From positions 1-52,847 of the forward strand of contig JAGGWH010000163.1 of the NCBI GenBank assembly GCA_021157585.1: a stretch of DNA of 52,847 nucleotides. Reading direction: 5' to 3'. The stretch comes from Bacteroidales bacterium (GTDB lineage Bacteria > Bacteroidota > Bacteroidia > Bacteroidales > UBA12170). Shown piece after piece: positions 1 to 52,847 of the stretch. The stretch's first letter is position 1; the number at the start of each line of letters is the position of its first letter. The position numbers and the translations under genes are program-made. The notes under the pieces were generated by a model. That model was not told where the DNA came from. It ran no database searches and saw nothing but the letters and a program-made list of their open reading frames with translations.

Positions 1-2
1 AT

Positions 3-1007
3 CCTGAACTCTCTTGTACTGGTGATCTGCAGGAAGTGCCTAATCATTGGGGCGTTTTTAAAGATATTTATTGTGCGGGAAATGATAAAACTTTTGAATT
101 CATTGAAGATGTGTTGGATGAGGTTATCGATTTATTCCCAGGTTCTTATATTCATATTGGTGGCGATGAAGCTCCAAAAGACCGTTGGGAGGAGTGTGCG
201 AAATGCCAAGCCAGAATGCAAAAAGAAGGTTTGGAAAATGAACACGAATTGCAAAGTTATTTTATCAAACGAATTGATAAATACCTGAGTTCAAAAGGAA
301 AAAAATTATTAGGCTGGGATGAGATTTTAGAAGGTGGTTTAGCCAAGAATGCTACGGTAATGTCGTGGCGAGGAATGACCGGAGGAATTGCTGCTGCTCG
401 TCAGGGAAACCATGTGGTTATGACTCCGGGAACGCACTGTTATTTCGACCACTATCAAGCGGATAAGGATTTTGAACCCAAGGCCATTGGTGGATATACT
501 TCTTTAAAGAAAGTCTATGAATTTGAACCTGTTCCCGAAGATTTGTTTACCGAGCAGAAAGAATTGATTTTAGGCGCTCAAGGAAATGTATGGACAGAGT
601 ATATGCATACAACAGATCAGGTGGAATATATGATCTTACCACGAATGCTAGCGCTTTCAGAAGTTCTCTGGGGAAAGAAAGATGCTAAAAATTGGTCTGC
701 TTTTCAAGAACGACTTCAAGATCATTTTAAGCTTTTTGATAAAAAAGGATATCGCTATTCCAAAGGGACTTATCGCCTTAGTTTTGAAATGAGTTTTGAT
801 AGTGTTGAAAATCAAAAAAAGGTGGAGATTATCTCTGAGCAATATCAAGCTAAGATTTACTATGCGCTAAATGGTTTAGAGCCTGATACCACTTCATTTT
901 TATATGAAGGTCCAATATCAGTTTCTTCGCAAGACAGTATTATTACGGCAGGTATCTTTGAGCAAGGAGAACTTTTGAGAGCTGTTAGCGTGTTTAAAAT
1001 AAGGTAA
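3..1007 (+). CDS. beta-N-acetylhexosaminidase, GH20 family (5' end outside window)
   Basis: The reading frame is open from base 3, so the true start and the N-terminal domain lie upstream. The visible part is the C-terminal half of the GH20 barrel. It shows the WGVFKD segment, the AGNDKTFEF helix and the signature HIGGDEAP, whose adjacent Asp-Glu pair is the catalytic pair in substrate-assisted GH20 hydrolysis. It continues through the GWDEI and SWRG barrel strands and the GAQGNVWTEY substrate-binding strand. The last 80 or so residues resemble the small beta domain seen after GH20 barrels in Bacteroidota enzymes. It would remove terminal GlcNAc or GalNAc from glycans or peptidoglycan fragments, probably in the periplasm or at the surface; the signal peptide cannot be seen. 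It converges on the POT transporter gene, with no clear terminator between them. Confidence 0.93.
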   Translation, partial: PELSCTGDLQEVPNHWGVFKDIYCAGNDKTFEFIEDVLDEVIDLFPGSYIHIGGDEAPKDRWEECAKCQARMQKEGLENEHELQSYFIKRIDKYLSSKGKKLLGWDEILEGGLAKNATVMSWRGMTGGIAAARQGNHVVMTPGTHCYFDHYQADKDFEPKAIGGYTSLKKVYEFEPVPEDLFTEQKELILGAQGNVWTEYMHTTDQVEYMILPRMLALSEVLWGKKDAKNWSAFQERLQDHFKLFDKKGYRYSKGTYRLSFEMSFDSVENQKKVEIISEQYQAKIYYALNGLEPDTTSFLYEGPISVSSQDSIITAGIFEQGELLRAVSVFKIR

Positions 1008-1075
1008 AAATACCAATAGCGATTATCCCGAAAGGCAGGTCGTAAATTGCTTTTAAGGGGCTCTTTTTATTTTAG

Positions 1076-2533
1076 CTAATTCTTCTCGGTTTTACCAAGT
1101 ACAAATTGATTGTATAAAAATAGTGCAATAATAGTTCCAACTCCAATGGTACTGAAGATTATCCAAATACTATAAGGGTGATAAGTGTCCCAAAGCATAT
1201 TTGTTAAACCTCTTTGGTCGGTGTGTAGCAATTCGGCTGCTTTTTTAAAATAATCGTTTTGTGTAAAAGATTGACTGATAGCAGGTATATCCAAACCGCG
1301 TTTTGCCATTTCTATTTGTAGCAAACTTACTTTGTCGGATGTTGATTGGTAAACAGGACCTGAAAAAATACCCGCAAGGTAGTTACCAACGGCTACTGGT
1401 AAAAAAGAAGTCCCCATATATAATGCTTCTTTATTTTTTGGAGCAATGCGTCCAATATATTCTGTAAATTTTGGTGAACTTGCCATTTCTCCTAAAGAAA
1501 AGATAAGAATAGCAGCTATGATATAAAAACCATTATTGGTTCCGAATGATAAGCCAATACCCACAGACATGACAGCAATACCTGTTATTATAGCATTTAT
1601 AGGTTTTAGTTTCATTACGAGTGTAGAAATAATAATTTGAAAGAGAATGATAAATCCGGCATCTAAATTCACCATCATTTCTGGAGCAATTATACCTTCC
1701 TTTGTTCCTACTGCAGAAGCTATTGTGGGAGAGAAGCTATTAATCCAGTCATAGATCATCTCGGTATTTACCCATTGATCAATAAAGTTTGGTAATGTAT
1801 AGAACAGTTGGTTAAACATAGTCCAAAAGCCAATCATAATTATTAGAAACAATGTAAGCTTTATGTCTGAAAGAGCAACAACAATATTTTTAAGTGACTT
1901 TGTCAGAGAGATGAGAAATGGATCTGAATTCTTAACCCTGTCAGGCTCTTTATAAAAAAGAAGTACCAGTACAATATTGACAAGAATTGCAGATGCTGCC
2001 ATCAAGAAAACAATATGCCAACCATAAATATGTCTTAATTTTGATGAAAATACCGGACCTATAAAACCACCAATATTCACTATCATATAAAATATTCCAA
2101 ATCCTATGGATGATGTAGATTCGTCAGTTGTTTTTGTAACTGTTGCTGATACTATTGGTTTAAAAATTGCGGCTCCAAGTGCGACAAATAAAAACGTAAC
2201 ATAAACAGCCGTATAACTTCTAAATTGTCCCATTAGATAATACGAGGAGGCTAAAATTACAAATGCAATAATGAGCATTTTTTTGTAGCCAAAGCGATCG
2301 GCAAGAGCACCTGTAAATAGTGGAAGAAAATATAAAATGGCGGTCACAGTCCCCATAATACTTCCCTTTTGTGTTTGGCTAAATCCTAAAGCTCCTGTAT
2401 CTGTAGACTGAGTAAGATATAGTGCTAATACAGTAAATAAACCATACCAAGCCCAACGCTCAAATAGCTCCATAGAGTTAGCAATCCAGAAAGTACGAGG
2501 GAATTTTTTAAAAGTGGTAACGATAGAACTCAT
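1076..2533 (-). CDS. POT/PTR family proton-coupled peptide transporter (MFS)
   Basis: A 485-residue major-facilitator protein with about 12 or more hydrophobic segments. Near the N terminus ELFERWAWYG matches the ExxER-type motif of proton-dependent oligopeptide transporters, and GALADRFGYKK is the MFS loop 2-3 motif. FGIFYMIVNIGGFIGP matches the conserved TM5 region of the POT family. It should import di- and tripeptides with protons across the inner membrane. A dipeptidyl peptidase IV at 19467-21659 could supply its substrates, though the two are not linked in an operon. It is divergent from the Sua5 gene. Specificity within the family cannot be read from the sequence. Confidence 0.88.
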   Translation of the reverse strand: MSSIVTTFKKFPRTFWIANSMELFERWAWYGLFTVLALYLTQSTDTGALGFSQTQKGSIMGTVTAILYFLPLFTGALADRFGYKKMLIIAFVILASSYYLMGQFRSYTAVYVTFLFVALGAAIFKPIVSATVTKTTDESTSSIGFGIFYMIVNIGGFIGPVFSSKLRHIYGWHIVFLMAASAILVNIVLVLLFYKEPDRVKNSDPFLISLTKSLKNIVVALSDIKLTLFLIIMIGFWTMFNQLFYTLPNFIDQWVNTEMIYDWINSFSPTIASAVGTKEGIIAPEMMVNLDAGFIILFQIIISTLVMKLKPINAIITGIAVMSVGIGLSFGTNNGFYIIAAILIFSLGEMASSPKFTEYIGRIAPKNKEALYMGTSFLPVAVGNYLAGIFSGPVYQSTSDKVSLLQIEMAKRGLDIPAISQSFTQNDYFKKAAELLHTDQRGLTNMLWDTYHPYSIWIIFSTIGVGTIIALFLYNQFVLGKTEKN

Positions 2534-2556
2534 AGGATTAGAATTTTTTACTCGGG

Positions 2557-2586
2557 CAAAAATAACAGAAGCAAATTGATTTTCAA
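2557..2586 (-). promoter_or_regulatory. Promoter of the POT transporter gene
   Basis: On the minus strand a TTG (-33, complement of 2584-2586) is followed after 19 bases by TATTTTTG (complement of 2557-2564), an exact TAnnTTTG -7 element. The start codon is about 23 bases further on. This fits the Bacteroidota primary-sigma consensus. Confidence 0.55.
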
Positions 2587-2607
2587 GTAAAATGCCAAAT
2601 TTTGTTT

Positions 2608-2615
2608 TAGATTTG
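2608..2615 (+). promoter_or_regulatory. Candidate -7 element (TAGATTTG) of the Sua5 gene
   Basis: An exact TAnnTTTG match 20 bases before the Sua5 start codon. No well-spaced -33 TTTG is seen, so only the -7 box supports it. It sits back to back with the promoter of the divergent transporter gene. Confidence 0.4.
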
Positions 2616-2635
2616 TATGCTTTAAAGACAAAGTT

Positions 2636-3250
2636 ATGCTTGTAAAACTATATCCGGAAAATCCATCACAACGACATTTATCCACTATTTATGAGTGTTT
2701 AATGGATGGAGGAGTTATTATTTATCCAACAGATACTGTTTATAGTTTTGGAGGAAATAGTTTGAGTATGAAAGCACTAGATAAAATTGCTCGTCTCAAA
2801 GGGATTAAAAAGGAAAAAGCGAATTTTTCTTTAGTATTTAACGACTTAACTCATCTTTCAAATTATACACGTCCCTTTGATAAAACTACATTCAAGCTTC
2901 TGAAGAAGCATTTACCGGGTCCTTTTACTTTTATTCTAGAGGCTAATAATCAAATTCCTAAATTATTTCAAAATAGGAAGAAGAGTATTGGTATTCGTAT
3001 TCCGAATCATCCCATTCCCATGGAAATTGTGAGAATGCTTGGAAATCCAATGTTTTCGGCTTCTATCCATGCTGATGATAGCATTATCGAATATGAAACT
3101 GATCCTGAAATTCTTTATGATGCGTGGGGAGACAAAGTAGATATTGTGATTGATGCAGGATTTAGTGGTAATATGGCTTCTACCGTGGTAGATTGCAACG
3201 GTGGTGGTATAGAGATTATCCGACAAGGAAAAGGGGAGCTGGAATTTTAA
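2636..3250 (+). CDS. L-threonylcarbamoyladenylate synthase (Sua5/YciO/YrdC family)
   Basis: A 204-residue YrdC-domain protein. The family makes threonylcarbamoyl-AMP from threonine, bicarbonate and ATP, the first step of t6A37 formation on ANN-decoding tRNAs in the cytoplasm. The sequence shows the N-terminal GGVIIYPTDTVYSFGGN strand-loop, the basic IARLKGIKKEK loop, LPGPFTFIL, and IGIRIPNHP, all typical of YrdC nucleotide-binding folds. The length fits the single-domain YciO/YrdC type without the C-terminal Sua5 domain. YciO-type paralogues are less well understood, so YrdC versus YciO is not settled. MtaB at 42274-43572 acts later on the same tRNA position. Confidence 0.85.
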   Translation: MLVKLYPENPSQRHLSTIYECLMDGGVIIYPTDTVYSFGGNSLSMKALDKIARLKGIKKEKANFSLVFNDLTHLSNYTRPFDKTTFKLLKKHLPGPFTFILEANNQIPKLFQNRKKSIGIRIPNHPIPMEIVRMLGNPMFSASIHADDSIIEYETDPEILYDAWGDKVDIVIDAGFSGNMASTVVDCNGGGIEIIRQGKGELEF

Positions 3251-3319
3251 TCTGTAATTCAAAAAATAATATACTTGATTTCTTAACATTTTCTACCTTT
3301 TTAAGACGTAAATAATTTG

Positions 3320-3327
3320 TAATTTCG
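3320..3327 (+). promoter_or_regulatory. Possible -7 element (TAATTTCG) of the glycosyltransferase gene
   Basis: One mismatch to TAnnTTTG, 22 bases before the GTG start at 3350. No strong -33 is visible. Confidence 0.25.
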
Positions 3328-3349
3328 CAGCTCATTTTAAAAAGATACC

Positions 3350-4075
3350 GTGTCCGATAGCATAGTCATTATCCCAACTTATAACGAGAAAGAGAATATA
3401 GAAAGTATTATTCGTGCTGTTTTCTCGCTTTCCAAAGATTTTCATATACTGGTAATTGAGGATAATTCGCCCGACGGTACAGCTGATATTGTTAAGCGGT
3501 TGATGGAAGAGTTTCCGGAACAGCTTTTTATTGAAGAGCGTAAAGGAAAGCTTGGCTTGGGAACCGCATATATTCACGGTTTTAAGTGGGCTTTAAAGCG
3601 TACTTACGACTTTGTGTTTGAAATGGATGCTGATTTTTCTCATAATCCTGAGGATTTACTTCGTTTGTATAATGCTACCAAAGTAGATGGAAATGATGCT
3701 GCTATAGGTTCTCGTTATATTACCGGTGTAAACGTAGTTAATTGGCCTATGGGTCGTGTTTTAATGTCGTATTATGCATCTGCTTACGTTCGTTTGGTTA
3801 CAGGCTTAAATATTAGAGATACAACAGCGGGTTTTATGTGCTATAAACGCAATGTGTTGGAAACAATGGATCTTGATGCTGTTCGTTTAACAGGATATGG
3901 TTTTCAGATCGAGATGAAATATTCGGTTACAAAACTTAAATTTAAGATTATTGAAGTCCCCATAATATTTACCGATCGTACTTTGGGAGAATCAAAAATG
4001 AATAAAAGCATTTTCCGTGAAGCTGTTTTTGGAGTGATGGCTTTACGTTTTCGGAAAATTAAAGCAAGAAAATAA
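3350..4075 (+). CDS. Polyprenol monophosphomannose synthase / dolichol-phosphate mannosyltransferase-like GT2
   Basis: A 241-residue GT2 glycosyltransferase beginning at a GTG codon; no earlier in-frame ATG fits. VIIPTYNEKENI is the N-terminal nucleotide-binding strand, EDNSPDGTADIV the first acidic motif, and FVFEMDADFSHNPED contains the DxD metal and nucleotide site. GYGFQIEMKY and the C-terminal FTDRTLGESKM are characteristic of Dpm1-like enzymes. There are no C-terminal membrane segments, so this is the soluble Dpm1 type. It would transfer a sugar, mannose in the type enzymes, from a nucleotide to a polyprenyl phosphate at the inner face of the inner membrane, giving a donor for glycan or protein glycosylation. 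The sugar and acceptor are inferred from the family only. Confidence 0.87.
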   Translation: MSDSIVIIPTYNEKENIESIIRAVFSLSKDFHILVIEDNSPDGTADIVKRLMEEFPEQLFIEERKGKLGLGTAYIHGFKWALKRTYDFVFEMDADFSHNPEDLLRLYNATKVDGNDAAIGSRYITGVNVVNWPMGRVLMSYYASAYVRLVTGLNIRDTTAGFMCYKRNVLETMDLDAVRLTGYGFQIEMKYSVTKLKFKIIEVPIIFTDRTLGESKMNKSIFREAVFGVMALRFRKIKARK

Positions 4076-4118
4076 AATTATTTTTAAATCGCTACTTGAG
4101 CCGATTTATGATGTGCTA

Positions 4119-4700
4119 TCAGCGTCGCATTATACCAAAGAAGAGAATACGAAGAACGTAATCTATCCTTTTTTCCATATTTCTTTTCTCCCCTTTTATT
4201 AATAGAGGAGTTTCCAAACCTTTAATAGCTGTTACTAATGCAATTGCAGCCAATTCGGGGTCTTGTATGGAAAATTCACGACTTTTTACACCTTCAATAA
4301 GGATGTCCTGTAGTATATTAATTTCTCTTTTATGGTATTTTTTTCTCAGTTCTACAATAAAGTCAAGTTGATGTAATGATTCGCTTTTTATTACTTCGTA
4401 AAAGTTATTTAATTCTCGAATCTTATTTAGTCTTGTAAAAATATATAGCTTGAACTTTTCATTGGCAGGAACAGGTTGCTTAATTTGATTTAAAATATTA
4501 TTAAATAATATATTAGATTCAGCATCGACAACCGCTTCATAGATTTCTTCTTTACTCTTAAAATAGTAATAAATGGAGCTTTTGCCTTTTCTTGCACCAA
4601 CGGCAATGTCGTCCATAGTAGTCTTTTTGTAGCCGTATCTACTAAATACATCGCGAGCAACTTCTATTATTAATTCCTTGACTTTTAATTTATTGGCCAT
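4119..4700 (-). CDS. TetR/AcrR family transcriptional regulator
   Basis: A 193-residue protein with a classical N-terminal TetR helix-turn-helix: ARDVFSRYGYKKTTMDDIA followed by GKSSIYYYFKSKEEIYEAV, about residues 14-58. The C-terminal ligand domain is all-helical and has no recognisable signature. TetR proteins usually bind palindromes near their own promoter and repress neighbouring or distant genes until a ligand binds. No efflux or catabolic gene lies next to it: the gene upstream on the same strand is porQ, 98 bases away, and the glycosyltransferase converges from the other side. The target is therefore unknown. Confidence 0.88.
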   Translation of the reverse strand: MANKLKVKELIIEVARDVFSRYGYKKTTMDDIAVGARKGKSSIYYYFKSKEEIYEAVVDAESNILFNNILNQIKQPVPANEKFKLYIFTRLNKIRELNNFYEVIKSESLHQLDFIVELRKKYHKREINILQDILIEGVKSREFSIQDPELAAIALVTAIKGLETPLLIKGEKRNMEKRIDYVLRILFFGIMRR

Positions 4701-4798
4701 AAGTATTCATTTTTTCGACTAATGGTATTTTAAAGTCCAAAAATACGAATCTCTTGATTCAAATCAAAGATATTTAAAAGAAAAATATTAAGGCTGAA

Positions 4799-5851
4799 TT
4801 ATTTACCAATAAACTGACTTAAATTAGTTGCAATACTTAAATAATTAGGTGAGGCAACTAAATGTTGAGCATTGCGTGCGTAGCTTATTTGGAATTTATA
4901 AATATTTAATCCAAAGCCCCAAGAAAAACCAACTGTAGATAAACGGCTAGGGATAGTCATCTCTTTGCGTTTTAGGTAGTTGTAGCCTAATCTTAGACTT
5001 AGTGCTTTCATAGGCTTTAGCTCAGCCCCGATTACAATATGTCTCATTAACTTATCGGCAAAATCATCTATTCCTGTGCTTTGATTAATATCTTCATCAT
5101 TAATAAAAGAATTTGCTTGGTCGGCAAAAACGTCGGTATAACTGAGATCCCACCTTTGTAAATTTGTAAGTAAAACAGAAAAACGTAATGGCAAGTGTGC
5201 TAATTCTTTAGAAAAGCCTGCTTGAATTTCAAAAGGAAGATTCTCACGAGTATTTGGTGTATATGTTTTAATTTGGGTCCCAATATTCCTGAAAATAATA
5301 CTGGCACTCATCTTTCTTGCTGTCAATATATAAGTTGCGGCAACATCAACGGCAATACCAAAGGAATTATATGATTCGTAACTGGAATAAAGTCCTTTAA
5401 GATTTGCACCGATAAAAAAGGTAGAATCTAATGCTCTACTCCAGCCAATATTCAAAGCATAGTCGTTAGCTGTAAAGCTTCCGTATCGGTCTCCAGTTTC
5501 GCTTGCATAATCAAATTCTCCATAATCCATAAATTGCATACTAGCCACAAAAGTACCGAGTTTTTCAATTGTTCTGCCGTAGCTTACTGAGCCGTAATTG
5601 ATATTAGAAAAATAATCAACAAAATTAAATTGTAACTGATTATGCATATTTGCAGATATTAAAGAAGGATTTTCTACTGCCAAGCTAATATCATTATCGT
5701 ATACGCTTTGAAAATTGCCTCCTAAAGCGATGCTTCTTGCAGAAAAAGGTAAGTTCAAAAATGCATAAGTAGTTCCTGATTCGCTTTGCGAAAAAACAGA
5801 TAAAGGAATAAAGAATAAAATTAAGATATAAGTAGTAAAACGATTTTGCAC
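4799..5851 (-). CDS. porQ: Type IX secretion system protein PorQ
   Basis: A 350-residue outer-membrane beta-barrel protein of the PorV/PorQ (FadL-like) group. Residues 1-21 form a signal peptide ending in VFSQ. The mature start resembles other PorQ proteins: TTYAFLNLPFSARSIALGG, then the NPSLIS element found in PorV/PorQ proteins. Alternating strands follow to a C-terminal ISYARNAQHLVASPNYLSI strand. PorQ works with PorU, PorV and PorZ at the cell surface, where type IX cargo loses its C-terminal signal and is attached to the surface. No cargo with a clear C-terminal sorting domain was found in this window. It lies divergent to the sigma-54-type regulator gene. PorQ is more likely than PorV because of this N-terminal pattern and the length. 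Confidence 0.8.
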   Translation of the reverse strand: MQNRFTTYILILFFIPLSVFSQSESGTTYAFLNLPFSARSIALGGNFQSVYDNDISLAVENPSLISANMHNQLQFNFVDYFSNINYGSVSYGRTIEKLGTFVASMQFMDYGEFDYASETGDRYGSFTANDYALNIGWSRALDSTFFIGANLKGLYSSYESYNSFGIAVDVAATYILTARKMSASIIFRNIGTQIKTYTPNTRENLPFEIQAGFSKELAHLPLRFSVLLTNLQRWDLSYTDVFADQANSFINDEDINQSTGIDDFADKLMRHIVIGAELKPMKALSLRLGYNYLKRKEMTIPSRLSTVGFSWGFGLNIYKFQISYARNAQHLVASPNYLSIATNLSQFIGK

Positions 5852-5919
5852 TATTATCGGCTTTTTAATTTAATAAACGAAAGCGAAGCTTTTAAATTGT
5901 TTGATAATTTTTTATTTCA

Positions 5920-5927
5920 CAAAGATA
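5920..5927 (-). promoter_or_regulatory. Candidate -7 element (TATCTTTG) of porQ
   Basis: The minus strand reads TATCTTTG, an exact TAnnTTTG match, about 69 bases upstream of the porQ start. The -33 is not obvious, so the leader would be about 60 bases if this is used. Confidence 0.4.
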
Positions 5928-5976
5928 AAAATCCCGGTAATTTATAATGTAAATAATGTGAAAATATGTTATGATA

Positions 5977-6007
5977 TTTGTGCTTGCAACTAAAAAAGGT
6001 ACATTTG
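5977..6007 (+). promoter_or_regulatory. Promoter of the sigma-54-type response regulator gene
   Basis: TTTG at 5977-5980, 19 bases, then TACATTTG at 6000-6007: a full match to the Bacteroidota primary-sigma promoter. Transcription should begin around 6012-6015. This rules out the in-frame start at 5978, which lies inside the promoter, and supports the ATG at 6023. Confidence 0.7.
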
Positions 6008-6022
6008 TATAAAGATAATTTT

Positions 6023-7171
6023 ATGGCTAAAATTTTAGTAATCGACGATGAGAGAAGTATTAGAAATGCAATTAAAGAGATACTTGAATTTGAAAAATAT
6101 GAAGTAACTCTTGCCTCAGATGGCTTTGAAGGTATTTCTATGATTGAACAGAGTGAATTTGATGTTATTTTATGCGATGTAAAAATGCCGGGTAAAGATG
6201 GTATGGAAGTTTTACATGAAGCTATGAAATTAACGGAGACTCCTTTTATTGTGATTTCTGGTCATGGCACTATTGAATTAGCTGTTGAGGCTATTAAAAA
6301 AGGTGCCTATGATTATATTGCTAAGCCATTAGATCTTAACCGCTTATTAATTGCTTTACGGAATGCTATGGAAAAAGGCAAGCTGGAAGTAGAAACCAAA
6401 AAATTACGAAAAAAGGTTAGCAATAAATATAATATGATAGGTGAGTCTGATTCTATGAAACAGCTCCGTATTTTGATAGACAAAGTTGCTCCAACACAGG
6501 CGCGAGTATTTATTACCGGCGAAAATGGAACAGGGAAAGAATTGGTTGCAAGAGCTATATATGAGGCTAGCAATCGTTCTAAAGCCCCATTTGTAGAAGT
6601 AAATTGCGCAGCTATTCCTTCTGAGTTAATAGAGAGTCAGCTATTTGGCCATGAGAAAGGTTCTTTTACATCGGCTGTAAAACAACGTAAAGGCGACTTT
6701 GAACTTGCAAATGGAGGAACATTATTCCTCGATGAAATTGGAGATATGAGCTTATCGGCACAAGCTAAAGTTTTACGCGCCTTGCAAGAAAATAAAATTG
6801 TTAGAGTAGGTGGAGAGAAGGATATCCCTGTTGATGTTCGTATTATTGCTGCAACAAATAAAAAAATAAAGGAAGAAATAGCAAAAAATAATTTTAGAGA
6901 AGACCTTTATCATCGACTTAGTGTTATTTTAATTGAAGTGCCTCCTCTTCGTGAGCGTAAAGAGGATATACCATTATTGGTTGATTATTTTCTTAGAGAT
7001 ATTGCCGAAGCACAAAGAAAAAAGAAAACTGAAATAAGCGATAAGGCAATCGTTGCGTTACAAGAAAAATTTTGGTCAGGGAATATTCGTGAATTGCGTA
7101 ATGTGGTGGAGCGACTCGTTATTTTAGCCGGAAGCAAGATAGAGGTTAAAGATATTGAGAGCTATGTTTAA
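6023..7171 (+). CDS. NtrC-type sigma-54 interaction response regulator lacking the DNA-binding domain
   Basis: A 382-residue protein starting at ATG 6023 (MAKILVIDDE). Residues 1-120 are a receiver with phospho-acceptor Asp52 in LCDVKMPG and a Lys in AKPLD. Residues 140-380 are an AAA+ sigma-54 interaction domain: Walker A GENGTGKE (about 166-173), GTLFLDEIGD Walker B, and the arginine-finger region NFREDLYHRL. The sigma-54 contact loop, normally GAFTGA, reads GSFTSA (213-218). The protein ends shortly after the AAA+ lid helices, so the Fis-type helix-turn-helix of NtrC proteins is absent. Known regulators of this shape, such as FlgR of Helicobacter, activate sigma-54 polymerase without binding an enhancer. 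Whether the altered loop still remodels polymerase is uncertain. No partner kinase is adjacent. Confidence 0.9.
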   Translation: MAKILVIDDERSIRNAIKEILEFEKYEVTLASDGFEGISMIEQSEFDVILCDVKMPGKDGMEVLHEAMKLTETPFIVISGHGTIELAVEAIKKGAYDYIAKPLDLNRLLIALRNAMEKGKLEVETKKLRKKVSNKYNMIGESDSMKQLRILIDKVAPTQARVFITGENGTGKELVARAIYEASNRSKAPFVEVNCAAIPSELIESQLFGHEKGSFTSAVKQRKGDFELANGGTLFLDEIGDMSLSAQAKVLRALQENKIVRVGGEKDIPVDVRIIAATNKKIKEEIAKNNFREDLYHRLSVILIEVPPLRERKEDIPLLVDYFLRDIAEAQRKKKTEISDKAIVALQEKFWSGNIRELRNVVERLVILAGSKIEVKDIESYV

Positions 7172-7818
7172 GCAGGAGCTAATATATCTCGCAGTATAGG
7201 TCCTAATCCGGCAAAAAAGAATTCAACAGCAATTACCATTACTATTAGTCCCATTAGTTTTAGCATTATTTTGTTTCCCGTTTCACCTAATATTTTTGTT
7301 ATTCTACTACCTCCTAAATAGATTATAAGTGTTAATAACATAGTAAAAATAATAGTGCCGAATAATATAGCTTTCAAAGTAAAGCTGTTTGAATCTTCCA
7401 TCAAAACAATAGAGTTAGTAATGGCTCCAGGTCCGGCTATCATTGGAATTCCCAAAGGAGTAACAGAAATATCATCTACATAATCCTTAATGTTTTCTTG
7501 AGGAATATTCTTAAGCGAACTTAAACGGGCATTAAGCATATCGTATCCCATCATAAAGAAAATTATCCCACCGGCAATACGAAAACTATTTACCGAAATA
7601 CCAAAAAAATCAAAAAGCATTTGTCCTCCAAATGCAAATATCATTAATGTAATAAATGCAGTTAATACAGCTTTTAATGCTGTTTTGGTACGTTCGGCTT
7701 TACTTAAGTTCGATGTCATTGTTAGGAAAACAGGCATAGAACCCAAAGGGTTTATAAGTGTAAAAAAAGAAGTAAAATACAATAAGCTTATGGTTAACAA
7801 TTCGTGGGTGTTATTCAT
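7168..7818 (-). CDS. MarC family integral membrane protein (UPF0056)
   Basis: A 216-residue protein with about six transmembrane segments. FFTLINPLGSMPVFLTMT and the later TPLGIPMIAGPGAITNSIVL are the two hallmark repeats of the MarC/YhgN family. The family sits in the inner membrane and its transport role, if any, is not established; the old multiple-antibiotic-resistance name does not imply function. It ends tail to tail with the response regulator gene, the stop codons overlapping by about four bases. The start at 7818 is preceded by a -7 element at 7832-7839. Confidence 0.88.
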   Translation of the reverse strand: MNNTHELLTISLLYFTSFFTLINPLGSMPVFLTMTSNLSKAERTKTALKAVLTAFITLMIFAFGGQMLFDFFGISVNSFRIAGGIIFFMMGYDMLNARLSSLKNIPQENIKDYVDDISVTPLGIPMIAGPGAITNSIVLMEDSNSFTLKAILFGTIIFTMLLTLIIYLGGSRITKILGETGNKIMLKLMGLIVMVIAVEFFFAGLGPILRDILAPA

Positions 7819-7831
7819 ATTAATTTTTTTG

Positions 7832-7839
7832 CAAAAGTA
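7832..7839 (-). promoter_or_regulatory. Candidate -7 element (TACTTTTG) of the marC-family gene
   Basis: The minus strand reads TACTTTTG, an exact TAnnTTTG, 13 bases upstream of the start codon, implying a very short leader. A convincing -33 was not found. Confidence 0.4.
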
Positions 7840-7996
7840 GCAAATAAAGAAACGAATATGGATTAGATAAACCCAAATATACAGTTAAGCAGATCGAATA
7901 TAGATTTACTTACTTGGTTCTCTTTCAATATCAATACCTTTAAAGGAAAAACATGTGCTTTTAGAAGCTTAATATTAATTCACTAAAACAAATAAG

Positions 7997-9355
7997 ATGA
8001 AAAGTAAAGTTCGCAGTTTAAGTATTTTATTTATGCTGATATTTTTAACTACAGTAGTTGATGCTCAGTGGGTTACTGATACGGAATATGGATTTAAAAT
8101 AAAAGTTCCAAATGCTTGGAGCAAAGATAAAACTCAGGATGGTACTGATAGGGTACATGATTTTTTAGATCCAACAGAGAATGTTTTTGTTGAAGTAAGA
8201 GCTTTTGAGACAGGAGAGGGGTTTACTCCCGATATTTTGGCTCAAGTTTTTGAAAGTTCCGGACTGCCGGGAGCACAACGTTTAGCTTTTGAAGATTATA
8301 CATTAAATGGGACTTCCGGTAAGTTTGCAGGATATAAAACTACAATAAATGGTTTAACGGTTGGTATTGGAGCGTTTTATGCTGTTACTCGAGATTATTC
8401 TTACATTCTTTGGAGTTTGATTCCTATAGAAGTTTATAATCAGTATAGTGCGAAAGGCGATGCCGTTTTAAATACATTTACCTTAATTCCAAAAGTAAAT
8501 AAGCCAAGATATGTAGCTAAACAAGAACCTCAAATTGAATTGATAGCATTCAAAATTAGTGATAGAATAACTGATGATTATGATATTACTGTTGAGAAGA
8601 AGAGGTTTCCTGTAGCAACCCCTAATATTTGGGTGGTTTATGATTGGAAAGGGAATGGAAACGGAAGTACGTTTGTTGTAGATTGGTATTATGAGGGACA
8701 GTATATCCGTGGTGCATCTAAGGAATTTAAAATGCCTGATTTTCAAGACGGATATGGTTATGCTAATATTGATATGGATGGAGCTTTTAAAGTAGGGAAA
8801 TATACTGTTGAAGCCAAAGTTGATTCCAAAGTGTTGGGAACAATTAGTTTTGAGGTTTTTGCTGACCAATCAAATACATTTCAAATAAAGCCTCCCGAAA
8901 ATAGTCGTAATTCAGCTTCAGCAACAGTATGGGGAAAAGCTAATTCAAGTTATAGTGTTTCTGCACCACAGAGAGCTTCATCATCAAAAGTGAAAACCGT
9001 AAAGCTTGGCGGTTCTAAAAACTATTATAATTTCAAAAAGGGGATTGTTAAGTCTTATGATGATGCTGATTTATTAAATGAACCTTGGTGTACAGAATTT
9101 CCGGCATTATGTGGTAATTGGGTTAAAACAGGAAAATCGCAGTTAAATCAGGTTAACTCGGCTCCGGCTTTGGGTTATATTAGTGATGGTAAAGGCTTTA
9201 CGGATTGTCAGCAAGTACCTGTAAACGAAGTTCTTGTTTTTAAGTTGAAGGATGGAACTTATGCAAAAGTATTGATTATAAAAGATCAGTTTTCTAAGAC
9301 CAACAATAGATGTAATCACGATATTACCTTACAAATAATCTATCCTGCTTTCTAA
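7997..9355 (+). CDS. Secreted protein: PsbP-like N-terminal domain, middle Ig-like domain, unknown C-terminal domain
   Basis: A 452-residue protein with a signal peptide (residues 1-24, ending VVDAQ). Residues 25-170 (WVTDTEYGFKIKVPNAW, then FLDPTENVFVEVRAF) look like the PsbP/MOG1-like fold often seen in secreted Bacteroidota proteins. Residues 208-287 form a beta-rich module with DWYYEGQYI and KVGKYTVEAKV. This module seems to recur in the lipoprotein at 9952-10365. The remainder holds a Ser-rich linker (about 305-335) and a C-terminal domain with paired cysteines. No enzyme motif is visible. It probably acts in the periplasm or outside the cell. It converges on the membrane protein at 9421-9939, with a terminator hairpin between them. 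Confidence 0.75.
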   Translation: MKSKVRSLSILFMLIFLTTVVDAQWVTDTEYGFKIKVPNAWSKDKTQDGTDRVHDFLDPTENVFVEVRAFETGEGFTPDILAQVFESSGLPGAQRLAFEDYTLNGTSGKFAGYKTTINGLTVGIGAFYAVTRDYSYILWSLIPIEVYNQYSAKGDAVLNTFTLIPKVNKPRYVAKQEPQIELIAFKISDRITDDYDITVEKKRFPVATPNIWVVYDWKGNGNGSTFVVDWYYEGQYIRGASKEFKMPDFQDGYGYANIDMDGAFKVGKYTVEAKVDSKVLGTISFEVFADQSNTFQIKPPENSRNSASATVWGKANSSYSVSAPQRASSSKVKTVKLGGSKNYYNFKKGIVKSYDDADLLNEPWCTEFPALCGNWVKTGKSQLNQVNSAPALGYISDGKGFTDCQQVPVNEVLVFKLKDGTYAKVLIIKDQFSKTNNRCNHDITLQIIYPAF

Positions 9356-9367
9356 TGCAAAAATAAT

Positions 9368-9396
9368 AAGGGCATCTCAATTTATGAAATGCCTTT
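9368..9396. terminator. Hairpin between two convergent genes
   Basis: An 11-bp stem with one mismatch and one wobble pair (9368-9378 with 9386-9396, loop 9379-9385), followed a few bases on by a T-rich run. It lies between the stop codons of the convergent genes at 9355 and 9421 and can serve both strands. Confidence 0.55.
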
Positions 9397-9420
9397 ATAT
9401 TCTTTTTTAAGCTTTTAAAA

Positions 9421-9939
9421 TTAGTTTTTTGCTCTGCCTTTTAAATAGACAACAAGTCCAACTAAGCCAAAAATTATGGCGAGTCCCGGATAAAGGTTAA
9501 GACCTTCCGGAAGGTTTTCGTAAATTTCAATATCTACATAATCTCCCGATTGTAAATCTGCTTCTATTAAAATTGTTTGGTCTGATTTAGATTGATAGGT
9601 AAAGTCAAGACCGTTTTCTGCACGTTTAATTCCTCCTGTTTCTTCTGAGTCCGAGACTGTGGCAATTCTTTTTTCTCTTTTGATTAATTCGCCAGATTGC
9701 GTTTTAACGCTTACGATTAATTGAATTTCAGCCCATTGTTGAATCCCTGTTTCTTCGTCAACAGCCCAAAAAAACATCGTATAGCTGTTGCTTTCTTTAG
9801 CCTCAAGCTTTACCTTATGGATTTTGGTTTGCGTAAAACGTTGCTCATAAATACGATAATTACTTTTGGCATTAGTAAAATAGAAAAAGCCAACAATTCC
9901 CACTATCAGTAGGAGAAGCCCAAATTGTTTTTTATTCAT
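9421..9939 (-). CDS. Two-segment membrane protein with a periplasmic beta-rich domain, unknown function
   Basis: A 172-residue protein with a membrane segment near each end (about 6-24 and 147-166) and a soluble middle of about 120 residues rich in beta strands, ending with a short basic cytoplasmic tail (KGRAKN). The topology suggests a periplasmic loop held at both ends to the inner membrane. No family was recognised. It lies 12 bases downstream of the lipoprotein gene at 9952-10365 and is probably cotranscribed with it. Confidence 0.7.
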   Translation of the reverse strand: MNKKQFGLLLLIVGIVGFFYFTNAKSNYRIYEQRFTQTKIHKVKLEAKESNSYTMFFWAVDEETGIQQWAEIQLIVSVKTQSGELIKREKRIATVSDSEETGGIKRAENGLDFTYQSKSDQTILIEADLQSGDYVDIEIYENLPEGLNLYPGLAIIFGLVGLVVYLKGRAKN

Positions 9940-9951
9940 TTTTTTAATCGA

Positions 9952-10365
9952 TTATTGAACTTGGAACGATTTTGTTATGGGCTCTTTTTCTGTTCCTACA
10001 ATTGTAATTACAACTTCGTAATTACCCATTGGCCAGCCATTATTAGGTCTGATTAGGCTTGAGTTAAGGTTGAGAGTACCTATATTTTCTCCTGAATTAA
10101 GAACAACTGCATCAATAGGAATTTTGTCTTGACCTAAATAAAACCAAGCAAATTCTACATCTGTATCGTTGGGTGCATTATTCAAATGGCAACTCAAAAA
10201 TATTTCCGGAGTGTTAGTGTTAAATACAGGATTGTCAGCAGGACACTGATTATCGGTTATTGATGTACACATTTTAACATTCGTAATATTTGCTGTGCTA
10301 AAATTACAAGAGTTAAATACGATTGCGACACCAAAAAAAACAAGAATTGAGATAATTTTTTTCAT
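9952..10365 (-). CDS. Small lipoprotein with one Ig-like domain
   Basis: A 137-residue protein with a lipoprotein signal peptide; Cys20 (FNSC) is the likely lipidated residue. Further cysteines at 33, 41 and 59 could form disulfides. Residues 52-136 form a beta-rich domain with TPEIF near its start, AWFYLGQ in the middle and MGNYEVVITI near the end. The same spaced pattern is seen in residues 208-287 of the secreted protein at 7997-9355. It is the first gene of a two-gene minus-strand unit with the membrane protein at 9421-9939. Function unknown; an adhesive or binding role is only a guess from the fold type. Confidence 0.7.
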   Translation of the reverse strand: MKKIISILVFFGVAIVFNSCNFSTANITNVKMCTSITDNQCPADNPVFNTNTPEIFLSCHLNNAPNDTDVEFAWFYLGQDKIPIDAVVLNSGENIGTLNLNSSLIRPNNGWPMGNYEVVITIVGTEKEPITKSFQVQ

Positions 10366-10605
10366 AGGAGTATTTTTTTTATTTGTCCCCTAAATTAAAC
10401 TTTTGCAATTTGGAAATAGAGGTAAATAAAAATATGAGCTATTTTGATCCATATTCGATGCTTATTCGTTAAAATTCGTTTAGAAAAAATAAAAATTAAA
10501 TTGCTAATTAGTTAATACTGAACGAAACTTTGTAAAAAAATTTAAAAAGGCGGCGTCGCATCAATTTTTTTTATGCAAAGTTGTTTTTTGTCTATAAAAA
10601 TATTT
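10366..10605. other. Gene-free AT-rich stretch upstream of the candidate small RNA
   Basis: About 240 bases with no supported open frame, between the lipoprotein start and the promoter at 10581-10613. A short GC-rich patch (GGCGGCGTCGC, around 10550) followed by a T run stands out in otherwise AT-rich DNA, but it does not fold into a clear terminator. Confidence 0.5.
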
Positions 10606-10613
10606 TATCTTTG
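10581..10613 (+). promoter_or_regulatory. Promoter of the candidate small RNA
   Basis: TTG at 10581-10583 (and TTTG at 10587-10590) upstream of an exact -7 element TATCTTTG at 10606-10613. The spacing from the first TTG is 22 bases. Transcription would begin near 10620, only about 30 bases before a strong terminator. Confidence 0.55.
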
Positions 10614-10619
10614 TCGCGA

Positions 10620-10685
10620 TGCGTTAATTTTAAGTGGGAATAATAATTGGCCTCCAGTCATTGATTTGATTGGAGGTTTTTTTTT
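10620..10685 (+). ncRNA. Candidate ~65-nt small RNA or leader attenuator ending in a perfect intrinsic terminator
   Basis: Starting just after the -7 element at 10606-10613, the predicted transcript runs about 65 bases and ends in a 10-bp stem (10651-10660 with 10667-10676, one G-T wobble, loop 10661-10666) followed by nine T residues (10677-10685). No open frame of meaningful length fits. The yqgE-family start is about 88 bases past the T run. Either this is a free-standing small RNA, or it is a leader whose terminator attenuates that gene. No Rfam family was recognised from the sequence. Confidence 0.5.
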
Positions 10686-10772
10686 GATTTGTGGTGGTTG
10701 ATTATTAGATGAAAGAAATAATGATTAATTTAGTAATCAGAAAAATTGTTGTTGGAAATTAAATGTAAAATA

Positions 10773-11336
10773 ATGAAGTCGACTAATATATTACCTGAAA
10801 AGGGGAATATTCTTATTTCGGAGCCCAGTTTGCAAGATTTTTATTTTGCTCGCTCGGTTGTATTGTTGGCGGAACACAATGAGGAAGGCTCTTTTGGGAT
10901 TATTTTAAATAAGCCTGTAGACCTTAAGTTTAACGAGATTGTTAAAGATTTTCCACATTATGATGGGAAAGTATTTTTGGGAGGCCCCGTTAGCACTAAG
11001 AACTTATTTTTTATTCATACCAAAGGCGATTTGATTGAGAATAGCCAGCCTTTAGGTCAGGATTTGTTTTGGGGCGGGAATATTGAAGATGTTAAGATCT
11101 TGTTAGATAGTAAATTACTCGATTCGAAATCTATACGTTTTTTTGTTGGATATTCCGGTTGGTCAGAAAATCAATTAGATGAAGAATTGAAAACTGATTC
11201 GTGGCTTGTATCAAAAGTTAATCACAATAAACTAATATCCTATAAAGCCGAAAATATGTGGGCAAATGTGCTAAAGGATTTAGGAGGCGATTATGCTCTT
11301 TGGGCTAATTTCCCTTTAGACCCCAGTTTTAATTAA
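10773..11336 (+). CDS. YqgE/AlgH family protein (UPF0301)
   Basis: A 187-residue protein. The ATG at 10773 (MKSTNILPEKGNILIS) is preferred over the TTG at 10746 because family members begin a few residues before the GxxLIS strand. Recognisable elements are SVVLLAEHNEEGSFGIILNKP, the GGPV loop, and FVGYSGWSENQLDEEL, the most conserved motif of the family. AlgH homologues are cytoplasmic; a general biochemical role is not established, although AlgH was linked to alginate regulation in Pseudomonas. It stands alone downstream of the candidate RNA at 10620-10685, whose terminator may control it. Confidence 0.88.
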   Translation: MKSTNILPEKGNILISEPSLQDFYFARSVVLLAEHNEEGSFGIILNKPVDLKFNEIVKDFPHYDGKVFLGGPVSTKNLFFIHTKGDLIENSQPLGQDLFWGGNIEDVKILLDSKLLDSKSIRFFVGYSGWSENQLDEELKTDSWLVSKVNHNKLISYKAENMWANVLKDLGGDYALWANFPLDPSFN

Positions 11337-11361
11337 ATTTGATGTGAAATCATAATTTTTG

Positions 11362-11369
11362 TATATTTG
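11362..11369 (+). promoter_or_regulatory. Candidate -7 element (TATATTTG) for the propeller lipoprotein
   Basis: An exact TAnnTTTG match in the 241-base gap after the yqgE-family gene. If it is used, the leader is about 200 bases. No other good match lies nearer the start at 11578. Confidence 0.3.
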
Positions 11370-11577
11370 TATATTAATCAAGCGATTGGAGAGAATTGCT
11401 AAATTATCTAATTAAGAAAATTTCCATTATATGGATATTTATTTTCTTTTGGATCATTTATCATTAATCGTTAATTATCTGTCAGTAAATGTATTACGAT
11501 GATTATTGTTTGTTTGGTCTAATTATTGTCTGCAAATCGGGAGATAAAAATGAAGTTAAACTTAAAATTATATTACC

Positions 11578-12786
11578 ATGAGAAAAAATGTTCTTTTACT
11601 GGTTGTATCCCTTGCCTTAGTTTTTACAGGTTGTAATAAAACTAAAACGGATATAGACACATCTACAGATCGTACGTTCGAGATGAATAACGATTTGGCT
11701 TCTTTAAGCGAGCGATTTACGGTTGTAAATGAGCCTATAGAGTGGACTAACTATATTTATAAGTCCTCACAATTAAACCCAGTATCTTTTAATGAGGATT
11801 GGCGTTTATTACCTTATATATCCGGTACTGATACTTTAAGTGCTAGTTGTGTAGATGCTTTATCTGGATTTGTTTATGTTGGTTCGCATCTCAATAACTA
11901 TAAAGTTACTCCTGCTGAGGCTTGGGGTGGCGAAATAGCAATTGTTGATTTATCCGGTCCTTCACTAGTGGGTTCTGCTTATGATCCTCTTGTTGATTAT
12001 AACGATATGGAAATTAGTTCTTCAGATCCTAATAATTTATGGATTACAGGTGAAAATAATAATCGAGGTTCAGTTATTTTAAGAGTTGATGTAAGTGCTC
12101 TTCCTCCATTTGTATCTGCAGGTCCTACTTTGGAAATGTCTATTTTTGGGACTTCAGGAAATTCTATTACTATTGCTGGTAGCGATCTTTGGGTTTCTAG
12201 TGCAACTCATCCTACTACTCCAACTATTGGTGGAGGTTTATTGGCAATTAATAAAAACTTCCCTGCTCAAACCAATTATTCTTTTAACGTGGCTCAGGCT
12301 AAGCAATTTGATGCTGATGGTACACATGGTGTTTTACTTTACGGAAGTTCTCCAACACAGTCTTACATTCGTGTTTTCGATATGAATAACCTTTATAGCT
12401 TTGTTGATTATCCTTTAAACGGTTATGATGTTACCGATTTAGGTAAAAATGCTGTTGATGTTAGTCAGGGTTATGCTTATTTAGCAATGGGAGATGATGG
12501 TGTTATAAAGGTTGATCTTACATCAGGTGCTGTTGTAAATCAGTTCCTTAATTATGGAAAAGGTTATGCTAATGGTGTTAAAGTAGATGGTACATATGTT
12601 TATGTTGCTTACGGACAAGGTGGATTCTATTTATTAGATAAAACTGATTTATCTGCTGTTGGCCATTGGGATACTGTATATTCTTGTAACTATGTTGCAA
12701 TTGATCCTGTTGAACTTCCTGCAACTTCAAATCACGTATATCTTGCAAATGGTAGAGCCGGTTTGATTTGTTTATCCAGAATATAA
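11578..12786 (+). CDS. Beta-propeller lipoprotein of LVIVD-repeat type
   Basis: A 402-residue protein with a lipoprotein signal peptide; Cys19 (FTGC) is the likely lipid anchor. The body has repeated four-strand-like units with recurring segments such as GEIAIVDLS, GGGLLAINKNF, YAYLAMGDDGVIKVDL, YVYVAYGQGGFYLLD and HVYLANGRAGLICLS. These match the LVIVD/YncE-type propellers common on Bacteroidota outer membranes. Such proteins are usually anchored to the outer membrane, on either face; their ligands are mostly unknown. The gene is monocistronic: an isolated upstream region and a strong hairpin at 12804-12838. Confidence 0.82.
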   Translation: MRKNVLLLVVSLALVFTGCNKTKTDIDTSTDRTFEMNNDLASLSERFTVVNEPIEWTNYIYKSSQLNPVSFNEDWRLLPYISGTDTLSASCVDALSGFVYVGSHLNNYKVTPAEAWGGEIAIVDLSGPSLVGSAYDPLVDYNDMEISSSDPNNLWITGENNNRGSVILRVDVSALPPFVSAGPTLEMSIFGTSGNSITIAGSDLWVSSATHPTTPTIGGGLLAINKNFPAQTNYSFNVAQAKQFDADGTHGVLLYGSSPTQSYIRVFDMNNLYSFVDYPLNGYDVTDLGKNAVDVSQGYAYLAMGDDGVIKVDLTSGAVVNQFLNYGKGYANGVKVDGTYVYVAYGQGGFYLLDKTDLSAVGHWDTVYSCNYVAIDPVELPATSNHVYLANGRAGLICLSRI

Positions 12787-12803
12787 TTCTTAATAATATA
12801 TAA

Positions 12804-12838
12804 ATAAAGCCCTGATAGATTTTCTATCAGGGCTTTAT
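12804..12838. terminator. Strong bidirectional terminator
   Basis: A perfect 15-bp inverted repeat (12804-12818 with 12824-12838, loop ATTTT) with AAAG/CTTT flanks that act as U tracts on both strands. It separates the propeller lipoprotein from the convergent hslR-der unit. Confidence 0.85.
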
Positions 12839-12861
12839 ACTTTTAAGGCATTTATCTGTTT

Positions 12862-13236
12862 CTACAGATTCTTCAACTTTTCAATATCTCGTCTGTCTCT
12901 TTTTGAGGGTCGTCCTGCTCCACGATCGCGCCGTTCCGTTTTCATTTGCTTTATAAACTCTAACCTTTCGTATTCTTCTGCCGAAGTCAGGTCCTCATAG
13001 TTTTGAGCTGCAAGAGTTGCATTTACCCGGTTTTTAATAAGTTTAACAACTTTAATCTTTTTATTTAAGTTATTCACTTTAAATTCAATAATATCTCCAA
13101 TTTTGAGATCGCGACTAGCTTTAGCTGCAATACCGTCAATTTTTATACGCCCACCTTTACAAGCTTCTGTGGCTAAGCTTCGTGTTTTAAATGCTCTGAT
13201 AGCCCAAAGCCATTTATCTATGCGTATGGAGTCCAT
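12862..13236 (-). CDS. hslR: S4-domain RNA-binding protein, Hsp15/HslR family
   Basis: A 124-residue protein beginning with the S4 RNA-binding motif RIDKWLWAIRAFKTRSLAT and GGRIKIDG, followed by a basic C-terminal tail rich in Arg and Lys. Hsp15 of E. coli binds stalled 50S subunits that carry nascent-chain tRNA; this homologue probably helps ribosome rescue in the cytoplasm. It begins three bases after the der stop codon and is surely cotranscribed with that gene. This links two 50S-related functions. Confidence 0.85.
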   Translation of the reverse strand: MDSIRIDKWLWAIRAFKTRSLATEACKGGRIKIDGIAAKASRDLKIGDIIEFKVNNLNKKIKVVKLIKNRVNATLAAQNYEDLTSAEEYERLEFIKQMKTERRDRGAGRPSKRDRRDIEKLKNL

Positions 13237-13239
13237 TTT

Positions 13240-14547
13240 TTATTTATCTCTAAAATACAAACGAATTGGTGATCCGTGAAAATCGTATTCTTCTCTAATC
13301 TTGTTTTCAAGAAAGCGTGAATAAGAGTCTTTAACTTCCTGCGGTAGATTACAAAAGAAAGCAAAGGCAGGATATGCCAAAGGAAGTTGAGTAATATATT
13401 TAATCTTGATATATCTATCGCGTGAAGCCGCCGGAGGAGGAGTTGCCTGTATAAGTGGTAATAAATGTTCGTTTAGTTTTGAAGTTGTAATTTTGCGACT
13501 CCTATTTTCTAAAACAAGATTTGCGGCATCAAGTGCTTTAAATAAACGTTGTTTATCAAGTACTGAAACAAACAAGATGGGAACATCTGTAAATGGAGCA
13601 ATTTTTTCTTTAATCCTTTGCTTGAATTCCAAATGAGTATTTGATGATTTATCAACTAAGTCCCATTTGTTTACAACAATAACAAGACCTTTATTGTTTT
13701 TCTGAATCAGTCTTAAAATACTAATATCTTGAGCTTCAATACCTTCTTTAGCATCTATCATTAGAAAGCAAACATCGCTACTTTCAATAGCTCTTATGGA
13801 GCGGAGAACAGAATAAAACTCAATATTTTCATGAACTTTTTTCTTTTTGCGAATTCCGGCAGTATCTACCAATTCAAATTCGTATCCAAAGCGTTTATAT
13901 ACTGTGTTTATAGTATCTCTGGTAGTTCCTGCAATTTTTGTAACTATATTTCTGTTATCACCAAGCAGTGCGTTTATAAAAGATGATTTTCCTACGTTTG
14001 GACGTCCTACAACAGCAAATTTTGGTAAATCGGATACTTCTTCTTCGGGTTTTTCTTCGAATTTCTTTACTACATCATCAAGTAAATCGCCCGTACCGCT
14101 TCCGTTAATAGCCGAGACACTATATACTTCACCTAATCCAAGAGCATAAAACTCTGTTGAGTCGTAATAACGTTTGGTATTGTCTACTTTGTTTGAAACA
14201 AGGAAAACGGGTTTATTCGTTTTGCGTAACATTTCTGCAACATCTTCATCCATTGGTGTTATTCCGTCTATAACATCCACTAAAAAAACAATCACATCTG
14301 TTTCGTCTATGGCAATTTGAACCTGTTTGCGAATCTCTTCTTCAAAAGTGTCCTCGGATCCTATAACGTATCCACCTGTATCTATAACGTCAAATTCTAT
14401 ACCGTTCCAATGCGAAACGCCATAGTTTCTGTCGCGAGTTACTCCACTAGTTTCTTCTACAATAGCATCACGCGAATCTGTAAGCCTATTAAAAAAGGTT
14501 GATTTTCCGACATTTGGTCGCCCAACGATTGCAAGAATATTTTTCAT
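13240..14547 (-). CDS. der: Ribosome biogenesis GTPase Der (EngA)
   Basis: A 435-residue protein with two tandem Ras-like GTPase domains, the hallmark of Der. The first has [19 protein letters not shown] and SNKVD; the second has [22 protein letters not shown] and VNKWDL. A C-terminal KH-like domain follows (about 350-435, with IKIKYITQ and FFCNLP). Der binds the 50S subunit and is essential for its assembly in most bacteria. It heads a der-hslR unit with a -7 element at 14567-14574. Confidence 0.97.
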
Positions 14548-14566
14548 GATTTATTTTTTGAGGGTG

Positions 14567-14574
14567 CAAAAATA
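14567..14574 (-). promoter_or_regulatory. Candidate -7 element (TATTTTTG) of der-hslR
   Basis: The minus strand reads TATTTTTG, an exact TAnnTTTG, 19 bases upstream of the der start codon. The -33 is weak. Confidence 0.4.
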
Positions 14575-14620
14575 CTAAAATTCCGCTATTTAGCTAATTA
14601 TAAATAGAATAGCTTATGAT

Positions 14621-15217
14621 TTAGCTATTTTGGCAAATTTTGTACAAATTTCGTATTTCTAATGCAGCTTTTTGTTTGTTTTTTTCGAGTAGTCTTTGAG
14701 CGGATTTTGTGTAATATTGATGGGTTTCAAGGAATTCAACTTGAATTTTAAGCCATTCAACTAAATTATAATTATGTTTTCCCATTAACTTCCACTCATA
14801 ACGTAATTTGGTACTTCTGATAAAAAAATAATCTCTTCCCAAATAATCTAAATCAGCATCACAAATAATATTTTCCAGAATACAATTTGCTTTTTCCATT
14901 AGCTTAGTTTTTCTGATTAAACCTGATATTATTTTGATTTCATCGTTTGAATAAGAAAATTTGGGTAGTTCTTTTTCGCAAATATTAATAGATTCTTCTT
15001 CATGATTTTCATAATCAATGAGCATTCCGCTATCGTGATATAATGATGCTGTTAGTAGTAAAAGAGTATCGTAATCATTAACATTTTCCAGTCTGGCAAG
15101 CTCTTTTGCAGCATAATATACATTAATGGTATGCTCCAAATTGTGATAAACGAGATTAGGATTCAATTCACTATGAAGGCGATTAATTATATATTGTTTT
15201 GCTCGATAAAATTCCAT
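14621..15217 (-). CDS. HD-domain metal-dependent phosphohydrolase
   Basis: A 198-residue HD protein. Candidate metal ligands are visible: YHNLEHT (His25 and His29), YHDSG (His61-Asp62), and the later Asp in CDADLDYLG. This YHNxEHT form is a known HD subgroup in Bacteroidota, often annotated as putative metal-dependent phosphohydrolase. The substrate, a nucleotide or cyclic nucleotide, cannot be told. It is soluble and cytoplasmic, with no signal peptide. It is divergent from the beta-helix lipoprotein gene and lies upstream of der-hslR on the same strand, with 73 bases and a separate der promoter between them. Confidence 0.8.
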   Translation of the reverse strand: MEFYRAKQYIINRLHSELNPNLVYHNLEHTINVYYAAKELARLENVNDYDTLLLLTASLYHDSGMLIDYENHEEESINICEKELPKFSYSNDEIKIISGLIRKTKLMEKANCILENIICDADLDYLGRDYFFIRSTKLRYEWKLMGKHNYNLVEWLKIQVEFLETHQYYTKSAQRLLEKNKQKAALEIRNLYKICQNS

Positions 15218-15390
15218 ACTAAATAAAATATGTAACTAAATTACATCTTTTTAACACCTTGGCATTGTGAATTTATAAATATGTGAATAAATTAACTTTT
15301 TTACAAGAATCTTACTAATAAGCTGAATTGAATATTTTTTTCGTTTTTAACAATAGGGCTAATTTTTAATCGTATTGTAAAGGTATTCTT

Positions 15391-15398
15391 TATCTTTG
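15391..15398 (+). promoter_or_regulatory. -7 element (TATCTTTG) next to the start codon
   Basis: An exact TAnnTTTG match ending nine bases before the ATG at 15408. The TTG sometimes taken as a start (15396) is part of this box. The mRNA would be leaderless or have a leader of only a few bases. No well-spaced -33 is seen. Confidence 0.45.
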
Positions 15399-15407
15399 AC
15401 ACATATT

Positions 15408-16883
15408 ATGAGCTTTAAAACATTTTTACAATTTGGTATATTCTTATTAGTCATATTTATGGCTATGGTTGCGTGTAGAAAGGATGATATAATAACAACT
15501 GATTCATCAGTTCGATTGAGCTTTTCAAATGATACTATTACTTTCGATACTATTTTTACCACTATGGGATCGGTTACTAAGCAGCTGAGAATATATAATA
15601 ATGAGGATAATAGTGTTATTATTTCAAAAATTACTCTTGCCGGAGGATCAAATAGTCCATATCAGATTAATGTTGATGGTCGTGGTGGTACTTCATTTAA
15701 TAATATTGAATTGGCAGGGGGTGACAGTCTATATATTTTTGTAAGAATTACAATCGATCCGACAAATCAGAATATTCCTATGATTGTTCGAGATTCTGTT
15801 ATCTTTGAACTAAATGGAAATCAACAAGATGTAGATTTATATGCTTGGGGTCAAGATGCTCACTTTATTATGCCAAATCTAAGCATTGATGGATTACCTC
15901 CTCTAAATATTATTGCCGGAGAGAATGAGACCGTAAGATGGACTAGTGATAAACCTTATGTTGTTGTTGGATATGCCGTAGTTGATTCGATGGCTAATTT
16001 AATAGTCGATCCCGGTACTCGAATTCATTTTTATAATAATTCAGGTTTGTGGATTTATAAAGGTGCTAGTATTCAGGTTAATGGAACTTCAGAGAGCCCT
16101 GTTGTTTTTCAAGGGACACGATTAGATGAGGATTATAAAGATTTACCCGCACAATGGGATAGGATTTGGATTAATGAGAGTGCTGTAAATAGTAGTTTTA
16201 ATTACGCTATAATTAAAAATGGAACAATTGGAATACAGGCTGAGACTTTAAACGAAAGTATGGGTAACACTTTGGTTTTGAATAATACTCAGATTTTAAA
16301 TATGTCGGGATGGAGTATTTTTACGCGTTTCTATCAGATTGAAGCCAATAACCTTTTAGTGGTTAATGCAGGCAGTAGCTTATTAAATATTACAAGCGGA
16401 GGTAGCTATAGTTTTAAAAACAGCACTTTTGGAAATTATTGGAAATATGGTGTTCGTAAAGATCCTTTATTGCATATAAGTAATTATTATATTTTGCCAA
16501 CAGCCGAAGGAGATATCGTTTATACAGGAGTGCTTGAAGAAGCTTATTTTGGCGATTGTATTTTTTATGGTCAAATGGATGATGAAATTTTAGTTGATCC
16601 ATATCCCGAGACTGAGAGTGAATTTTCCTACCTTTTTGATTATTGTTTACTTAAAAGCTCTCTTGAATCAGATTTGAATTCGCAAAATAGTGTTTTTAAT
16701 GAAGACCCGTTATTTATTGACCCTTTTGAACTTGATTTTCATTTAGATACATTATCGCCGGCAATTGATAGAGGAATCCCAATGGGAAATACCTTTGATT
16801 TAGATGCTGTTTTACGCGATGAAAAACCAGACTTAGGTGCATTTGAATATGTAACTCAATCAACTAATACAAAAAGAAGATGA
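15408..16883 (+). CDS. Lipoprotein with a right-handed beta-helix domain
   Basis: A 491-residue protein starting at ATG 15408 (MSFKTFLQ). Residues 1-22 form a signal peptide with Cys23 (MVAC) as lipid site, followed by the charged RKDD typical of exported Bacteroidota lipoproteins. Residues 35-150 are an immunoglobulin-like domain in the style of DUF1573/ASPM modules (FDTIFTTMGSVTKQLRIYN). From about 195 on there are short parallel strands with Asn-rich turns (ILNMSGWSIF, NNLLVVNAG, SYSFKNSTFGN), a pectate-lyase-like helix. The C-terminal LDTLSPAIDRG and PDLGAFEY are the usual end of such surface helices. It probably binds or cleaves a polysaccharide outside the cell, but no catalytic set is evident. 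Its stop overlaps the DUF554 start by four bases (ATGA). Confidence 0.8.
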   Translation: MSFKTFLQFGIFLLVIFMAMVACRKDDIITTDSSVRLSFSNDTITFDTIFTTMGSVTKQLRIYNNEDNSVIISKITLAGGSNSPYQINVDGRGGTSFNNIELAGGDSLYIFVRITIDPTNQNIPMIVRDSVIFELNGNQQDVDLYAWGQDAHFIMPNLSIDGLPPLNIIAGENETVRWTSDKPYVVVGYAVVDSMANLIVDPGTRIHFYNNSGLWIYKGASIQVNGTSESPVVFQGTRLDEDYKDLPAQWDRIWINESAVNSSFNYAIIKNGTIGIQAETLNESMGNTLVLNNTQILNMSGWSIFTRFYQIEANNLLVVNAGSSLLNITSGGSYSFKNSTFGNYWKYGVRKDPLLHISNYYILPTAEGDIVYTGVLEEAYFGDCIFYGQMDDEILVDPYPETESEFSYLFDYCLLKSSLESDLNSQNSVFNEDPLFIDPFELDFHLDTLSPAIDRGIPMGNTFDLDAVLRDEKPDLGAFEYVTQSTNTKRR

Positions 16884-17560
16884 TAGGAACATTTGTAAAT
16901 TTCGGAACCGTTATACTAGGCAGTACAATAGGTTTAATTATTCATCGAAATCTTCCTATACGATATGTTCAACTCGTATTTCAGATTATGGGCTTGTTTA
17001 CTTTGGTATTAGGTTTTAAAATGGCTTTAGAAGGGCAGCAATTATTGGTAATGATTTTTAGTTTAATTTTAGGTGGACTCTTAGGAGAAGTGTTGAAAAT
17101 TGAAGACTGGATAAATTCTTTAGGCAATCGTGTAAAGCGATTAACTAAAAGTAAAAACGATTCTTTTAGTGAAGGATTAATTACGGCTTTTTTACTTTTT
17201 TGTGTAGGTTCAATGACTATTTTAGGTGCCATTGAGGAAGGAATGGGAGGAAATCCTGAATTACTTCTTGTAAAATCGTTGATGGATGGTATTTCTTCTA
17301 TTGCACTCACCGTTGCTTTTGGTGTTGGAGTGTTATTTTCGGCTATACCATTGCTATTATTCCAAGGGGGATTAACATTATTGGCAAGTCAACTTGGAGA
17401 ATTTATAGATCCCGTAACCATAACCGAAGTAACCGCTGTGGGTGGTGTAATTCTTATAGGCTTAGGAATAAATCTTTTAGAGATTAAGAAAATAAAGGTA
17501 GTGAATCTTTTACCTGCAATGCTGATAGTTCCTTTATTAATGGAGCTTTTTGTAAGATAA
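16880..17560 (+). CDS. DUF554 family membrane protein
   Basis: A 226-residue protein with about six to seven membrane segments. The N-terminal GTFVNFGTVILGSTIGLI, the central FCVGSMTILGAIEEGMGG and the PELLLVKSLMDGISSIAL helix are signature parts of the DUF554 (YdfK/YqgA) family. The function of the family is not known; a transport role is suspected. Translation is probably coupled to the upstream beta-helix lipoprotein through the ATGA overlap, an unusual pairing of an inner-membrane and a surface protein. Confidence 0.85.
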   Translation: MIGTFVNFGTVILGSTIGLIIHRNLPIRYVQLVFQIMGLFTLVLGFKMALEGQQLLVMIFSLILGGLLGEVLKIEDWINSLGNRVKRLTKSKNDSFSEGLITAFLLFCVGSMTILGAIEEGMGGNPELLLVKSLMDGISSIALTVAFGVGVLFSAIPLLLFQGGLTLLASQLGEFIDPVTITEVTAVGGVILIGLGINLLEIKKIKVVNLLPAMLIVPLLMELFVR

Positions 17561-17633
17561 TTGTGGGATTAATAAAATACCCATAATCAAGTTCAGCTAT
17601 TCCAAAATAATACAATATTGTAGTTTTCCGTAT

Positions 17634-19286
17634 TTATTTTTTTTCAAAATTAGTCCAGTAGTCTTTTACTGTTTGTTTCATTTCTTTACGAAGCATAAGG
17701 ATTCCAAAAAGATTAGGTAAAGTCATCATAGCAATAGCAATTCCTGAAAAAGTCCAGATAATTGTAGTATCGGTAAAACTGGCAACAAAAAATCCAAGAA
17801 TATAAACAACTCTATATGGCATTACCCATTTTGAACCCCAAAGATAGGTTACTGCTCTGTCGCCGTAGTACGACCAAGCAATGGCAGTTGAAAAAGCAAA
17901 TAGAAGCAAGCCGATAGTAACAATATATTCTCCATAATCACCAAAATACCCTTTTCGGAAAGCACGGATAGTTAGAGGTGCGGAGTGTAAAAGTGATTTT
18001 CCTCTAAAAGTTAGATTTGTATTCTGTACATCTCCGTTTTTAACCAAAACTTTGCCGCTATATGCTTCACCATTATCAAATACTTTAACATCTTCTGCAA
18101 TTGAGCGAGCATGAAAAATGCTTAAGTTATTTTGTATTTCACCATCAACAACATCTAACTCACCGGAGAAAAATGCAATATCTGTTTCTTGATTTAGAAT
18201 ATAGGTTTTGAGTGTATTTTTATCTGCACTATCATTTTCATCATATATTTGATTGAAAATTTTTGTTTCAGAATATTGGAAATTGGTTTCCTGTTTTTCG
18301 TTCCAAACACCCGATGAAACAAGTGCAAGTCCGGTTAGCGTGCAAATAACCATAGTGTCGATAAATGGCTCTAAAATAGAAACCATACCTTCTGATACAG
18401 GCTCGTGTGCTTTTGCAGCAGCGTGTGCAATAGGAGCGGAGCCTTGTCCGGCTTCGTTGGAGAATAATCCGCGATTTACGCCACGATTAAAGGCAAAAGC
18501 AAAAGAGGCTCCAAGAAACCCACCCGTTGCAGCAGTTCCATTTATTACATCACCAAAAATAAGTCCCAAGGAAGGAATAATATTTTCCCAGTTGAAAAAT
18601 ATAACAGAAAAAACACCAACAATATAAATTAAAGCCATGCCGGGAACCAACTTATCTGTAACCTTTACAATGCGTTTGATACCACCAATAATTACAAAAC
18701 CTAGTATTACGGCTAAAACGCCACCTGTAATTATTGGTTGGATTCCGAAAGTTGAAAATACAGAACTTGAAATACTATTAATTTGAGGCATATTTCCTGT
18801 GCCGAAAGATGAAATAATAGTAGCAAAAGCAAATATTGCTGCTAACCATTTCATATTTAAACGGTTTTTCATATAATACATTGGTCCGCCACTAATACTA
18901 CCATCGGGAGCAATTTCGCGGTATTTATGCGATAAGGTTACTTCTACAAATTTGGTTGTCATTCCAAAAAATGCAGTAACCAGCATCCAAAATAAGGCAG
19001 CAGGACCTCCTAAATGAATGGCAAGAGCAACACCCGCAATATTTCCTGTTCCAACTGTTCCGGAAAGTGCTGTAGCTAAAGCCTGAAAGTGGGTGGCGTC
19101 TCCTTTGTCGGTATCTTTATCGTATTTGCCTCTTACAATACGAAGAGCGTGATTGAAATAACGTATTTGTGGAAATTTTAAATAAATAGAAAAGAATAAT
19201 CCTGTTCCCAAAAGAGCAAAAACAAACCAAGTTGATCCACCGATGTATGAGTCTATATTAGCTAAAAAGGAGTTTAGTTCTTGCAT
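17634..19286 (-). CDS. Alanine/glycine:cation symporter (AGCS family) with a soluble insertion
   Basis: A 550-residue inner-membrane protein. The AGCS core is clear: [25 protein letters not shown], and [21 protein letters not shown], which holds the signature of the family. It imports alanine or glycine with Na+. Usual members have 440-480 residues. Here a hydrophilic segment of about 105 residues (roughly 327-433) is inserted between two membrane helices. It has a beta-rich pattern ([31 protein letters not shown]) and no cysteines. After it the last helices resume with [22 protein letters not shown] near-match -7 element (TATATTCG, complement of 19304-19311) lies 18 bases upstream. Confidence 0.9.
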
Positions 19287-19412
19287 GTTTGTATTTTTGT
19301 TTGCGAATATAAAAAAATTAGAGGTTTAAACGATTTCATTTTTTTTTGATAATCGAAGTAATAGTTTCTTGCTAATACTTATGGTTTGTTTTGAGCTTGG
19401 GAATGATTTCTA

Positions 19413-19443
19413 AAAAAGAGGCTGTCTGCATTAGCAGACAGCC
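19413..19443 (-). terminator. Intrinsic terminator of the DPP-IV gene
   Basis: A perfect 10-bp stem (19420-19429 with 19434-19443, loop of four bases) followed on the minus strand by a T-rich run (complement of 19413-19418). It lies 24 bases past the DPP-IV stop codon. Confidence 0.85.
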
Positions 19444-19466
19444 CTTTAATATTTTTACAAATCTCT

Positions 19467-21659
19467 TTATTTCAAATGTTCAAACAAAAAGTTTGTCATT
19501 TTTGTGTATAGATTTAATGAAGTGTTTTTTCCCGTATAAATCCCGTGATTACTGTTAGGGTAAGCCATATAATCGAACTGTTTGTTTGCTGCAACTAAGG
19601 CTGTTACCATATCGAAAGAATTTTGAGGATGGACATTATCATCGGCTCCGCCATGAATTAAAAGATAGTTTCCTTTTAACTTTTCTACGTGGTTAATAGG
19701 AGAGTTGTCGTCGTACCCATCCGCATTTTCTTGTGGAGTACGCATAAAACGTTCAGTATAGATATTATCGTAATAACGCCAGTTTGTTACCGGAGCAACT
19801 GCAATTCCTGTATTAAAAACATCTGCACCTTTGGTCATAGCCAAAGAACTCATATATCCACCATAACTCCAACCAAAAATAGCAATTTTGCTTGCATCAA
19901 CATAAGGTTGTTGTGCCATATGTTTTGCGGCTTCAATTTGATCTTGAATTTCGTATTTACCCAATTGTAAATAGGTCATTTTTTTAAATTCTTCACCACG
20001 GAATCCCGTACCACGATTATCAACAGAAACAATGATAATGTCGTTTTGTGCTAGCATTTGATACCAAGCACCACGACTACCACTCCAACGGTTTTGAACT
20101 GTTTGAGAACCCGGACCACCATAAACATAAAATAACACAGGATATTTTTTATTCTCATCAAAGTTAGGAGGAAGAATACGGTAGGCGTTTAACTCTATAT
20201 TTTCGCTATTTTTAAGTTTGAAAAATTCTTTTTGTAAAAACCCGAATTCTTGTGTAGTTGCTGCTAATTCTTTATTTTCTTGCAATGTTTTAATCAGCTT
20301 TCCTTTTCTGCTTTTTAAACTGTAAACAGGAACATGATTGGCATCGCTCCAGTTGGAAATATAATAATTAAAATTTGAGCTGAAATTAACTGAATTCCAG
20401 CCTGTTGTTGTTTCTATGGGGTTTAGTTCTCCTTTTAAACTAACGGCATAAACTTCTCGATTAATAGCGGAGCTCTTTGCAGCATTAAAATAAACCACTT
20501 TCCTTTTGCTGTCGAAACCTAAAATACGGTCGATATCCCAAGAGCCGTCGGTAAGTTTCTTCAGCAATTCGCCCTTCATGTTATAGTAATATATATGTTT
20601 GTATCCTTCTGATTCACTTGTGAGAATAAAGCCTTGATTAGCTTCTTTTTTGCCTGAGATAAAATGCAAATCATCGGTAATATCAACATAATATTTATTT
20701 GATTCGGTATAGATAGTTTCTGTATTTCCTGTTTCAGGATCTGCTATAAGAAGCTCAAAATTATTTTGCAATCGGTTTAAACGAGATATAGATAGTGCAT
20801 TGTCAGAATTTGTCCACTGAATTCGAGGAATATATATGTCGGTTTCAGTTCCGATATTCATACTTTTAATTTCACCGGTAGTAAGAGAGTAAGTATGGAT
20901 ACTCACTACAGAATTATCTTCTCCTGCTTTAGGGTATTTGTATTTTTCGTGTCTTGGGTATAAATCACCGTAATAGGTGAGTTCATATTCTTTGACTTGA
21001 CTTTCGTCGAATCTGTAAAAAGCAATGTATTTGCCATTTGGCGACCAGAAAAAAGCTTTGGTGAAACTAAATTCTTCTTCGTAAACCCAGTCGGTAGATC
21101 CATTAATAATGTTTTCTATTTTTCCGTCGGTAGTAATTTGCTGCTCTGTATTTTTTTCTAAATCAACTAAAAACAGATTATTTTCACGTACAAAAGCTAT
21201 CTTAGAACCATCAGGAGAAAAAGTAGCTAAGCTTTGTTTTCCATTAGGAGAGAGTGCTTTTAATGTGCTTGTTGCCAAATCGTAAATATAAAAATCGGCT
21301 TTAGTACTATGACGGTAAATTGCTTCGGTATTTGTCGATATTAAAACTTGTGTTTCGTCTTGGTTAAAATGATAAGAATTAATACGGATTAGTGTAGAAT
21401 CTTCTAAAAATAACTTTGAGGCATCTACTATAAGCCGAGTTTCTTCGCCTGTTTTATAACTCGATTCAACTATGCCACGTGCATTTAGTTGGCAATAATG
21501 GTTGCCATCTTTCATAGATGCAATTCCACGAACAGATTTTGCGTAGAACTGTCGACTTTTAAAAATATCGTTAAGACTAATCTTTGATGTGGTATTTTTT
21601 TGACTAAAGCCCTGAAATACAAGTATTAATCCTAAGATAAGAGATAGAGATTTTTTCAT
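19467..21659 (-). CDS. Dipeptidyl peptidase IV, S9B family
   Basis: A 730-residue exported serine peptidase with an N-terminal signal peptide (residues 1-19, FQGFSQ). Residues 40-480 form the eight-bladed propeller domain; it carries DWVYEEEFS, whose paired glutamates bind the substrate N terminus in DPP-IV. The alpha/beta-hydrolase domain has the nucleophile in GWSYGGYMS (Ser598), the acid in HGGADDNVH (Asp673) and the base in NSNHGIY (His705). YVYGGPGSQ forms the oxyanion region. It removes Xaa-Pro or Xaa-Ala dipeptides from peptide N termini in the periplasm, feeding peptide uptake. It is monocistronic: a -7 element TACCTTTG (complement of 21685-21692) upstream and a terminator downstream. 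Confidence 0.93.
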   Translation of the reverse strand: MKKSLSLILGLILVFQGFSQKNTTSKISLNDIFKSRQFYAKSVRGIASMKDGNHYCQLNARGIVESSYKTGEETRLIVDASKLFLEDSTLIRINSYHFNQDETQVLISTNTEAIYRHSTKADFYIYDLATSTLKALSPNGKQSLATFSPDGSKIAFVRENNLFLVDLEKNTEQQITTDGKIENIINGSTDWVYEEEFSFTKAFFWSPNGKYIAFYRFDESQVKEYELTYYGDLYPRHEKYKYPKAGEDNSVVSIHTYSLTTGEIKSMNIGTETDIYIPRIQWTNSDNALSISRLNRLQNNFELLIADPETGNTETIYTESNKYYVDITDDLHFISGKKEANQGFILTSESEGYKHIYYYNMKGELLKKLTDGSWDIDRILGFDSKRKVVYFNAAKSSAINREVYAVSLKGELNPIETTTGWNSVNFSSNFNYYISNWSDANHVPVYSLKSRKGKLIKTLQENKELAATTQEFGFLQKEFFKLKNSENIELNAYRILPPNFDENKKYPVLFYVYGGPGSQTVQNRWSGSRGAWYQMLAQNDIIIVSVDNRGTGFRGEEFKKMTYLQLGKYEIQDQIEAAKHMAQQPYVDASKIAIFGWSYGGYMSSLAMTKGADVFNTGIAVAPVTNWRYYDNIYTERFMRTPQENADGYDDNSPINHVEKLKGNYLLIHGGADDNVHPQNSFDMVTALVAANKQFDYMAYPNSNHGIYTGKNTSLNLYTKMTNFLFEHLK

Positions 21660-21684
21660 GTTTGTGTTTTTTTGTTTAGCTGAA

Positions 21685-21692
21685 CAAAGGTA
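21685..21692 (-). promoter_or_regulatory. Candidate -7 element (TACCTTTG) of the DPP-IV gene
   Basis: Exact TAnnTTTG on the minus strand, 25 bases before the start codon at 21659. It lies between the stop of the downstream-oriented kinase gene and the DPP-IV start. Confidence 0.45.
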
Positions 21693-21736
21693 ATAATTAT
21701 CGTGAAACAGCCTCTTGTAGAGTAATGAAAAGAAGT

Positions 21737-22774
21737 TTATGCTTTTTTTAATGTAAAGGCAAAAGTTGTTCCCAGCCCAATTGTGGACCGTACATTAATT
21801 ACTTGTTTGTGGGCTTCGATAATATGTTTAACAATAGCTAAGCCAAGTCCGGTACCTCCAAAATCGCGTGAGCGTGCTTTGTCTGTTCGGTAAAAACGTT
21901 CAAAAATACGAGATAGCTCTTCTTTTGCTATTCCCGAACCATTATCGCTTACTTCTATTAAGATATTTTCATCCATTTCAAAAAAACCAAGTCTGACTTT
22001 TCCGTTTTTTGCCGCACCATATTTAATTGCGTTACTGATTAGATTAGCAAGGAGAGTATGGAGATGTTCTCTATCGGCATAAACAAAGATTGGCTGGTCA
22101 TATTTTTTTATAAAAATAAGTTGACAAGATTTTTTGTTAGCTTTTTCCTCGTAGATATCAAATATTTCCTTTGTCAGATCAAGAATATTAAAACGGCTTT
22201 TATTTAAGATTAATTCTCCCGATTCAATTTTAGAAATGGTATCAAGTTCTTCAACAATTTTAATTAAACGCTCTACACTTTTTTCGGTACGGTTAAGGTA
22301 TTTAAGGTTTATGTTTTCATCTTTTAAACCTCCATCCAATAAAGTAGAAATATAGCCCTGAATATTGAAAAGAGGAGTTTTTAATTCGTGCGAAATATTA
22401 CCAATATATTCTTTTCGGTAACGCTCTAAACTTTGAAGCTCTTGTATCTTTTCTTGATATTCTTTACTCCAGGCAATTACTTCGTGGTGTACATTTTCTA
22501 TGCTAGGTATAGCTTGTTTACGCTCAAGGATTTTGGTGCTTTTATTTCGTTTTTGATCTTTTATAGTTTTGTATATTACTTTTATTTTTTGGTAGATATA
22601 GTTTTCTGTATGCAGACGAATAATCCAAAAAGTAAAAATAGCAAAGATGAAAAAGACGCCTAAGAAGTAGCCAATTTCAATGTTAGAAATAAGATAAATA
22701 TAAGCTAAACCCATAAAATAAAACAGGCTAATAATTCCTGTCATTCGAAGTGATAATCTGGTGGATTCACGCAT
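21737..22774 (-). CDS. Sensor histidine kinase, PhoR-like
   Basis: A 345-residue kinase. Two hydrophobic helices near the N terminus (about 10-30 and 33-52) with almost no periplasmic loop place the sensor within or at the membrane. A cytoplasmic linker leads to the HisKA domain (NISHELKTP, His129) and a full HATPase domain: N box NLISNAIKYG, G1 VSDNGSGIAKEEL, F box FERFYRTDKARS, G2 GGTGLGLAIV. The minimal periplasmic part resembles PhoR, and the regulator gene ends eight bases upstream, so the two form an operon. It should phosphorylate that OmpR-family regulator. The signal, phosphate in PhoR, is not shown by the sequence. Confidence 0.9.
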   Translation of the reverse strand: MRESTRLSLRMTGIISLFYFMGLAYIYLISNIEIGYFLGVFFIFAIFTFWIIRLHTENYIYQKIKVIYKTIKDQKRNKSTKILERKQAIPSIENVHHEVIAWSKEYQEKIQELQSLERYRKEYIGNISHELKTPLFNIQGYISTLLDGGLKDENINLKYLNRTEKSVERLIKIVEELDTISKIESGELILNKSRFNILDLTKEIFDIYEEKANKKSCQLIFIKKYDQPIFVYADREHLHTLLANLISNAIKYGAAKNGKVRLGFFEMDENILIEVSDNGSGIAKEELSRIFERFYRTDKARSRDFGGTGLGLAIVKHIIEAHKQVINVRSTIGLGTTFAFTLKKA

Positions 22775-22782
22775 ATCAATAC

Positions 22783-23481
22783 CTATTTTAAGTCGTTAAA
22801 TTTGTAACCAACTCCTTTTACGGTTTTAATGCAATCAACCCCAATTTTTTCTCTAATCTTACGCATATGAACATCAATGGTGCGATCGCCCACTATTACC
22901 TGATTTCCCCATACTTTAGCGAATATTTCTTCACGAGCAAATACCTTATTAGGTTTGGATGTCAACAATAGGAGCAGCTCGAATTCTTTTTTAGGTAAAT
23001 TAATTTCTTGCTCTTCTTTTATAACTAAATAACGTTCTTCGTCTATTGTAAAAGCGTTAAAACTAGAAATGCGATTTGTTTCGTTAGGATTGTTTTTGTC
23101 AGAATACCGTCTTAAAATAGAATATATTTTACTTATAAATAACTTTGGTTTAATAGGTTTAGTAATATAATCATCTGCGCCTGCATTAAAACCGGCTATT
23201 TGTGAGTAATCTTCGGCGCGCGCAGTAAGAAAAACAATCAGGCTGTTTTTTAATTCAGGAATTAACCTTATTTCTCCACAGGCTTCTATACCATCCATTT
23301 CGGGCATCATCACGTCTAGAATTATAAGCTGAGGCAATATTTTCTTGGCTAATTCAAGTCCCTTTTTTCCATTATTTGCAGTAAAGGTTTGAAAACCCTC
23401 GCGTTTGAGATTGTAACTTAGAAATTCAAGAATATCAGCCTCATCATCAACTAATAATATCTTTATGTTACCTGTATTCAT
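22783..23481 (-). CDS. OmpR/PhoB family response regulator
   Basis: A 232-residue regulator. The N-terminal receiver has the acidic pair in VDDEADI, the phospho-acceptor Asp56 in ILDVMMPEMDG, and Lys in TKPIKPK. The C-terminal winged helix shows ELLLLLTSKPNKVFAREEIFAKVWG and RTIDVHMRKIREKIG, the recognition helix of OmpR-type proteins. The last residues KTVKGVGYKF are the wing. It binds direct repeats in target promoters once phosphorylated by the kinase encoded eight bases downstream. A -7 element lies at 23503-23510. Confidence 0.93.
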   Translation of the reverse strand: MNTGNIKILLVDDEADILEFLSYNLKREGFQTFTANNGKKGLELAKKILPQLIILDVMMPEMDGIEACGEIRLIPELKNSLIVFLTARAEDYSQIAGFNAGADDYITKPIKPKLFISKIYSILRRYSDKNNPNETNRISSFNAFTIDEERYLVIKEEQEINLPKKEFELLLLLTSKPNKVFAREEIFAKVWGNQVIVGDRTIDVHMRKIREKIGVDCIKTVKGVGYKFNDLK

Positions 23482-23502
23482 TATTTTATTTTTTTAATAT
23501 CA

Positions 23503-23510
23503 CAAAGTTA
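23503..23510 (-). promoter_or_regulatory. Candidate -7 element (TAACTTTG) of the PhoB/PhoR-like operon
   Basis: Exact TAnnTTTG on the minus strand, 21 bases upstream of the regulator start. A -33 at the right distance is not evident, which fits a promoter needing an activator. Confidence 0.4.
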
Positions 23511-23589
23511 TTTAAAAATGTTAAAGCCTAGCCGTTTCAATATTAAACAATTGTTAAGTGCTCTACAGATAGAATTATAGAAAATAGAG

Positions 23590-23620
23590 TTTGTTTTCTA
23601 TCCACATATTACTACTTTTG
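23590..23620 (+). promoter_or_regulatory. Promoter of the hybrid kinase gene
   Basis: TTTG at 23590-23593, 19 bases, TACTTTTG at 23613-23620: a full consensus match. The ATG at 23646 follows with a leader of about 20 bases. Confidence 0.7.
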
Positions 23621-23645
23621 AATAAAATATAGAGCTTCGCAAACT

Positions 23646-25607
23646 ATGGCTACATTTAATATACTAATTGTTGAAGATGAACTTATTAGCTCAAAACTAC
23701 TCCAGAATTATTTAATTGGGATGGGACATAATGTTGTTGGAGTTGTGCCAAGTGGAGAAGAAGCCATTGCCTATGTTATTGAAAATAATCCGGATTTAAT
23801 TTTAATGGATATTGAATTGTCGGGAAAACTAAATGGAATTGAAACCGTTGAAATTATTCGTCAAACAAAAGAAATCCCAACTTTATTTTTAACAGGTCAA
23901 ACCGATAGGGCTTTGTTGGAAAGAGCTAAAGCTGTGGAGCCTATAGGCTATTTGCTAAAGCCTGTTCAGGCTATTCAGTTGGAGATAATTATTGAGATGA
24001 CACAGAAAAAAATTCTGGTCGATCAAGAATTAGAAAATTATCAGAAATATTTAGAACGTTTGGTTGTAGACAGAACTAAAGGATTATTAGAGGAAGTAGA
24101 AAAGCATAAAAAGTCGTTAAAAAAGATTGAAGAGAATGAAATAAAATTAAGCGCTATAACTTCATCGGCTAATGATGCTATTATTATGTTTAATGAATAT
24201 GGTCAGATTAATTTCTGGAACTTAGAAGCAACTAGGGTATTTGGCTATAAGGATGAAGAGATTATAAATCATAATATTCGAGTGCTTTTTTCGTCTGATA
24301 GTTTGAATGATGAATATAAGCAAAGTATAGAGCTTATTCAGGATGTTATTGAAAATAAACATCTCAGTAAAAATGTGGAACTCTCTGCTACTCACATGGA
24401 TGGAAGAAGCCTGCCTATTGAAATGTCTATGGCAACCGTAGAGATTAGTGGAGGTCTTAATATTGTTTGTATTGTAAGGGATATTACAGAACGTAAAAAG
24501 TATCTTGAAGAAATTGAACGCTTTAAGTTGATAGCCGATATAGCAAATTATGGATTGGCAATTACTGATTTAGATGGACGTATTATTTATTTAAATAAAT
24601 ATTTTGCTAAAATTCATGGTTATGAGACTGAGGAAATTCTTGGCGAGAATTTTGATTTACTAAGTGCAGAAAATTCGCCTTATGATTTTAGTAGAATGGC
24701 TGAGCTTACTTTAAAGCAGGATGGTTTTGAGAGCGAAGAAATCTGGCACGTTAAAAAAGATCAACAACTACTTCCATTATTTTTGAATACTACTCTTATC
24801 AAGGATAAAAAGAATAACCCTACTTTCTTTGCTTTTTCAGGTATTGATATTACCCAAAATAAAGAATATGAAAAAAATATATTAAAATCTAAAAGTATTG
24901 CCGAAGATTCTGATCGTATGAAATCAGCCTTTCTTTCAACTATATCCCACGAATTACGTACTCCTTTGAATGCTATTATTGGCTTTTCGGAATTGATAAA
25001 AATAGGGGGGCTGGATACTGAAGATATAAATGATTTTAATGAAGAGATACTTGGTAGCGGATTACATTTGCTTTCTATTGTTGAGGATATATTAGATGTT
25101 TCTTTACTTGAAAAGCACGATTTGAAAATAGAACGTACGGAATTTTCATTGAATGTATTTTTGAAGCATATGTATGATAAGTTTAAAGATAGTAAGCGTT
25201 ACGAAAATAAAGCCATCGAATTGTTAATGAAGGTAGATGTTAAGAGTGGCGATCCTTCCGTAGATCAAATTAATACAGACATTAAAAAACTAGAGCATAT
25301 TTTTACCAAACTGCTTGATAATGCATATAAATTTTCTGACGAAGGGAAAATCGAATTTGGATATAATCGACGTAACTATAAGTATGAATTTTATGTAAAA
25401 GATCAAGGGGTGGGTATTGAGAAAGAGAAACTTAAACTTATCTTTGATAATTTTGAACAAGCAACAAATGATGAAAATCTTGTACATAATGGTTTAGGTC
25501 TGGGTTTATCCATTGTTCGTCACTTACTTGATGTTATGGGTGGCGAAATTCGGGTTGAATCAGAAGTGGGCAAAGGATCAACATTTTATTTTACTATTGA
25601 AAATTAA
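23646..25607 (+). CDS. Receiver-PAS-PAS-histidine kinase (hybrid kinase with N-terminal receiver)
   Basis: A 653-residue soluble kinase. Order: receiver (about 1-120, Asp55 in LILMDIELSG, Lys in LLKPV), a coiled coil (about 125-170), PAS1 (170-285, NDAIIMFNEYGQINFWN, ending VRDITERKK), PAS2 (290-410, YGLAITDLDGRIIYLNKYFAKIHGYE), HisKA (STISHELRTPLNAIIGF, His435) and HATPase (KLLDNAYKFSD, KDQGVGIEKEKL, FDNFEQA, LGLGLSIVRHL). No membrane segment, so it senses an internal signal or accepts phosphate through its receiver. A lone receiver gene follows after ten bases and is the probable output partner. This looks like a split form of the fused kinase at 48706-51471. Confidence 0.92.
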   Translation: MATFNILIVEDELISSKLLQNYLIGMGHNVVGVVPSGEEAIAYVIENNPDLILMDIELSGKLNGIETVEIIRQTKEIPTLFLTGQTDRALLERAKAVEPIGYLLKPVQAIQLEIIIEMTQKKILVDQELENYQKYLERLVVDRTKGLLEEVEKHKKSLKKIEENEIKLSAITSSANDAIIMFNEYGQINFWNLEATRVFGYKDEEIINHNIRVLFSSDSLNDEYKQSIELIQDVIENKHLSKNVELSATHMDGRSLPIEMSMATVEISGGLNIVCIVRDITERKKYLEEIERFKLIADIANYGLAITDLDGRIIYLNKYFAKIHGYETEEILGENFDLLSAENSPYDFSRMAELTLKQDGFESEEIWHVKKDQQLLPLFLNTTLIKDKKNNPTFFAFSGIDITQNKEYEKNILKSKSIAEDSDRMKSAFLSTISHELRTPLNAIIGFSELIKIGGLDTEDINDFNEEILGSGLHLLSIVEDILDVSLLEKHDLKIERTEFSLNVFLKHMYDKFKDSKRYENKAIELLMKVDVKSGDPSVDQINTDIKKLEHIFTKLLDNAYKFSDEGKIEFGYNRRNYKYEFYVKDQGVGIEKEKLKLIFDNFEQATNDENLVHNGLGLGLSIVRHLLDVMGGEIRVESEVGKGSTFYFTIEN

Positions 25608-25617
25608 TATTAAAAAA

Positions 25618-26025
25618 ATGAACAATACTGATTTTAACATTAACAATTATGTTTGGGAAGGCAAGAATGTTTTAATTGCCGAGGATATTATGAGTAATTA
25701 CAATTTCTTACGTCTTCTTTTGAAGAAATCTAAAGTGAACGTTCTTTGGGTTGAAAATGGAAGAGATGCGATAGATACTGTATTGAATAATGATACTATT
25801 GATTTGGTATTGCTCGATATTAATTTGCCTTTGCTTAATGGCTATGAAGTTGTTAAACAGATAAAAGCAAAAAAACCTGATTTACCTGTAATTGCACAAA
25901 CAGCATATGCTTTGGGTGGAGATAGAGAAAAAAGTATTGCTGCCGGTTGCGATGATTATGTTTCAAAACCCATCTCCATTTCGGTTCTTTTAAAGAAAAT
26001 AGATGCCTTTTTAGGTAAGAAATAA
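25618..26025 (+). CDS. Single-domain response regulator (lone receiver)
   Basis: A 135-residue protein starting at ATG 25618 (MNNTDFNINNYVW); the frame is open further upstream, inside the kinase gene, but those starts overlap the kinase by about 100 bases. It contains only a receiver: acidic residues in LIAEDIMSNY, phospho-acceptor Asp67 in LLDINLPLLNG, IAQTAYA with the switch Thr, and Lys in SKPIS. No output domain. It starts ten bases after the hybrid kinase stop and should take phosphate from it. It is closely similar to the lone receiver at 30771-31163 and the C-terminal receiver of the kinase at 48706-51471. Confidence 0.9.
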   Translation: MNNTDFNINNYVWEGKNVLIAEDIMSNYNFLRLLLKKSKVNVLWVENGRDAIDTVLNNDTIDLVLLDINLPLLNGYEVVKQIKAKKPDLPVIAQTAYALGGDREKSIAAGCDDYVSKPISISVLLKKIDAFLGKK

Positions 26026-26035
26026 TCAGCTGTAA

Positions 26036-26995
26036 TTATTTATTATTTATCCAGGAGAGTGTTTCTTTCAGCCCACTGAATTTAGCTCGCTTTAAAGCAC
26101 TTCCACGAAATATTTCACCAAATTCCATTTCTGTCATTGTATCCCAATCCTCTTTTCGTAAATTCATAAGCTCGGGAATTGGTTTTAGCATTTCTTCTGA
26201 ATGTGGTATAATAAATTTATTGTTCCAAGGGCATACATCCTGACAAATATCACATCCAAATATCCAATCATTGTACAGTTCAGCATCACTCCGCTTTGCA
26301 AGTTTGGGAAATTCAATAGTTTGATAAGATAAACATTTTCTGGCATCCACTTTTCTGTTATCATAAATAGCATTAGTCGGACAGGCATCAATACAGCGCG
26401 TACAGTTAACACAATAATCTTTTATTTCGTTTGTATTATACTTTAGTTCTAAATCAAGAATTATATGGCCTATAAAGAAAAAAGAGCCTCCTTTTCTATT
26501 TATTAACAAACTGTTTTTCCCTATCCAGCCTAAGCCACTTTTTTTTGCCCATGCTCTATCTAAAACCGGTGCTGAATCAACAAAAACACGAAAGATTATA
26601 TTTGGATAATACTGTTTGATGTAATCAGCCAAAAGATTTAGTTTTTTCTTTATTACATAGTGATAATCTTTACCGTAAGCATATTTAGATATTTTGTAGT
26701 TATTTTTAGTTTCTAATTGTTTTTCGGGATAATAATTCTGTAAAACGCTAATAACTGATTTAGCTCCCGGAACTAATAATCGGGGATCGAGACGCTTTTC
26801 TTTATTGCGTTCCATATATCCCATTAAACCATGTCGCCCTTCTTCAAGCCATTGGTTTAGATTATCTTCTTCCTCTTTTAAAAAATCTGCTGCCGAAATC
26901 CCACAATCAGTAAATCCTAAATCTTTTGCTTTAGATTTTATCAATGCACTTAGTTCGCTTGCCGATTTTATATTTACTTTTAATGGCATAGACAT
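26036..26995 (-). CDS. queG: Epoxyqueuosine reductase QueG
   Basis: A 319-residue iron-sulfur and cobalamin enzyme that performs the last step of queuosine synthesis, reducing epoxyqueuosine in GUN-anticodon tRNAs to queuosine. The N-terminal domain shows the family segments DCGISAADFL, YMERNKEKRLDP and the KYAYGKDYH cobalamin-binding region, with DSAPVLDRAWA. Two 4Fe-4S sites are seen: CVNCTRCIDACPTNAI and CDICQDVCPWN. The C-terminal HEAT-like region of longer QueG forms is absent, which is common in this family. It is 20 bases downstream of ruvB and likely cotranscribed. Confidence 0.95.
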   Translation of the reverse strand: MSMPLKVNIKSASELSALIKSKAKDLGFTDCGISAADFLKEEEDNLNQWLEEGRHGLMGYMERNKEKRLDPRLLVPGAKSVISVLQNYYPEKQLETKNNYKISKYAYGKDYHYVIKKKLNLLADYIKQYYPNIIFRVFVDSAPVLDRAWAKKSGLGWIGKNSLLINRKGGSFFFIGHIILDLELKYNTNEIKDYCVNCTRCIDACPTNAIYDNRKVDARKCLSYQTIEFPKLAKRSDAELYNDWIFGCDICQDVCPWNNKFIIPHSEEMLKPIPELMNLRKEDWDTMTEMEFGEIFRGSALKRAKFSGLKETLSWINNK

Positions 26996-27015
26996 TGGAA
27001 AAGGAGAGATGTTAA

Positions 27016-28041
27016 TTAATCGAAAAGTCCCGATTGACTGGCAGAACGGAATTTTCCAAGATGACGGTAAGCAGCATCTGTAACTTCTCTTCCACGTGGA
27101 GTTCTCATTATAAAACCCTCTTGGATTAGAAAAGGCTCGTAAACTTCTTCTATAGTTCCTGTATCTTCACCTACTGCCGTTGCAATAGTGCTAATTCCTA
27201 CCGGACCTCCTTTGAACTTATCAATCATAGTTGATAAGATACGGTTATCCATTTCGTCTAAGCCGAATTTATCAACATTTAATGCGTTTAGGGCATATTG
27301 TGCAATTTTCAAATCAATTTTTCCATCGCCTTTTATTTCGGCAAAATCGCGTACGCGTCGGAGTAAGAGGTTTGCAATTCTGGGAGTTCCTCGGCTACGA
27401 CGAGCAATTTCATTTGCAGCTTCAATATGTATGGGCACTTTTAAAATTCCTGCCGATCGAGTAACTATTTTTTCTAGGGTTTTTGCATCGTAATAATGTA
27501 AACGTGCATTTATGCCAAATCTTGATCGGAGAGGGGCGGTGAGCAATCCGGAACGTGTTGTTGCACCTATTAGTGTAAATTGGTTAAGCTCAATTTGTAC
27601 TGTTCGGGCATTTGGTCCGGATTCAATCATAATGTCAATCTTATAGTCCTCCATAGCTGAGTAAAGATATTCTTCAACTACAGGACTTAAACGATGTATC
27701 TCATCAATAAACAAAACATCACGATCTTCGAGATTTGTAAGTAAACCTGCTAAATCGCCAGGTTTATCCAAAACGGGACCGGAAGTAATTTTTATTCCAA
27801 CATCAAGCTCATTAGCAATAATAATAGAAAGTGTAGTTTTTCCTAAACCCGGAGGTCCATGAAGTAGAACATGATCCATAGCTTCGTCTCTTCTACGTGC
27901 CGCATTAACAAAGATATTAAGGTTCTCAACTACTTTTCCTTGACCGGAAAAATTGATAAACTGACCCGGTCGAAGCAACTGTTCAACATCTTTTTCTTTA
28001 GCATCTAAAGATTCTCCGCTGGCATCTAAGTTTTCGTTCAT
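27016..28041 (-). CDS. ruvB: Holliday junction branch-migration ATPase RuvB
   Basis: A 341-residue AAA+ motor. [15 protein letters not shown] begins the N-terminal domain; [11 protein letters not shown] is Walker [12 protein letters not shown] Walker B, and [18 protein letters not shown] holds sensor 1 and the arginine finger region. The C-terminal winged helix has [26 protein letters not shown] and [13 protein letters not shown]. RuvB hexamers, recruited by RuvA, drive Holliday junction migration during recombination and repair. Length is normal. It heads a ruvB-queG unit. The start is the ATG at 28041; a minus-strand TACATTTG lies at 28111-28118. Confidence 0.97.
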
Positions 28042-28540
28042 TTAGCCCTTTAGTTTAAATTGCTGTTTGAGATATTATAAATTGTGCTTTAAAATATTAT
28101 TGAATTTCGACAAATGTAAGAATATTTTATGTTATGTATAGCTTGATTATTATAAACAAAGACCTTTATCTGTTTCGTTTTTTTCCTCGACTATTTAGTC
28201 TTATTCATTATTTTAGTGTAAGCTCGGGGCTTATTAGTAAATGTTTTTATTAATGTTCTTTTTTAAATAGCAAGACATAGCTCTTATTTAGATTTTATTT
28301 TGGCTTGAGCAAGAGTATTTTGGCTCACGAATATATTAATTTCACAAAAAAAAACTTCGTTATAAAATTTTCAAACAATGATTATTTCCTAATAAAGTCG
28401 GAAGCTTTTGAAAAAAATATATACCTTAGCGCAAGTAATACGGTTTAGTTTCTGTACTTCAAAAGAATTTTTTATTAAACTCTTTTAAGGAAGCTTAATT
28501 ACTGAAGATAGGAGTATTGGTTGAATTAAAATCAGGTCGT
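28042..28540. other. Divergent intergenic region between ruvB and the stress-protein operon
   Basis: Nearly 500 bases with no supported gene. On the ruvB side the minus strand carries TACATTTG (complement of 28111-28118), an exact -7 match without a good -33. Towards the stress-protein operon the ten-base sequence TATTTTGGCT occurs twice, at 28296-28305 and 28316-28325, exactly 20 bases apart, with the palindromic CTTGAGCAAG between them. No clear housekeeping promoter was found before the ATG at 28541, so that operon may use another sigma factor or an activator. Confidence 0.55.
28296..28325 (+). repeat. Two direct copies of TATTTTGGCT spaced by two helical turns
   Basis: Copies at 28296-28305 and 28316-28325, period 20 bases. 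Such phasing places both on the same DNA face, as in sites of a dimeric or tandemly bound regulator. It lies about 215-245 bases before the first universal-stress-protein gene. No binding protein can be named. Confidence 0.4.
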
Positions 28541-29377
28541 ATGAAAGATATTATAGTTGCTATGGATTTTTCAAGAGGTGCAATGCGCGCCTTAGATTAT
28601 GCTATAAAAATAGCCAATAATACTCAATCTGATATTTTACTCGTTTGGGTCGATTCTCAGAGCACCAAAGAAATTTCTGCCGGTTTATGTAAGAATGAGC
28701 TTCGCCGAGATGCTAAAATTGAGCTTCAGAGAATTGTGAAAGAAAGGATGAATCTGCTAAAAGGAGGTAAGTTTAAAATAAAATTACGTAAGGGTAAGGT
28801 TTATCAAGAGCTGGCTTCACAGGCTAAAACATCTGATTCTGAATTAATAATAGTGGGAACGCATGGGATATCCGGTTACGAAGAGTTTTGGATTGGAAGT
28901 AATGCATTTAAAATTATTTCTTATGCTGCTTGTCCTGTAATTAGTATTCGTTATAATTATAATGTTAGAAAACCAATTGAAAGAATAATTGTCCCTATCG
29001 ATAATTCCATAGACTCCATTAAAAAAATTCCAATGGCTGCTAAAATGGCCAAAGCTTTTGGAGCAGAAATTCACTTATTATCAGTTTATACCACGACATT
29101 AGTTTCTTTGAAAAAGAAAGTTGATAGAGTTGTTATGGAATCCGGAAAATATTTAAGCAAAGAAAGCGTTCCTTTTGTAATTGATGTTGTGCAATCAAAT
29201 AATTTGCCGGTTACTGTAGTTGATTATGCTGAAAAAGTTAAGGGAGATATGATAGTGATTATGACAGATCAGGAAAAAGCTAACTTAAGTATCTTGATGG
29301 GAGATTATAGTCAGAAGATAATAAATTTATCTTCAATACCAATTTTAAGCGTTAAACCAGAAAGTTTATTTAATTAA
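28541..29377 (+). CDS. Tandem universal stress protein (two UspA domains)
   Basis: A 278-residue protein, start chosen at ATG 28541 (MKDIIVAMDFS); a TTG at 28517 is in frame but lies before the conserved first strand. Two UspA domains: residues 1-138, with IVVAMD-type strand and IIVGTHGISGYEEFWIGSNAF, and 142-278, with RIIVPIDNSIDSIKKIP. The first domain has the nucleotide-binding-type GTHG...GSNA motif; in the second this motif is degraded (IMTDQEKANLSILMGD), so probably only one domain binds ATP. Cytoplasmic. It overlaps the SPOR gene by one base (TAATG), and a related gene follows at 29854-30702. Confidence 0.88.
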   Translation: MKDIIVAMDFSRGAMRALDYAIKIANNTQSDILLVWVDSQSTKEISAGLCKNELRRDAKIELQRIVKERMNLLKGGKFKIKLRKGKVYQELASQAKTSDSELIIVGTHGISGYEEFWIGSNAFKIISYAACPVISIRYNYNVRKPIERIIVPIDNSIDSIKKIPMAAKMAKAFGAEIHLLSVYTTTLVSLKKKVDRVVMESGKYLSKESVPFVIDVVQSNNLPVTVVDYAEKVKGDMIVIMTDQEKANLSILMGDYSQKIINLSSIPILSVKPESLFN

Positions 29378-29814
29378 TGCAAAAAACTAAATACGTTTTA
29401 TTTACTATTTGTGTAGTTCTTCAGCTATCTGTAAGTGCTCAAACAGAATCTCTTAAAGATATATTCCCTCCTCTGAGTAAGGAGCAGCGTTTAGATTCAC
29501 TTATAATGTTACATAAGGAGTTGAATGCAATTAATAGTTCTATTCCCGGCTATCGAATACAAATTTATTTTGAATCAGGAAATTATTCGAAGTCGAAAGC
29601 CGTAGAAGTTAAGAAAGCTTTTGAATCAGACTATCTCGGTTACAGTGCGTATATATCATTTAATGAACCATATTATCGTGTCAGGGTGGGAGACTTTAGA
29701 ACAAAAATTGAGGCTGTAGGTTTTTTAAAGAAAATACTGAGAAAATATCCCAACGCCTTTGAGGTAAAAGATATGATTTCTTTTGGTAATTTTGAAAGTG
29801 TAACTAAATTTTAA
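29377..29814 (+). CDS. Exported SPOR-domain protein
   Basis: A 145-residue protein with a signal peptide (about 1-21, QLSVSAQ). Residues 60-140 form a SPOR domain: GYRIQIYFESGNYSKSKAVEV, YRVRVGDFRTKIEAVGFLKKI. SPOR domains bind glycan strands stripped of stem peptides at division sites and elsewhere in the cell wall. The start codon overlaps the stop of the upstream stress-protein gene, so the two are translated together. The pairing of a cytoplasmic stress protein with a periplasmic wall-binding protein is the odd point. Confidence 0.85.
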   Translation: MQKTKYVLFTICVVLQLSVSAQTESLKDIFPPLSKEQRLDSLIMLHKELNAINSSIPGYRIQIYFESGNYSKSKAVEVKKAFESDYLGYSAYISFNEPYYRVRVGDFRTKIEAVGFLKKILRKYPNAFEVKDMISFGNFESVTKF

Positions 29815-29822
29815 GTATATTT

Positions 29823-29838
29823 ACCCCAATTAAGGGGT
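29823..29838 (+). terminator. Short hairpin between the SPOR gene and the second stress-protein gene
   Basis: Five GC-rich pairs (29823-29827 with 29834-29838, loop of six) followed after a few bases by a T-rich run ending at the ATG of the next gene. It could reduce read-through into the second gene or act as a leader structure. The stem is short. Confidence 0.3.
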
Positions 29839-29853
29839 CAAAATTTATTTTTT

Positions 29854-30702
29854 ATGAGAGCAATAGTTGTTGGTATCGATTTTTTAAATGAGTCGCTTTC
29901 TGCTTTAAAATTGGCTGTTATTATTGCAGCTAAAGCTAAATCTGATATTATTTTAGTTTTTGTAAATAAGTACGATAAGTCGAAACCTATTTTTAAAACT
30001 CCGGAAGATAAGCTGAAGGAAGAGGTTGAAGAAAGGTTTAAAGGTTTGATACTAAAATATTCAGATAAAATCCCTGCTAATAAATTTTCCTATCGCTTTA
30101 GAGAAGGTAAAAAAATATGTGATGTAATTAATGACGAAGCAGAGAATTGGCGAGCAGAGCTAATTGTTTTAGGTACTCAAGGGAAAATAGGACTAAAGTT
30201 ATTCTCTCATTCTTTAGCTTTTGAAGTAATTGAAAAATCTACTACTCCTGTTATTACTGTTAGAGATGGAGCTAAAATTTCAAACGAAATTAAGAAGGTG
30301 TTAATTCCAATTGATGATACTCTGGAAACCCGTCAGAAAGTTCCATTTACAGTTCGTATGGCGAGAATATTTGGTGCCGAGATTCATATGTTGGCAATTT
30401 ATCATTCTGCAGTACAGACTGTTAGAGATAATGTAGAGCGTTATACTCGTCAATCTGCTGAGTACTTAGAAGCCAATAATGTTAATTTTATTGTAAAATC
30501 AATAGACACTAAAGATGTTGTTAATGAAACTATTAAGTATGCCGAGGAGATTGATGCTGATATTGTTTCTATTATGACTACTCAAATTGGTGTTGTTTCA
30601 AATCTTTGGAAAGGGACTTTTGCAGAACAACTCATAGATCAATCATCAATTCCGGTTATTACTGTACCTCCCAAAGAATTGATGCGAACTTTGTCTCGCT
30701 AA
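29854..30702 (+). CDS. Tandem universal stress protein (second copy)
   Basis: A 282-residue protein with two UspA domains, paralogous to the product of 28541-29377. Domain 1 (1-144) has IVVGIDFLNESLSALKLAV and LIVLGTQGKIGLKLFSHSLAFEV; domain 2 (147-282) has KVLIPIDDTLETRQKVP and a degraded second nucleotide loop (SIMTTQIGVVSNLWKG). It starts 39 bases after the SPOR gene and ends before the strong hairpin at 30712-30754. It shares with the first copy the pattern of one conserved and one decayed nucleotide site. Confidence 0.87.
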   Translation: MRAIVVGIDFLNESLSALKLAVIIAAKAKSDIILVFVNKYDKSKPIFKTPEDKLKEEVEERFKGLILKYSDKIPANKFSYRFREGKKICDVINDEAENWRAELIVLGTQGKIGLKLFSHSLAFEVIEKSTTPVITVRDGAKISNEIKKVLIPIDDTLETRQKVPFTVRMARIFGAEIHMLAIYHSAVQTVRDNVERYTRQSAEYLEANNVNFIVKSIDTKDVVNETIKYAEEIDADIVSIMTTQIGVVSNLWKGTFAEQLIDQSSIPVITVPPKELMRTLSR

Positions 30703-30711
30703 AATTAAAAA

Positions 30712-30754
30712 AATAAACAAGGGCGTGATATTTATTATCACGCCCTTGTTTATT
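30712..30754. terminator. Strong bidirectional terminator
   Basis: A perfect 19-bp inverted repeat (30712-30730 with 30736-30754, loop TTTAT) with a GC-rich core and A/T flanks serving both strands. It separates the stress-protein cluster from the convergent lone receiver gene. Confidence 0.9.
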
Positions 30755-30770
30755 ATAAAAGTGTTATGTT

Positions 30771-31163
30771 TTAAATGTATTTAGAAATTACACTTAACAA
30801 TTCATTTGTTCTGATTGGCTTTAAAATATAGTCGTCACTTCCGGCAGCAAAACTTTTTTCGCGTTCTCCAGCAAAAGCATAAGCAGTTTGTGTGATAATC
30901 GGAATATTTTTATTTAAATTCTTAATTAAACGGATAGCTTTATAGCCATTCATAATTGGCATATTAATATCCATTAATATCAAATCTATTTGGACATCCG
31001 TTTTACAAGCATCATAAGCTTCCTTGCCATTTTTTGCCCATAAAACCTTTGCTTTTGTAGGTTTAATAGCGTGAAGAAGAAATTTGTAATTGTGATTAAC
31101 ATCTTCAACAACCATTATCGTCTTATCAGACCAATCGTACTTAAATGGTGTTTCTGTACTCAT
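30771..31163 (-). CDS. Single-domain response regulator (orphan receiver)
   Basis: A 130-residue receiver without output domain: acidic residues in VVEDVNHNYKF, Asp65 in LILMDINMPIMNG, Thr in ITQTAYA, Lys in LKPIR. No kinase gene is next to it. It is clearly related to the lone receiver at 25618-26025 and to the C-terminal receiver of the hybrid kinase at 48706-51471, so it may share a kinase with them. A near -7 element (TAATTTCG, complement of 31186-31193) lies 23 bases upstream. It is 89 bases downstream of the aldolase gene on the same strand, probably with its own promoter. Confidence 0.88.
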   Translation of the reverse strand: MSTETPFKYDWSDKTIMVVEDVNHNYKFLLHAIKPTKAKVLWAKNGKEAYDACKTDVQIDLILMDINMPIMNGYKAIRLIKNLNKNIPIITQTAYAFAGEREKSFAAGSDDYILKPIRTNELLSVISKYI

Positions 31164-31252
31164 TTTTTTAGTTTTAGATTATATGCGAAATTATAGTATA
31201 CCAAAAATAACAATTTTTATTGATATTAAAAATAAAACCTTAGAGTTCAATT

Positions 31253-32332
31253 TTAATTTCTGTTGATAGCATTCAAATCATTAAAAGCAACTTCAAGACG
31301 CTTGATTATTGATTCTTCTCCGGCTCTAAGCCACTTTCTTGGATCATAGTACTTTTTGTTAGGTACTTCATCGCCTTCGGGATTACCAATTTGAGATTGT
31401 AGATAATCTTTCTTTTCTTTATAATATTCATGAACACCATCCCAAAATGCCCATTGTGTATCAGTATCGATATTCATTTTTATAACGCCATAAGAAATTG
31501 CTTCTCTAATATCCTCCTGACTAGACCCTGAACCTCCATGAAAAACAAAATTTACGGGTTGGGGGGCTGTATTGAATTTTTTCTCGATATATTTTTGAGA
31601 GTTATCTAAAATTTTAGGAGTAAGTTTTACATTTCCTGGTTTATAAACTCCATGTACATTTCCAAAAGAAGCAGCAATGGTAAAGTTTGGACTAACTTTT
31701 AAAAGCTCTTCATAAGCATATGCAACTTCTTCGGGTTGTGTATACAGCTTAGAACTGTCTACCTCACTATTATCTACTCCATCTTCTTCTCCACCGGTGA
31801 TACCTAATTCTATTTCTAAAGTCATCCCCAATTTAGCCATTCTAGCTAAGTATTTCTTCGATATCTCAATATTTTCTTTTATTGGCTCTTCCGATAAGTC
31901 GAGCATATGTGATGAAAATAGAGGTTTCCCGTTTTTTTCATAAAATTTTTCTCCGGCATCTAAAAGACCATCAATCCAAGGTAATAATTTCTTGGCTGCA
32001 TGGTCGGTATGCATAATTACTGCAACACCGTAAATTTCTGCCAATTCATGAACATGTAACGCAGCTGTAATACCACCTGCAATTGAGGCTTGTTGTTTGT
32101 CGTTTGGGAGAGCTTTTCCTGCATAAAATGAGGCTCCACCGTTAGATAATTGAATAATTACCGGAGAGTTTACTTTTTTTGCACTTTCTAAAACAGCATT
32201 AACAGTATCTGTACCTGTTACATTAACCGCAGGTAAAGCAAATTGATTGGCTTTAGCTATTTTGAAAACTTTTGCTATATCTTCACCAAAAAGAACTCCG
32301 GGTTTAATGTGGTCGAATATTTTATCTGACAT
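31253..32332 (-). CDS. fbaA: Class II fructose-bisphosphate aldolase
   Basis: A 359-residue zinc enzyme that interconverts fructose 1,6-bisphosphate with dihydroxyacetone phosphate and glyceraldehyde 3-phosphate in glycolysis and gluconeogenesis. Family marks: FALPAVNVTGTDTVNAVLE at the N terminus, VIMHTDHAAKK with a zinc histidine, ELGITGGEEDGVDNS, GNVHGVYKPG, VFHGGSGSSQEDI and GVIKMNIDTDTQWA, the phosphate-binding loop. Length and the long insertions fit class IIA (E. coli FbaA type). Monocistronic. Confidence 0.96.
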   Translation of the reverse strand: MSDKIFDHIKPGVLFGEDIAKVFKIAKANQFALPAVNVTGTDTVNAVLESAKKVNSPVIIQLSNGGASFYAGKALPNDKQQASIAGGITAALHVHELAEIYGVAVIMHTDHAAKKLLPWIDGLLDAGEKFYEKNGKPLFSSHMLDLSEEPIKENIEISKKYLARMAKLGMTLEIELGITGGEEDGVDNSEVDSSKLYTQPEEVAYAYEELLKVSPNFTIAASFGNVHGVYKPGNVKLTPKILDNSQKYIEKKFNTAPQPVNFVFHGGSGSSQEDIREAISYGVIKMNIDTDTQWAFWDGVHEYYKEKKDYLQSQIGNPEGDEVPNKKYYDPRKWLRAGEESIIKRLEVAFNDLNAINRN

Positions 32333-32532
32333 AATATTAATTTTTTGTAATATAAAAATGATTTTGATTAAATAAATCGTAATCGTTTAGCACGACTATG
32401 ATTCGTCTTCAAAAATACGTAAAACAATTGTGAAATATCGATAAAAATATACAGATCGACTCAAATAATTCATTTTTGAATACATTTAATATTAAACAAT
32501 CAAATAAAAGATTATTTTAGTTCAGCTTTTTT

Positions 32533-32540
32533 TATCTTTG
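32533..32540 (+). promoter_or_regulatory. Candidate -7 element (TATCTTTG) of the TPR sensor gene
   Basis: Exact TAnnTTTG, 23 bases before the ATG at 32564. The -33 region is only T-rich. Confidence 0.4.
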
Positions 32541-32563
32541 AAAGACTATAAAATTAAATTTTA

Positions 32564-34552
32564 ATGCTTTATAGAACTATAAGTATTTCCTCTTTTAAAG
32601 TGTGTATAGCCATTACTTTTATTCTGGGCTATAGCTTATCTTTTACCTATGCTCAACAACAAAGCTCTTCCGAATACTTTAAGAAAATAGATGATTTAAT
32701 AAATCAAGATTTAAATAAAGCCTTAGATTATTCTATAGTTTTAGAAAAAGATTATCCTGGATTTAAAGAAGAGTTGATGCTCAAACAAGCTCAGATATTT
32801 TCCGGCTTAGGAAAGTTCAGTCAAGCCGATTCTTTATTGAGTTTAGTTAGTAGTTCAAGCATTAAAAATACAAGTCCTGAATATAGAGCTAACCTTTTTA
32901 TTCTTAAAGCTGTTGCTTTGAGGTATATCGAAAATTATTCTGATGCTGTGCTTCAGGTTAATAAAGCAGAGATAATATATGCCGAACTTGATCCTCAATC
33001 TGTTCCCTATGATGTAAATATGCAGTATGCACAAATTTATTCATTGTTAGGAAATTATTCTAAGGCATTAGACTATATAGACATAAGTCTGAAAAAAGGT
33101 AAGGATTTAAATAGTGAACAAGAATTTGCATTACTTTTTCAAAAAGTATTATTGTATGACCAACTGAATAATTTAAAAGAAGAATATAATTCTTTAGAGC
33201 GTTTAAACAATCTATGTAAAGGCGATAGTTTATCAATTTATTTAGGAAAATTGAAATTAGCTTGGGCAGACTATTATTTGTCGGTACATAATTATGAGCT
33301 GGCATTAAAATTTTTAAATGAGTCAGAAAATGTTTTCCAAGAAAAAAATTATAGAAGGTATTTATATTCTGTATACATTAAAAAAGCAAGGGTTTTTGCT
33401 ATAAAACATAATGAATTTGCCCAAAAATTATTTTTACAGCAAGCAATTATCCAAGCTGAAAATTTAGGCGATATATCTTTGATTTTTGAAGCAAAATTGA
33501 AATTAGCCGACTTATTCTATCTTCAAAATGAAAACGATAGTGCTTTTAGGTATGTTAATTCAGTGATCGATAATTCGCCATTTCTTAAACAAAAGATAAT
33601 GGCTTATGATATCTTAAAATCCATTTGTTTAAGAAAGAATAATTATATTGATGGATTAAGTGCTCTTGAAAATCGGCAGATATTAAGTGATAGCTTAAAT
33701 ACATTTGAATTGAATAAGGCACTTGCTTCAGGTCAATTTGATTTTGATAATTCTAAGTATGAAGAGGATAAAGTGGAAATTGAAAACCAGTTAGCAGTGT
33801 ATAAACTTGCAAGTAAGAACCATATACTTTTAATACAATTTATTGGGGCGGCTTTGCTATTAGCGATGATTTTTGGTTTTTCTTTGTATTTCTTTATCAA
33901 ATCACAAAACGAAAGAAAGAACAGTTTGTTATCTCAAAAGCTGATATATTTACAATTAAATGCTCATTTTATTTTTAATTCTTTAACGGCAATTCAGGGT
34001 TTAATACTAAAAAGTAAGATAGTTAATGCAGAGCATTATCTTCAAATATTTGCTGATTTAATGCAAAATATTATAAAGTTATCTACTCATCCTCTTATTC
34101 CACTACATGAAGAGTTGAGTTTTTTAATGGCTTATATGCAACTGCAAAAGTTGCGTTTTGGAAATGATTTAAATTATGAAATTTCTATAAGTGATGAGAT
34201 AGATCCACAGCAAATTAGCATTCCGCCATTTTTGATTTATCCTTATTTGGAGTATGCAATTGAATTTCGTATACAAAAAAAAGGAGCAAAAGGATCTATA
34301 AGTATTCAATTTATGATAGAAGAGAATAAATTACTTATAGAATTGGAAGATAATGGAATAGGATTTTTAGTGCCACAACAAGCATTCTTAAAACGACCAA
34401 ATCAGGATGAGATTTTATTATTTGAATTAACATCTAATCGTTTAAGAGAGCTTAATTCATGGCGTTCTAAAAACTATCAAATGAATTTGATTAATTCAAT
34501 AGATGAAAAAGGTGAGGAGAAGGGTATTTTACAGTTTAAAATAAAGATATAG
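32564..34552 (+). CDS. TPR sensor with a degenerate LytS-type histidine kinase domain
   Basis: A 662-residue protein. Residues 1-30 are a signal peptide or anchor (YSLSFTYAQQ). Residues 30-400 are TPR-like helical pairs, periplasmic. A membrane segment (about 422-446) leads to a His_kinase (LytS) domain with His468 in LNAHFIFNSLTAIQG. In the ATPase domain the usual N-box PxLxxPLVENAIKH reads FLIYPYLEYAIEF: the key Asn is Tyr564. G1 is present (DNGIG, Asp596), but no GxGLxN lid follows, only LFELTSNRLRELN. It is therefore doubtful that it binds ATP as a normal kinase. No LytTR regulator is adjacent; a small thiamine-binding-family gene starts five bases on. Confidence 0.85.
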   Translation: MLYRTISISSFKVCIAITFILGYSLSFTYAQQQSSSEYFKKIDDLINQDLNKALDYSIVLEKDYPGFKEELMLKQAQIFSGLGKFSQADSLLSLVSSSSIKNTSPEYRANLFILKAVALRYIENYSDAVLQVNKAEIIYAELDPQSVPYDVNMQYAQIYSLLGNYSKALDYIDISLKKGKDLNSEQEFALLFQKVLLYDQLNNLKEEYNSLERLNNLCKGDSLSIYLGKLKLAWADYYLSVHNYELALKFLNESENVFQEKNYRRYLYSVYIKKARVFAIKHNEFAQKLFLQQAIIQAENLGDISLIFEAKLKLADLFYLQNENDSAFRYVNSVIDNSPFLKQKIMAYDILKSICLRKNNYIDGLSALENRQILSDSLNTFELNKALASGQFDFDNSKYEEDKVEIENQLAVYKLASKNHILLIQFIGAALLLAMIFGFSLYFFIKSQNERKNSLLSQKLIYLQLNAHFIFNSLTAIQGLILKSKIVNAEHYLQIFADLMQNIIKLSTHPLIPLHEELSFLMAYMQLQKLRFGNDLNYEISISDEIDPQQISIPPFLIYPYLEYAIEFRIQKKGAKGSISIQFMIEENKLLIELEDNGIGFLVPQQAFLKRPNQDEILLFELTSNRLRELNSWRSKNYQMNLINSIDEKGEEKGILQFKIKI

Positions 34553-34557
34553 CGTAG

Positions 34558-34863
34558 ATGTCAGTACTTGTTAATTTTGCTATTTTCCCGACGGATAAAG
34601 GGACTAGTGTAAGTAAAGAGGTTAGTGAAGTTTTAAAGACCATTATCAATAGTGGTTTTGATTATAACTTAAATGCAATGGGAACCGTTTTTGAAACCAA
34701 AACAATGGAACAGGCATTGCAAATAATTCAAGAAGCATATAATGTTTTAAAGCAGCACGAAAGAGTGTATTTGGTTGTAAATATGGATATTCAGAAAAAT
34801 AAAGATGGTCGTATTTTAACTAAAATACAATCTGTTGAAAATAAGCTTAAAACGCGGAGTTAA
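34558..34863 (+). CDS. MTH1187/YqgV family thiamine-binding-type protein (DUF77)
   Basis: A 101-residue protein with a ferredoxin-like fold: VNFAIFPTDKGTSVSKEVSEVLKTI, the long helix, then YNLNAMGTVFETKTMEQALQIIQEA and RVYLVVNMDIQKN. These are the conserved strands of the MTH1187/YkoF-like superfamily, some members of which bind thiamine in the cytoplasm. It starts five bases after the TPR sensor gene and is probably translated together with it. No thiamine gene or TPP riboswitch is nearby. Confidence 0.82.
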   Translation: MSVLVNFAIFPTDKGTSVSKEVSEVLKTIINSGFDYNLNAMGTVFETKTMEQALQIIQEAYNVLKQHERVYLVVNMDIQKNKDGRILTKIQSVENKLKTRS

Positions 34864-34884
34864 GGCTATTAGAAATTAACTAAT

Positions 34885-35352
34885 TTATTTTTCTTCAATA
34901 TGATATTTTATCTGCATTCCGTGAATAAAGTTACGTAGAATCTGATCTTTACAGTTACGGTATTGCTTTTGTGCAGGATTACGAAAGAAAGCACTTAATT
35001 CATGTTTCCCAACACGCATATCAACTAGTTTAAGAATTTCTAGTATGTCGTCATCTCTTAGGTTTAAGGCAATTTTCAGTTTTTTAAAAATAATATTATT
35101 ATTTAATTTTTTTTCCGGCTTTGCTTGTTCTCCCTCTCTTTTACCACGTCTATCGTTTATAAATCCATTTAAAAATGTGGCAAATTGCACGTCATAAATT
35201 GTCTGAAAGTCGGGATCATCATCTTTTTTTAACCAGTTACTTATTTCAGAACGTGTTACTTTTGTGTCGGCTAAAGCAAATAAATCTATCATTTTTGCAT
35301 CGCTAAAATTAAAAGTATATCGAATACGGCGTAGTATATCGTTATTATTCAT
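34885..35352 (-). CDS. DUF1456 family protein (YehS-like)
   Basis: A 155-residue soluble protein made of two copies of one helical module: NNDILRRIRYTFNFSDAKMI (from residue 2) and NNNIIFKKLKIALNLRDDDI (from about 85), each followed by a short FxxF-like segment. This duplicated form is the DUF1456/YehS family. Function unknown. It lies 30 bases downstream of the glpF-like gene on the same strand and may be the last gene of the glycerol unit. Confidence 0.85.
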   Translation of the reverse strand: MNNNDILRRIRYTFNFSDAKMIDLFALADTKVTRSEISNWLKKDDDPDFQTIYDVQFATFLNGFINDRRGKREGEQAKPEKKLNNNIIFKKLKIALNLRDDDILEILKLVDMRVGKHELSAFFRNPAQKQYRNCKDQILRNFIHGMQIKYHIEEK

Positions 35353-35382
35353 AAGGGTTTATTTGTATTTCAGATTGCAAAG

Positions 35383-36111
35383 CTAAGCTAAAAGAAGGAA
35401 TAAAAAAGCTGCAAATATTCCTCCCAAAAGCGGTCCAAAGAAAGGAATCCATGCATAGGTCCAGTCGCTTGAGCTTTTGCCTTTTATGGGTAAAATAGCA
35501 TGCATTATTCTTGGGCCTAAATCTCTTGCCGGATTTATTGCATAACCTGTTGTGCCTCCTAAAGATAGACCTATACTCCAAACCAGAAAAGCAACAGGTA
35601 ACGCTCCAATAGAACCTAATCCTATTGGTGTATTCTGTGTTGTTATAGAGGCATCAGTAAAATATAAAATGGTGATTAATAAAACGAAAGTACCAACAAT
35701 TTCACTTAATAAGTTACGAAACGTATTTCGAATAGCAGGAGCTGTACAAAAAACAGCTTTTTTACAATCTTTATCTTCTGTAGCGTCAAAATGATCTTTA
35801 TATATCAACCACACTATAAATGAACCTGTCATTGCTCCAATAAATTGTGCTGAAATATATGATGGTACTAGATTCCACGAAAATTTATCTGCAATAGCTA
35901 ATGCAACCGTAACAGCAGGATTAATATGAGCACCACTATATGGTCCGGCTACCACCACTCCAACAAAAACACCTAATGCCCAGCCCGTTGTTATAACTAT
36001 CCATCCGCTTTTATTTCCAAAAGTTTTGTTTAATACCACATTTGCTACCACACCACCTCCCAAAATAATAAGTAGTGCTGTTCCAATAATTTCAGCTATA
36101 AAAGGAGTCAT
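35383..36111 (-). CDS. glpF: Glycerol uptake facilitator (aquaglyceroporin)
   Basis: A 242-residue MIP channel with six membrane segments and both half-helix NPA motifs: GAHINPAVTVAL and GYAINPARDLGPR. The Asp after the second NPA (NPARD) is typical of glycerol-conducting members. It allows glycerol to cross the inner membrane by diffusion. It begins 12 bases after glpK, so uptake and phosphorylation are coupled in one operon. Confidence 0.93.
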   Translation of the reverse strand: MTPFIAEIIGTALLIILGGGVVANVVLNKTFGNKSGWIVITTGWALGVFVGVVVAGPYSGAHINPAVTVALAIADKFSWNLVPSYISAQFIGAMTGSFIVWLIYKDHFDATEDKDCKKAVFCTAPAIRNTFRNLLSEIVGTFVLLITILYFTDASITTQNTPIGLGSIGALPVAFLVWSIGLSLGGTTGYAINPARDLGPRIMHAILPIKGKSSSDWTYAWIPFFGPLLGGIFAAFLFLLLA

Positions 36112-36123
36112 ATTATTTGGTTT

Positions 36124-37614
36124 TTATTTTGTCCAATATTGTAAAGTATTTATTGCTTTTTCCCAGTTTTTTATTCCGGTTTCAAATGTATCTCTTTCTT
36201 TTGAGGGAGAGAAGCGTACGTCTGTTTGCCATATTTTTTGGATCTCTTCAAGATTATCCCAAAAACCTACAGCCAATCCGGCTAAAAATGCTGCTCCCAT
36301 AACTGTTGTCTCGATTATTTTTGGACGTACCGTAATAGTGTTTAAGACATCAGATTGAAATTGCATTAGCAGATTATTAACTGTTGCTCCACCGTCAACC
36401 CTAAGTTCTTTAATTAGGATTCCGGAGTCGGCTTCCATAGCTTTTAACACATCCATGGTTTGATAAGCTATAGATTCTAATGCCGCTCTTGCAATGTGAG
36501 CATCTGTACTTCCGCGTGTGAGTCCAAATATTGTTCCTTGTGCGTATTGATTCCAATGAGGTGCTCCTAATCCCGCAAAGGCAGGGATAAAATAAACTCC
36601 TTCTGAGCTTTCTACAGAACGTGCCAGTTTTTCTACTTCGTCGGAAGTTTTAATAATTTTTAAACTGTCACGTAACCATTGCACAACTGCTCCTCCAATA
36701 AAAATACTTCCCTCAAAAGCATAATGTGTTTTGCCGTTTATTTTCCATGCTACTGTTGTAAGTAGTTGGTTCTTTGATAGTAAAGGCTTTTCTCCAATAT
36801 TCATTAACATAAAACACCCTGTTCCGTATGTGTTTTTTACCATACCGGCTTTGGTGCACATTTGACCAAATAACGCTGCTTGTTGATCTCCGGCAATTCC
36901 TGAAATAGGAATTTTACTAGCAAATAAAGTCGTTGTGGTATATCCATATATCTCACTCGATTGTTTTACTGTGGGGAGCATACTTTTAGGAATAGTAAAT
37001 AGCTCTAATAATTCATCATCCCATTGCATGGTATTGATGTTAAAAAGGAGTGTTCTGGAGGCGTTGGTAACATCGGTTATGTGTAATTCTCCTTTGGTCA
37101 GATTCCAGATCAACCAAGTGTCAATAGTGCCCAAAACAAGTTCGCCGGCTTCGGCACGAGCTCTTACGCCTTTTACATTATCTAATATCCATTTTACTTT
37201 AGTTGCCGAAAAGTAGGAATCAATTACAAGGCCGGTTTTTTTTCGTATCAAATCGGTTTTTCCCAATTCTTTTAGCTCATCACAATATTTTGCAGTTCTT
37301 TTATCTTGCCAAACAATAGCATTATAAACAGCTTCTCCGGTTTTTTTATCCCAAACAATAACGGTCTCACGTTGATTGGTTATGCCGATAGCAGCAATAT
37401 TCTCGGCACTCAAACCTTTTTTAGTGGTAGCTTCAGCTAGTATGCCTACCTGCGACGACCATATTTCTGTTGGGTCATGTTCTACCCAACCGGGTTTAGG
37501 AAAATATTGTGTGAATTCTTTTTGTGCTATGGAAACTATATTTCCTTTTTTATCAAAGATGACTGCGCGAGAACTTGTTGTTCCTTGATCAAGGGCGAGA
37601 ATGTATTTTTTCAT
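36124..37614 (-). CDS. glpK: Glycerol kinase
   Basis: A 496-residue FGGY-family kinase converting glycerol and ATP to sn-glycerol 3-phosphate, which traps glycerol in the cell. Marks include the N-terminal [50 protein letters not shown], the [13 protein letters not shown] loop, GTGCFMLMN and the C-terminal [20 protein letters not shown]. The length matches E. coli GlpK. First gene of the glpK-glpF unit; no glpD dehydrogenase lies in the window. Confidence 0.97.
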
Positions 37615-37686
37615 AAAAATGCTTTCTTTAATAGTAGTAAAATTAAGAAAAATATAGATATTCCGTTTATAGTAAAAATTAGAAAG

Positions 37687-38232
37687 CTAATATTCTTCCA
37701 ATTGAAGAAGAATTTGTTCCCATTTATCCATTTGTTCAAGTGCTTTTTTTAAACGAGGAATAACCAATTCGCTTCTTGAAACAGCTCTATCCATTATTTT
37801 TTGTGCACGAAGCATTTCCCTGGAAGCATCATTAGCAATTTTTGCAGTTTTAGTTCCATTGTCTTGAAACCGGGTTTTAATTATTTGCAACATACGACGT
37901 GCTTCCACTGCTTCTTTTCTGTTCTTCGATTTGGCTTTTTTTTGATAAGGTAGTAATTCGGCTTTATAATTACTTTCTAAGTATTTAAAGGCTCTTTTTG
38001 CTTTTTTGAAGGTATTTAGACTGCTTTCATATTGTTGTGATGCAGCTTGGTATGTGCTGTCAATAGCGTTAAGTTGTTTATCGAAAATAAGAGCTGTTTT
38101 TTTATAGCTATCGAAATTCTTTTGTGCTATTTCTTTTTTAGCTTGATTATCTTTATCAACAGTTTGAGCTTTTAAGCTTTGCAAGAAAACTAAAAAGAAG
38201 CTGATAAGTAAAGAAATAGACAAACGTAGCAT
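37687..38232 (-). CDS. Exported coiled-coil protein, unknown function
   Basis: A 181-residue protein with a signal peptide (1-22, QSLKAQ) and a remainder that is almost entirely charged helix with heptad-like spacing (about 30-175), rich in Lys, Ala and Glu. No family was recognised. It is the last gene of the five-gene minus-strand run that begins at 41370, ten bases after the macrodomain gene. A structural or chaperone-like role in the periplasm is possible, but the sequence does not show it. Confidence 0.7.
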   Translation of the reverse strand: MLRLSISLLISFFLVFLQSLKAQTVDKDNQAKKEIAQKNFDSYKKTALIFDKQLNAIDSTYQAASQQYESSLNTFKKAKRAFKYLESNYKAELLPYQKKAKSKNRKEAVEARRMLQIIKTRFQDNGTKTAKIANDASREMLRAQKIMDRAVSRSELVIPRLKKALEQMDKWEQILLQLEEY

Positions 38233-38242
38233 ATCAATAAAA

Positions 38243-38752
38243 TTATACGTTTAATAATTTTTGATAAATTCTAAAGTTTTCGTCTTCAAAGCAACAAAAA
38301 ATAATATGATTAATATTTTTGGGATTTGATTTTTGGAAACTTATTACAGTATGTATAGCTAATTCAGCTGCTCTTTCTTTAGGAAAACCATATACTCCCG
38401 TACTAATATTTGGAAAAGCAATAGATTGACACTCAACAGTATCTGCGAGTTGTAAACTTTCCCAATAGGCGGAAATTAGAAGCTTTTCGGCAATATCTAC
38501 CGGATGAAGCTCATAAATTGGGCCAACAGCATGAATAATATGTTTTGCTTTTAACAAAAAGCCGGGTGTAATTTTAACGAGTCCTGTTTTGCAACCGTTA
38601 AATTTTTTACAAGCTTCTAATAATTCCTTTCCGGCAGCTTTATGAATAGCTCCATCTACGCCACCACCACCTAATAAACTGGCATTAGCTGCATTTACAA
38701 TGGCATCGACTTTCAATTTAGTAATATCAGCCTGAATGAGTTTAATGGTCAT
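38243..38752 (-). CDS. Macrodomain protein (O-acetyl-ADP-ribose deacetylase type)
   Basis: A 169-residue single macrodomain. Conserved pieces are IQADITKLKVDAIVNAANASLLGGGGVDGAIH, VKITPGFLLKAKHIIHAVGP and IAFPNISTGVYGFPKERAAELA, which match the YmdB/MacroD class. These cytoplasmic enzymes hydrolyse O-acetyl-ADP-ribose and remove mono-ADP-ribose from proteins. It stands 21 bases after the HemD-like lipoprotein gene. Confidence 0.92.
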   Translation of the reverse strand: MTIKLIQADITKLKVDAIVNAANASLLGGGGVDGAIHKAAGKELLEACKKFNGCKTGLVKITPGFLLKAKHIIHAVGPIYELHPVDIAEKLLISAYWESLQLADTVECQSIAFPNISTGVYGFPKERAAELAIHTVISFQKSNPKNINHIIFCCFEDENFRIYQKLLNV

Positions 38753-38773
38753 TATATTAAGTTTTATATATAC

Positions 38774-39670
38774 TTATTTCTTTTTTCTAAGGTAATCCGA
38801 AATTCCGGAAACAAAATCCTCAAAAGAGCTGTATTTTTTTCCGATATACTCCGGATGTAAACCTAATTTTTTGGCATTATTACCAGTATAAGGTCCAAAG
38901 CAAACAACAGTTTGTTTGTCAATAAGTTCTGTTGACGTAAGCTTTATTAAGGCTTCAATTTCGGCAGTGCTCGTAAATGCAATTATGTCAATCTTTCCAT
39001 TTTTAAGTAACTCTATTTCGCTTAAAAAGTTTAGAGAATCGGATAATTGAGTGATATATCCTTCTGCTTTTGTTACGTTTGCTTTTAGTCCTTTGAGATT
39101 TCGAATAAAGTTGGGGATAACGTTGGGTTCTGTAAGCCCGATAACCAATGGGGCAACAACTACAATATTTTTCCCCTGAATATTTGGTAATTTTCTTAAT
39201 GCATCTACAATACCATTAGGACCTGATTCTATTGGTTCAATGGCGGCAATGATATTGTATTTTTCTTTTAGATAATGAATGTCATTTCCAATAGCGCAGA
39301 ATTTTAGTTCAGAAATATTATTTGAGAATATTGTATCTCGATTTGATTTGTAAAAGAAAGCATCCATAGCTTTACGACTTGGTAAAATTACCCAATCGAT
39401 ATTTTTAGAATGCTGCCAAATACTATCGACATCATGGGTGTTGGGATTTATTATTGTTTCTACACTTGGTAACAGAACCGCTTTTCCTCCGGCTTCTTCA
39501 ATAATATTTGCAAAACGAAGAGCATAATTGGAGGGAGCAGTAACAAGAATAGTTTTACCGTTTAAAGATTTTTTGGAGCTGTCTTGTGATTTACAGGATG
39601 TTAAAAAAATAACTATTGATAATATTATTATGCTTGAAGAGGAGAATATTTTCATCATTTTTTTAATCAT
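38774..39670 (-). CDS. Lipoprotein with a uroporphyrinogen-III-synthase-like (HemD fold) domain
   Basis: A 298-residue protein. A lipoprotein signal ends at LTSC (Cys26), followed by KSQDSSKK. Residues 38-296 follow the HemD pattern of two interleaved Rossmann-like domains: GKTILVTAPSNYALRFANII and GGKAVLLPSVE in domain one, DWVILPSRKAMDAFF as the hinge segment, LKFCAIGNDIHYLK, GKNIVVVAPL, then the second half with DIIAFTSTAEIEALIKL and VVCFGPYTGNNAKKLGLHPEYI. True HemD is cytoplasmic and cyclises hydroxymethylbilane. A lipid-anchored copy could not meet that substrate. No other haem genes are near. Its start overlaps the NfeD protein gene by four bases. Confidence 0.75.
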   Translation of the reverse strand: MIKKMMKIFSSSSIIILSIVIFLTSCKSQDSSKKSLNGKTILVTAPSNYALRFANIIEEAGGKAVLLPSVETIINPNTHDVDSIWQHSKNIDWVILPSRKAMDAFFYKSNRDTIFSNNISELKFCAIGNDIHYLKEKYNIIAAIEPIESGPNGIVDALRKLPNIQGKNIVVVAPLVIGLTEPNVIPNFIRNLKGLKANVTKAEGYITQLSDSLNFLSEIELLKNGKIDIIAFTSTAEIEALIKLTSTELIDKQTVVCFGPYTGNNAKKLGLHPEYIGKKYSSFEDFVSGISDYLRKKK

Positions 39671-41037
39671 ATTTGTTTCATTACTATAAGTTGTGCATTT
39701 TCATAGCCTACAACTTCTATTTTTTCTCCTTTTTCAATATAGCCTATCTTAGCAACAGCATCGTAGTACGTATTTTCTATTTTTATTTTTCCCGAAGGTC
39801 TTAAAACCGTTTGTGCAATTCCTTTAGAACCTAATAAGTTTGCATAAGATGAATCTTTTATACTAAAGCCGTCTTCTTTTTTTTGAACGCTCATTAAGCT
39901 TAATGAGCTAAAATGCTCATTGCCAAATAATTTACTCGTTAGGTAGTAAGAAATTATCAAGCCCAAAAGCGAAGCAAGACTAACATAAAGCAAAGAATAA
40001 ACTAATTTAGTGATATCAGGTATTTCAAAATGAAAACCAACATTACGTACAGTTGCAAGTGCCAAGGAGCCAATAATAAACAGTATTCCCGTAATCCCGC
40101 TAATTCCGAAACCCGGAATAACAAAAATCTCGATGGCAAGCAGAATAACACCAGCTATGAAAACAGCAATTTCCCAATGTTCTGCTAAACCTTCAATATA
40201 GTGAGGTGCAAAATATAATATTGCTCCTAAGATTGCGGCAGCAAAAGGAAATCCAATGCCGGGAGATTGAAGTTCGAAATAAATTCCTCCAACTATCATC
40301 ATAATTAAAATACTACTGACCATAGGGTTAATTAAAAAGCGAATAATCTTATCTGTTGCTTTTAGTTCTTGTTTTTTAACTTGATAGTTTTCGATTTTTA
40401 GATATTGTAAAAGATCTGTAATGTTTTTTATTTCAGCTTCGCAAAAGCCATTTTCTATAGCTTCGGAGGGTGTGAAAGTGAGAACCATTGTAGAATCGAT
40501 AAGCCCGGGAATAACAATACGGGGATCTACCATTGCTTGTGCTATTTGTGGATCTCGACCATTTGCTTCGGCAGTAGAACGCATCATGCTTCGCATATAC
40601 GATTGGTATTTGTCGGGCATTGCTTGTCCTGTTTGGTTTACTACTGTAGCAGCACCAATATTTGATCCGGGAACCATATAAATACTATCGCAGGCGATGG
40701 AAATTAAAGCTCCTGCCGAAGCTGCATTGTTGTTAATGAGTACGTAAACAGGAATATCACAATTTAAAATTCGGGTACGTATGGAGTCGGCAGCATCTAC
40801 TTGTCCGCCGTAGGTATTCATATTGATGATGATTAGTCCGGCATTTAAAGCTTTTGCTTCCTTAAATGCTTTTTGTGTTTTATGCCAAACGGGAGCTGCT
40901 ATTTCTTCCTGAATATCAAATTGATATATTATTTTGTTTTTATTGTTAACAGTGGTAGAGTCGGTATTTTGACCAGCTGCATAATATCCTGAAAATTCTA
41001 AAATAACAAAGAGTAAAAATATATATTTTGATTTCAT
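39667..41037 (-). CDS. NfeD-type membrane serine protease (ClpP-class, stomatin partner)
   Basis: A 456-residue protein. A signal segment (1-22) leads to a ClpP-like protease domain, about 30-215: NTYGGQVDAADSI, then VLINNNAASAGALISIACD, which holds the presumed nucleophile Ser in ASAG. Four to five membrane helices follow (about 233-360), and the C terminus (about 385-456) is the NfeD OB fold (GSKGIAQTVLRPSGKIKIENTYYDA). In other bacteria such proteases cleave partner stomatins at the membrane. No stomatin gene is present here. It is part of an operon with a DUF2061 protein upstream and the HemD-like lipoprotein downstream (four-base overlap). Confidence 0.88.
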   Translation of the reverse strand: MKSKYIFLLFVILEFSGYYAAGQNTDSTTVNNKNKIIYQFDIQEEIAAPVWHKTQKAFKEAKALNAGLIIINMNTYGGQVDAADSIRTRILNCDIPVYVLINNNAASAGALISIACDSIYMVPGSNIGAATVVNQTGQAMPDKYQSYMRSMMRSTAEANGRDPQIAQAMVDPRIVIPGLIDSTMVLTFTPSEAIENGFCEAEIKNITDLLQYLKIENYQVKKQELKATDKIIRFLINPMVSSILIMMIVGGIYFELQSPGIGFPFAAAILGAILYFAPHYIEGLAEHWEIAVFIAGVILLAIEIFVIPGFGISGITGILFIIGSLALATVRNVGFHFEIPDITKLVYSLLYVSLASLLGLIISYYLTSKLFGNEHFSSLSLMSVQKKEDGFSIKDSSYANLLGSKGIAQTVLRPSGKIKIENTYYDAVAKIGYIEKGEKIEVVGYENAQLIVMKQI

Positions 41038-41046
41038 ATTATTGGT

Positions 41047-41370
41047 TTAAGCGGTTTTGGTATTCAACTTTTTATGTGCTTCGCGATATCTTCGTTTCCA
41101 AGCTTTTCGTTTCCAACTTTTACCCCAATCTATATTTGTCCACATACGTTCGTGCAAATAATAAATAATCAACTTAGCAAAAAAATCTATTCCCGTTATC
41201 GCTCCGGCAGTTTGTAAGGTTTCGTTCATCGACTTGTCTGTCAGACTTCTAAAAATAACGAATGTTATTATAAAAGTTGTAAACGAAGCTATTATCCTCC
41301 AACTTATTGCTTTTAAAAGACTTCGTAATGGTGATTCTTTTAGTCTTTTATCTTTTTTTGAGTGTTTCAT
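41047..41370 (-). CDS. DUF2061 family membrane protein
   Basis: A 107-residue protein with two membrane segments (about 23-41 and 56-76). SLLKAISWRIIASFTTFIITFVI and the second half KLIIYYLHERMWTNIDWGK are signature parts of DUF2061. Function unknown; in other bacteria it occurs alone or next to sulfur-assimilation genes, which are absent here. First gene of the run to 37687, nine bases before the NfeD protease gene. Confidence 0.85.
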   Translation of the reverse strand: MKHSKKDKRLKESPLRSLLKAISWRIIASFTTFIITFVIFRSLTDKSMNETLQTAGAITGIDFFAKLIIYYLHERMWTNIDWGKSWKRKAWKRRYREAHKKLNTKTA

Positions 41371-41431
41371 ACTTATACTTTATCAAAGATAGTGAATAAT
41401 ACTTAGTATAGTTTGAGTTATGTTAATTGTA

Positions 41432-42229
41432 TTAAAAGTGATTTTTTATCTGAATTAGAAATTCTTCTGAGATATTTTTGTTTACTGCAACAATTTCTTC
41501 TCCAAAAAGATAATCTTCTTTACCTGAAAAATCAAAGACTTCTCCTCCTGCATTTTTAACCAAAATAATGCCGGCTGCAATATCCCAAGAGTTTAGTCCA
41601 TATTCGTAAAAGCCTTCGTAGCGCCCACAAGCAACATAGGCTAAATCAACAGCAGCAGAGCCTAAACGTCTGACTCCACGACTGTTTCTCATTAAATAGA
41701 CAAAAAATCGCATAAAGTTATCGAGTTTACCATAATCCTGATAAGGAAAACCTGTAGCGAATAGTGAATGGTCGACATTTGTAATTGAGGATACGTGAAT
41801 CTCTTTTCCGTTGAGATAGGAGGGAGCTCCTTTCCAAGTATAAAAACATTCGTCGAGATTAGGTTCGTAGATTACGCCTAAAATTAATTCGTTATTTTTT
41901 TTGAGAGCGATACTAACGGAATAAAGTGGTACCCCGTGGATGAAGTTTGTTGTCCCATCAAGCGGATCAACAATCCAATTGTAAGTTTCTCCAACTTTAG
42001 TACTTGTTCCTTCTTCGGCAATAAAGCCGGAATCAGGAAGTAGTTTACTTAGAGCTTCAACTATCTGTTTTTCTGCTTCTTTATCAACGTGAGTAACGAG
42101 GTTATGAAGGCCCTTTTCCTCTACATCGCTTTGCTTAAGTATTTTAATTTCTTTTAAAAGAAATTGACCAATGTTTTTGCTTAATTCAACAACCTTACGG
42201 GTAAGCAACTGATAATCATCCATAGACAA
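41432..42229 (-). CDS. Inositol-1-monophosphatase family protein (SuhB-like)
   Basis: A 265-residue metal-dependent phosphatase. The two metal-site motifs are complete: GFIAEEGTS, IVDPLDGTTNFIHGVP, and the late NSWDIAAGIILVKNAGGEV. The family hydrolyses myo-inositol 1-phosphate and related sugar phosphates, and SuhB also binds the transcription antitermination machinery in E. coli. The substrate here is not determined. It lies 44 bases after the mtaB gene and is probably read with it. Confidence 0.92.
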   Translation of the reverse strand: MSMDDYQLLTRKVVELSKNIGQFLLKEIKILKQSDVEEKGLHNLVTHVDKEAEKQIVEALSKLLPDSGFIAEEGTSTKVGETYNWIVDPLDGTTNFIHGVPLYSVSIALKKNNELILGVIYEPNLDECFYTWKGAPSYLNGKEIHVSSITNVDHSLFATGFPYQDYGKLDNFMRFFVYLMRNSRGVRRLGSAAVDLAYVACGRYEGFYEYGLNSWDIAAGIILVKNAGGEVFDFSGKEDYLFGEEIVAVNKNISEEFLIQIKNHF

Positions 42230-42273
42230 AAAATGAGAACAGAAAAAGTATTTAAATTTTCTCTGATACGATT

Positions 42274-43572
42274 TTACTTGTCAAATGTAATTAAAAAGTC
42301 GCCATTATCGTCTATATTATTAAGATAAACTTTTTCAATCGTATTGACTTTTTTTGGATTGTAAACTGCTTTTACCTGTATGTAATTTTCGGTAAATCCC
42401 TGAATAAAATCTTTGTTTTTTCTGTCTTCCCAAAGTATGGAAGCTTGAGTATCAAAATTTTCTTTATGAAAGAGTCTCGCTTTTCTCTCTCCCAAATTAT
42501 GTAGTTTTTCGCTCCGTTCTTTTTTCACTTTTGATGAGACTTTGTTGCTAAACTGCTTGGACTTTGCTTCCGGTCTGTCAGAATAAGTAAAAACGTGCAA
42601 GTAGGAGACAGGGAGCTCATTAATAAAATCATGTGTGTTCATAAAATCTTCGTCTGATTCTCCCGGAAATCCAATGATAACATCGGCTGCAACACAGGCA
42701 TTGGGAAGTAGGTTTTTTATTTTTCGTACACGATCGGCAAAAACTTTTCTTTGGTATTTGCGTTTCATCAGACTTAGTATTTTATCCGATCCTGACTGAA
42801 GAGGGATATGGAAATGGGGCATAATTACTTTAGATTTGGCCACCAATTCAATAATCTCATCTGTCAGGAGGTTAGGCTCTATTGAGCTTATCCTGATTCG
42901 TTTTATGCCTTTTAGTTTTTCTAGTTCCTGCAAAAGTTCAAAAAGGCTACTTCCATCTTTTTCGCCAAAAGTGCCAATATTAACTCCTGTTAGAATAATC
43001 TCTTGAGTCCCTTGATTAGCAATAATTTTCGCTTCATTTATCAGGTTTTCAATACTGTCGTAGCGACTACGGCCACGAGCATAAGGAATAGCGCAAAAAG
43101 TACAGAAATAATCGCAGCCGTCTTGTATTTTTAAAAAGCTTCTGGTACGGTCGCCTAAAGAATATGAAGGAGAAAAAATCTTACTTTGATTAATATTTCC
43201 TGTAATGGTATAACAATTGTCGTATGTTTTTTCTACATGCTCTAGCAGTTTGTATTTTTCTTCATTACCTAAAATGTAATTGACGCCATCAAATTTTTGC
43301 ATTTCCTCAGGTCGTAATTCGGCATAACATCCCACAAGAGCAATTTGAACGTTTGGATTTTTTTTTCGTACTTGTTTTATGAGCGATTTACATTTCTTTT
43401 CAGCATTATCGGTAACGGTACAAGTGTTAATTACAAAGAGATCGGCTGTTTCTTTGTTTTCTGCTTTTTCATATCCTTTTTCGTAAAAAGAACGGGCAAT
43501 AGTAGAAGTTTCTGCAAAATTTAATTTACAGCCAAAAGTATGGAAAGCTATTTTTTTAGGTTTTGAATTCAT
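42274..43572 (-). CDS. mtaB: tRNA t6A37 methylthiotransferase MtaB
   Basis: A 432-residue radical-SAM enzyme that adds a methylthio group to t6A37 of tRNAs, giving ms2t6A. The N-terminal UPF0004 domain has Cys residues at FGCKLNFAE, INTCTVTD and LVGCYAE for the auxiliary cluster. The radical-SAM cluster is CDYFCTFCAIPYARG. HIPLQSGSDKILSLMKRKY and DVIIGFPGESDEDF are typical of the class. The C-terminal TRAM domain (about 370-432) is present. The t6A substrate requires a Sua5/YrdC enzyme, and one is encoded at 2636-3250. Confidence 0.93.
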   Translation of the reverse strand: MNSKPKKIAFHTFGCKLNFAETSTIARSFYEKGYEKAENKETADLFVINTCTVTDNAEKKCKSLIKQVRKKNPNVQIALVGCYAELRPEEMQKFDGVNYILGNEEKYKLLEHVEKTYDNCYTITGNINQSKIFSPSYSLGDRTRSFLKIQDGCDYFCTFCAIPYARGRSRYDSIENLINEAKIIANQGTQEIILTGVNIGTFGEKDGSSLFELLQELEKLKGIKRIRISSIEPNLLTDEIIELVAKSKVIMPHFHIPLQSGSDKILSLMKRKYQRKVFADRVRKIKNLLPNACVAADVIIGFPGESDEDFMNTHDFINELPVSYLHVFTYSDRPEAKSKQFSNKVSSKVKKERSEKLHNLGERKARLFHKENFDTQASILWEDRKNKDFIQGFTENYIQVKAVYNPKKVNTIEKVYLNNIDDNGDFLITFDK

Positions 43573-43716
43573 CGGGGCAAAGATAGAAAAAGGTGTCGGA
43601 GAATTTTATACACTTTTTGTTAATCAGAGTAATTAACATAAATTTTGTCTTTGTTTAGCTTAAAGTTGATTTGTAAATGTAATTAATCTTATTTTGTTTT
43701 CAACTTTAGACTTAAA

Positions 43717-43748
43717 AAAGCCATATCTTCTTTTGAAAATATGGCTTT
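43717..43748 (-). terminator. Hairpin terminating malic enzyme transcription
   Basis: A 10-bp stem (43717-43726 with 43739-43748) with a partly paired loop, followed on the minus strand by a run of T residues (complement of about 43714-43719). It lies 27 bases past the malic enzyme stop. Confidence 0.65.
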
Positions 43749-43774
43749 AGGTATACTATCTGACAAATATTGTG

Positions 43775-46048
43775 TTATAAGTGATGTTTCATTTGAGCAT
43801 CCATAACAGAAACCATAATCATATTAACTATTTCGTTAACACTACTTCCCATTTGTAGTACATGAGCCGGTTTATTCATGCCATTTAGTACCGGACCAAT
43901 AAGTTCGAAGCCTGAAGTTTTTTGAAGTAACTTATAAGCTATGTTAGCCGCTTCAAGACTAGGGAAAATTAATGTATTAACACGTCTTCCAAGTATTTGA
44001 GAGAAAGGAAAACTCTCCTCCATTAGTTTTTGATCAAGAGCAATATTTGCTTGTATCTCACCATCAACATGTAGTTTTGGATATTTTTGGTGCAGCATTT
44101 CTACGGTTTTTTTAATCTTAGCAGTTTTTTCATCGCTTGCCGAACCGAAATTAGAATATGAAAGCATGGCTATATTTGGCTCCATATTAAAACCTTTTAC
44201 CATTGCAGCAGTTTGTAATGTAATCTCCATAAGTTCCTCCGACGTAGGATTTTTATTTACTGTACAATCGCTTAGGAAAAGAGGACCGTCTTTTGTTAAT
44301 AGAATATATGTGCCACTTACAATATTTTCATTTTCTCTTTTGCCAATAACTTGCAAAGCAGGTCGTATAGCAGAAGGATAGTTACTTGTTAATCCTGATA
44401 GAAAAGCATCGGCAAAACCGTTTTCAACTAACATAAGACCGTAATAAGTTGATGATTTTAATTTTTCTTTTGCCGATTTTAAAGTCATCCCGTTACGTCT
44501 GCGTTTTTCGAAGAGTTGTTGAGCATAAGGTAGATTTCTTTTTTTCTCTTCCTTGGATTTCATATCAATGATTTCCACGTTTTTCAACTCTAGTTCGTTT
44601 TCTTTAATAAGATCTATGATTTTCTTTTTGTCACCAAGTAGGACAGGGGTAGCAAGTTTTTCATTCACTGCAATTTCTGCAGCTTTTAATGTGCTATAGT
44701 GTTCAGCATCAGCTAATAATATTCGTTTCGGATTGTTTTTACAAGCCGTTTTCATTTGATGTTTAACAGGATTGGTTAATCCCATTCGTTTTATTAACTC
44801 ATCTTCGTATTTGTCCCAGTCTTTAATAGGATTGCGTGCTACGCCCGATTCCATTGCTGCTTTTGCAACCGCTTTTGCAACAACCGTTATCAGTCGAGGG
44901 TCGGTAGCTTTAGGAATTATATAATTCTTTCCAAATTTTAGATTATGGATACCAAATGCAATATTTACTTCTTCAGGAATAGGTTCTCTTGTCAGAGCTG
45001 CAATAGCTTTGGAGGCTGCAATTTTCATTTCATCATTAATACCGGTAGCTTTTACATCTAATGCACCCCTGAAAATATAAGGAAATCCAAGTAGGTTATT
45101 AATTTGATTGGGATAGTCGGAACGCCCTGTGCCCATAATGATGTCAGGCCGGGTATTTGTAGCTTCTTCGTAAGATATTTCCGGTGTAGGATTTGCCATA
45201 GCAAAAACTATAGGGTTGTCAGCCATTGTTAGCAGATATTCTTTTTTTAAGACTCCGCCAGCAGATAAACCAAGAAATATATCAGCTCCTTTAATTCCTT
45301 CTGCTAGTGTATGAATATTTTTATCTGTGGCAAATTTGCTGTTTACTATGCTTAAATCTGTTCTATCTTTAGTAAGTATGCCTTTAACATCCGACATAAT
45401 GATGTTTTTAGGGTTTACACCAAGATTAATATACATTTGTGTGCAAGCGCAGGCTGCTGCTCCTGCACCACTAACGAAAAGTTTAATTTTACTTATGTCT
45501 TTACCAACAATTTCCAAAGCATTCATTAATGCAGCACCTGTAATAATTGCTGTTCCATGTTGGTCATCGTGCATAACAGGTATATCAAGAGCTTCTTTTA
45601 ATTTTCGTTCTATCTCAAAACATTCAGGAGCTTTTATGTCTTCAAGGTTGATGCCGCCAAAAGTAGGAGCAATGGCTTTTACTACTTCTACAAATTTATC
45701 AGGATCTTTTTCGTCGACTTCAATATCAAATACATCAATATCGGAAAATACTTTGAAAAGCAAGCCCTTACCTTCCATTACTGGTTTTCCTGCATCAGCA
45801 CCAATATTTCCTAATCCCAAAACTGCTGTACCATTAGAAATAACTGCTACCAAATTTCCTTTGTTAGTGTATTTGTATATATCGTGGGGATTTTCTTGTA
45901 TTGCTAAACACGGGTATGCAACGCCGGGTGTATATGCTAATGATAAATCTTTTTGAGTGGAATAAGGCTTAGTGGGAACAACCTCTGTTTTACCCGGTCT
46001 TCCCTCTGAGTGATACTCAAATGCTTGTTTTTTTAATAACTTTTCCAT
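43775..46048 (-). CDS. maeB: NADP-dependent malic enzyme with phosphotransacetylase-like C-terminal domain
   Basis: A 757-residue MaeB. Residues 1-430 are the malic enzyme: YSTQKDLSLAYTPGVAYPC, VISNGTAVLGLGNIGADAGKPVMEGK, the metal site in INLEDIKAPECF, VMHDDQHGTAII, and the nucleotide loop FVSGAGAAACACTQM. Residues 430-757 resemble phosphate acetyltransferase (ILLADAEHYSTLKAAEIA, VDGEIQANIALDQKLMEESFP), a regulatory domain that senses acetyl-CoA in E. coli MaeB. The enzyme decarboxylates malate to pyruvate and yields NADPH. A -7 element TATTTTTG (complement of 46124-46131) lies 75 bases upstream, with two small hairpins between. Confidence 0.96.
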   Translation of the reverse strand: MEKLLKKQAFEYHSEGRPGKTEVVPTKPYSTQKDLSLAYTPGVAYPCLAIQENPHDIYKYTNKGNLVAVISNGTAVLGLGNIGADAGKPVMEGKGLLFKVFSDIDVFDIEVDEKDPDKFVEVVKAIAPTFGGINLEDIKAPECFEIERKLKEALDIPVMHDDQHGTAIITGAALMNALEIVGKDISKIKLFVSGAGAAACACTQMYINLGVNPKNIIMSDVKGILTKDRTDLSIVNSKFATDKNIHTLAEGIKGADIFLGLSAGGVLKKEYLLTMADNPIVFAMANPTPEISYEEATNTRPDIIMGTGRSDYPNQINNLLGFPYIFRGALDVKATGINDEMKIAASKAIAALTREPIPEEVNIAFGIHNLKFGKNYIIPKATDPRLITVVAKAVAKAAMESGVARNPIKDWDKYEDELIKRMGLTNPVKHQMKTACKNNPKRILLADAEHYSTLKAAEIAVNEKLATPVLLGDKKKIIDLIKENELELKNVEIIDMKSKEEKKRNLPYAQQLFEKRRRNGMTLKSAKEKLKSSTYYGLMLVENGFADAFLSGLTSNYPSAIRPALQVIGKRENENIVSGTYILLTKDGPLFLSDCTVNKNPTSEELMEITLQTAAMVKGFNMEPNIAMLSYSNFGSASDEKTAKIKKTVEMLHQKYPKLHVDGEIQANIALDQKLMEESFPFSQILGRRVNTLIFPSLEAANIAYKLLQKTSGFELIGPVLNGMNKPAHVLQMGSSVNEIVNMIMVSVMDAQMKHHL

Positions 46049-46073
46049 TATTTTAATTTTCTTTATTCGTGTT

Positions 46074-46131
46074 GCGATTTAATATCGCTAATTATCAGTA
46101 TTTTACTGATCCTGTTCTGAATGCAAAAATA
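46074..46131 (-). promoter_or_regulatory. Promoter and two-hairpin leader of the malic enzyme gene
   Basis: The minus strand has TATTTTTG (complement of 46124-46131) as a -7 element. The leader then holds a 7-bp stem with a 3-base loop (46094-46100 with 46104-46110) and a 5-bp stem with a 5-base loop (46074-46078 with 46084-46088). Neither has a T run, so they are not terminators. They could stabilise the mRNA or be protein sites. Confidence 0.4.
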
Positions 46132-46296
46132 CAGAAATTAGAACGTTAATTTTTGCCTTGATTGTATAGTATAGCACATACAAATATTTAATAAAATGTA
46201 AATTTTTATGATAAATGACGTACTTTTATATTCCGTATGACACTTTAGCTTTTTTGGAGATTTATTAGTTCTCCCAAATATTACAAAATAAACAAA

Positions 46297-46995
46297 ATGA
46301 AACGGTTTCTAGCTCTACTACTAATTCTTCTGATTTTTTCTCAAAACTTAAAATCTCAAAATGAAGATTTGCAAACAAGTCGCTTTGAGCTAAGCATAAT
46401 GCCTTATTCCTTAATTGATTATAATCCACGTTTGCGTCTTGGGTTCGAATATTATTCAAGTGATAAGTTGGGCTATAGCATGGATTTTGGTATTGGAGCA
46501 GGCAATAGCATTTTTAATCAGGTATTTGAACGTGAAAAGAGTCAAGGTTATGCTTTGTATGAGTTTAGAGCAGAGTTAAAATACTTCTTCGTTCTCAAAG
46601 AATACATCGCTTTTTATGTTGGTCCCGAGTTTTTCTTCATCACAACAGAGGATGTTTTAGAATATGGTTGGTATCGAAAAGAAGATTATCCCCAACAAAA
46701 TGATCTTGATATGATTACGAGTTATGACCGCGCTGATTTTTATAGGCAAAAGTATGGAATGCATATAAAAGCAGGTTTAAAATTAATTGCTTTTAAAAGA
46801 GTTGATTTTGATTTCTATACAGGAATAGGAGTCGCGTATAGAATTGTAGAGTATAGAAATGTTAATAATCCTGTAGACGAGAAGTATCGTATATTAAGTG
46901 ATTTATGGTCGGAGCACCATGCTTCCGAAGGAGAATCATTTTTATTTCATATCGCATTGGGAATAAAAGTTGGGATTATACTGTGGGAAAAATAA
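46297..46995 (+). CDS. Outer-membrane beta-barrel protein, porin-like
   Basis: A 232-residue protein with a signal peptide (1-21, SQNLKSQ). The mature part has alternating hydrophobic strands (LRLGFEYYSS, YSMDFGIGAG, YEFRAELKYFF, IAFYVGPEFFFIT, MHIKAGLKLIAF, DFDFYTGIGVAYR) and a C-terminal strand FHIALGIKVGIILWEK. This is the pattern of an eight- to ten-strand outer-membrane barrel. No named family is recognised, and it may bind or merely anchor. It precedes the transglutaminase gene by 176 bases, with a separate promoter. Confidence 0.75.
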   Translation: MKRFLALLLILLIFSQNLKSQNEDLQTSRFELSIMPYSLIDYNPRLRLGFEYYSSDKLGYSMDFGIGAGNSIFNQVFEREKSQGYALYEFRAELKYFFVLKEYIAFYVGPEFFFITTEDVLEYGWYRKEDYPQQNDLDMITSYDRADFYRQKYGMHIKAGLKLIAFKRVDFDFYTGIGVAYRIVEYRNVNNPVDEKYRILSDLWSEHHASEGESFLFHIALGIKVGIILWEK

Positions 46996-47030
46996 TAGCA
47001 TAATAGCTTTCTACTGCAAGGTAAATTTAG

Positions 47031-47038
47031 TATATTTG
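47031..47038 (+). promoter_or_regulatory. Candidate -7 element (TATATTTG) of the transglutaminase gene
   Basis: Exact TAnnTTTG in the gap after the barrel gene. If used, the leader before the ATG at 47172 is about 125 bases. The -33 is not obvious. Confidence 0.3.
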
Positions 47039-47171
47039 GTCTGTATAAAATATTGCTTAGAAGTTACAAGGGGAAAGAAAAAGCAATATGCGTTAAATTA
47101 TAGGGTTCGTAAGTTTGTTCAAATTAATTTGATCGATGTAAAACTCGATAGTTAAAACCTGAAAACATATT

Positions 47172-48137
47172 ATGCAAAAACGTATCCCCATTTTATTCGT
47201 CGTTTTATTAATAATAAATTCAAACCTGTATTCGCAGCATTATAGGAATGTTGACAATATAGTAAAAACCTATCCGCAATCGATTAAGAAACTAGAAGAT
47301 TTAACAGATTTAATTAATCAAGATTTTAGTCTGACCGATGAAAAAGCCAGGGCAGTATATAGATGGATTACCTCTAATATTGCTTATGATACAGAAGCCG
47401 AATCATCTTTGCAAAAGCGCTATTCATTTTCAGATTCATCTCAGATTGCTACCATCGAAAGGAAGATAAGAGCTAAATGGGCCAAGCAATGTGTGAGATC
47501 AGGAAAGGCTGAATGTGAGGGGTATGCAACACTTTATAAATGTTTTTGCGATTTAGTTGGTGTGGAATGTGTGATAATTCCGGGAAATACAAAAAGGCAT
47601 GAAGATGATATTGGAGATTCATCATTAAAGACTAATCATGCTTGGAATGCCGTAAAAATAGATGGTGAGTGGAAATTTGTTGATGTAACTTGGGGTGCCG
47701 GATATATAGATTATTCTACTAATACTTTTTATCGTGTTTTTGATAAAACATATTTTTTAGCTTCTCCTGATAGGTTTTTTTACAACCATTTTCCAAATGA
47801 TACCTCTTATTTATTTGTGAATAGAACAGTTGAGGAATATATTGACTTACCTCTTTATTATAGTGAATTTTTAAAGTTGGATTATGAAATTATAGAGCCT
47901 GATTATGGTATTATAAGAGTAAAGGGAGGTGATCTTGTTTCATTTAGGATTAAGTCTCTAAAAGGAGTAGAGTCATTATCTTATTCCTTTGATGAAGATA
48001 TTTTATATGATATTAAAGTTTATAAGGATGATGGAGATTATGTTTTTAAGATTCAATTTCCTGAAGAACAAAGAAGTATTTTAAATCTATATTATAAAAG
48101 GAGAGGATTTGTTACTTTTAAAATAGAGAATATTTAG
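47172..48137 (+). CDS. Secreted transglutaminase-like cysteine protease
   Basis: A 321-residue exported protein with a signal peptide (1-21, INSNLYSQ). Residues 50-200 are a transglutaminase-like domain: AVYRWITSNIAYDTEAE, then the catalytic Cys115 in GKAECEGYATLYKCFC, His156 in TNHAWNAVKIDGEW and Asp171 in FVDVTWGAGYID. The C-terminal half is beta-rich and has no recognised motif. Such proteins are usually peptidases or amidases in the periplasm or outside. Targets are unknown. Its 3' end overlaps by 20 bases a decayed open frame on the other strand. Confidence 0.87.
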   Translation: MQKRIPILFVVLLIINSNLYSQHYRNVDNIVKTYPQSIKKLEDLTDLINQDFSLTDEKARAVYRWITSNIAYDTEAESSLQKRYSFSDSSQIATIERKIRAKWAKQCVRSGKAECEGYATLYKCFCDLVGVECVIIPGNTKRHEDDIGDSSLKTNHAWNAVKIDGEWKFVDVTWGAGYIDYSTNTFYRVFDKTYFLASPDRFFYNHFPNDTSYLFVNRTVEEYIDLPLYYSEFLKLDYEIIEPDYGIIRVKGGDLVSFRIKSLKGVESLSYSFDEDILYDIKVYKDDGDYVFKIQFPEEQRSILNLYYKRRGFVTFKIENI

Positions 48138-48246
48138 ATATAGCATTGATTCTTGATCCTGCATTAAACGCCGTATATAACATTTCTTCAGGAGTCTGTC
48201 TGCCGTGAAAAACACTTATTTTAATGGAAATTGTTTGCTTTTTCAT
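48118..48246 (-). pseudogene. Possible fragment of an IS1/IS1595-type transposase helix-turn-helix
   Basis: A 42-codon open frame on the minus strand, beginning MKKQTISIKISVFHGRQ and continuing TPEEMLYTAFNAGSRINAIS. From my memory of such proteins it recalls the GRxTPxE helix-turn-helix segment just after the zinc finger of IS1- and IS1595-like transposases, but no catalytic part remains. It overlaps the transglutaminase stop region by 20 bases. The resemblance is by eye only. Confidence 0.25.
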
Positions 48247-48705
48247 AAGAATATTGAAATAATTTATGCGTAAAAATTAGGTGTTATATTGTAATTATAG
48301 GTATAAAAATAAATAATTACGGAATAATAGCTATGGATAATTACGGGTATGAAAACAAAAAGGAAACAAAATTCAAATCTCATTCGATAGGGAAACTTAA
48401 AAGAACTAAATGCAGCTTGCTTTTTTTAAAGAGGGGAAGCCTTCTTTTTTGTGTTCGGATTTGAAGAGCATTAAAATAAACCACTCATTTTGTGGGCAAT
48501 TTAAAATATTAATGTAACTTTGGAAATATAGTATTATTAGCGCATTATACCAATGACATATTTAATTATAAATCTTTCCGGTTTTAAACGTTTAAAAACA
48601 TTTTTTAATGATTGATATTCAAATATTTTCTTCTTTAAGAAGTTTGCGTAACAGTTAATGTATGTGTAATTTATATGTAAATAAGTTGGTAGTAGAAAAT
48701 GAAAA
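48247..48705. other. Intergenic region upstream of the large hybrid kinase
   Basis: About 460 bases, AT-rich, without a supported gene. An imperfect hairpin with a T run (AAAGAGGGG, then CCTTCTTTTTT, about 48428-48452) may end rightward transcription from the transglutaminase gene. A -7 element lies at 48515-48522, giving the kinase a leader of about 175 bases. Confidence 0.5.
48489..48522 (+). promoter_or_regulatory. Candidate promoter of the large hybrid kinase gene
   Basis: TTTG at 48489-48492 and, after 22 bases, TAACTTTG at 48515-48522, an exact TAnnTTTG. The leader to the ATG at 48706 is long. Confidence 0.5.
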
Positions 48706-51471
48706 ATGAAAAAGTCAAATGATAAATTTTCAAATATTTCTGATTCGTTGATAAATAAATGGCAAGAAATTGCAAATTTATTGGTCAATATTATTGGTAT
48801 TCCTGCGGCTTTAATAATGAAAACCGAAAATGAATACATGGAAGTATTTATTTCGAGTAAAACCGAAGATAATCCATATAAAGCGGGAGATAGGAGAGAG
48901 TGGTACGGTCTTTATTGCGAAACAGTAATTAAATCTCAAAAAAAACTATTTATTCAAAATGCACTTAAAAATAAAAACTGGAACAATAATCCTGATATAA
49001 AACTCGGAATGATTGCATATTTGGGATATCCTATTAATTTTCCTGATAGTACACCTTTTGGAACAATTTGTATTCTTGATAATAAGGAGAATAAATTCAG
49101 TAAAACATACGAACAGTTAGTACTTACATTTAGAGATATTATTGAAAATGATTTATTACAACTTGATGCTATCCAGGCAAAAACAATAGAATTTGACAAT
49201 ATCCTTCGCAAAAAAAATAAACTACTGACAATTGCCAAAGATAGGGCAAAAAAAAACAAATTAAAGTATAAGTTCCTTTCATCCGTTTCTTTTGAAGGAA
49301 TAATTATACACGATAAAGATGGTGATATTGATGTGAATAGGTCTTTCAAAAAACTGCTTGGATATTCAAAAAAAGACTTAAGCGGAAAAAAATTAATTGA
49401 ACTTTTGGTTTCTGAGAAATTTAAGAGAATTGCTTATGAGAACTTTAATAAAAACTACGCCCCACCGTACGATTTAGAGCTTGTTAAAAAAGACGGTTCG
49501 GTAATTCAGGTTGAAGTAGAATCGAGAAATACTAAAACCGCATCAGGACAGATAGTTCGTGTAACAGCCATTAGGGATATAAGCAGACGTAAGGAATCAG
49601 AAAAAAAACTTGCAACGCTTTCAACAGCAGTAATGCAAAGCTCCATTTCTATTGTAATTACCGGAGCTAAGGGGAATATCGAGTATGTCAATCCTGCATT
49701 TACCAAAATATCAGGCTATACGGCACAGGAAGTCATTGGGCAAAATCCCCGCATTTTAAATGCCGGATTACTACCCAAAGAAATTTATGTCGAAATGTGG
49801 AATACAATTACAAAAGGTAATATCTGGAAAGGCGAATTATGTAATAAAACAAAACACAATAAAATATTTTGGGAAAGGGTTATTATCACTCCCACATTTG
49901 GTGATGACAAAAAAATAGTAAATTATCTTGCTATAAAAGAAGATATAACCGCACAAAAAAAACAGTATAAAATTACAGAAAGAGAAAAATTATTTAATGA
50001 AAATCTTATTGATTCCTTACCCGGTATATTCTTCTTATATGAGTATATAAACAACGAAGCAAGGCTAATTAAATGGAACAAAAACCATGAAGAATTGCTT
50101 GGCTATACCACTGAAGATTTACAAAATATGGCTGCAATTGACCTATTTCCGCAAAATGATTTAAAGATTTTAACAAGAGAAATAGAAAAAATGGTGAGGG
50201 GAAATGAAATAAATGTAGAATTAAATGTTAAACATAAAAGGGGGTATGTAATTCCTTATCTTTTTGATGCATTAAGTTTTAAAGACAATGAAACACTTTT
50301 TTTTACAGGAATTGGGGTTGATATTAGCAAAGGTAAAAAAACTGAACAAGAATTAGTAAGAGCCAAAGAAAAAGCAGAAGAATCCGACCGTTTAAAGTCA
50401 GCATTTCTAGCTTCAATGAGCCATGAAATAAGAACGCCTCTAAATTCTATTATTGGGTTTTCAAACATAATAGCTGAAAGCTCTGATAATCCCCAATTTG
50501 AAGGCTTTTCAAATATAATTAATAAACAAAATGATTTACTGTTACAGCTTGTAAACGATATTTTGGATTTTTCTAAATTCGAAGCTGGGATTATAGAAAC
50601 TACACATCAAAAATTTAGTATTAACAATATTGTTGAAAATGTTTTAAATACCTTTAAATTAGAATGTCCAAGTAATATCGAATTAATTCCAAAGAAATTA
50701 GCCGATTCTTTAATCATTATTAGTGATGAGGTACGACTTATGCAAGTTTTTACTAACCTTATTTCCAATGCTTTCAAGTTTACTGAAAATGGAAAAATAA
50801 CTTTTGGCTTTGATTTAGATGAACACTTAGAGATAAGAGGTTTTGTTAAGGATACCGGGAAAGGGATTCCAAAAGATAAACAAAGCATAATTTTTGAGCG
50901 CTTTACAAAACTTGATAAGTTTACACAAGGAACGGGCTTAGGATTGGCAATTGTAAGGTTTATTATTGAAACAATGGGAGGTAAAATCTGGATAGAGTCA
51001 GAACCCGGAAAAGGTTCATGTTTTTATTTTAAAATTCCATTTAAAATAGATGTCCCGAATAATTTAAAAAAGAAAAGTAAATTACAAGCAGATATGTCTG
51101 AAAATATCAGCTCGGGAGCCACAATTTTGATTGCAGAAGATAATGAAAGTAACTTTCTGTATTTAAAAGAATTACTAGGCAGATATGAACTTAATATTCT
51201 TTATGCTGCCGATGGTAAGAAAACTGTAGAAATGTGTAAAGCAAATACTGATATAGCTCTCGTGTTGATGGATATAAAAATGCCATTACTTAATGGGTAT
51301 GAGGCCACAAAACAGCTTAAAAAGATATTCCCTCAATTACCTGTCATTGCACAAACAGCTTATGCTTCAGATAATGACAGAATTAAAGCAAAAGAAGTCG
51401 GTTGTGATGATTATATCTCAAAACCGATTAGGAGGGAAGTTCTATATGAAATACTGGAAAAATATTTATAA
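48706..51471 (+). CDS. Hybrid histidine kinase: GAF-PAS-PAS-PAS-HisKA-HATPase-receiver
   Basis: A 921-residue soluble kinase, start at ATG 48706. Residues 10-150 are a GAF domain (GIPAALIMKTENE, YLGYPINFPDSTPFGTICIL), then a coiled coil (150-185). PAS1 (about 185-295, GIIIHDKDGDIDVNRSF), PAS2 (300-420, ENIEYVNPAFTKISGYTAQEVIG-like) and PAS3 (425-545). HisKA has His573 in ASMSHEIRTPLNSIIGF; HATPase has NLISNAFKFTENG, VKDTGKGIPKD, FERFTKLDKF and GTGLGLAIV. The C-terminal receiver (about 805-921) has Asp856 in LVLMDIKMPLLNG and Lys in SKPIR. The terminal receiver is the fused form of the two lone receivers elsewhere in the window. It borders the mobile-element scar. Confidence 0.93.
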   Translation: MKKSNDKFSNISDSLINKWQEIANLLVNIIGIPAALIMKTENEYMEVFISSKTEDNPYKAGDRREWYGLYCETVIKSQKKLFIQNALKNKNWNNNPDIKLGMIAYLGYPINFPDSTPFGTICILDNKENKFSKTYEQLVLTFRDIIENDLLQLDAIQAKTIEFDNILRKKNKLLTIAKDRAKKNKLKYKFLSSVSFEGIIIHDKDGDIDVNRSFKKLLGYSKKDLSGKKLIELLVSEKFKRIAYENFNKNYAPPYDLELVKKDGSVIQVEVESRNTKTASGQIVRVTAIRDISRRKESEKKLATLSTAVMQSSISIVITGAKGNIEYVNPAFTKISGYTAQEVIGQNPRILNAGLLPKEIYVEMWNTITKGNIWKGELCNKTKHNKIFWERVIITPTFGDDKKIVNYLAIKEDITAQKKQYKITEREKLFNENLIDSLPGIFFLYEYINNEARLIKWNKNHEELLGYTTEDLQNMAAIDLFPQNDLKILTREIEKMVRGNEINVELNVKHKRGYVIPYLFDALSFKDNETLFFTGIGVDISKGKKTEQELVRAKEKAEESDRLKSAFLASMSHEIRTPLNSIIGFSNIIAESSDNPQFEGFSNIINKQNDLLLQLVNDILDFSKFEAGIIETTHQKFSINNIVENVLNTFKLECPSNIELIPKKLADSLIIISDEVRLMQVFTNLISNAFKFTENGKITFGFDLDEHLEIRGFVKDTGKGIPKDKQSIIFERFTKLDKFTQGTGLGLAIVRFIIETMGGKIWIESEPGKGSCFYFKIPFKIDVPNNLKKKSKLQADMSENISSGATILIAEDNESNFLYLKELLGRYELNILYAADGKKTVEMCKANTDIALVLMDIKMPLLNGYEATKQLKKIFPQLPVIAQTAYASDNDRIKAKEVGCDDYISKPIRREVLYEILEKYL

Positions 51472-51636
51472 TGCATAGACAAACTGTGTCAGACTGCGCA
51501 ATAACCTCTAATTTTCAATAAATCCAAAATAACTTCCAATTTTTGATAAAATCAACACTTATCAGCAAGCGTATCTAATTTATTGTAAATAATATCAAAT
51601 TTCTTTTATTAACCTGTGTTCGAGATAAGCAATAAT
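51472..51636. other. Short gap with possible insertion-sequence ends
   Basis: AT-rich. AAACTGTGTCAGACT at 51481-51495 resembles terminal sequences of some insertion elements, but no partner copy was found. ACCTGTGTTCGAGATAAG at 51612-51629 directly follows the transposase stop and may be one end of the IS982-like element; the inverse copy is missing on the other side. Confidence 0.35.
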
Positions 51637-52128
51637 CTAAAAAAGAATGAGTTGGCAGGATTCAGCTTTAGTTTCGTATTTTATACTTGGTTTTTTAGGT
51701 AAGAAAGAATATGCAATAAGTCCTGAAATCATATTGGTCAAAAAGTTAGCGAAGCTTCTGTGACGAGAATGTTCAACTTGACATATATTTTTCAATACAT
51801 CGTTAATCGTTTCGATAACAGATCGTTTACGAAGCATAATTTTATCATACATTTCACCTTTATTATTTACAACTATATGTAGTTTAAATCCAAAGAAGTA
51901 GCCTATTGTTGATTTTTCTCTTTGTGCAATATCTTTAAAAACCTTATGATTGAAAATTCTCTTATTCTTACATACTCGAATAGGTGTTGAATCAACAAAA
52001 GCAATACCTGTACTTTTTCCAAGTCGAAGTGTTTTTAGAAATATGGTCATTGGAAGCAGTACTTTTTGTTGAAGTTCTACGAACCTGTTATAAGAAACAG
52101 TTTCCGGGAAATAATCTTGAAGATGCTT
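51637..52128 (-). pseudogene. IS982 family transposase, N-terminally truncated with an internal deletion
   Basis: Read on the minus strand, an open frame of about 163 codons begins after a stop at 52131 (DYFPETVSYNRFVELQQ) and runs to the normal C-terminal end (SCQLILF). The N-terminal third of an IS982 transposase is gone. TGIAFVDSTPIRVCKNKR carries the first catalytic Asp; KVFKDIA and FFGFKLHIVVNNKGE follow. Then the sequence jumps, near 51849-51853, directly to MLRKRSVIETIND and NICQVEHSRHRSF. The part between, which holds the second catalytic Asp, is missing. The ATG at 52050 therefore starts a 137-codon remnant that cannot transpose. Confidence 0.85.
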
Positions 52129-52165
52129 TTATAAAACCTAATATTTGTTATTTGCAAATCTAAAG

Positions 52166-52356
<191 letters not shown>

Positions 52357-52471
52357 GAAAATATTTATTGTTTTTTATTCAAATATGAAATTTTAAAAAA
52401 AAGTAATTTTTAGAATCCACTTTATGATATTTTTTCGTATACTGTAGGGCAAAACTTTTAATTTTTTTGTT

Positions 52472-52847
52472 ATGAAAGACGGAAATTTAAAAATAGGATT
52501 GATAAGTTTGTTATTTCTGATATCAAATTTCGTTTACGGACAAATTGTTAAAGAATATTCGTTTACCGTACCCTCACGCGGCGAAAAAGTTTTTGAAATT
52601 ACGGTTCCCGAAGGAGCAAAGTCCGTAAAAGCAGTAATAAGCGGACAAACGGAAATGGTCGGCTCGGAAATAATAGGTTCCGACGGCAAAACTGTTTTGA
52701 GTAAAAATTCGACATGGTCTAATATGTCAAATTGGCGAGCGGATTTAAAATGCTCGGCATCTGTTGCAGAAAACGACAGGCAAAAACCGGGAGTGTGGAA
52801 AATTAAAATAATCGGGCAAGTGCATAAGAGCAAAGCGGAAAAAATAA
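52472..52847 (+). CDS. Start of an exported protein, beta-rich, function unknown (3' end outside window)
   Basis: An open frame from ATG 52472 runs to the window end without a stop (125 codons seen). Residues 1-23 form a signal peptide (LISLLFLISNFVYGQ). The mature part has alternating strands (EYSFTVPSRGEKVFEI, VPEGAKSVKAVISG, GVWKIKIIGQ) that fit an extracellular beta-sandwich. The GxW-type end recalls pre-peptidase-like or carbohydrate-binding modules, but no family is certain. Codons use noticeably more G and C in third positions (GGC, CCC, TCG, CGC) than neighbouring genes. Together with the adjacent insertion-sequence scars, this hints at acquisition. Confidence 0.7.
   Translation, partial: MKDGNLKIGLISLLFLISNFVYGQIVKEYSFTVPSRGEKVFEITVPEGAKSVKAVISGQTEMVGSEIIGSDGKTVLSKNSTWSNMSNWRADLKCSASVAENDRQKPGVWKIKIIGQVHKSKAEKI

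Follow-up and report, generated by a model that had tools for sequence, protein, structure and literature searches.

A membrane sensor protein, here called psI, from an uncultured group of Bacteroidales bacteria carries a LytS-type domain of predicted histidine kinase fold in which the N-box Asn is replaced by Tyr or Phe in every complete member of the clade and the phosphoacceptor His is retained. Purifying selection acts on this domain, and in the genus the psI gene, where present, is linked to a gene for a PF01910 protein. This combination points to a sensor derived from a histidine kinase that would no longer use ATP itself. The window, meaning the whole stretch of 52,847 nucleotides that was analysed, is one contig of a draft genome of 2.93 Mb in 183 contigs, and the features of the psI locus are as follows.

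32564..34552, + strand: psI, a TPR sensor with a putative LytS-type histidine pseudokinase domain, 662 aa (open reading frame; PF06580 score)
32564..32656, + strand: probable signal peptide of psI, residues 1-31 (by eye)
33824..33898, + strand: probable transmembrane helix of psI, about residues 421-445 (hydrophobic stretch, by eye)
33953..33997, + strand: H-box of psI, residues 464-478, with His468 (33965-33967) kept and the Pro before it replaced by Ala467 (alignment)
34223..34276, + strand: former N-box of psI, residues 554-571, with Tyr564 (34253-34255) in place of Asn and the further changes Gln559 to Tyr, His568 to Phe and Gly569 to Arg (alignment)
34349..34366, + strand: G1-like motif of psI, Asp596-Phe601, with Asp596, Gly600 and Phe601 invariant in the six members (alignment)
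34391..34396, + strand: Lys610-Arg611 of psI, in what was once the lid loop, conserved throughout the six members but not among controls (alignment)
34558..34863, + strand: PF01910 protein (Thiamine_BP, DUF77/MTH1187-like), 101 aa, directly downstream of psI (open reading frame; Pfam)
31253..32332, - strand: fba, class II fructose-bisphosphate aldolase, divergent from psI (open reading frame; named by eye)
30771..31163, - strand: single-domain receiver adjoining fba (open reading frame; named by eye)

The psI protein matched PF06580 (His_kinase) at 57.3 bits against a cut-off of 25.2, a family matched in all six complete members, with HATPase_c at 12.9 bits falling under its cut-off of 26.4 and the TPR families also scoring below theirs (Pfam). 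A single probable transmembrane helix precedes a LytS-type C-terminus with an HxxFN H-box. The original prediction had named His468 (in NAHFIFNSL), Tyr564 (in LEYAIEF) and Asp596 (in DNGIG) and had a gene of the thiamine-binding family starting five bases past psI; the three residues were found at those positions, and both reading frames are present with a gap of 5 bases. A scan of the window against Rfam at gathering scores gave no match, the TPP riboswitch included, and a short frame near the contig end (51637-52050, - strand) is presumably a piece of a transposase. Modelling of the C-terminus, a check put forward with the original prediction, gave a predicted kinase fold with a DHp hairpin and a CA sandwich (AlphaFold, pLDDT 89, pTM 0.85). 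Tyr564 sits there in the helix preceding the DNGIG strand; since the underlying alignment included intact relatives, little can be read from the model on the pocket. A full-length model has helical repeats at residues 50-381 (mean pLDDT 73) and places the probable transmembrane helix, with low confidence, within a long helix spanning residues 399-482. The best Foldseek match was GanS (6swj, E 1.4e-08), and the list also holds DivL 4q20 and two entries, 4fpp and 4qpk, with chains titled bacterial phosphotransferase, which we take to be ChpT. With VIA-align, 177 residues of GanS 6swk were superposed at 4.9 Å (Z 13.2), and RetS 7n0e had the third-highest Z (11.7, rmsd 2.4 Å, 120 residues), tied with ordinary kinases, a match that reads as shared fold only.

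The genus set comprised 11 genomes, that of the window and ten others, and five complete psI orthologues with 25-40% identity to the window protein were found in the ten. Residue 564 is Y or F and His468 is kept in all six complete proteins, window included. The C-termini of the window protein and four orthologues (five clade rows) were aligned with 67 other LytS-type kinases; rows were picked by a regular expression accepting P, A or S before the His, and those shorter than 190 aa, longer than 270 aa or containing X were left out. These control kinases were found by psI-derived peptide patterns, one just ahead of the His and one covering FN-LTA-Q, which inflates their conservation at Q464, F471, N472, T475, A476 and Q478; the N-box lies outside the patterns. 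An alignment of this kind had been suggested as the check on Tyr564, and it placed the residue in the N-box Asn column, which held Y or F in the five clade rows against N in 67/67 other kinases. Column 559 held Y in the clade and Q in 67/67, column 568 F, N or E against H in 64/67, column 569 R or C against G in 66/67, and column 619 L or C against A, S or G in 66/67. H468, E563, D596 (66/67) and R626 (66/67) were common to clade and controls. Pairing by phmmer likewise set Tyr564 against the same N-box Asn in PDB 6swj. Among the 167 domain hits of a broader set, which contains redundancy, residue 564 was Y or F in 25, all of them psI copies, and N in 137, the remaining five being a second LytS-like gene of the window genome (psII, below), three gapped fragments and one Bifidobacterium row with H.

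Around the His, the residues H468, F469, F471, N472, L474, T475, A476 and Q478 are invariant across the six psI proteins, and Y559, F601, K610 and R611 are new invariant residues of the clade. The dimerisation region, earlier described as normal, is not quite so, as the Pro before the His in 67/67 controls (column 467) is A or S in the clade, and this loss may impair the phosphoacceptor. An intact DNGIG holds for the window protein and fails for its five orthologues, which read DRNIG (two), DVGLG, DIGLG and DKDLG. The DNG is thus altered in 5/6, the DxGxG pattern is kept in 3/6 and Asp596 and Gly600 in 6/6, and some nucleotide binding may therefore remain. The supposed loss of the lid was rejected as evidence for a pseudokinase, because the stretch from D596 to R626 has 29 residues in psI, equal to the control median, and Gly at 619 occurs in merely 7/67 controls. 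The pseudokinase reading itself gains support at the level of sequence from a loss common to all six complete orthologues. Judging from the N-box substitution, psI would have lost the use of ATP and would belong among the histidine pseudokinases, a known class.

In a tree of 53 kinases psI formed one clade (support 100/99). A sample of 393 genomes of the order, with three candidates scored per genome, contained four psI-bearing members of the genus, all with scores of 925 bits or more, and the best of the other kinases reached 269 bits; within the reach of this search the clade is restricted to the genus of the window. Between G010 and G007, the one close pair on which these values rest, with few changes, dN/dS was 0.183 for the whole gene, 0.259 for the signal and TPR part, 0.105 for the transmembrane and DHp part (7 synonymous, 3 non-synonymous changes) and 0.075 for the CA-like part (14 synonymous, 5 non-synonymous changes), consistent with purifying selection on the kinase domain. 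Degenerate motifs might suggest a decaying gene or an assembly error, but this explanation is refuted by frames of 662-684 aa that are open in six of six separate assemblies and by dN/dS well under 1, and we give it almost no weight.

A second family of TPR-LytS-like genes, psII, was found in the window genome (G000:C148, L201:2160-4229), in which Asn stands in place of the His and neither the N-box Asn nor DNG can be recognised. Its orthologues in G002, G003, G004, G007, G008, G009 and G010 (L203-L207, L360, L361) have the His replaced by Q in four and by G in three, and the N-box Asn is absent; psII is thus present in 8/11 genus genomes with His and N-box Asn lost in 8/8, indicating that a degenerate relative can do without the His. 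It adjoins a receiver-LytTR gene in G002, G003, G008 and G009. psI and psII occur together in seven genomes, G003 being counted by the tail of its psI, and psII occurs alone in G004 (75% complete). Neither was found in G001, G005 or G006, where the kinase matches that were read keep both the H-box His and the N-box Asn; G005:C136 was compared by similarity to psII only and gave no hit. A shared origin of psI and psII was rejected: the two split from 41 intact kinases with support of 95/85, where long branches may attract, and in BLASTP of the two proteins from the window genome the alignment was limited to 140 residues between the transmembrane region and the N-box, at 31%.

The absence of a LytTR partner noted in the original prediction holds for the locus, with no LytTR gene adjacent to psI. 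The genome has four LytTR genes, two of them without a LytS-type neighbour.

G000:C153:10170-10928: RR-A (C153 type), receiver-LytTR regulator without an adjacent LytS-type kinase
G000:C72:22510-23271: RR-B (C72 type), receiver-LytTR regulator without an adjacent LytS-type kinase

Orthologues of RR-A and RR-B are found in most genus genomes, including the psI-less G001, G005 and G006, and neither was accepted as a dedicated partner of psI. The receiver at 30771-31163 was rejected in that role as well, being present in G001 and G005, so that all three candidates for a dedicated, co-occurring receiver occur without psI; this receiver is a candidate phosphate donor or acceptor that is not psI-specific. 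Further candidate donors are an intact TPR-LytS kinase of the C57 type, which is cut by a contig end here, is about 940 aa long in relatives and has no LytTR gene on its readable side, and the hybrid kinases recognised by eye in the window. The part of the window at 28517-32332 holds, by eye, two universal-stress-like genes, a gene for a small secreted protein, the single-domain receiver and fba, and this block recurs in several genus genomes.

Given that the ATP-holding residue was lost and the phosphate-carrying His was kept, psI probably passes or senses phosphate made elsewhere. Our favoured reading, held tentatively and at a little under an even chance, is an ATP-blind sensor in a phosphate-accepting role with His468 fed by another protein. 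psI would then be a histidine-kinase-derived sensor unable to use Mg-ATP, with its DHp domain still in use: the periplasmic TPR part would sense a signal, His468 would be phosphorylated or dephosphorylated by another protein, and a response regulator would then receive the phosphate from His468. Two kinds of donor are conceivable, namely a receiver, which is the arrangement of PhyT, ChpT and Spo0B, or an intact kinase that forms a heterodimer with psI, the model put forward for FasB/FasC. What was once the ATP pocket, now changed by Tyr/Phe564, may be kept as a structural or binding surface that includes Y559, F601, K610 and R611.

ChpT and Spo0B are of a different family from psI and are not known to have a membrane sensor, and the DHp of PhyT is of the HRxxN type, in the HWE/HisKA2 class. 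By analogy, PhyT would be the closest working model for psI, followed by ChpT and the proposed FasB/FasC heterodimer. PhyT (PhyP) of Sphingomonas melonis is a membrane-anchored protein with a degenerate ATPase domain that moves phosphate from SdrG to PhyR (PMC5898713). It is like psI in being kinase-derived and membrane-anchored, with a putative periplasmic sensor, a retained DHp His and the degenerate ATPase domain; unlike psI, a LytS-type protein with a TPR sensor and an adjacent PF01910 gene, PhyT lies in a general stress response locus, and its phosphotransfer has been described, whereas that of psI is predicted from sequence. ChpT and Spo0B are dimeric histidine phosphotransferases (PMC3433190; Spo0B as cited there), and ChpT, whose ATP site binds no ATP (PMC3433190), shares with psI the DHp His (kept in 6/6 psI members) and a kinase-like fold with a degenerate ATP site. 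In group A Streptococcus, FasC has been proposed to be a pseudokinase, with FasB phosphorylating its His246 (PMC12675982); psI might likewise have a required His on which an intact paralogue acts within a heterodimer. The fasBCAX genes bring FasC together with both its intact partner FasB and the regulator FasA, whereas psI has neither adjacent to it. In Caulobacter, DivL is likewise a repurposed histidine kinase fold, one that senses another pathway, but it has lost the His (Tyr550) and kept the H, N, G1, F and G2 boxes (PMC4211667), the reverse of the residue pattern of psI, which is thus not of the DivL type.

The main rival to a phosphate-accepting psI is a pure scaffold that acts by protein contacts with no phosphate passing through His468, for instance by inhibiting an intact LytS kinase in a RetS-like heterodimer, or through binding to a receiver or to the PF01910 protein. 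It would account for the lost N-box Asn, for the clade-specific Y559, F601, K610 and R611 and for the persistence across the genus of a psII family without its His, and it draws on the match to RetS, though one tied with ordinary kinases. The invariance of His468 and the H-box in psI, set against the loss of the His in all eight psII proteins, makes the phosphate-accepting role likelier, in reverse of the original prediction, whose first suggestion was binding without phosphotransfer; we regard the scaffold as rather unlikely, if a serious contender. That psI is still an active kinase, with an atypical mode of binding ATP or a different nucleotide, would fit the retained Asp596 and Gly600, the DxGxG of half the members and the normal length of the lid loop, and AlgZ/FimS and YehU of the LytS-type family, whose lid boxes are weak or missing, are treated as kinases (PMC4064291). 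AlgZ, however, keeps the N-box Asn (LLENAL), as do all 67 aligned relatives, and lies upstream of the regulator gene algR, whereas every psI member lacks this Asn and five of six have an altered DNG. An active kinase is accordingly improbable, and the phosphate-accepting reading is kept as the preferred one.

The gene downstream of psI encodes a member of Thiamine_BP PF01910 (66.2 bits, Pfam cut-off 24.9) that falls below the cut-off of TIGR00106, the MTH1187 family of NCBIfam (47.7 bits against 54.7), and has MJ1052 (2eky) and MTH1187 (1lxn) as PDB relatives. It lies directly downstream of psI in 6/6 readable genus loci. The complete pair occurs in 6/11 genus genomes; a seventh, G003, is cut at a contig end, where the PF01910 gene is preceded by a psI-like C-terminal tail of 19 residues (by eye) and fba is found close to where a different contig ends. 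Neither gene is found in G001 (96% complete), G005 (94%), G004 (75%) or G006 (82%), and in G001 and G005 fba and the receiver stand side by side with other genes in place of the pair. Downstream of the pair, by eye, follow era in G002, G008 and G009, and also after the PF01910 gene of G003, yidC in G007 and G010, and a convergent gene in the window; fba is the divergent neighbour in 6/6 complete loci, and in G002 the receiver is no longer beside it. PF01910 genes were found in 100 further genomes among the 393 of the order, and at none of the 86 loci read (26 and 60 in two batches, the other 14 being outside the count) was there a LytS-type kinase in the available flank, whose upstream part was usually 1.5-2 kb and at contig ends as little as 75-82 bases; elsewhere in the order PF01910 is thus a common gene without a LytS-type kinase neighbour. 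At phylum level a kinase neighbour was seen at 1/29 loci, by eye an unrelated PAS kinase, and over the 86 order and 29 phylum loci read a psI-type pairing outside the genus was rejected. In that case (L332:2771-4255, G741) the intact-looking kinase gene ends 6 bases before the PF01910 gene. A loop of the PF01910 protein has 4 residues in 7/7 genus rows, against 5 in 76/77 and 6 in 1/77 rows elsewhere in the order, the 77 remaining after nine of the 86 loci that did not fit the start pattern were dropped. For the G010/G007 pair (L083/L084) the PF01910 gene has 8 non-synonymous and 2 synonymous changes, a dN/dS of 1.06 that has too few changes to use and goes against simple constraint; fba has 2 and 20, respectively.

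A search for conserved pairing, also put forward with the original prediction, thus found it non-random within the genus (six complete pairs, a seventh cut at a contig end, four genomes with neither gene) and absent at the 86 loci elsewhere in the order. Whether the linkage is functionally meaningless gene order inherited in one genus, with psI working alone, is a question apart from the mechanism, and its likelihood does not add to those above. For it speak the separation of PF01910 from LytS-type kinases in the rest of the order, the linkage of fba to psI, as tight as that of PF01910, the lack of both genes in G001 and G005, for which a single deletion might suffice, and the incompleteness of G004 and G006. 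The pair nevertheless stays intact where its downstream neighbour varies and where the receiver has left fba, four genomes, among them two with a completeness of 94% or more, lack both genes, and kinase identity down to 25% makes the linkage old. We judge mere inheritance quite possible, though somewhat less than an even bet. With the constant pair, varying outer neighbours, joint absence and shorter loop taken together, an old, genus-specific operon is likely, although one inherited event could explain all the facts. The PF01910 protein is a possible partner or reporter of psI, as the original prediction had it, and would probably dock on, or report through, the psI system. TM0486, of the PF01910/MTH1187 proteins, is cited for thiamin binding (reference within PMC6393860); the window protein differs from known MTH1187 proteins in its pseudokinase neighbour, the one-residue loop deletion and a score below the TIGR00106 cut-off. 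A literature search, mostly confined to papers outside subscription, found no recognised description of a LytS-type pseudokinase with a PF01910 partner.

The histidine pseudokinases met in the literature consulted are single well-studied cases, namely DivL, PhyT, ChpT, FasC and the laboratory-evolved ChrS. Here a putative LytS-type pseudokinase with a TPR sensor is spread across a Bacteroidales genus, with the His-less psII in the same genomes, and the two families offer a natural contrast, with the His kept or lost, for the role of the phosphoacceptor where the N-box Asn is gone. The pairing with psI also hints at what PF01910 proteins may do. It is a long shot that psI and psII act together as a two-pseudokinase module, with the PF01910 protein as a gating, small-molecule-binding subunit; if true, a binder of the thiamine family would feed its signal through kinase relatives that are unable to use ATP.
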